From positions 1 to 25,891 of the IMG/VR virus record IMGVR_UViG_3300043499_000141: 25,891 nt of DNA, one strand, 5' to 3'. Both the position numbers and the translations under genes were made by a program. This stretch comes from a virus. Below, piece by piece: positions 1 through 25,891 of this stretch. The notes below the pieces were generated by a model. It had not been told where the DNA came from. It saw only the letters and a program-made list of their open reading frames with translations, and ran no database searches. The stretch's first letter is position 1. Each line of letters starts with the position of its first letter.

Positions 1-515
1 CTGGCCGCTTCAGCTTGTTCGCCTCTCCATGCCCGAGCCTCTTCACGCTCAGGTTCCTTAATAAGGACATCGGCCCCATACTGAGCTGCAAGCGCTCGAG
101 TAAGAGGATTCTTCTGACCTTGTTGTGCCCATGCTAGATTCTGTTGTTGAGTCGGTTGAATGGGGGCGGACATAAGTGGCCCCTGGCCTTCTTCGACAGG
201 TCCTGCCTGCTCAACTCTAGTAGCTTGCGGTCTAGCACCCATCCACTCGTCTGACTGTGCCTGCATAGCTTTAGCTAGACCAGCTTCTTTCTCAGCAGCT
301 TGCTTTTCACCATAGTAAGCAGCAATCTGTTGAATGCCTGGTTGAAGATGTTCTTGCAAAGTTGGAGGTGTCCATATCTTGCCGATCATCTCACCACGAG
401 GTGCACCTTGCAGTAAAGCTTGCTTACGCAAAGCATCTATCTGTGCTCGAGAGCGTTTAACCTGCTCGAGCTCAGTATCAAAGTCAGAGTATTGGGGTAG
501 GGCTGCTTGTGTCAT
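1..515 (-). CDS. Probable virion protein, 3' end outside window
   Basis: Only the first 171 codons are present; the frame is open to base 1. The ATG shares a base with the stop of the preceding gene (TAATG), so translation is probably coupled. The protein starts MTQAALPQYSDFDTE and is rich in Gln, Ala and Glu, with long predicted helices and no membrane segment or signal peptide. I do not recognise the family. Its place after the connector and internal virion genes in a podovirus-like operon suggests an internal or ejected virion protein, but this is inference from position and composition. Confidence 0.75.
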   Translation of the reverse strand, partial: MTQAALPQYSDFDTELEQVKRSRAQIDALRKQALLQGAPRGEMIGKIWTPPTLQEHLQPGIQQIAAYYGEKQAAEKEAGLAKAMQAQSDEWMGARPQATRVEQAGPVEEGQGPLMSAPIQPTQQQNLAWAQQGQKNPLTRALAAQYGADVLIKEPEREEARAWRGEQAEAA

Positions 516-1654
516 TATACGTACCCACCTAAAGCACTACCTGCACCACCACCGATGCTTGCACCTGCAGCTATACCCATAGGATTACCTGCAGTTGCTA
601 CACCACCGATGATACCGCCTGCTACTGAACCTACACCACCCATTAAACCTGTTTTCTTCTTCATTTGTGCATTATAAGCATCTAGTTGAGCTTGATATTG
701 TTGCTGTGCTGCTCCAGTTAAATCTGCTGCCCCAGCATTACCTTGGTTAAAGAAGTTGCCAAATTGCATACCTGGTACACCACCAGCTGCCCCCATAAGT
801 TGCGAATATTCAGAGAGGGGGAGCTGTCTCTTCATAAGTGCTTCCTGCATCTCACGACTACGATCTTCTGATTGAGCTCCACGTGCTAATGCTTCTGCTT
901 GATTGCCGATGTTAAACATCGTTGTGCCTTCACCAAGTTGCTGACCTCTAAGGGCATTAGCATAATTAGCAGCCTGTGTCTCTTCACCCACACTTTGTTG
1001 TCGTGCCGCTAGACTTCTATTAAAGATGTCACCATAGGCACCCATAGCGCCTAGCAGTGCCTGGTTATTCATATCATTAGATTTCTGGCCTAATGACTGC
1101 ATTGAAGCATTCCAAGCAGGTGAACCTTCAGTTATACCTTGTGCCTTAAGCCTAGCAATCTCGGCATCTCGGCCCTGTTCCATAGCAGGATTAAGCCGCC
1201 CAAGCATTGCTTGTTGTACTTCTTGTACAGAGCCAAACCCTGATCCTGCAAGGGCAGGATTGTCACTGTAGTCTATCTTGCCCCAGTTCTCCATTTTACT
1301 GGTATCTGGTGCAGCACTACCCTGCCATCCTTGGACATTAGTCATACCACTAGTATCAAATGGCTGACTATACGTATCTCTAATTCCGCCCAACATCCCA
1401 CTAGCAGTATCAGTTAAGTTCTGCGTATTACCTCGTTGAGAATCAAGTATCTGCTGATACTCAGGGTTATATTGCTGACTCTGAGTAGGATTACCTTGAG
1501 CATCTGTACCCCAAGTAGATGTACCATAGGGATTACTTTGATTAACCCTATTAGCTTTAGTCTGGTACTCAAAAGCTTCCTTATTCAGGCCAGCTTGTTG
1601 TGTAGCCAAATTCGCATAGTCAGGCGGCGGCGGTGTTTTAGATGATCCACCCAT
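515..1654 (-). CDS. Probable internal/ejected virion protein with C-terminal glycine-zipper segment
   Basis: This 379-residue protein begins MGGSSKTPPPPDYANLA, a start style I associate with virion proteins near the end of podovirus structural operons. The middle is Gln/Asn/Ala-rich and probably helical. Residues about 336-379 are a Gly/Ala repeat (GGVGSVAGGIIGGVATAG and onward) that resembles glycine-zipper segments able to insert in membranes. The start is supported by a strong GGAGGT site five bases before the ATG, lying inside the end of the GNAT gene, which overlaps by 17 bases. A role in the particle, possibly in DNA ejection across the cell envelope, is inferred from the zipper and gene order; no enzymatic motif is visible. 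Confidence 0.8.
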   Translation of the reverse strand: MGGSSKTPPPPDYANLATQQAGLNKEAFEYQTKANRVNQSNPYGTSTWGTDAQGNPTQSQQYNPEYQQILDSQRGNTQNLTDTASGMLGGIRDTYSQPFDTSGMTNVQGWQGSAAPDTSKMENWGKIDYSDNPALAGSGFGSVQEVQQAMLGRLNPAMEQGRDAEIARLKAQGITEGSPAWNASMQSLGQKSNDMNNQALLGAMGAYGDIFNRSLAARQQSVGEETQAANYANALRGQQLGEGTTMFNIGNQAEALARGAQSEDRSREMQEALMKRQLPLSEYSQLMGAAGGVPGMQFGNFFNQGNAGAADLTGAAQQQYQAQLDAYNAQMKKKTGLMGGVGSVAGGIIGGVATAGNPMGIAAGASIGGGAGSALGGYV

Positions 1655-2060
1655 GATTTACCTCCAACCATTTACATTGATGTTTATACATCTTCAAGAT
1701 AGTCTCCCCACCATCTGGGAAAACATCTTGAACAGTACAAACAAGTTTAAAACCAAGTTTCACAGTAAGATTAACTACAAACTCGTTAGCTGTAGGAATC
1801 TTGGCAAAAATCACATCACACTTGGCCTGGTTGAAGGGGTAATCAAATGCGGCCCACATGAACGACTTTGTTAACCAACCTGGACTACCTACTACATGCA
1901 TCACACACGACTTACCAGTCCAGTTATCATATCCTACAACACCCACTATCTGTCCATTACTATTCCTATTACCTAAACATATTAAACCATTAGTATACTC
2001 TATATTATTTCTTTCTAGCATCCAGTTCCTAAGATAAGGCTGGCCTACATACTCTATCAT
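1638..2060 (-). CDS. GNAT-like N-acetyltransferase encoded in the virion operon
   Basis: This 140-residue protein resembles the GNAT acyl-CoA acetyltransferases that many podoviruses carry among their structural genes. The C-terminal half has the features I used: a segment VIFAKIPTANEFVVNLTVK followed by LGFKLV, which fits the helix and strand that end the acetyl-CoA fold. The N-terminal part (IEYVGQPYLRNWM, then GQIVGVVGYDNW) fits the first helix and central strands. The substrate is unknown. The gene overlaps the structural gene before it by four bases (ATGA) and the one after it by 17. It could modify a phage or host protein, but nothing in the sequence shows the target. Confidence 0.72.
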   Translation of the reverse strand: MIEYVGQPYLRNWMLERNNIEYTNGLICLGNRNSNGQIVGVVGYDNWTGKSCVMHVVGSPGWLTKSFMWAAFDYPFNQAKCDVIFAKIPTANEFVVNLTVKLGFKLVCTVQDVFPDGGETILKMYKHQCKWLEVNHGWII

Positions 2061-3649
2061 AACGGTCCACCAGCCCTTATCGTGTAATCAGTAGCAATCC
2101 AGGTTGTCTCAGATTCAGTAGTAAGGTTTATCATTAAGGACACTGCTGTGCCCATACCCTCACCTGAACTCCAATCTTTCTGTACAAAGTAGCCACCAGA
2201 CCATCTACCTGAACCCCATTGTGCTTCCCCCCACAATGCTACTGCAGATTTTGCTACAGAGCCGGAGGGGAGGGGCATGTCTGGTGCTAAGTAATCGTAT
2301 ACTATCTTAGAGGTATAACCTGCTTTACGCGCACCCATGAACATGGGTCTATATAGTCCTACTTGCTTCTGTGTTGTAGGCGAATTAAAGGTCGAGAAGG
2401 CTTGTTGGCACTGAGAAAGAATGTTAGTTCCACCAGAACCATTAAGTTCGATGTTATCCTTATCACCTACCCATGCGCGATAGACTTTACCGGTCTTATC
2501 TCCAAAGTATGGCATAGTAGATAAACGATGCCAGCATTGAGCATCCATACCTGTAAATGTACACCATCCATTATTAGTAACATTATTAATCAATTGCCCA
2601 TTAGTACCAGCATAAATAGTTGGTATATTAATGACCAATAGATTAATAGCAGGGAAATATTCCATCTCCCAACCGCTAACATCAAAGAGACTTGAAGTCA
2701 AGTCACTAAGCATAGCTTGAATCTTCTTGCTATAAATACTCTTATCAGTCTGATTAACTTGCGTTGATACTAAGACTGTAGATAGAGACATAATACCTGT
2801 ACTTGTGAGATATAGCAAGTCACCAGATATGTCTGTAAAGTATCTACGACCACGAATAGGTGCTCCAATAAAGAATGTACCTATATGCTTCCAAGTTGCT
2901 GCTGTAACAACGTCTGTACCAGCAAAGACTACAGCTTCACCATTAGACGAGAGCGCAACTAGTTTATCATCAGAACCTGATCCTGCATCTATCGTCCAAG
3001 TAGCAAGCGTAGAAAGATAGCCGCCCTTCTTAAAGAACGGTCCAAAGTCAAAGTACTGAGCTACACCATAAACAGCATCTGGTGGCAAGAACCATCCACG
3101 TGTATCATTAATTGGTACAAACCATAGACGATGTTGATGAACAGTAACTTGAATAAAAGTAGCGGGATTTACACTAGCTATCGTACCACTAACGCTTCCG
3201 TTTCCTGCGATAAGTCTCTGTAAACCACCAACGCCGTACCAAATAGGGTTATCAGCACCATTAACAAAAATAGTATGAGTGCCCGCCACATTTGCAAAAC
3301 TCACTTGTTGCCAATAGTTGTTATTCAAAGTGGTCAGAAGGGGGGCAGCTACAGCACCTGGTGTGGTAATATCATACATTTTACCATCACCAAAGGCAAA
3401 GAGATTAGTAGCACCTGTGCGGTTAATCCAACTGCCTATAGTTTCTACTGGACCATTTATACCATATGAATGTACTTGATAACCTTTTCTGACCATACAG
3501 CCATATGGCTGTGGTACAATATTAACTAGCTTAATAGCATCTGTGGGCGGCATTGTCACCAAGTTATCGAAGACGTTTAGTCCCCCAAACGGTGATGGCA
3601 CCGTCTGTATAACATTGGACTTAACAGATGCAGGTAGCGAGGTATTCAT
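2057..3649 (-). CDS. Virion structural protein, tail or head-completion type, beta-rich
   Basis: This 530-residue protein has an N-terminal region (PFGGLNVFDNLVTMPPTDA, then IVPQPYGCMVRKGY) that I recognise as typical of a podovirus structural family in which a Gly-Leu-Asn segment is followed by a Pro/Asp segment and an aromatic Arg-Lys-Gly-Tyr. The rest is rich in beta-prone, aromatic and Gly residues with repeating short blocks (LFAFGDGKMYDIT, AVVFAGTDVVTAATW, LLYLTSTGIMSLS), suggesting a beta-propeller or similar tail component. The start shares a base with the previous stop (TAATG at 3649). A tail-tube or DNA-stabilising role like that of T7 gp12 or P22 gp10 is a guess from operon position, directly after the connector-like gene. 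Confidence 0.8.
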   Translation of the reverse strand: MNTSLPASVKSNVIQTVPSPFGGLNVFDNLVTMPPTDAIKLVNIVPQPYGCMVRKGYQVHSYGINGPVETIGSWINRTGATNLFAFGDGKMYDITTPGAVAAPLLTTLNNNYWQQVSFANVAGTHTIFVNGADNPIWYGVGGLQRLIAGNGSVSGTIASVNPATFIQVTVHQHRLWFVPINDTRGWFLPPDAVYGVAQYFDFGPFFKKGGYLSTLATWTIDAGSGSDDKLVALSSNGEAVVFAGTDVVTAATWKHIGTFFIGAPIRGRRYFTDISGDLLYLTSTGIMSLSTVLVSTQVNQTDKSIYSKKIQAMLSDLTSSLFDVSGWEMEYFPAINLLVINIPTIYAGTNGQLINNVTNNGWCTFTGMDAQCWHRLSTMPYFGDKTGKVYRAWVGDKDNIELNGSGGTNILSQCQQAFSTFNSPTTQKQVGLYRPMFMGARKAGYTSKIVYDYLAPDMPLPSGSVAKSAVALWGEAQWGSGRWSGGYFVQKDWSSGEGMGTAVSLMINLTTESETTWIATDYTIRAGGPL

Positions 3650-4356
3650 TATGTATTCCAGGAACCATCAGGAATTTGCCATGACCCAATAAGACCAGAG
3701 GTAGCAGATGGCGTCAAAGACAACACAGGTGCTCCTTTGTCCTTCCCTATCAGAGTCAGGAACATGCGCATAAAGTCAGCCTTAGGCGCAGTAGTATCAA
3801 AACCCTTTAACTCATAGAACTTCAACCTTAAAAACTTAATGATCAACCATGGCTGATACTGAATCTTATCACCATCTTGTGTTACTATTTCAATCTCAGA
3901 GTAATCAGGTCTAATGACCCAGTTCTTCTTAATGTATTCAATGCTTATATTAGCACCTGAAGATTTAGGAACAGGCAAAAACATCAACTTATCTTGGTAT
4001 ACACGATAGCGCATACCTAAAGCTGCCCCAAGACCATTCTTAAGTCTGCTCCATTCCTGTGGAGATTTCGGCCCAGTTAAGTTACCATTAGCAGTATCAT
4101 CCCATTGAGTTTGATCAATGTAGTAAAGCCAGTCCGCAGGGAGGGGATATCCTTCCTGATCTTTGACTAAGCTAAAGTCGTGGAACTTTGTAAACTGTTG
4201 CCATGGATAATAGAGGTTCAACTCATTGCCAGCACTGTTAAGCAAGGCAACGAGTTGAGTAACCTGTGGATCATCTGTTACGAGAGACGGAGGTGCTGGC
4301 AGCCCTAATTCTCCGGCTACTTGTTTCACCAAGGTTAGCGCTGACCAGTAGTCCAT
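3649..4356 (-). CDS. Head-tail connector (adaptor)-like protein
   Basis: The 235-residue protein begins MDYWSALTLVKQVAGELGLP and contains WQQFTKFHDFSLV, YPLPADWLYYIDQTQWD and WSRLKNGLGAALGMRYRVY. This pattern (helical N-terminus, aromatic loop, then a substrate-binding-like strand region) is what I know from podovirus adaptor or T7 gp11-like tail tubular A proteins that sit below the portal. It precedes the larger beta-rich structural protein, as expected for a gp11/gp12-like pair. One base separates its ATG from the stop of the preceding gene. The exact family is not certain without a profile search. Confidence 0.75.
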   Translation of the reverse strand: MDYWSALTLVKQVAGELGLPAPPSLVTDDPQVTQLVALLNSAGNELNLYYPWQQFTKFHDFSLVKDQEGYPLPADWLYYIDQTQWDDTANGNLTGPKSPQEWSRLKNGLGAALGMRYRVYQDKLMFLPVPKSSGANISIEYIKKNWVIRPDYSEIEIVTQDGDKIQYQPWLIIKFLRLKFYELKGFDTTAPKADFMRMFLTLIGKDKGAPVLSLTPSATSGLIGSWQIPDGSWNT

Positions 4357-4357
4357 A

Positions 4358-4918
4358 TTATGCCTCAGCCTTTTGAGCTGCCATTAACTTAGCAACTTGA
4401 TCCTTAAGAACCTGAATTTCTGAATCACGCTTCTCTAGTTCATTTTTCAACATCGTAATGGGGGCGGCAGATTTGGCTGATTCTAGATAAGCTACAGCCT
4501 TTTGCTTCATGGAATTAAAGCCCATAAAGTGTCTACTATGTGTATCAGAGATACCAGCCAGTTGCTCAAGCGTAAAGACATTAAGTGCCTTAAGCTCAGC
4601 AATCTGAGATACAGTCAGGAACGGCACCTCTTCAAGCGGTGTCCCCTCCTGTGCAGGAGTAAGCTTCCTTTGAAAACGATCCCATTGTGCTGGGAATCTG
4701 TCTTTATAGGTTTGACTTGCTTTATTGACAAGAACGTCTCTAGATCCAGGCGTAATGATCTTTACCATGGCGACTTCATTAAAGATCGGTCGTCCTTCGA
4801 CGGCAGACTTTGATTCATCTTTCACGGCAGTCATATAGAACTGTACAAAGAGACGTTTGTCATCCTCCGACTGTATAGAGTCGGAGGTTACAACACCATC
4901 ATACTCAGGTGTAGGCAT
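4358..4918 (-). CDS. Conserved phage protein, C-terminal coiled coil
   Basis: This 186-residue protein belongs to a family common in podoviruses next to capsid genes, recognisable by VAMVKIITPGSRDVLV, then RFPAQWDRF, then a segment with GTPLEEVPFLTVSQIAEL and LNVFTLEQLAGISD. The last 35 residues (MLKNELEKRDSEIQVLKDQ) form a clear heptad coiled coil. The function of the family is not established to my knowledge. The helix-hairpin-like VFTLEQLAGISD segment could bind protein or DNA. The ATG directly follows the stop of the Gly-rich protein gene (TAA then ATG). Confidence 0.85.
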   Translation of the reverse strand: MPTPEYDGVVTSDSIQSEDDKRLFVQFYMTAVKDESKSAVEGRPIFNEVAMVKIITPGSRDVLVNKASQTYKDRFPAQWDRFQRKLTPAQEGTPLEEVPFLTVSQIAELKALNVFTLEQLAGISDTHSRHFMGFNSMKQKAVAYLESAKSAAPITMLKNELEKRDSEIQVLKDQVAKLMAAQKAEA

Positions 4919-5818
4919 TTACTTTTCCTTCTTAGGTGCTGGTTTAGGTTCAGCAAATTTCACTTTGTCATCTGTCTCTTTGATATGCACTTGTCCTGTT
5001 ATAGGTGGCAGCTTAGCTCCTTCCTCGCGTTCTTTCCTAATTCGCTCATCTTCCTTCTTTGCTGCCTCGTCCATATCTGCCATAAGCTTAAGCCGTTCTC
5101 CTTCTTTATCATCACTTTTCTCAGGCTCGCTTGCTTCCTTAAGTGCCTTTGCAGCAACTGCCCTATCATGTTCAGCGGCATCCTTTTCCTCTTTAGTCAT
5201 GGAGGGGGCGACTGTGGCTGTACCACCCGAACCGAACTGGTTCATGCCAAGAGGAATAGTGAGACCAGATCTATTAGTGAAGCCTGTCTCAATTACGCCT
5301 GCTGCTGCTACGTCTGCTGCTGCAGTAACCATCTTCATGGTAAAACCTGTGAAAGCTGGCCCAGCACCAGCATCACGGCTACCACCGCCGCCAGCAGCGC
5401 CAATACCAAATCCGGCGGTATACGGTACATTTCTTGATAGTCCTGCAGGATCAGTTGTTGTCTTTCCAGCGGCATCACTCTTGCCACCACCAATATACAT
5501 CATTGTACCATCACCAGCAGTTCTATCTGGCTTTGTAATACCTGGTGTATAGTCATCGGTAAAGTTGTATGTTGGACCACTTGTTATTTGGACATTTGGA
5601 ACGCCTTGTGGGCCTACGTTAAGTCCAAAACCAATGCCAGTGGACAAACCACCAGTAGATGCATTTGCATTTGCTACGCCAGTTCCAGTTGCGTAGTCCT
5701 TGTCATTGTCCTTAGGTGAGCCCTTAGGACCAGAGATCAGATCAAAGATGACAGGCGTACCAGTGCTTGGGTTCGCTGCATTTTGAACGGGCGTTGCGCC
5801 TGGAAGTCCAGCTGGCAT
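4919..5818 (-). CDS. Gly/Ala-rich phage protein with charged C-terminus
   Basis: Of 299 residues, the first two thirds are low-complexity Gly/Ala/Thr/Asn sequence (for example TGVANANASTGGLSTGIGFG), while residues about 205-299 are Lys/Glu/Asp-rich and helical (EEKDAAEHDRAVAAKALKEA). I recognise no domain. The start is supported by AAGGAG four bases upstream of the ATG. That site sits in a 14-base perfect palindrome, which may control its availability. Position immediately after the capsid protein and the Pro-rich repeat protein suggests a capsid-associated or assembly role; this is inference only. Base composition matches neighbouring genes. Confidence 0.8.
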   Translation of the reverse strand: MPAGLPGATPVQNAANPSTGTPVIFDLISGPKGSPKDNDKDYATGTGVANANASTGGLSTGIGFGLNVGPQGVPNVQITSGPTYNFTDDYTPGITKPDRTAGDGTMMYIGGGKSDAAGKTTTDPAGLSRNVPYTAGFGIGAAGGGGSRDAGAGPAFTGFTMKMVTAAADVAAAGVIETGFTNRSGLTIPLGMNQFGSGGTATVAPSMTKEEKDAAEHDRAVAAKALKEASEPEKSDDKEGERLKLMADMDEAAKKEDERIRKEREEGAKLPPITGQVHIKETDDKVKFAEPKPAPKKEK

Positions 5819-5824
5819 TATATG

Positions 5825-5851
5825 CTCCTTTAAAGGAGGGACTAGCCCTCC
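5825..5851 (-). promoter_or_regulatory. Palindromic ribosome-binding site with competing upstream hairpin
   Basis: CTCCTTTAAAGGAG (5825-5838) is a perfect palindrome containing the AAGGAG site of the Gly-rich protein gene. Overlapping it, GGAGGG (5835-5840) can pair with CCCTCC (5846-5851) around a five-base loop. Read on the minus strand, the second hairpin would form first and free the ribosome site. A translational control role is inferred. Confidence 0.45.
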
Positions 5852-5856
5852 ATATA

Positions 5857-6291
5857 TTACTCAGTAGAAGGTGTAGGTGTAGGACCTGTTGGTACAAATA
5901 CTACAACCCACCCAGTTTGCGGTGTCCATACAACCTTCGACACCAATCGCGGTTCATCTGGTCCTGCATCAGGGGGCAAATAGATCGGATGCGACGGAAA
6001 TGGAGGCAACCCTTGATCTGGCCGCGGTTGTTGTCCTGGCAATCCTTGATCAGGATAAGGTTGGTTCCCAGGCAAACTATTGTCTGGATATACATCCGGT
6101 CTATAGATCGGATGACTTGGATAACCGCCTTGTCCACCAGGTAAACTGTTATCAGGATAAGGTGGATTTGGACGTGCCCAAGGTGGAGAATAGCCTGGAT
6201 CAACTGGGCCACCTTGACCACCACCACCAGGAGGTGGACCGCCAGTATCGCCAATAGGCGTAATTAGCGCAAGAAATGGATGAGGATTCAT
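5857..6291 (-). CDS. Proline-rich repeat protein next to the capsid gene
   Basis: The 144-residue protein has a short N-terminus (MNPHPFLALITPIGDTG), a Gly/Pro-rich tract, and degenerate repeats: YPDNSLPG at least three times in variants, YPDQGLPG, RPDQGLPP, and SHPIY twice. The C-terminus (VVWTPQTGWVVVFVPTGP) is a short hydrophobic segment. I recall proteins with PDQGLP or PDNGLP repeats beside the major capsid protein in Bcep22- and BPP-1-like podoviruses, but their function is not established to my knowledge. The gene lies 14 bases after the capsid stop, with AAAGG before its ATG. The repeats also keep other frames open, but only this frame has a sensible start and context. Confidence 0.8.
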   Translation of the reverse strand: MNPHPFLALITPIGDTGGPPPGGGGQGGPVDPGYSPPWARPNPPYPDNSLPGGQGGYPSHPIYRPDVYPDNSLPGNQPYPDQGLPGQQPRPDQGLPPFPSHPIYLPPDAGPDEPRLVSKVVWTPQTGWVVVFVPTGPTPTPSTE

Positions 6292-6305
6292 ATTTGCCTT
6301 TAGGG

Positions 6306-7286
6306 TTACTCGTTCATAAGCCCCTGGAATTGCAGACCACTTGAAGTGAGGTTACCAGCCCAAGCCAGGATTTGGACTGCTGCATCTTGGTTCACTGAAT
6401 ACCTTTGTCCAGGTGACAGCGGAACCATGTTACGATCCCGGTGTGGGCGGAAATGCAGATACTTAGTATTAAGGAAGTATGCAGTGCTGGCAGGCATATA
6501 GCCACCAATACCACCATCCATGACCACGTCGGCATCCATATACTTAACACTAACAAAACCCAGGGTTGCATTGTCGCTGCTAGAGAAGCGCTGCATGGCT
6601 TGCAGGCTGCCCATATACAGACCCCAATAGACGTTATCTACAATGATCAGGTCAGGACGATCTGCACCGCGGACAGTCTTTGCCCAGAGGCGGTTGAAGT
6701 ATGTCTGAATGTTAGCAGACGTAGTAGCGCCAGGACCATCAGTCGAAGCATCAAACACCTGATTGCGCCAGAAAGGCCATGGATTGCGGTCAATACCACC
6801 TACCACACCTGACGTAGGTACAGCAATGATCTGTTTAAGCAAACCATCTACCTGCTTGCCAGCTGCTGCGCTGCCATCACTATAGACACCTTGCGCGAGC
6901 AGGTTTGCCATAGATGACTCAGCTACATTGATACGAGCTTCTAGCAGATCAATGACCTGTTCTTTGCCGTTGTTCTGCAGTTGGTCTAAACCAGAGATGG
7001 TTACTGGACATGCAGCTTGCTTAATGTCATACTGTGCCGCACTGATCACATCTTGTGCAGCAACTGGCAGCAGGTCGTAACCAGCATACCATCCAGCATT
7101 ACCATTAGCCTGGAACGACAGTTCTTGCATAATGACGTTACCGCCACCGAACGGCTTTACATTACCCTTCTGCTGCAGACGAGACAGAAGGGCATTGTTC
7201 TTAGTAACGTTATCTGCAATCTTTCCAGTACGAGATTGAATAGTAGTAGCAATAATGTCACTTATTGCTGCGTTTGCGAATGCCAT
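6306..7286 (-). CDS. Major capsid protein
   Basis: This 326-residue protein matches the HK97-fold major capsid proteins of podoviruses: N-terminal helix (AAISDIIATTIQSRTGKI), a segment NVIMQELSFQANGNAGWYAG for the extended loop region, CPVTISGLDQLQNNGKEQVI, and a C-terminal block (YFLNTKYLHFRPHRDRNMVP, then AAVQILAWAGNL) typical of the P-domain and C-terminal arm. It forms the icosahedral shell. An AAGGAG site seven bases before the ATG lies inside the 3' end of the small upstream gene, which overlaps by 29 bases. It sits after a scaffold-like gene, the usual order. Confidence 0.95.
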   Translation of the reverse strand: MAFANAAISDIIATTIQSRTGKIADNVTKNNALLSRLQQKGNVKPFGGGNVIMQELSFQANGNAGWYAGYDLLPVAAQDVISAAQYDIKQAACPVTISGLDQLQNNGKEQVIDLLEARINVAESSMANLLAQGVYSDGSAAAGKQVDGLLKQIIAVPTSGVVGGIDRNPWPFWRNQVFDASTDGPGATTSANIQTYFNRLWAKTVRGADRPDLIIVDNVYWGLYMGSLQAMQRFSSSDNATLGFVSVKYMDADVVMDGGIGGYMPASTAYFLNTKYLHFRPHRDRNMVPLSPGQRYSVNQDAAVQILAWAGNLTSSGLQFQGLMNE

Positions 7287-7416
7287 TTTTTGGCTCCTTA
7301 GAAGGTTTCACAGGTTCACGAGGTTCACCTGGATCATTCCGAGTTTGCCGAATAGGTGGGCTTTCTGTTCGTCGCGGGGGCGATAAACCTGTCAGATTTC
7401 TGATAAGGTAAAACAT
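7258..7416 (-). CDS. Small basic Pro/Arg-rich protein upstream of the capsid gene
   Basis: A 52-codon frame fills the gap between the scaffold-like gene and the capsid gene. Its ATG shares a base with the scaffold stop (TAATG at 7416), the junction type used throughout this operon, and it ends 29 bases inside the capsid gene. The product starts MFYLIRNLTGLSPPRRTES and continues with Pro, Arg, Glu and Lys; it is strongly basic and probably unstructured. No family is recognised. The tight coupling supports translation; if the peptide itself is unimportant, the frame could still serve to couple scaffold and capsid translation. Confidence 0.5.
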   Translation of the reverse strand: MFYLIRNLTGLSPPRRTESPPIRQTRNDPGEPREPVKPSKEPKNGIRKRSNK

Positions 7417-8456
7417 TATCTTCCCGATACATGTTCAAAAGCACTTTCTATTGCACCACGGAGTGTCTCCGCATTGTTCACATGCGTAGGTGTGCTCGAG
7501 GGTAGACTCTTAATAGAAGCTGATGCTTGCAACGCTTTCTGTGCACGAGCATCACTCGCAGACAGTTGCTGTTGTTGCGCATTAACTGGAAGAGTCACTG
7601 GTCCTTCTGCGGCCCAAGCAGGGTTCATTCCAACTGCCATGTTGTAAGCTTGTCCAGGCGTCAAGTAACGCCCGCGCTTTGCATTCATTTCTACAAGATC
7701 TGCCATATCCTCACGAACCTCTTCGAAGTGTGGAAATGTAACAGTATCTTCTGACATTCTCTCAATTTCTATTACAGCATCGTTGCGAGTCCTTTGCTGG
7801 CGCATGAGGTCTAACTCTTGCTGTTGCTGTATGAAATTCTGAATCGGAGATAGCTTTTGTTCAAGAAGTTGCTCGAGAGCAGATCTTGTAGGATCTGTGG
7901 GACCTGTACCTGCTAAAGCTGAATCAAGCTCTTTGATGTCAACGCCATAGTCCTTAATGAGCTTTGCCATAAGATGAGCTCGTTGGACTGGAGGAAATGA
8001 CGACAGTGCATGTTCAACTTGTAACAGGTTTGCAATAGCTTCTAATGGCTTACCATAGCTCATTAGATGGGCTTCATAGGGACGAATAACTTCTTGAAAC
8101 TGTCTACTGAATTCTCTTACTTGATTATTTTCACCAAATGACTTAGTAATTTCCTTTTCTCTACGATTAATTTCTGCTTTAACTTCGGGATCAAGTGTTG
8201 CCCATTTCGGAGCAACATTAGATTTCCAAGATTTGGGTGCATGGTCTACCGGCGCCTTAGCTTCGGAAGCAAGCGGAACCGCAGTTTCTGGAACCTCCGT
8301 CGGAGTAGCAGGAGCTTCAGCAGGAGCCGGACTTTTAGGTTCCTCCGAAGGTGGAGGTGCAGGTGGGGGCGGTGCTGCTGCCTCTACAGGCACAGGTGTT
8401 TCGCTCTCAACCTTTTCTACTGCAGCATCTAACGCTTCACGGAGATCATCTGGCAT
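7416..8456 (-). CDS. Capsid scaffold-like assembly protein
   Basis: The 346-residue protein precedes the major capsid gene, the normal place for a scaffold. Residues 1-70 are acidic and Pro/Ala-rich. Residues about 75-165 carry the pattern I know from podovirus scaffold-like proteins: SWKSNVAPKWATLDPEVKAE, then NRREKEITKSFGENNQ, then FQEVIRPYEAHLMSYGKPLE and AHLMAKLIKDYGVDI. The C-terminal half is Gln-rich and helical (EQKLSPIQNFIQQQQELDL), consistent with the coiled-coil rod of scaffolds. No protease motif is visible. Starts and stops overlap both neighbours by one base (TAATG). Confidence 0.82.
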   Translation of the reverse strand: MPDDLREALDAAVEKVESETPVPVEAAAPPPPAPPPSEEPKSPAPAEAPATPTEVPETAVPLASEAKAPVDHAPKSWKSNVAPKWATLDPEVKAEINRREKEITKSFGENNQVREFSRQFQEVIRPYEAHLMSYGKPLEAIANLLQVEHALSSFPPVQRAHLMAKLIKDYGVDIKELDSALAGTGPTDPTRSALEQLLEQKLSPIQNFIQQQQELDLMRQQRTRNDAVIEIERMSEDTVTFPHFEEVREDMADLVEMNAKRGRYLTPGQAYNMAVGMNPAWAAEGPVTLPVNAQQQQLSASDARAQKALQASASIKSLPSSTPTHVNNAETLRGAIESAFEHVSGR

Positions 8457-8620
8457 TATACTACCTTAACCTTTCTTAAAGCCTGAACTTGAGCTTTCGC
8501 TTTGTCTGCGGCATTAAACTCTTTCCCCACAACTTGTGGGACATTTGCTTTCTTAGCAAACTGTGGATTGTGTGCCACAGCAGCCATAAATCTTTGCTGT
8601 TTAGGTGAACTACTTGGCAT
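8456..8620 (-). CDS. Small conserved phage protein, DUF3008-like
   Basis: A 54-residue protein: MPSSSPKQQRFMAAVAHN, then KKANVPQVVGKEFNAADK. The opening (Met-Pro-Ser, Ser/Lys-rich, Gln-Gln-Arg-Phe-Met) is a signature I know from small phage proteins of the DUF3008 type that lie among head genes. The start overlaps the end of the preceding gene by 11 bases, and the stop shares a base with the scaffold ATG (TAATG). The product is basic and probably helical. Function unknown; a structural or assembly accessory role is inferred from position. Confidence 0.8.
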   Translation of the reverse strand: MPSSSPKQQRFMAAVAHNPQFAKKANVPQVVGKEFNAADKAKAQVQALRKVKVV

Positions 8621-8918
8621 TTTCATTCTCCCTATTCCAGTAACCTTTTTGGATCATTGCCTTCTTTATATCCTCAAGTGTGCTCTTATCTGAAGTATAT
8701 CTCTGCCTCAGAGGTAAACCTTTAAGATCTGCAGTTGGCACAACATTATGCCGAGCACAATGATCCCGAAGACCAGCTCTTCCATGAATGACAGTGCCGT
8801 CAATAGGGGATATGACGTCAGGTAAGTCAGGCATAATAGTGGGGCCATTTCTTTCGCGTTGTGGCTCTGTGCCTTTTTCATAAGCTACCCCATCTATGTA
8901 AATAAAACATTTACGCAT
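8610..8918 (-). CDS. Conserved phage head-region protein
   Basis: This 102-residue protein contains PDVISPIDGTVIHGRAGLRD followed by HCARHNVVPTADLKGLP. I recognise this block as a conserved small protein found directly after portal genes in many podoviruses; its biochemical function is not established. The N-terminus MRKCFIYIDGVAYEKG is beta-prone and could form a short ribbon, although it lacks the paired cysteines of an FmdB zinc ribbon. The gene overlaps the portal by eight bases and the DUF3008-like gene by 11. Confidence 0.82.
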   Translation of the reverse strand: MRKCFIYIDGVAYEKGTEPQRERNGPTIMPDLPDVISPIDGTVIHGRAGLRDHCARHNVVPTADLKGLPLRQRYTSDKSTLEDIKKAMIQKGYWNRENENAK

Positions 8919-11247
8919 TTTTCTTCACCTCTTTAGCTTGTTTCAGCTTTTGCTCATGGGTTTGCTGATCTTGCTTACCCTTGGCCATTCTATCTACCAT
9001 ATCAAAGAGAGACTCTTGTTTAAGGTGCTCTATGTTCTGTCTATGTGATTGGGCATTAGCTTGAAGATCTTGTTGATTCTTCAACGCCTTAAACCTCATA
9101 TCAGCCATACTAGTCATCTGTTTCATTTTCGCAGTTGCCATGTCGCTCTGTTGCTTTATCTGGGCTGACTTTGCGTCTCCTTGGGTTTTTGCTTCGATTT
9201 GCTTAATTTGAGCGTCGGCCTTCTTTTCTTCTGGGGTTGGTTGGGGTGGCTGTCCTGCTTGTTGTTGTTGGGCTTTGAGTTGGTTGTCGAGTTCACGATC
9301 AAGCATCCCTTCTATATCACGAGCACCTTTAAAGCCAGAGACAACCCACTTCAGGATATTGACAAGCATTGGGGCCATCTGAGGCGCCTGTTGAATCATT
9401 GCCGTAGCTTGCGGCAGATACCCTGCCACAGACGACAATAACTCAATTCTATCTTGTTTTTCCATAGCATAGTCTGCTTGAGCCATCTGGTCAGAGGTAA
9501 CAGTAATACGCCATTCAAAGCCTTCCTCTGACTGTACCATGTCGAGGGCTTCATCTGCGAGTGCTGCATCGTCTGTTCTGAGTATATTGCTCTTTCTCTT
9601 TAGGATTTCAGGGTCAAAGTGCTTGACCATGATTTCCGCTTTAAGTCGAAGAAGTTCGCTGGCAAATTGTGCGATTTCATCTTGAGTATCTTTGATTCTA
9701 ACCGAAGCAAATTTCGCCTTAATTTCTTGTGCCCCAAGGGTTTCAGATGCTTTAGATGCCCCCCGGACAATATCAGAAATTCCAGTAAGTTCATAGATTT
9801 GAGCTTTCGTTGATTCACGCGCTTCGTATAATCTTTGAAGTGCTTGAACCACCTTTTCGAGGGGGAGCCAATCCACTGCACCTGCGACACCGCCTTTCTC
9901 TGCAAACATTGCCCAATCAGAAACTGGGATCATGATGTTGTCTACGCCCTCTTGCAGCATCCTTTGAATGCCTGTAGCAGAAGAATCATAGACACCAACT
10001 ACCTTTACTGCCTTTGTAAGGAGAGCAATTCTGTTATTGAGCGTGTCCATCTCTACATATTGATCCTGGACAAAATAGTAGTCAGGTCTGGGTACAGTGT
10101 TAGAAGTGGTAATGTTAGCCAATAGAGGCTTAGGACAAGGCTCAAACCCAACAAGATTAAGAAAGTCGTCTTTTTCATCGAGAATCTCTGGATAATCTTT
10201 ACAAAGCCAGAAAACCTTCCGATCTGTACGATCCCATATCTCATAGATACATGCCATCTGCATCGCTTGATGTTCAGGCGTTGAACTTACTGGATAAAGC
10301 GACATGTTTGCATTAAATGGGCGGAAATTCAAGGGGATATTCTCAGCCATTTCTGCCCCAAACCTCTTGATCAGCGCAGCATGATCCATGTACACACGGC
10401 GTGCTGTCCAACGACGCTCTTCCCATATCCTGCATGGACTCCAAAGGAAGTCTTCCCAATACACATAGTCTATTACGACCCTTTGATCTGTGATCTTCTT
10501 AAAGGTCATAACTTGTGGGGGTGGTGGCGGAACAGCCTGCTGTTGTAGCCCCATTGCAGGAGATGGTCCTCCTGGGCCGGGCATAGGCTGACCGCCACCA
10601 TTTGGTGTATTAGGCGGTGCCTGCGGCGGCATTTGAGGCCCCTGCGGTGGCACTTGAGGAGGCTGACCGCCACCCATAGGCATCTGTGGTGGCATCGGCG
10701 GGGGAGGATTTGCTGCCATCTGCGCTTGTTGCTCATCTGGTGCTGGACCAGTAGCAAATCCAGAGTTATCAGGCATTTCACCTGATGGATACGCATTAAG
10801 AGTCAGTTCTACGTCTTCTATGTCTGTCTCGAGACGTAACCACACCTGTCCAAGACCTGGAATTAGTCTATCCAGGACTACATATTGCATCGCAGAGTTG
10901 AATGTATCCCTAGGGTCATCCTTATCAGGCGATATGCAACGTTGTAAGATCATAGCACCTACACGTGCGAGGTCATCTTGATAGTCAATGAACTTCCTAC
11001 TTACCTCTGGTTTAGGTAATTGGGCATACATTGCCGCTTTAAGGATCTTTGTGTTAGCGTAGAACAGGTTAAACCACTTTTGATGCGAATCTAGAGCATC
11101 TCTTTCGTCCAAATAGCGTCGTACGACCTTACGTGCACGCTCGTAGTACTTCTTTAACTCGCTTTCAGCATAGTTAACCTCAGTTATCCACCGTTGGTGC
11201 GGTGGCATCTCATGAGGGTCTTTAATGACAGGTGAGCGATCAGGCAT
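8911..11247 (-). CDS. Portal protein
   Basis: At 778 residues this is the largest virion gene and lies two genes downstream of the large terminase, where the portal belongs. It forms the dodecameric vertex through which DNA enters and leaves. The helical N-terminus (YYERARKVVRRYLDERDAL, then WFNLFYANTKILKAAMYAQ) and the central segment (DYYFVQDQYVEMDTLNNRI, then YELTGISDIVRGASKASETL) match podovirus portals. Residues about 162-246 are an unusual Pro/Gln/Met/Gly tract inserted before the conserved FKKITDQRVVIDYVYWEDFL block. The last about 110 residues are Gln/Lys-rich coiled coil. Its ATG shares a base with the preceding stop. Confidence 0.92.
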   Translation of the reverse strand: MPDRSPVIKDPHEMPPHQRWITEVNYAESELKKYYERARKVVRRYLDERDALDSHQKWFNLFYANTKILKAAMYAQLPKPEVSRKFIDYQDDLARVGAMILQRCISPDKDDPRDTFNSAMQYVVLDRLIPGLGQVWLRLETDIEDVELTLNAYPSGEMPDNSGFATGPAPDEQQAQMAANPPPPMPPQMPMGGGQPPQVPPQGPQMPPQAPPNTPNGGGQPMPGPGGPSPAMGLQQQAVPPPPPQVMTFKKITDQRVVIDYVYWEDFLWSPCRIWEERRWTARRVYMDHAALIKRFGAEMAENIPLNFRPFNANMSLYPVSSTPEHQAMQMACIYEIWDRTDRKVFWLCKDYPEILDEKDDFLNLVGFEPCPKPLLANITTSNTVPRPDYYFVQDQYVEMDTLNNRIALLTKAVKVVGVYDSSATGIQRMLQEGVDNIMIPVSDWAMFAEKGGVAGAVDWLPLEKVVQALQRLYEARESTKAQIYELTGISDIVRGASKASETLGAQEIKAKFASVRIKDTQDEIAQFASELLRLKAEIMVKHFDPEILKRKSNILRTDDAALADEALDMVQSEEGFEWRITVTSDQMAQADYAMEKQDRIELLSSVAGYLPQATAMIQQAPQMAPMLVNILKWVVSGFKGARDIEGMLDRELDNQLKAQQQQAGQPPQPTPEEKKADAQIKQIEAKTQGDAKSAQIKQQSDMATAKMKQMTSMADMRFKALKNQQDLQANAQSHRQNIEHLKQESLFDMVDRMAKGKQDQQTHEQKLKQAKEVKKNA

Positions 11248-12698
11248 TATTTACCCCTTCTAAGGGCATAAGACTGCATTTCAGCAATCATATCATGTAT
11301 TTCTTTATCATTTTCAAACTCTGCTCTTTCATATACTGGAATACCCTTTTTACCCAAGTACTGGTGTGCCAACTCAGCTTCTTCTGGCTTACCAGTAAAA
11401 TATGCAAGTACATTTGCTTTGTTTATTCCAAATGGGCCGTACTTCTTTAGCTCAGCATAGTCTGAAGGATTGTAATCAATATTCTGCTTTTTATATGCAC
11501 GAAGTCTTTCAGTTACGCCTTTAACAAACGCAGGGTCATTATATCTTGGGTCAGTAACACGACTGCCATACTTTCTAACATCTTCAGCATTTAGACGTTC
11601 TTTAGACCAATACTTTGGGTTTAGAGCTTTACTTTGCAATGCATCTGCAATCTCTTCGCCTCTATTTATTGGATCAATACCTTTTCCATATTGCACTGCA
11701 GCATATTCGTTCTCAGTTAGATTATCATACCTATTTCGTAGCATGTCACTAGGAAGATCACCTTTACGAAGACGTGCTGCACCTTTAGGACTTGTATTAA
11801 AATGCTCAAAAGATTGAAACCGTGGTGTCGTATTCATAGACATCACAGATGGTTCTATTGAGTGCATTCCCTTACCAATACTACCACCTTCAGCGCCTGT
11901 ACCACCTCTATAATATTTACTATCAAATCTATCCTCCAATCTTGCTCGTGCAAGTATTTCTGGAGGTGCTTTCATCCCTGTTTTTTCTTCCATTTCTCTT
12001 ACAGTAGCCTCCATAGACATGCCTCTACGGGGCGTATAGAAATCATGTGCTTTTAAAGTTGTATTTGAAGTCTTTGGATCTAAACTTCGCGGATTCGGTA
12101 CAAGGATATTAGGACCAAATTGGTCCATTGTTGACATATTGGGCGCTAAATCAGACGTAATAGCAAAAGATGGATGTGTAAGTTCCTCAAGTGGTTTTCC
12201 TGGGGTTTGATTTTTTGCCCAATAAGGTGGTCTACCCATAATACCTTCAGTAGTATGGTATAGGGCTAAGTCTCTACCACCTATATCACCCTGTTTATCA
12301 AGATATATCGCACCACGTTGTGCTTCTGGGCTCCCTCTAGGGGCAGGTGTATCTTTAACTGGTGTTCTGCCTACTCCACCACCGCGTAATATGGCAGGAA
12401 GGATGCCCGTTGCCATACGTGCTGCGTCGTATCCACCACCTTCACCTTCTTTCTCTTCTAAAGGCGTACCTTTTGCGAGCCAATCTGAGCTAAACGGTAC
12501 GTTCTTCTTTTCTAAGAGGTCAGGGGGAGTATCTATTAGCCCTAACTTGTGTGCACCATATCCGTATCCTGCGATGCCGAGGTTAGCCACATCCGTAGCG
12601 AGGTCGACAGGTGTACCCATTACATCCGCTGTAAGACCACGCACTCCACCTCTTAAGAGGTTGAGTATTCGTGATGTTTCTACTTGTCTATCAGGCAT
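11247..12698 (-). CDS. Unrecognised 483-residue protein between terminase and portal
   Basis: The N-terminus (LLRGGVRGLTADVMGTPVDL, then ANLGIAGYGYGAHKLGL and IDTPPDLLE) resembles an Ala/Gly-rich helical segment I associate with large phage polyproteins and ejected proteins. Residues about 143-215 contain DLALYHTTEGIMGR, HPSFAIT and FGPNILVPNPRSLDPK, a pattern I have seen in large polyvalent phage proteins but cannot tie to a known activity; the Tyr-His-Thr-Thr start is loosely like ADP-ribosyltransferase or toxin-type folds. The C-terminus has a further compact domain (NVLAYFTGKPEEAELAHQYL). TAATG junctions on both sides show it belongs to the operon. A virion-packaged effector is a hypothesis only. 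Confidence 0.85.
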   Translation of the reverse strand: MPDRQVETSRILNLLRGGVRGLTADVMGTPVDLATDVANLGIAGYGYGAHKLGLIDTPPDLLEKKNVPFSSDWLAKGTPLEEKEGEGGGYDAARMATGILPAILRGGGVGRTPVKDTPAPRGSPEAQRGAIYLDKQGDIGGRDLALYHTTEGIMGRPPYWAKNQTPGKPLEELTHPSFAITSDLAPNMSTMDQFGPNILVPNPRSLDPKTSNTTLKAHDFYTPRRGMSMEATVREMEEKTGMKAPPEILARARLEDRFDSKYYRGGTGAEGGSIGKGMHSIEPSVMSMNTTPRFQSFEHFNTSPKGAARLRKGDLPSDMLRNRYDNLTENEYAAVQYGKGIDPINRGEEIADALQSKALNPKYWSKERLNAEDVRKYGSRVTDPRYNDPAFVKGVTERLRAYKKQNIDYNPSDYAELKKYGPFGINKANVLAYFTGKPEEAELAHQYLGKKGIPVYERAEFENDKEIHDMIAEMQSYALRRGK

Positions 12699-14014
12699 TA
12701 TGCTATTCTACGGTTCTTTACTACCCTATCAGCATTATCAAGATACAACTCGTCAAGACTATAACCAAGTCTTTTTTCAACCTCAATATCCTGGGATGTC
12801 TGCGGTTTTCTTCTCTTACAGACCACAGCCATATACCCAAACGCATCCGCGTAATCTGAACACCAGTCATGCTTTGGTTTATCATCGAAAATGAGCAACT
12901 TGTCGTCCCACTCTCTATGATATCCTTTCAAGGCTTCAATAAGGTCTTCCGTCTCTTCTTCTTCGAAGTACATCAGAGGGAATACCCTACGTGTAGCCGA
13001 TATTCTGTCCTTTACTTTATGATCCGGTACTATGTTTGGCCTTATACCTTCAATTAGAAATTGTTCAACTATTGACTTCTTTGTCTGGAGATTCTTTGCC
13101 CGTGCGTCATGGGGGAGCCAGACATCTCCTAAACCATCACCTAACTCATACAATATGCCTATATAATGCAGAATGTCCTTACCACTAGCTGCATAGACCT
13201 TCACTATGCGTATATTCCCTTGAAGATCCTCTTGCCAGAAGACCATCACTGTCGCATCTGTGAACCCCAGGTCGAATACTACATTAACTTTAAGGGCAGG
13301 ATCTAGTAGTCCGTGCTGTACGCGCCCCTCATAAAACACAGAGTTAATCTCATCGGCATATATGGCACCTTTGAGGGCGGAATCAAAAGAGCACTCATAT
13401 TCCTGGGCATACTCTTCGGGATCCATATCTTCCCGTAGGTCTGCCAGTTCTTCTTTACCAATGATGCCACTAGACGAAGCACGAAGTAGCATCGTGAAGT
13501 ACTTTGAAGGTAAACTGAGTCCTCTTTTGTACTCCGTATGGAACAAGTTCTTACCTCTAGGAGTAGAGGCGAAGACCCACCAGCCATTACGATCAGATAA
13601 TGCAGGACGAATAACCTGACTAAAGACTGAGGGTCTAAAAAGTGCATATTCATCTCCTACACCACCATCCAGATACATACCCCGAAGACTGTCAGGATTA
13701 TCAGCACCCAGGCAATATATTGTTCTATCACCATGGAGGGTAATCTTGAGCTCACTTTCTGCCGGAGGCTTTGAAAAGTATCTCTCACCATAGTCCTTCA
13801 TATACTGCCATGCGATGCGCTTTGCTTGTCTGTATGTAGGACCGACATAGGCCAGCTGCGGGCGCTCCAATGGACATTCCAGGGCTCCGACAATACAATC
13901 ATTGACCAGAGCAACTGTCTTACCTGCCCGTCTATGAGTACAAAGCACGGCCCACCGTTGCTTCCTGTTATGAAAGTCGAGGAACGCATCGCGGGGGGCA
14001 TACTCTTTACTCAC
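12698..14014 (-). CDS. terL: Terminase large subunit
   Basis: The 438-residue ATPase-nuclease packages DNA into the prohead. Residues 26-33 (THRRAGKT) are the Walker A loop; D121-E122 in YLDGGVGDEYA are Walker B and the catalytic Glu; STP at 150-152 is the coupling motif. The C-terminal RNase H-like nuclease begins with VVFDLGFTDATVMVFW, giving D248 and D253 as probable metal ligands, with a later Asp in YADAFGYMAV. The length is a little short but complete for podovirus terminases. The start codon is GTG (14014); no ATG is available before the Walker A region that keeps the N-terminal helix. The small terminase gene ends 24 bases upstream. Confidence 0.97.
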   Translation of the reverse strand: MSKEYAPRDAFLDFHNRKQRWAVLCTHRRAGKTVALVNDCIVGALECPLERPQLAYVGPTYRQAKRIAWQYMKDYGERYFSKPPAESELKITLHGDRTIYCLGADNPDSLRGMYLDGGVGDEYALFRPSVFSQVIRPALSDRNGWWVFASTPRGKNLFHTEYKRGLSLPSKYFTMLLRASSSGIIGKEELADLREDMDPEEYAQEYECSFDSALKGAIYADEINSVFYEGRVQHGLLDPALKVNVVFDLGFTDATVMVFWQEDLQGNIRIVKVYAASGKDILHYIGILYELGDGLGDVWLPHDARAKNLQTKKSIVEQFLIEGIRPNIVPDHKVKDRISATRRVFPLMYFEEEETEDLIEALKGYHREWDDKLLIFDDKPKHDWCSDYADAFGYMAVVCKRRKPQTSQDIEVEKRLGYSLDELYLDNADRVVKNRRIA

Positions 14015-14038
14015 TTGTATACTACCTGTTGGTAGACT

Positions 14039-14380
14039 TCATTCATTTTCAGTCTCTTTCGACAACTTCGGTACCAGGTCTACTACATCTGCGTCCATGG
14101 GCTGCTCATCGGCCCTTTTGTAGCTCAATCTGTCCCTTGTCAGCCACGGTATATCTATTACTATCTTTTCTCTATCTCCTTCTGGAGCTGAGGCGGGGAG
14201 CAATTTCGAGATAGCCTGGACAAATACTCGCGCATTTTGGTCATTCTTGCCCGCAAACTCCACTAACCACTCACTTCCTCCTAAATGGTCAAAGGCTTCC
14301 CTGAAGACTTCACGAAGCTGTCGTGTTATCTTCTTCGGAGAGGCGGGGAGGGAGAGATCGGTATCTCGGAGTTGCTGCAT
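14039..14380 (-). CDS. terS: Probable terminase small subunit
   Basis: From the ATG at 14380 the product is 113 residues: MQQLRDTDLSLPASPKKITR, then a segment with AFDHLGGSEWLVEFAGKN and FVQAISKLLP. The Gly-Gly-Ser-x-Trp-Leu and Asn-x-x-x-Phe-Val-Gln pattern is one I know from small terminase-like proteins that precede TerL in podoviruses. The C-terminus (DADVVDLVPKLSKE) is acidic. The frame is open to an ATG at 14464, but a promoter -10 box (14399-14404) lies inside that extension, so the start at 14380 is preferred. It is the first gene of the leftward operon; the ribosome site is weak. Confidence 0.75.
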   Translation of the reverse strand: MQQLRDTDLSLPASPKKITRQLREVFREAFDHLGGSEWLVEFAGKNDQNARVFVQAISKLLPASAPEGDREKIVIDIPWLTRDRLSYKRADEQPMDADVVDLVPKLSKETENE

Positions 14381-14398
14381 AAAACTGCCTAAAATATA

Positions 14399-14428
14399 AT
14401 TATAGCGCACAAATCGGCCTTTGTACAA
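14399..14428 (-). promoter_or_regulatory. Leftward promoter of the virion operon
   Basis: On the minus strand TTGTAC (14428-14423) and TATAAT (14404-14399) are separated by 18 bases, within a longer AGGATTGTACAAAGG context. The expected start, near 14392, leaves a leader of about 12 bases before the small terminase ATG. The same -35 context, spacer length and -10 recur upstream of the primase gene at 18756. Confidence 0.75.
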
Positions 14429-14497
14429 TCCTTTTGTGTATACTTTGTGCAACGAGCGCAACATATGGCTTTACACTCCAGATTTGACGTCTTTTTG

Positions 14498-14506
14498 TGC
14501 TATAAT
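14498..14506 (+). promoter_or_regulatory. Candidate extended -10 promoter, rightward
   Basis: TGCTATAAT is a consensus extended -10 element. No -35 box stands at 17 bases; the TTGACG upstream is only 11 bases away. The expected start falls inside the palindrome at 14506-14522. No gene follows within 480 bases, so the product would be a leader or a small RNA. Confidence 0.45.
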
Positions 14507-14522
14507 GCTCACTATGTGAGCA
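14506..14522. promoter_or_regulatory. Perfect palindrome over a promoter start, operator candidate
   Basis: TGCTCAC-TAT-GTGAGCA is a perfect 7+3+7 inverted repeat that begins at the last base of the -10 box. A repressor bound here would block initiation. A second perfect palindrome, ACGATGTACATCGT, lies at 14539-14552, and an imperfect one centred on CGTACG at 14581-14599. Confidence 0.45.
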
Positions 14523-14604
14523 GTACGTTGTGCTACGTACGATGTACATCGTGCTTTGTTACCAAGTGGCCGATTTTGGGGTAGTTCGTACGGTACTACG
14601 CGGC

Positions 14605-14621
14605 GTAACAAAATGTAACGG
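14605..14621 (+). repeat. GTAACA-N4-GTAACGG box, copy 1
   Basis: GTAACA (14605-14610), four bases, then GTAACGG (14615-14621). The two GTAAC units are 10 bases apart, one helical turn. Copies with the same spacing occur at 14670 and 21710, and a weaker one at 17010. Confidence 0.6.
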
Positions 14622-14669
14622 CCATGTCACCAGGTGGCACGGGCCTAACTATTTTGTCTTCAACTTTTT

Positions 14670-14686
14670 GTAACAAGAAGTAACGG
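14670..14686 (+). repeat. GTAACA-N4-GTAACGG box, copy 2
   Basis: GTAACA (14670-14675), AGAA, GTAACGG (14680-14686), matching copy 1 at 13 of 13 non-spacer positions. It overlaps the start of the long direct repeat at 14686. Confidence 0.6.
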
Positions 14687-14844
14687 TTGAAGACCAAGGT
14701 ACTAAGTGTAATGAAGTGTATGTAACATTAATACTATAGTGATATTACTACACGTTACGTAATGATATTAGCTTATACTACTAGCTACTTTGTCTTCAAA
14801 AAAGTTGAAGACCAAAGTACTAAGTGTAATGAAGTGTAATGAAC
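14686..14844 (+). repeat. Long direct repeat pair
   Basis: The block 14686-14726 recurs at 14804-14844. Both start GTTGAAGACCAA and continue GTACTAAGTGTAATGAAG; over the first 35 bases only one position differs (G or A at the thirteenth base). The units are 118 bases apart from start to start. Confidence 0.75.
14787..14818. repeat. Hairpin built from TTGAAGAC elements
   Basis: ACTTTGTCTTCAA (14787-14799) pairs with TTGAAGACCAAAGT (14805-14818) around a five-base loop, leaving one bulged C. The same core occurs at 14653 and 14686 (inverted pair) and at 14873-14887, giving five copies in the region. Confidence 0.65.
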
Positions 14845-14887
14845 TAACTAAAGTACTAGTGTTATATAAGATTTGAAGACAAAGTAG

Positions 14888-14917
14888 TTAGACTAATACT
14901 TAAGTTTGTAGTATAAT
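14888..14917 (+). promoter_or_regulatory. Candidate promoter of the first rightward gene
   Basis: TTAGAC (14888-14893), 18 bases, then TATAAT (14912-14917). It starts one base after the last TTGAAGAC element, so a protein bound there would touch the polymerase. The -35 box is only a fair match. Confidence 0.5.
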
Positions 14918-14953
14918 TAATTCATCAAATGATTAATAAAAAATCAAATGATA

Positions 14954-14978
14954 ATAGTTAGAAATTTCTTCTAACTAT
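14954..14978 (+). other. Leader stem-loop before the first rightward gene
   Basis: ATAGTTAGAA (14954-14963) and TTCTAACTAT (14969-14978) form a 10-base perfect stem with a five-base loop in the predicted 5' leader of the 15009 gene. There is no T-run, so it is not a terminator; it may protect or regulate the transcript. Confidence 0.5.
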
Positions 14979-15008
14979 AATTAGTTAGTTTATTGAAAGT
15001 AGTACTAA

Positions 15009-15350
15009 ATGTCTAAAGTTACAATTGGATCTTTTTCTAAGAATATTATTGCAACTCAAAGTAACTTGTCTAATCAAGAAGTGTTAGATCTAGTTTTGAA
15101 AGAATTTCCTAATGCTAAAACATCACTAAGTTGTATTGCTTGGTACAAAAGTGATATGAAAAAACATAACTATAAAGTATCAAAGTTTCAAGAAAGAACT
15201 ATAGAAGTTATTGAACTAGAACTAATTGCTGCTAATGACAAAGTTCAAATGTTACAAGATGAACTAGAAAGTCTTAAGTCTTCTCAAGAAGAAAGTGAAT
15301 TGTTAATGTTGGCAACACTTGCAGCAAAGTACAACAAAGAAGTAGTCTAA
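15009..15350 (+). CDS. Small phage protein A, paralogue of the 15914 gene
   Basis: This 113-residue protein has an N-terminal domain with SNQEVLDLVLKEFPNAKTSL followed by CIAWYKSDMKK, then a predicted coiled coil (ELELIAANDKVQMLQDELES) and a C-terminal LAAKYNKEVV. The Ala-Lys-Thr-Ser-Leu-x-Cys-Ile-Ala-Trp-Tyr-Lys-Ser core is a motif I have met in phage proteins of unknown function. The whole layout is shared with the protein encoded at 15914. The gene is much more AT-rich than that paralogue. It has its own promoter, leader hairpin and terminator, so it is a single-gene early unit. Basic N-terminus and coiled coil would suit a DNA-binding dimer, but this is inference. The ribosome site is weak. 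Confidence 0.85.
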   Translation: MSKVTIGSFSKNIIATQSNLSNQEVLDLVLKEFPNAKTSLSCIAWYKSDMKKHNYKVSKFQERTIEVIELELIAANDKVQMLQDELESLKSSQEESELLMLATLAAKYNKEVV

Positions 15351-15354
15351 GTAG

Positions 15355-15383
15355 AAAGTACTAGAGAAATCTAGTACTTTTTT
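15355..15383 (+). terminator. Rho-independent terminator
   Basis: AAAGTACTAGA (15355-15365) and TCTAGTACTTT (15370-15380) form an 11-base perfect stem closed by a GAAA tetraloop and followed by a run of T. It lies four bases after the stop of the preceding gene. Confidence 0.92.
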
Positions 15384-15480
15384 ATTAATTCTGCCCGGCG
15401 AGTGGGGGGCAGAATTGTAGCCCGAAGTGCAACGGACAAAGTTCCAGGTACATCGCGGGATCGGTTTCGGGATCCGATTT

Positions 15481-15504
15481 TGGACCTGGATCTGGATCTG
15501 GATC
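15481..15504 (+). repeat. Four tandem TGGAYC hexamers
   Basis: TGGACC is followed by three TGGATC units without gaps, and then CG. Two further GGGATC sites lie just upstream at 15457-15475. Confidence 0.85.
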
Positions 15505-15641
15505 CGAAAGGGGGGCAGGAATTGAGTATTTTGTACTTATCTTATAGGTTTGTGTTCGTGGCCGTGATCACACAATTTTTCAGCAATTTATATATATGCA
15601 TAGGTAACGGCCTATATATAATTATATATATTGTGATCACA

Positions 15642-15665
15642 TCACAATCACAATCACAATCACAT
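15642..15665 (+). repeat. Tandem TCACAA hexamers
   Basis: Three TCACAA units and a fourth TCACAT follow directly on the GTGATCAC palindrome at 15633-15640, so the array continues its half-site. Confidence 0.85.
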
Positions 15666-15814
15666 ACATAATTATATTAATTAGATTAGATAAGTAAAAA
15701 GCAATGCTTTTGGCACTCGTTTGTCTCCCCTTTGTATGCGAAAGCACTACGCACTAGGAACATTGCGCAACGACACCAGGTTACATGTTGAAACACTATT
15801 GGCAAAATAAAGTA

Positions 15815-15843
15815 TTTACATGGAGAAAATCATATGATATAAT
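15815..15843 (+). promoter_or_regulatory. Promoter P1 (TTTACA-N17-TATAAT)
   Basis: TTTACA (15815-15820) and TATAAT (15838-15843) with a 17-base spacer that starts TGGAGAAAA. The same layout recurs at 17030 and 21731. The expected start falls at the foot of the hairpin 15849-15872. Confidence 0.75.
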
Positions 15844-15848
15844 TAATC

Positions 15849-15872
15849 TTACAAACAGTAAAAAGTTTGTAA
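15849..15872 (+). other. 5' leader hairpin of the P1 transcript
   Basis: TTACAAAC (15849-15856) pairs with GTTTGTAA (15865-15872) around an eight-base loop. It would sit at the very 5' end of the RNA from P1, as the similar TTACAAC hairpin does at P3. A role in RNA stability is inferred. Confidence 0.6.
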
Positions 15873-15913
15873 ATCACTAGAGTTTTTTCAATCAATGTTA
15901 GAAGGAAATCAAA

Positions 15914-16279
15914 ATGTCAATTGGTCAATATGCTCGTGAGCTCATCATTGCCTCCCCCTCCGCATCAAATCAAGAAATCCTGGACCAAGTAAAGGCCAGG
16001 TTCACGGAAGCAAAAACAAGTCTTGCTTGTATTGCCTGGTATAAATCAAATATGAAAAAGAACGGAACAAAGCAATCTGCCCCCGCTCAGAGAACCCTGG
16101 AACTCGTTGAAGATGAGATTGTGCAAACCAAGTTGAAGTTGGCATCACTTGAAGAAGAGTACAAAGAAATGCTTGAAGCGGATAGGGCAAATGCGATGGC
16201 CATGATTGAAGAGCTTGCAAACAAGTATGGTAAGAAGGTGGTAGATGCTGAAGAGCAACAGGAAGAGGAACAGGAATAA
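15914..16279 (+). CDS. Small phage protein B, paralogue of the 15009 gene
   Basis: This 121-residue protein shares its full layout with the product of 15009: SNQEILDQVKARF and AKTSLACIAWYKSNMKK near the N-terminus, then RTLELVEDE, a coiled coil (KLKLASLEEEYKEMLEAD), and LANKYGKKVVD before an acidic Glu/Gln tail that the first protein lacks. The AAGGAAATCAAA before the ATG is a good ribosome site. It is the first gene after promoter P1 and leads a run of small genes. Base composition is clearly less AT-rich than in the paralogue, so the two copies diverged long ago or came from different sources. Function is unknown; an early regulator or DNA-binding role is a guess. Confidence 0.88.
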   Translation: MSIGQYARELIIASPSASNQEILDQVKARFTEAKTSLACIAWYKSNMKKNGTKQSAPAQRTLELVEDEIVQTKLKLASLEEEYKEMLEADRANAMAMIEELANKYGKKVVDAEEQQEEEQE

Positions 16280-16282
16280 GTT

Positions 16283-16369
16283 ATGACAAACGCGGAACTA
16301 GGTTACACGTTGGTCACAATAGTTGTGGTTGCCCTTGGATTCATGCTGCAATGGTGGTGTGAAGAATGA
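16283..16369 (+). CDS. 28-residue single-span membrane peptide
   Basis: The product, MTNAELGYTLVTIVVVALGF plus MLQWWCEE, is one hydrophobic helix with an aromatic belt (Trp-Trp) at its C-terminal end. The gene starts three bases after the preceding stop, has AGGA nine bases upstream, and overlaps the next small gene by four bases (ATGA). Function unknown; membrane location is predicted from hydrophobicity. The tight packing supports that it is translated. Confidence 0.6.
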   Translation: MTNAELGYTLVTIVVVALGFMLQWWCEE

Positions 16370-16449
16370 ATTGGCCAATATTCTGGGGCATCAGTATCAT
16401 AGCCACACTAATTATCATTGCCATATTCTATACTGGAGGTAAGAAATGA
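16366..16449 (+). CDS. 27-residue single-span membrane peptide
   Basis: The product begins MNWPIFWGISIIATLIII and ends FYTGGKK: a hydrophobic helix followed by a positively charged tail. It overlaps the gene before it and the gene after it by four bases each (ATGA at both ends), so three genes form a coupled set. There is no good ribosome site of its own, which fits translational coupling. Function unknown. Confidence 0.6.
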   Translation: MNWPIFWGISIIATLIIIAIFYTGGKK

Positions 16450-16688
16450 AGATCATTGCTCGTACACGTGAATTGCTCCCCCCTCGGGAATGGACAAAGT
16501 GGGAAGAGTGTAGAGATACTACTGGCCTGAGCCTCGAAGAGCTTGAAGGTCTGTTACATGATTGGGCAAATGAGGAGGCAAACGGCAGATGGGTCGGAGA
16601 TACATTCAAAATGAAAAGCGATTATGAGATGGAAGAATTCAAGATAGTCGAGGATGACCTAGATGTAGATAGCATGAACGGAGAGTAA
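16446..16688 (+). CDS. Small acidic protein of unknown function
   Basis: An 80-residue soluble protein: MKIIARTRELLPPREWTKW at the N-terminus, then LSLEELEGLLHDWANEEANG, and an acidic C-terminus (KIVEDDLDVDSMNGE). No family recognised. A GGAGG site six bases before the ATG, within the end of the preceding membrane peptide gene, fixes the start. The LSLEELEGLL helix could be a short protein-binding segment. Its position in the early operon and its high acidity would suit a host-directed or regulatory protein, but this is speculation. Confidence 0.75.
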   Translation: MKIIARTRELLPPREWTKWEECRDTTGLSLEELEGLLHDWANEEANGRWVGDTFKMKSDYEMEEFKIVEDDLDVDSMNGE

Positions 16689-16694
16689 CAAGTG

Positions 16695-16718
16695 ATAAGG
16701 GTTAGAAATAGCCCTTAT
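16695..16718 (+). other. Intergenic stem-loop
   Basis: ATAAGGG (16695-16701) pairs with CCCTTAT (16712-16718) over a 10-base loop, seven bases after a stop codon. Only one T follows the stem, so I do not call it a terminator; it may attenuate transcription or protect the 3' end of the upstream message. Confidence 0.4.
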
Positions 16719-16755
16719 TGCCTGGTGCTCTTACCAGAACCAAGAGGAGTAACAA

Positions 16756-16920
16756 ATGGATATGTTTAAAGTCATGCAAATATGCGAGACTGGTGAAGAG
16801 AATTGTGCATACGAAGGAACTGAGTTCCAATGCAACAAATGGATTGACGAGAACGAAGAGCAATACCCAGAAAGCAGCTTCTACATCCAACAGTCTGCCC
16901 CCCCTTACGGAGAAGAGTGA
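16756..16920 (+). CDS. Small acidic Cys-containing protein
   Basis: A 54-residue protein: MDMFKVMQICETGEENCAYE, then KWIDENEEQYPESSFYI and the C-terminus QQSAPPYGEE. Three cysteines are present but no complete metal site. An AGAGGAG site six bases upstream makes this start convincing, and the next gene overlaps it by one base (TGATG). A run of seven C at 16898-16904, in the Ala-Pro-Pro codons, is discussed as a possible slip site. Function unknown. Confidence 0.7.
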   Translation: MDMFKVMQICETGEENCAYEGTEFQCNKWIDENEEQYPESSFYIQQSAPPYGEE

Positions 16921-17027
16921 TGCTTGAGATTCTAACTACTTGTGCTGTCATATACCTGATGGCATCTATTGGTGCTGTGTTGTGGATCACCAAACCAAAG
17001 AGGTTAGTAGTAACAGAGTGTAAATAG
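16920..17027 (+). CDS. 35-residue single-span membrane peptide
   Basis: The product begins MLEILTTCAVIYLMASIGAV and ends with LWITKPKRLVVTECK: one hydrophobic helix followed by a basic cytoplasmic-type tail. Its ATG overlaps the previous stop (TGATG) and GGAG lies just upstream. The 3' end contains a GTAACA-N4-GTAAA box (17010-17024) and abuts promoter P2. Function unknown. Confidence 0.58.
   Translation: MLEILTTCAVIYLMASIGAVLWITKPKRLVVTECK
17010..17024 (+). repeat. Degenerate GTAACA-N4-GTAAA box upstream of P2
   Basis: GTAACA (17010-17015), GAGT, GTAAA (17020-17024), six bases before the P2 -35 box. It has the same 10-base unit spacing as the boxes at 14605, 14670 and 21710 but a poorer second unit, and it lies in codons of the preceding gene. 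Confidence 0.4.
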
Positions 17028-17029
17028 AT

Positions 17030-17058
17030 TTTACATTGGAAAAAATAGGCGTTATAAT
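17030..17058 (+). promoter_or_regulatory. Promoter P2 (TTTACA-N17-TATAAT)
   Basis: TTTACA (17030-17035), 17 bases ending TAGGCGT, then TATAAT (17053-17058), followed by TATTACAACAGCAG. From the -35 to about +10 it closely resembles P3 at 21731, including GGCGTTATAATT and TTACAAC. Confidence 0.75.
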
Positions 17059-17107
17059 TATATTACAACAGCAGAAAGATTTTCAAGTGAAGAAAGATCT
17101 AGATCAA

Positions 17108-17260
17108 ATGAGTAAGATAGAACTTCTAGAGTATTCTAAAAGGGCTAGATATATGTTAGGGAAAGTGTATAGTGAAAGGGTCCAACTGGAACAAGAACTA
17201 GCGGAAACAAAGATAGAATTGCTCAAGCTCAAGAAACAAATTGCCAAGGATACAAAATGA
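17108..17260 (+). CDS. Small coiled-coil protein
   Basis: From the ATG at 17108 the product is 50 residues: MSKIELLEYSKRARYMLG, then KVYSERVQLEQELAETKIEL and a Lys-rich end. It is helical, with heptad spacing of Leu from about residue 25 on. A GTG at 17087 would add seven residues; neither start has a strong ribosome site. It is the first gene after P2 and overlaps the next gene by four bases. No family recognised. Confidence 0.6.
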   Translation: MSKIELLEYSKRARYMLGKVYSERVQLEQELAETKIELLKLKKQIAKDTK

Positions 17261-17478
17261 AAGTGAAGATGAACTTCAGCAATATCTCCCCCATCAGTGG
17301 GAAGAGTAATACCAGGACTCTGGAAGTAGATCCTGGCGACATAATGAGGTGGCACAACGGGGCACTAATACAAGAAGCCTTGCCGTATTTGACACCAGGT
17401 GAAAGAGAGTTCCTGTTGTCGGGTATCACAGATGAAGAATGGGAGGAACTGTTCAAGCAGAAAGGTAAAACAAAATGA
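17257..17478 (+). CDS. Small conserved phage protein
   Basis: A 73-residue protein whose second half, GALIQEALPYLTPGEREFLL followed by SGITDEEWEELF, matches a pattern I know from small phage proteins in which a short helix and the sequence Glu-Arg-Glu-Phe-Leu-x-x-Gly-Ile precede an acidic helix. Function is not established. AAGGA six bases upstream of the ATG supports the start, and it overlaps its neighbours by four bases on both sides. Confidence 0.78.
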   Translation: MKVKMNFSNISPISGKSNTRTLEVDPGDIMRWHNGALIQEALPYLTPGEREFLLSGITDEEWEELFKQKGKTK

Positions 17479-17684
17479 GCTATCTAGGAGTCAAACCACC
17501 TAAGCACTGTCAACTTGGTAGTGAGCCAATCACCACTGAGTTCATTGATGGTGCCACAAAGACTGGCCAATGGGCATACATGTGCCCGAAGTGTCATGCA
17601 GCCTATGGATATGGGCTCGGAGTAGGACGTGGCACAAAGTACGTCAAGCAAACAGATAACCAATGGAAGAAAGTGAACAAATGA
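17475..17684 (+). CDS. Small phage protein with Cys pair
   Basis: A 69-residue protein: PITTEFIDGATKTGQWAYM, then CPKCHAAYGYGLGVGRGTKY. The Cys-Pro-x-Cys-His unit with a Gly-rich loop is a pattern I recall in small phage proteins that resemble half of a zinc ribbon. One more Cys (residue 12) and His (residue 11 and 37) could complete a metal site. It overlaps the genes on both sides by four bases (ATGA). Function unknown. Confidence 0.78.
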   Translation: MSYLGVKPPKHCQLGSEPITTEFIDGATKTGQWAYMCPKCHAAYGYGLGVGRGTKYVKQTDNQWKKVNK

Positions 17685-17797
17685 ATCCGTTCTACGGCCC
17701 CTACAATAACAAGAGTGACATCATGATTGATCGTTGCCTGTCCCTGTTGATCTTAGCTCTGCTAATGGTCTACCCCTTTGCATTCTGGGTTCTTTAA
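17681..17797 (+). CDS. 38-residue single-span membrane peptide
   Basis: The product begins MNPFYGPYNNKSDIMIDRC and continues LSLLILALLMVYPFAFWVL: a polar, Tyr/Asn-rich N-terminus and one hydrophobic helix reaching the C-terminus. The ATG overlaps the preceding stop by four bases. It is the fourth predicted tiny membrane protein in this early operon. Function unknown. Confidence 0.6.
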   Translation: MNPFYGPYNNKSDIMIDRCLSLLILALLMVYPFAFWVL

Positions 17798-17813
17798 CTT
17801 AAAAGGTATAAGT

Positions 17814-18023
17814 ATGAGTACAGTTACACATAAGAAGATTGTTGATGAAATTATTGCTAATAACGGTAACTATTCTTCTGATCCACCAGTGCATAGCATC
17901 GTGGAATACAGATCGGCTTTTGGTGGTGTATGTTGGGGACTCAATTACTCAAACCATAACGCCTATACTCCATCCGAGTATGTCCTGGAACCAAAAGTAA
18001 TCTTTACAAGAGAAGAGAAATGA
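17814..18023 (+). CDS. Small protein of unknown function
   Basis: From the ATG at 17814 the product is 69 residues: MSTVTHKKIVDEIIANNG, then VHSIVEYRSAFGGVCWGLNY and YVLEPKVIFTREEK. The frame extends upstream to a TTG, but the ATG has AAGG seven bases before it in the context CTTAAAAGGTATAAGT, which is nearly repeated before the exonuclease gene at 22949. The SIVEYRSAFGGVCWG stretch is beta-prone. No family recognised. Confidence 0.72.
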   Translation: MSTVTHKKIVDEIIANNGNYSSDPPVHSIVEYRSAFGGVCWGLNYSNHNAYTPSEYVLEPKVIFTREEK

Positions 18024-18024
18024 A

Positions 18025-18285
18025 ATGGCAAAGACTAATCTTAAGCTCGTGTCAGTTGATGGAAAAGTTGATCGTACTAGGCCTGTTGTCTGCGATTACA
18101 AGTACAAGTCAAAAGAAAAGGTTACTCACTCAAGGACTCCTGAACAAGCTATCCAAGCGGCAGTCAAAAGGGTCTTAGCTGGTGAGTGGCTATCAGGTGC
18201 CATCTATGACAAGAACCACAAGCTCGTTGCTGTGGTACGAAGAGTGAGAGGCAACATCTTCATAGAGGGCAAAGTCTTCAAGTAA
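18025..18285 (+). CDS. Small basic protein of unknown function
   Basis: An 86-residue basic protein: MAKTNLKLVSVDGKVDRTRP, then SRTPEQAIQAAVKRVLAG and SGAIYDKNHKLVAVVRRV. The alternation of beta-prone segments around one amphipathic helix (PEQAIQAAVKRVLAGEW) suggests a small alpha/beta fold. It starts one base after the preceding stop. No family recognised; nucleic acid binding is possible from the charge but not shown. Confidence 0.72.
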   Translation: MAKTNLKLVSVDGKVDRTRPVVCDYKYKSKEKVTHSRTPEQAIQAAVKRVLAGEWLSGAIYDKNHKLVAVVRRVRGNIFIEGKVFK

Positions 18286-18294
18286 TCAATATGG

Positions 18295-18313
18295 CCCCCT
18301 TCATCGGGGGTTT
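18295..18313 (+). other. GC stem-loop between early genes
   Basis: CCCCC (18295-18299) pairs with GGGGG (18306-18310) around a six-base loop and is followed by TTT and ACTT. The stem is short and the T-run brief, so it may be a weak or partial terminator. It also lies directly upstream of the ATG at 18318 and includes its only G-rich sequence. Confidence 0.4.
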
Positions 18314-18317
18314 ACTT

Positions 18318-18581
18318 ATGAATGAAAATCTACGTGGTGACAATACAGAGAACAACTGCACAGTCTTCTCTGATTCTATTTACAAGGTTGGGAGAGGACA
18401 TGCCTGGCAGTGGGAGCATGAAGATAGCAACATAAGGGTATGCAGTACGTGTGGCAGACGAGAATTCAACTTTAGAGGTAATGATGTTAAGAATGTACCA
18501 GAGGAAGGACCTAACAGAGAAAGAGAAACGGATTCAAAACCTAATAAAACAAGGAGTGAGCAACAAAGAGATCGCAAATGA
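18318..18581 (+). CDS. Small zinc-ribbon-like protein overlapping the HTH gene
   Basis: The frame gives 87 residues: MNENLRGDNTENNCTVF, then GRGHAWQWEHEDSNIR and VCSTCGRREFNFRGND. C42 and C45 with His and Cys residues before them (C14, H28, H34) could bind zinc. From about residue 57 the sequence becomes VPEEGPNRERETDSKPNKTR, which looks like an out-of-frame reading of the HTH gene that starts at 18484. So the tail is either dispensable or the two parts are joined by a shift of +1. The start at 18318 is preferred to one at 18291, which lies before the GC hairpin. Confidence 0.55.
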   Translation: MNENLRGDNTENNCTVFSDSIYKVGRGHAWQWEHEDSNIRVCSTCGRREFNFRGNDVKNVPEEGPNRERETDSKPNKTRSEQQRDRK

Positions 18582-18684
18582 GCTCAACATAAATAAGAAC
18601 ACATTAGCATCTTATAAACGCAATATCAATATCAAATTGAAGAATAAACCCAGGTTATTTCTTGTTCTCTCTAATGTAGCATAA
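18484..18684 (+). CDS. LuxR/GerE-type helix-turn-helix protein
   Basis: A 66-residue protein made almost entirely of one DNA-binding domain: LTEKEKRIQNLIKQGVSN, then KEIANELNINKNTLASYK and RNINIKLKN. This fits the LuxR C-terminal HTH (Leu-Thr-x-Arg/Lys-Glu, Gly-x-Ser-Asn-Lys-Glu-Ile-Ala, then a recognition helix and Asn-Ile-x-x-Lys-Leu). No receiver or ligand-binding domain is present. AGAGG five bases before the ATG at 18484 supports that start. It overlaps the upstream gene by 98 bases in the +1 frame and is followed by a terminator. A transcription regulator of the phage promoters is a reasonable guess. Confidence 0.8.
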   Translation: MLRMYQRKDLTEKEKRIQNLIKQGVSNKEIANELNINKNTLASYKRNINIKLKNKPRLFLVLSNVA

Positions 18685-18693
18685 TTGCTCAAT

Positions 18694-18721
18694 GTATGCC
18701 CATTCTGTGGGCATACGTTTT
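18694..18721 (+). terminator. Rho-independent terminator
   Basis: GTATGCCCA (18694-18702) and TGGGCATAC (18708-18716) form a nine-base perfect stem with loop TTCTG, followed by GTTTT. It closes the early small-gene operon nine bases after the HTH stop. Confidence 0.9.
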
Positions 18722-18755
18722 GTCACAATTGTTTCTCAAAGCGCTTAAATTAGGA

Positions 18756-18785
18756 TTGTACAAAGGAACAAAAAAGAACTATAAT
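18756..18785 (+). promoter_or_regulatory. Promoter P4 of the replication block
   Basis: TTGTAC (18756-18761), 18 bases, then TATAAT (18780-18785), with AGGATTGTACAAAGG around the -35 and CTATAATTA at the -10. The same elements with the same spacing form the leftward promoter at 14399-14428. The expected start near 18792 leaves about 33 bases to the primase ATG. Confidence 0.8.
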
Positions 18786-18824
18786 TAATATTCATTCGTG
18801 CAAATATTATTACAAGGGGTTGAC

Positions 18825-20834
18825 ATGGCAGAATTAGCTTTGGCAAGACCATTAGCTTCAAATAGTATTGAATCAGTTAAGTTTATGAATGAGGACTTGG
18901 CAAGATCAGGTTTAAGTCCAGAAGATGTTAGAGCATACCCAGTAGCACCAATTGCAATGGGTTCATGTCCAGGTTATTGCATTCCATATGCAGACCCGCG
19001 AATGTATCGCATTAGATACAAACGTGATGAAGATAAATACATCCAGCCTAAGGGCTTAGTGAATGTCTGGTGGTCTCATACACAAAGTAAAGAGACTTTC
19101 AGAAATGCCCCCACTCTCTACATTATTGAAGGCGAGAAAAAAGCAGCTAAGTTTGTAAAGACTTGGCCGCATTTGCCTACCCTCGGTATTGGTGGTGCAT
19201 GGAACTTTCAAAGGAAGAACGAAGCAGGTATAAGGATGCTTCTTCCTGAGATCCTTAAATGCCTTACTCCAGGTATGAATATTGTAACCATCTTTGATGG
19301 CGACATTATGTCTAAACCAAACATTCAACAAGCAGCTTATGAGTTTAATAGGCTGCTAGCTCAACAAGAATGTACATTAAAGCTATTCCGCACACCTGTA
19401 GGTAAAGGTGTTGATGACTGGCTCGTAGAATGTCCAGAAGCAACACTCCATGATCTAAAAGAGATACCGTTTGAGCATCTTGCTATTGGTCGTAAATCGG
19501 TTTATGATGCATTAGAGTTACAACTATCTGATAAGGGACTAGCAATTCCTAATGAATCTAATATACGCAAATTGCTTTTATTCTATTATGGAAAAGATCT
19601 AGTTAATGATAGACGAAGAGGTCTTAAACTCAAAAACAATTACATTACGTTTGAGCAGCTCATGGCGGACGCCAGTAGGTACATACAAGAGCAGCATATG
19701 GCTCAAGCTTATGTATCTCGTATTAGCAATGCACTTGAGTATTTTCTTCAAGATGTTGGGTGTGATTTAGTTAAAGAAATGTTCCAGAAACTTGAATGGG
19801 ACGAAGAGGAACGACTTAATAGTTGGGGCGCAGAACACTTCGAATCTGACATGCCAGAGTACTGTGCTGAATGGGGGCGATTGCTGATGACTGGCTTGGT
19901 GTTCAGAGTGCTACACCCAGGTACAAAGGTCGACTACATCCCTATTTTAGTTGGCCCCCAAAACATAGGCAAGACAACATTCTTTGAAGATCTTGCAGTC
20001 TTTGATAGTGAGAAGTATTACCATTCATGCAGTAATATCACACCAGATGTAGGTGATGCCCAACGTACGCAGTGCATTGCCTTTAACAAGAATCTTATTG
20101 TAGATCTTGGTGAGGGGGCAGCATTTAATCCTCGTAAAGTTGACCAAGAGAACTTTAAGCAATTCATCACTCAGACCCAGGACGAATATCGCCCCCCTTA
20201 CAGCAAGTCAACTACTATCAATAGACGTAGCTTTATCTTTGTAGGTACAAGTAATAGACGTGACCAGATAACAGATCATTCTGGTAGCAGACGGTTTCTT
20301 CCTATCTATGTTACTAAGATTGAGCGGATGCCCTATGAGAAAAAGCTCCAGATCCTTGCAGAGGTTGTAGCTAAGCAGCATGAGATAGCAGCTAGTGAGT
20401 GGTGGAAATTAAATGTTGATTGGAACAAGATGCCTCTGCCGCTTAAAGAAAGCAGACCACATGTTGATGATCCACAAGCATTAGTTAATAGCCAGTTCAC
20501 TAAAGAAGATGAGTTTACTGACTTTGTTCTTGGTATACTTGAAGCAGGAGAAGCAGCACGATTTAGAAACACTACAGCTACCACAACTAAAGGTGATTTG
20601 TTTATTTCTAGCAGCTATCTTTCAGCTAGACATGTTGGCAAATTACTATCAACACATGCAAATGCAAGACTTAATGATCTTGTATTAGACGTTTTATTTC
20701 CATGGGAACTAATAAAACATAAACCACGTCTTAGTCAGTTACATGTGCCAGATGAATACCTGGTATATTATACTGATGGAATTAAAGACCCAGACAAAAT
20801 GTTAACAGGTTTTAAAGCAAGGAAAAAGACATGA
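18825..20834 (+). CDS. Toprim-like primase fused to VirE/DUF5906-type helicase
   Basis: The 669-residue protein probably unwinds the phage DNA and may prime synthesis. The N-terminal part has a Toprim-like (DUF3854-type) domain: E102 in IEGEKKAAKF, D158 and D160 in IFDGD, and KGVDDWL at about 194-200. The C-terminal part is a VirE-type P-loop ATPase: Walker A GPQNIGKT (377-384), Walker B LIVDLGE (424-430), and an Arg-rich segment GTSNRRDQITDHSGSRRFLP that fits the family's arginine finger region. The ATG at 18825 follows AAGGGG by five bases; an upstream GTG at 18798 is too close to the promoter start. The ligase gene overlaps by four bases. Confidence 0.9.
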   Translation: MAELALARPLASNSIESVKFMNEDLARSGLSPEDVRAYPVAPIAMGSCPGYCIPYADPRMYRIRYKRDEDKYIQPKGLVNVWWSHTQSKETFRNAPTLYIIEGEKKAAKFVKTWPHLPTLGIGGAWNFQRKNEAGIRMLLPEILKCLTPGMNIVTIFDGDIMSKPNIQQAAYEFNRLLAQQECTLKLFRTPVGKGVDDWLVECPEATLHDLKEIPFEHLAIGRKSVYDALELQLSDKGLAIPNESNIRKLLLFYYGKDLVNDRRRGLKLKNNYITFEQLMADASRYIQEQHMAQAYVSRISNALEYFLQDVGCDLVKEMFQKLEWDEEERLNSWGAEHFESDMPEYCAEWGRLLMTGLVFRVLHPGTKVDYIPILVGPQNIGKTTFFEDLAVFDSEKYYHSCSNITPDVGDAQRTQCIAFNKNLIVDLGEGAAFNPRKVDQENFKQFITQTQDEYRPPYSKSTTINRRSFIFVGTSNRRDQITDHSGSRRFLPIYVTKIERMPYEKKLQILAEVVAKQHEIAASEWWKLNVDWNKMPLPLKESRPHVDDPQALVNSQFTKEDEFTDFVLGILEAGEAARFRNTTATTTKGDLFISSSYLSARHVGKLLSTHANARLNDLVLDVLFPWELIKHKPRLSQLHVPDEYLVYYTDGIKDPDKMLTGFKARKKT

Positions 20835-21703
20835 CTTTCAGACCACTACTTGCCGCAACAGTCGAGGATGTCAGGCAAGTAACATATCCAAAGTTAACGT
20901 CCCCCAAACTTGATGGTATACGATGTATCATTCATGAGGGTAGAGCGGTTAGTAGAAATCTTAAACCTATTCGTAATAACTATATTCAAAACTGTTTAGC
21001 TGGAATGCCTAATGGTTTTGATGGAGAGTTGATCGTAGGTGCTCCTATTGGTGAGTTAGTGTTTAACCGCACTACATCTGGTGTAATGTCTGAGCATGGA
21101 GAGCCAGACTTTAAGTTCTATATCTTTGATAATGTATTAGATCCGCTTCCATTTGAAGATAGATTCAGTAAACTTCTTGATATACCTTTTCCACATCATA
21201 CACAAGTGGTAGATCATTGGTTTACAAGAAATGAAGAAGAACTCCTACGTATAGAAAAAGAATATCTTGAAGTAGGTTATGAAGGTATCATGTTACGTGA
21301 TCCTCTTGGCAAGTATAAGCATGGGCGTAGTACGATGAACGAACAGATCCTTCTTAAGTTAAAGAGGTTCAGAGATGGGGAAGCAATCATTACACACTTT
21401 GAAGAAGGTGTGCATAACCTCAATGAGGCTACTAAGGATGCTCTAGGTTTGACTAAGCGTAGTACACACCAGGATAACAAAGTGGGGAGCGAACGTATAG
21501 GAACATTGTATGGTACAGACCTCAAAACTAGAGAGGTGTTATGCATCTCCCCCGGTCGCATGACTCAACAAGATCGTGCGTTGTTCTTCAAGTATCCAGG
21601 TATGATCCTGGGTAAAGTTGTGAAGTACAAAACGTTTGACTATGGAAAGGTTAATGCCTCCCGCTTCTGCACCTTCCAAGGTTTCAGAGAGTTGGGCACA
21701 TAG
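20831..21703 (+). CDS. ATP-dependent DNA ligase
   Basis: A 290-residue ligase that seals nicks during phage replication. K26 in SPKLDGIR is the adenylated lysine (motif I), with SRN at 41-43, DGEL (64-67) as motif III, FKFYIFD (94-100) as motif IIIa, EGIML (151-155) as motif IV and LLKLK (174-178) as motif V. The remaining C-terminus is an OB-like domain ending GKVVKYKTFDYGK. The length fits small T7-like ligases. It overlaps the primase gene by four bases (ATGA) and has AAGGA upstream. Promoter P3 follows its stop. Confidence 0.95.
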   Translation: MTFRPLLAATVEDVRQVTYPKLTSPKLDGIRCIIHEGRAVSRNLKPIRNNYIQNCLAGMPNGFDGELIVGAPIGELVFNRTTSGVMSEHGEPDFKFYIFDNVLDPLPFEDRFSKLLDIPFPHHTQVVDHWFTRNEEELLRIEKEYLEVGYEGIMLRDPLGKYKHGRSTMNEQILLKLKRFRDGEAIITHFEEGVHNLNEATKDALGLTKRSTHQDNKVGSERIGTLYGTDLKTREVLCISPGRMTQQDRALFFKYPGMILGKVVKYKTFDYGKVNASRFCTFQGFRELGT

Positions 21704-21709
21704 ATGGGT

Positions 21710-21726
21710 GTAACAGGAAGTAACAG
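21710..21726 (+). repeat. GTAACA-N4-GTAACAG box upstream of P3
   Basis: GTAACA (21710-21715), GGAA, GTAACAG (21720-21726), five bases before the P3 -35 box. Unit spacing is the same 10 bases as in the copies at 14605 and 14670 of the divergent region. Confidence 0.6.
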
Positions 21727-21730
21727 GGTA

Positions 21731-21759
21731 TTTACAATAGGAGAAAAGGGCGTTATAAT
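21731..21759 (+). promoter_or_regulatory. Promoter P3 (TTTACA-N17-TATAAT)
   Basis: TTTACA (21731-21736), 17 bases ending GGGCGT, and TATAAT (21754-21759). It matches P2 around the -10 (GGCGTTATAATT) and in the TTACAAC after it. It would drive the genes from 21795 to the double terminator at 22865. Confidence 0.8.
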
Positions 21760-21764
21760 TGTAT

Positions 21765-21783
21765 TTACAACGCAGTGTTGTAA
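21765..21783 (+). other. 5' leader hairpin of the P3 transcript
   Basis: TTACAAC (21765-21771), loop GCAGT, GTTGTAA (21777-21783). It starts at the expected transcription start, like the TTACAAAC hairpin at P1. Confidence 0.6.
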
Positions 21784-21794
21784 TTAGGAAAAAT

Positions 21795-22178
21795 ATGGAA
21801 TTAAAAGATCTAGGTGAAACTATTGACTCTCTTTATGCTCTCAGGCAACTACGTCTTGAGAAACAAAGAGAGATTGATGACATGAAGGCTACTGAGACAA
21901 ACTTGAGACAAGCTATCATTGGCTTACTCGAAGATGCAGGTCTGGCCAAAGCATCAGGTGGTATGGCAACTGCAGGTATCAAAGTAACAGTTGAACCACT
22001 AGTTACTGATTGGGATCCAGTGTTTGAGTATATTAGAAAGGAGAACAAGTTTGAGTTGATTCAGAAACGCATTAGTGCTCCAGCATGGAGAGAGCTGAAA
22101 GAGTCAGGCATCCTGGTACCTGGCACCGAAGAGAATCCAGTAGTTGATATTTCTTTAACTAAGTCTACAAGAGGTTAA
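21795..22178 (+). CDS. Conserved phage replication-region protein with coiled coil
   Basis: From the ATG at 21795 (AGGA five bases upstream) the product is 127 residues. The N-terminal half is a coiled coil (LRQLRLEKQREIDDMKATE), followed by GMATAGIKVTVEPLVTDWDP, then FELIQKRISAPAWRELKESG and a C-terminus with NPVVDISLTK. The Leu-Ile-x-Lys-Arg-x-Ser-x-x-Ala-Trp-Arg-Glu pattern is one I know from conserved phage proteins near SSB-like and polymerase genes; function is not established. A longer frame reaches TTG at 21759, but that lies on the promoter -10 box and is rejected. Confidence 0.82.
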   Translation: MELKDLGETIDSLYALRQLRLEKQREIDDMKATETNLRQAIIGLLEDAGLAKASGGMATAGIKVTVEPLVTDWDPVFEYIRKENKFELIQKRISAPAWRELKESGILVPGTEENPVVDISLTKSTRG

Positions 22179-22179
22179 G

Positions 22180-22848
22180 ATGGCCACAGATTTGACAACC
22201 ATTCAAGAGCGGATTGCACAGCAACTCGCTCGACAACAGGAGACAGCCACTGGGCTGCGTACTACTGGTGCATTCATCAAGTTCAAAAATGCACAGATGA
22301 AGATCGATGGCACACCCATTCCGAATAATATGGTGGATGTGCGAGTATTGGCAGCAGTAGGTGAGCGTACATTCTATGAAGGAGAGTACGATGCGGACAA
22401 AGTCCAGGTTCCTGATTGCTACTCTGTCAACAGTGATAAACCGCATCCTGAGGCGGCGTCTCCTCAAAGTGAAGTATGTCGGGACTGTCCCCATAATAAA
22501 TGGGGTACAGGACCGCGGAAGCGTGGCAAAGCATGTCGCGAGGGTGCTCGTATTGTGGTTGTTCCGGCTAACGTCCCGTTGAAGACAGCCCCCTTGTATA
22601 TGGCTAAGATTCCAATCACATCATTGAACACAGTAACTGCATTTACTTCGAGATGCAGTCAATCTGGCAAGATGATGGGAGAGTTTGTCACTCAGCTGTC
22701 TGTCGTGGAAGACAATAAGTCATTCTTTAAGGTGCATCTGAATATTAAGGAGATCACAGGTGACATGGACCAAGGTGAGCTCCTTGCTAAGCAGGACGAA
22801 GCATTCGATCTTGCTGTATCTCCTTATCCAGATATTGAAGTGCCTTAA
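22180..22848 (+). CDS. Probable ssDNA-binding protein with Cys4 site
   Basis: A 222-residue protein of a type often found beside phage polymerases: FIKFKNAQMKIDGTPIP near the N-terminus, a Cys cluster at C80 (VPDCYSVNSDKP), C100 and C103 (VCRDCPHNKWGTG) and C119 (RGKACREGARIVVVP), then PLYMAKIPITSLNTVTAF. The Cys4 site is like the zinc knuckles of phage SSB-like proteins. The acidic C-terminal end (DIEVP) is also SSB-like. Binding of single-stranded DNA is inferred. AGAGG precedes the ATG, one base after the preceding stop. A double terminator follows. Confidence 0.75.
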   Translation: MATDLTTIQERIAQQLARQQETATGLRTTGAFIKFKNAQMKIDGTPIPNNMVDVRVLAAVGERTFYEGEYDADKVQVPDCYSVNSDKPHPEAASPQSEVCRDCPHNKWGTGPRKRGKACREGARIVVVPANVPLKTAPLYMAKIPITSLNTVTAFTSRCSQSGKMMGEFVTQLSVVEDNKSFFKVHLNIKEITGDMDQGELLAKQDEAFDLAVSPYPDIEVP

Positions 22849-22864
22849 ACTATAGATCCCCCTA

Positions 22865-22927
22865 CATCAGTCTGCCATAGCTGATGTTTTCTCCCCGACG
22901 ATCTCTCCTGGTCGTCGGGGACTTTTT
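22865..22927 (+). terminator. Tandem rho-independent terminators
   Basis: First hairpin: CATCAG (22865-22870) and CTGATG (22881-22886), then TTTT. Second: TCCCCGACGA (22892-22901) and TCGTCGGGGA (22912-22921), then CTTTTT. The second is a strong terminator. Together they separate the P3 operon from the polymerase genes; no clear promoter is visible between them and 22949. Confidence 0.9.
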
Positions 22928-22948
22928 CCTTTCTTAAAGGTATAAGAT

Positions 22949-23506
22949 ATGTTGATTGCATTAGACTTTGAATCGGAGGCCATTGAGCCTCGTCCTAAGT
23001 ATCCACCTGTTCCCGTTGGCTTAGCGGTAATGCCAGATGGCAATGAAGGATGGTACAATGCCTGGGGACATCCTTCATTCAATAACACAACAAAAGATAG
23101 TACAGGTAGAGCACTTGAAAGAGTACTTAGTAATGAAGAAGATGAATTCATCTTTCATAATGCACCATTTGACTGTGACATTATACAAACTCATTTTAAT
23201 ATTGTGGTTCCTTGGGATAGAGTACATGACACTATGCTTATGGCATTTATGCTAGATCCGTATGGGGAGCTGTCACTGAAGCCTCTTGCAGAGCGTCATC
23301 TCGGTGAGCCCCCCACTGAACAAGAAGAAGTAAGACAGTGGCTAGTAGCTCATGGTATATGCAGTGCCAATGCCAAAGACTGGGGTGCACATATAGCTAA
23401 GGCTCCAGGCGACCTGGTAGGACGTTACGCTATAGGCGACGTGCGAAAGACATTAAACCTCTACAAGTTCTTTAAGCCTAAGCTTGCTCATCGGAGGATG
23501 ATATGA
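22949..23506 (+). CDS. DNA polymerase I-type 3'-5' exonuclease, separate gene
   Basis: The 185-residue protein is the proofreading domain of a family A polymerase. D6 and E8 in ALDFESEA form Exo I; N71 and D75 in HNAPFD form Exo II; Y160 and D164 in YAIGDVRKT form Exo III, so the DEDDy set is complete. LSLKPLAERHLG (108-119) is the usual loop before Exo III. The ATG has AAAGG upstream in the context CTTAAAGGTATAAGAT. It ends with a four-base overlap (ATGA) into the polymerase gene, so the two halves are made as separate chains unless the ribosome shifts frame. Confidence 0.93.
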   Translation: MLIALDFESEAIEPRPKYPPVPVGLAVMPDGNEGWYNAWGHPSFNNTTKDSTGRALERVLSNEEDEFIFHNAPFDCDIIQTHFNIVVPWDRVHDTMLMAFMLDPYGELSLKPLAERHLGEPPTEQEEVRQWLVAHGICSANAKDWGAHIAKAPGDLVGRYAIGDVRKTLNLYKFFKPKLAHRRMI

Positions 23507-24825
23507 ATGCATACGAGCGAGAGATGCGCCTTATGCCACATGTCATCAAGATGGAGGAACGCGGCATACATATAGATGTCCCCCTCCTCCGCACTGACAT
23601 GAACTTCTACTTTAACAAGATGTCAGAGATGGATGACTTCATCTCAATGAAGTGTAAGCGTAAGGTGGATGTTGATAGTAATGATCAGTTAGCAGATGGA
23701 ATAGAGTTTGCTGGTCTATCTAAAGGCTTTGCGTCTACACCTACAGGTAGGCGGTCTACATCTAAAGAATCATTAATGGGGGCGATAGCTGACCCCGAAT
23801 TGCTAGGTGCTTTGCTGATACGCGGATCACTAGCTACTTGCCTTAGAACCTTCTATCAACCTTGGTATTCTGCAGCTCGTAAGACAGGAAAGCTCTATGT
23901 CAAATGGAATCAGATCAGAAATTATTCGGATACTGGAGCAAGAACGGGAAGATTTAGCAGCTCACCTAACTTTCAGAATGTGCCCACAGACTGGGATAAA
24001 TTGCTTGTACAACTTGGAAGCATTGGATATAACCTTAACTTTCCATTGCCACAAATGCGGAAGTATATTATCCCTGCGCCTGGATACGTTCTTATTGGAA
24101 GAGACTATAGATCACAAGAGATGCGACTGTTAGCGCACTTCACTCAAGGGGCGCTAATGGAAGCGCTCATAGCTAATCCTGAGTTGGATGTGCATGAGAT
24201 CGCAGGGAAGATGGCAAACATCTCGAGAAAACTGTCAAAGACAATGGGCTTCGCAATTCTGTATGGTGCAGGTGCAGCTCGAGTAGCAGAACAATTAGGA
24301 ATCACAGTATATGAATCTAGAGACCTTAAAGCACGTTATCTTAGGGCACTACCAGAGATTAAGAAGTTCACTAAAGAAGTCAATGACAAAGCAGCATATG
24401 GTGAAGGAATCACTACTCTGGGTGGCCGTTACTATAGTATCCAGTCTCCTGCTATTGTCAAAGGGGTTCTGAAGTCCTTTGAGTATAAGCTGGTGAACTA
24501 CAAGATTCAAGGCTCAGCAGCTGATCACACAAAGGAAGCCATGTATCAGTATGCAACTACAACAAAGACTGGACATCTCCTACTGACTGTCCATGACCAA
24601 AACGTCATTGAAGTGCCAAAAGATGATATAATGTCAGAACGCAAGATCTTTGCTGATGCAATGAATGGATCCTTTGCGGATGTGCTTAAAGTCAAAATGT
24701 TATCTGATGAGTGCATAGGTTATGACTTTGCAAACCTCAGGTCATTTGACGAAGGCGAAAGAATAGATAGTCTTTTAGGACGAAGCGAAAGGAATTATGA
24801 TGGATATCAAACCAATACTGTTTAA
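23503..24825 (+). CDS. Family A DNA polymerase, polymerase domain
   Basis: A 440-residue polymerase without its own exonuclease. TGRFSSSPNFQNVP (148-161) is the conserved template-binding segment. Motif A is GRDYRSQEMRLLAHF with catalytic D201. Motif B has R242, K246, F250 and Y254-G255 in the exact spacing of the O-helix. Motif C reads LLTVHDQNVIEV, with H364 and D365, but Q366 in place of the usual Glu. GGAGG five bases before the ATG supports the start. The final 29 bases overlap the nuclease gene that follows. It should replicate the phage genome together with the exonuclease encoded immediately upstream. Confidence 0.93.
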   Translation: MNAYEREMRLMPHVIKMEERGIHIDVPLLRTDMNFYFNKMSEMDDFISMKCKRKVDVDSNDQLADGIEFAGLSKGFASTPTGRRSTSKESLMGAIADPELLGALLIRGSLATCLRTFYQPWYSAARKTGKLYVKWNQIRNYSDTGARTGRFSSSPNFQNVPTDWDKLLVQLGSIGYNLNFPLPQMRKYIIPAPGYVLIGRDYRSQEMRLLAHFTQGALMEALIANPELDVHEIAGKMANISRKLSKTMGFAILYGAGAARVAEQLGITVYESRDLKARYLRALPEIKKFTKEVNDKAAYGEGITTLGGRYYSIQSPAIVKGVLKSFEYKLVNYKIQGSAADHTKEAMYQYATTTKTGHLLLTVHDQNVIEVPKDDIMSERKIFADAMNGSFADVLKVKMLSDECIGYDFANLRSFDEGERIDSLLGRSERNYDGYQTNTV

Positions 24826-25468
24826 TCAGCCATGGGGCTTTACAAAGCTCGATGTGTTCCGAACTTGTCATGCCAAGTTCAAGTACCAGTTCATTGACAA
24901 GTTGCCACAGAAAAGCAGTGCAGCACTTGAACGTGGAGGTGAAATTCATGAAGCCATTGAAAGCTATCTTAATGGATGGGCGAGTACACTTCCTGAGGAA
25001 GTGGAAGCATGGAAAGATGCGTTGGACCTTATTAAAAAGGAGGATTATCATGGAGAAAAAGCCATCGGAATCGCGCGTGATTGGAGAATCCTCCCCGATT
25101 GGTTCCACAAAGACACCTGGCTCAGAGTCAAAATGGATACCTACTATCGGAGCAAGCAAAGACTCCACGTCATCGACTACAAGTCAGGAAAGTATCGCAT
25201 CCCCTCCACCGATCAAGTCGAGCTCTACGCCATCGCAGGAGTCTCCATCTACCCAGACATTGACGAAGTCGAAGCCGAGTTCTGGTTCATCGACACTGGT
25301 GACGTCTATAAAAAACTTTATCAAAGGCAAGAGCTGATTGAGCTTAGAAAGAAATATGAGAATGAATCGGATGCAATGTATGTTGAAGCTCAATGGCTCC
25401 CACAACCATCTAGTGAGTGCCGTTGGTGCCCTTATAGCAAGACTAAGGGGGGGCCATGTCGATACTAA
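24797..25468 (+). CDS. Cas4/RecB-like PD-(D/E)XK nuclease with probable Fe-S site
   Basis: The 223-residue protein matches phage RecB-family exonucleases. C24 in FRTCHAKFKY and C208, C211, C221 in ECRWCPYSKTKGGPC give the Cys-Xn-Cys-x2-Cys-x9-Cys set that holds a 4Fe-4S cluster in Cas4 and AddB. ALERGGEIHEAIE (43-55) has the conserved His. LRVKMDTYYR gives D114, and VIDYKSGK gives D127 and K129 with Q140 after it, the PD-(D/E)XK core. AAAGGA precedes the ATG. It overlaps the polymerase by 29 bases and the VRR-NUC gene by 13. The sequence from about 25070 to 25310 is richer in G and C than its flanks. A run of seven G (25447-25453) lies just before the next ATG. Confidence 0.88.
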   Translation: MMDIKPILFNQPWGFTKLDVFRTCHAKFKYQFIDKLPQKSSAALERGGEIHEAIESYLNGWASTLPEEVEAWKDALDLIKKEDYHGEKAIGIARDWRILPDWFHKDTWLRVKMDTYYRSKQRLHVIDYKSGKYRIPSTDQVELYAIAGVSIYPDIDEVEAEFWFIDTGDVYKKLYQRQELIELRKKYENESDAMYVEAQWLPQPSSECRWCPYSKTKGGPCRY

Positions 25469-25830
25469 AGAAGGAAGCAGAGATAGAGTTCGCGTCAAGA
25501 GTCATAGCCAAAGGAAGCAAATGCACACTACTCAAGATCCAGGGAGTGAAGGGGTGGCCAGACAGGATACTGCTGACCCCGAACGGGAACGTCGCATTCC
25601 TCGAATTCAAGACCCCTCTTGGGGAGCTAGCACCGCTGCAAACGCACCATCTAGTGCAGCTCAGGGAAATGGGATACCCGATCTTCGTTCCGAGGTCGAG
25701 CGAGCAATTCAAGCAGATTATGTCGCTAATGCTTTCAGCGCCCCGATCTGGCAGCCTAGACCATATCAGGTACGCGGCGTCGATTGGCTCCTACGACCTG
25801 AAAGTGCTCTCTTCTTACCTCCTGGGCTAG
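25456..25830 (+). CDS. VRR-NUC nuclease
   Basis: This 124-residue protein carries a VRR-NUC (PD-(D/E)XK) nuclease domain in residues 1-90: Glu in KKEAEIEFASRV, GWPDRILLTPNG with P35-D36, AFLEFKTPLGELAPLQ with E50, K52 and Q62, then LREMGYPIFV. In phages such proteins often stand next to SNF2-type helicases and act on branched DNA. The last about 30 residues (SAPRSGSLDHIRYAASIGS) look like an out-of-frame reading of the helicase that overlaps it. The stretch is rich in G and C, as expected if two frames are under constraint. Confidence 0.85.
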   Translation: MSILKKEAEIEFASRVIAKGSKCTLLKIQGVKGWPDRILLTPNGNVAFLEFKTPLGELAPLQTHHLVQLREMGYPIFVPRSSEQFKQIMSLMLSAPRSGSLDHIRYAASIGSYDLKVLSSYLLG

Positions 25831-25891
25831 GCAAGACAGCGATGGGCCTTGCGGCTATCTTGATGCTCAGGAAGATGAAGCTTAACTATAA
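25521..25891 (+). CDS. Superfamily 2 (SNF2-like) helicase, 5' part, overlapping frame
   Basis: This frame is open from an ATG at 25521 to the right edge (123 codons seen). The end carries IWQPRPYQVRGVDWLL, a Q-motif-like start of SNF2 helicases, then ESALFLPPGLGKTAMGLAA, a clear Walker A loop. AAGGA five bases before 25521 is a good ribosome site. The only other in-frame start before the Q-motif is a GTG at about 25554, so the gene must overlap the VRR-NUC gene by at least about 275 bases in the -1 frame, unless the two are joined by frameshifting. The first about 75 residues are low-complexity and carry no recognisable domain. Confidence 0.75.
   Translation, partial: MHTTQDPGSEGVARQDTADPERERRIPRIQDPSWGASTAANAPSSAAQGNGIPDLRSEVERAIQADYVANAFSAPIWQPRPYQVRGVDWLLRPESALFLPPGLGKTAMGLAAILMLRKMKLNY

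Follow-up and report, generated by a model that had tools for sequence, protein, structure and literature searches.

Organization of the locus

The window, the whole stretch of DNA analysed here, is a 25.9-kb IMG/VR virus record (25,891 nucleotides), and all positions are given in window numbering. As it carries head, portal, terminase, polymerase, ligase and helicase/primase genes, it is a fragment of a tailed phage. The features at its 3' end are listed below.

24797-25468, + strand: PD-(D/E)xK exonuclease gene (PDDEXK_1, RecB/Cas4-like), overlapping the VRR-NUC start by 13 nt
25456-25830, + strand: VRR-NUC nuclease gene, 124 aa, PD-(D/E)xK fold
25511-25515, + strand: predicted Shine-Dalgarno sequence AAGGA for the helicase, spacing 5 nt, duplex energy -5.6
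25521-25891, + strand: 5' part of an SNF2-type helicase gene, which continues past the window end
25521-25523, + strand: predicted helicase start ATG, formed by the last A of nuclease codon 22 (AAA, Lys) and the TG of the invariant Cys23 codon (TGC)
25521-25830, + strand: dual-frame overlap of 310 nt, in which the helicase is read in the -1 (= +2) frame with respect to VRR-NUC
25554-25556, + strand: alternative in-frame helicase start GTG (TTG in relative L003, no start codon in L010)
25561-25611, + strand: nuclease active-site codons Asp36 (25561), Glu50 (25603) and Lys52 (25609), all within the overlap

The original prediction had described about 300 bases open in both a VRR-NUC and a helicase frame, with an ATG at 25521 served by AAGGA. 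Both ORFs were confirmed, as were the 310-nt overlap and the AAGGA 5 nt before the ATG. On sequence comparison the GTG at 25554 is a weaker start candidate than the ATG and is not conserved. Elsewhere in the window, a family A DNA polymerase is present as two ORFs, 3'-5' exonuclease (22949-23506) and polymerase (23503-24825), which share a 4-nt ATGA overlap.

Nuclease and helicase proteins

The nuclease matched phrog_93 (endonuclease) with E=4e-14 over residues 5-96, i.e. to about 25743, in agreement with the earlier view that the nuclease frame is convincing to about 25725. The match to Pfam VRR_NUC (PF08774) had E=1.9e-4 and 21.9 bits, just under the gathering score of 23.8, and PF08774 was matched by 12 of 20 members of the group of relatives described below at E below 0.001. 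Residues E7, E11, P35, D36, E50, K52 and Q62, corresponding to the E-PD-ExK-Q motif described for VRR-NUC nucleases (PMC4103454), were invariant across 20 aligned nucleases. AlphaFold pLDDT values were about 83-94 for residues 1-90, 77 for residues 91-100 and no higher than 53 from residue 101 onward, which delimits a predicted structured core of residues 1-96 (25456-25743) and a floppy C-terminal tail (25744-25830). The closest solved folds to this model were 4qbn and 4qbo, with 4qbn the best Foldseek match (TM 0.80 by target length). Judged by the model and the invariant residues, the protein has the VRR-NUC fold and catalytic residue set. The single-domain VRR-NUC members psNUC, stNUC and saNUC are dimers which cut four-way junctions (PMC4103454), and by analogy the phage nuclease is a putative junction cutter. 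While the fold and E-PD-ExK-Q residues are alike, the phage protein differs from these three in its additional C-terminal tail and in that its gene is overprinted by the helicase across most of the core.

Read from the ATG at 25521, the helicase matched phrog_62 from residue 73, and its conserved core begins at Trp77 (25749-25751), which bears out the claim that helicase sequence is recognisable by about 25750. Residues 1-76 form an extension ahead of this core, and the Walker A motif lies at about 25818-25838. The window itself carries only the beginning of the helicase; in the near-identical contig L002 the full protein is 523 aa from the ATG, with Pfam SNF2-rel_dom at residues 82-339, and PF00176 (SNF2-related domain) and PF00271 (C-terminal helicase domain) were found in 15/15 and 13/15 member helicases, respectively. 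A helicase structure model gave pLDDT of about 25-37 at residues 1-70 and under 50 for residues 1-72, with confident values from the onset of the SNF2 domain; as the model was built on a 15-sequence alignment, these low values are suggestive of disorder. On this model the helicase tail is probably disordered.

Between the ATG at 25521 and Walker A the GTG at 25554 is the sole further in-frame start. No ATG, GTG or TTG occurs in the window helicase frame from 25557 to Walker A, and the next ATG, at 25842, falls past Walker A, such that a start there would lose the motif. With standard start codons, the helicase must therefore begin within or upstream of the nuclease gene. The statement that ATG 25521 and GTG 25554 are the only in-frame starts was correct as far as Walker A but not in the other direction, where the window frame is open to 25338 and includes several starts within the preceding gene. 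In relatives, helicase-frame stops separate those upstream starts from the homologue of 25521. In L003 such stops lie 4 and 16 codons before the ATG, which excludes the upstream starts of the open window frame as the conserved starts.

Relatives with the same gene order

Relatives were collected by scanning IMG/VR with helicase and nuclease alignments. Twenty-five members, window included, share the gene order and have the helicase in the -1 frame, 23 of which were distinct after near-copy removal; all of the group relatives are metagenomic contigs (uncultivated phages). A nucleotide search of phage sequences with window positions 23503-25891 produced no match, and a scan of genome contigs returned distant helicases only. 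L002, an independent contig which is 99% identical, has both frames and the same ATG, and L003 (nuclease 75% and helicase 84% identical) aligns without gaps across the overlap and again has the same ATG. A frame change without an intervening stop resembles an indel error, such that a base could be missing or extra in a gene pair which in truth abuts or is fused. The two indel-free contigs show the same two frames, however, and the whole group has the same relation, so that sequencing or assembly error is refuted and its remaining probability is negligible.

The helicase frame was open from the homologous site to the core in 18/25 members (16/23 distinct). The homologous site carries ATG in 16 of these 18 (14/16 distinct) and GTG in L131 and L115, each of which has an ATG 9 codons upstream in open frame. 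Where the homologous start is ATG, its A is the last base of a nuclease codon and its TG belongs to the invariant cysteine, and helicase-frame stops were found ahead of the start site in 17 of the 18. The closed group (n=7; L011, L012, L013, L128, L094, L096 and L134) has 1-3 helicase-frame stops in the stretch and a later helicase start, at codon 44 from the site in six members and at about codon 25 in L134, still within the nuclease ORF. Relatives with a switched start serve as natural controls, which makes constraint on each frame measurable. Beyond the group, in L139 and in the wider family (L016-L086), the helicase start coincides with the end of the nuclease gene or lies slightly within it, for the most part in the +1 frame, and wider-family helicases mostly begin 9-19 codons before the conserved Trp. 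From these sequences, a helicase start at or near the nuclease end looks like the ordinary arrangement. Relatives with a plain non-overlapping start had been named in the original prediction as contrary evidence; L139, with a helicase 50% identical, comes close to this, but it lies outside the -1-frame group.

Some members differed in other respects. L129 has about 250 additional bases between the exonuclease and nuclease genes compared with L130. The helicase of L142 (within 3001-4565) has a broken frame: when it is read from its start, 22 stops are met. An indel or decay is the probable cause.

Constraint on the helicase frame within the overlap

Each helicase codon in the overlap consists of the third base of one nuclease codon and two bases of the next, and a T before AA, AG or GA therefore produces a stop. 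As null model, nuclease codons were re-drawn synonymously using the codon usage of neighbouring genes; the upstream exonuclease gene (24797-25468) served as codon-usage control. When the window's own nuclease codons were treated in this way, the 43 codons following the site stayed open in 5.9% of re-draws, and the probability of chance openness along the entire stretch as far as the helicase domain was about 0.003. Openness of the 43 codons by locus ranged from 2 to 27% of re-draws, a summed expectation of about 1.5/23 compared with 16/23 observed. In the open group a stop-making T was found at 0/121 positions versus 38 expected, a count which is partly true by definition as the groups were defined by openness. 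The closed group had 15/54 versus 18 expected, and nuclease codons upstream of the start in the open group had 37/110 versus 36.5 expected. No such circularity applies to the number of open members, to this upstream control, to the amino acid composition or to the evidence from start codons and Shine-Dalgarno sequences.

When compared with re-draws which remained open, the helicase frame of the open group was enriched in D+E (0.177 vs 0.106, z 7.6) and G (0.110 vs 0.065, z 7.0) and depleted in K+R (0.084 vs 0.150, z -6.7) and hydrophobic residues (0.147 vs 0.200, z -5.4), with all z-values inflated by kinship among the sequences. No comparable composition deviation was observed in the closed group (largest absolute z 2.0). 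Third-base G was enriched only before A, where it gives Asp/Glu (112 vs 64.7), and before G, where it gives Gly (68 vs 36.1); it was depleted before C, where it gives Ala (45 vs 61), and on account of this depletion a shared G-rich base bias was rejected as the cause of the composition. The suggestion that the G/C-rich composition of the stretch fits double constraint needs correction, in that the bias consists in the avoidance of particular third bases and not in a high G+C content as such. The composition deviation had the same direction in all 16 open lineages, with synonymous codons near saturation between deep lineages; the signal was weak in the window alone (z 1.3) and almost absent in L155.

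Per codon, third positions had diverged in the overlap almost as far as in the neighbouring gene (0.559 vs 0.594). Measured by codon identity or position counts, conservation of the tail residues was just slightly above that of the control gene and the exact sequence was hardly kept, and for this reason a simple conservation test alone would miss the constraint. Identity in the -1 frame was also weak evidence, with 0.303 versus a null of 0.251 in the open group and a similar 0.301 versus 0.269 in the closed group. Codon-position conservation among relatives, which had been put forward as a check, was weak at the level of residues, but stop avoidance and amino-acid-level choice of third bases were seen in the open group only. 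Taken from the sequence comparisons, selection acts on the helicase-frame protein within the overlap, at the amino-acid level, and in the open group only.

These data bear on whether the helicase could instead begin near its core at a non-standard start codon, with the upstream openness an accident of composition. The late starts of the wider family, close to the conserved Trp, would fit such a reading, and the tail is not required for the SNF2 domain as such. The window is devoid of standard start codons from 25557 to Walker A, however, and both the excess of members open from the homologous start and the composition selection confined to the same stretch make a late start most unlikely.

Start signals and movement of the helicase start

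Shine-Dalgarno sequences were scored as anti-Shine-Dalgarno duplexes, on which scale about 11% of background positions reach -5. At the homologous start (site 1) the score was -5.3 or stronger in 14/14 distinct open members with ATG and -2.7 or weaker in 7/7 closed members. At the later position (site 2), ATG or GTG with a score of -4.3 or stronger was found in 6/7 closed members, and no start codon was present in any open-group member. Open and closed forms interchange at least four times on the helicase tree. Across four independent tree contrasts the start signal differed in the expected direction or showed no difference, with none against, and significance is out of reach at n=4; in most pairings the signal changed along with the form. 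The predicted helicase start has shifted among relatives between three or more positions within the nuclease gene, and a separate start codon is present at each.

The original prediction had also offered a -1 frameshift which fuses the two products into one nuclease-helicase protein. Consistent with this, 25/25 members have their helicase in the -1 frame, and in the window the frames overlap with no nuclease stop ahead of the helicase core. A constant frame relation is nevertheless expected regardless, as gain or loss of one base disrupts one or other member of an overlapping pair, and most wider-family helicases lie in the +1 frame instead. The window lacks any canonical slippery heptamer (X XXY YYZ) in its nuclease frame, as do most relatives, and no such heptamer is conserved. 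Nearly all relatives keep a start codon and Shine-Dalgarno sequence at one or other site inside the nuclease gene, which a fusion would not need. We consider a programmed frameshift extremely improbable.

L009 and L013 share several hundred bases of exonuclease DNA at 95-100% identity, and their helicases are 73-85% identical. Their nuclease/helicase-start segment, which extends from about 80 nt ahead of the start site to about 240 nt past it, was just 40-73% identical. From its sequence this segment looks as though recombination had replaced it as a block, with a switch between the open and closed overlap. L142 and L154 had the opposite pattern, a near-identical segment next to diverged exonuclease genes.

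Proposed expression of the gene pair

The arrangement is very probably a true long out-of-frame overlap, in which nuclease and helicase are separately initiated from one message, and both proteins would be translated. Ribosomes would initiate at 25456 for the nuclease and, in an independent event, at the ATG at 25521 for the helicase, the latter directed by a Shine-Dalgarno sequence written in nuclease codons. The helicase would thereby gain an N-terminal tail of about 75 residues which is a -1 reading of the nuclease core. One of the two alternatives in the original prediction, namely that about 75 N-terminal residues of the helicase re-read the nuclease gene, is now supported in relatives by the start, the Shine-Dalgarno sequence, the open frame and the amino-acid-level selection. 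The tail is acidic, glycine-rich and unfolded by prediction, and would be free to vary provided that its frame stays open and its composition is kept. Conversely, the nuclease ORF continues through the beginning of the helicase domain with a floppy tail of about 28 residues. As each folded domain sits opposite the loose tail of the other protein, both frames can be kept.

An overlap of this kind would keep two recombination enzymes linked and co-expressed, and may hold the nuclease-helicase pair together during recombination, the L009/L013 segment appearing as if exchanged as a block. A putative junction nuclease and the DNA translocase of the recombination module would in this way be tied together in sequence. 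It is also conceivable, if rather unlikely, that the acidic tail binds its own nuclease, for example on the positively charged DNA-binding face. If so, the same bases would write a nuclease and its binding partner or inhibitor, and tail binding would physically couple junction cutting to the helicase.

Relation to known overlaps and consequences for annotation

Viral overlapping (overprinted) genes have been surveyed (PMC8903798, PMC8227390, PMC6195259). The phage pair resembles these in same-strand dual-frame coding and in an extra protein part predicted to be disordered. Overlaps in DNA viruses are short, with a median of 15.6 nt per genome (IQR 8.5-61), and most +2-frame overlaps are 1 or 4 nt (PMC8903798); in contrast the phage genes overlap by 310 nt, unusually long for two enzyme genes in double-stranded DNA viruses, where overlaps are mostly of a few bases (PMC8903798). 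In addition, no new protein has been born here, and it is the start of an old enzyme which appears extended back into an old neighbouring enzyme gene. While overlapping genes of eukaryotic viruses are enriched in Arg, Ser and Pro (PMC6195259), the phage tail is Asp/Glu/Gly-enriched and Lys/Arg-poor.

Phage neighbours with short overlaps (PV036425; L016-L086) have the same two genes in the same order with a start at or inside the nuclease 3' end, but here the overlap is confined to the end of the nuclease gene and the relative frame is usually +1. The helicase CDS also begins within the VRR-NUC ORF in Stenotrophomonas phage AXL_3 and Pseudoxanthomonas phage PW916 (194-nt overlap), again in the +1 relative frame and with the start further downstream. 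Overlapping genes are thus already known as a kind; a VRR-NUC/helicase pair with a shifting start was not found described, in a limited literature search made partly on titles and abstracts.

Prodigal permits at most 60 bp of same-strand overlap (PMC2848648), and with this limit such pairs will lose the nuclease or be given a truncated helicase. The nuclease was unannotated in 3/3 public records checked with a helicase start well inside a VRR-NUC ORF, which exposes a blind spot of annotation, namely long same-strand overlaps missed by the gene caller. The unannotated VRR-NUC ORFs, each of which runs across the annotated helicase start, are as follows.

L162 (Stenotrophomonas phage AXL_3): 885-1298
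L004 (PW916): about 2989 to 3414
L163 (MW202621): 945-1427

A family of small paralogous proteins was also observed, with two copies in the window (15009-15350 and 15914-16279) and one 3' of the helicase in each of L002 (5726-6109) and L003 (5727-6401). They share a motif around 'N-Q-E-(V/I)-L ... A-(K/R)-T-S-x-(S/A)-C-I-A-(W/Y)-Y' and match phrog_38698/17767.
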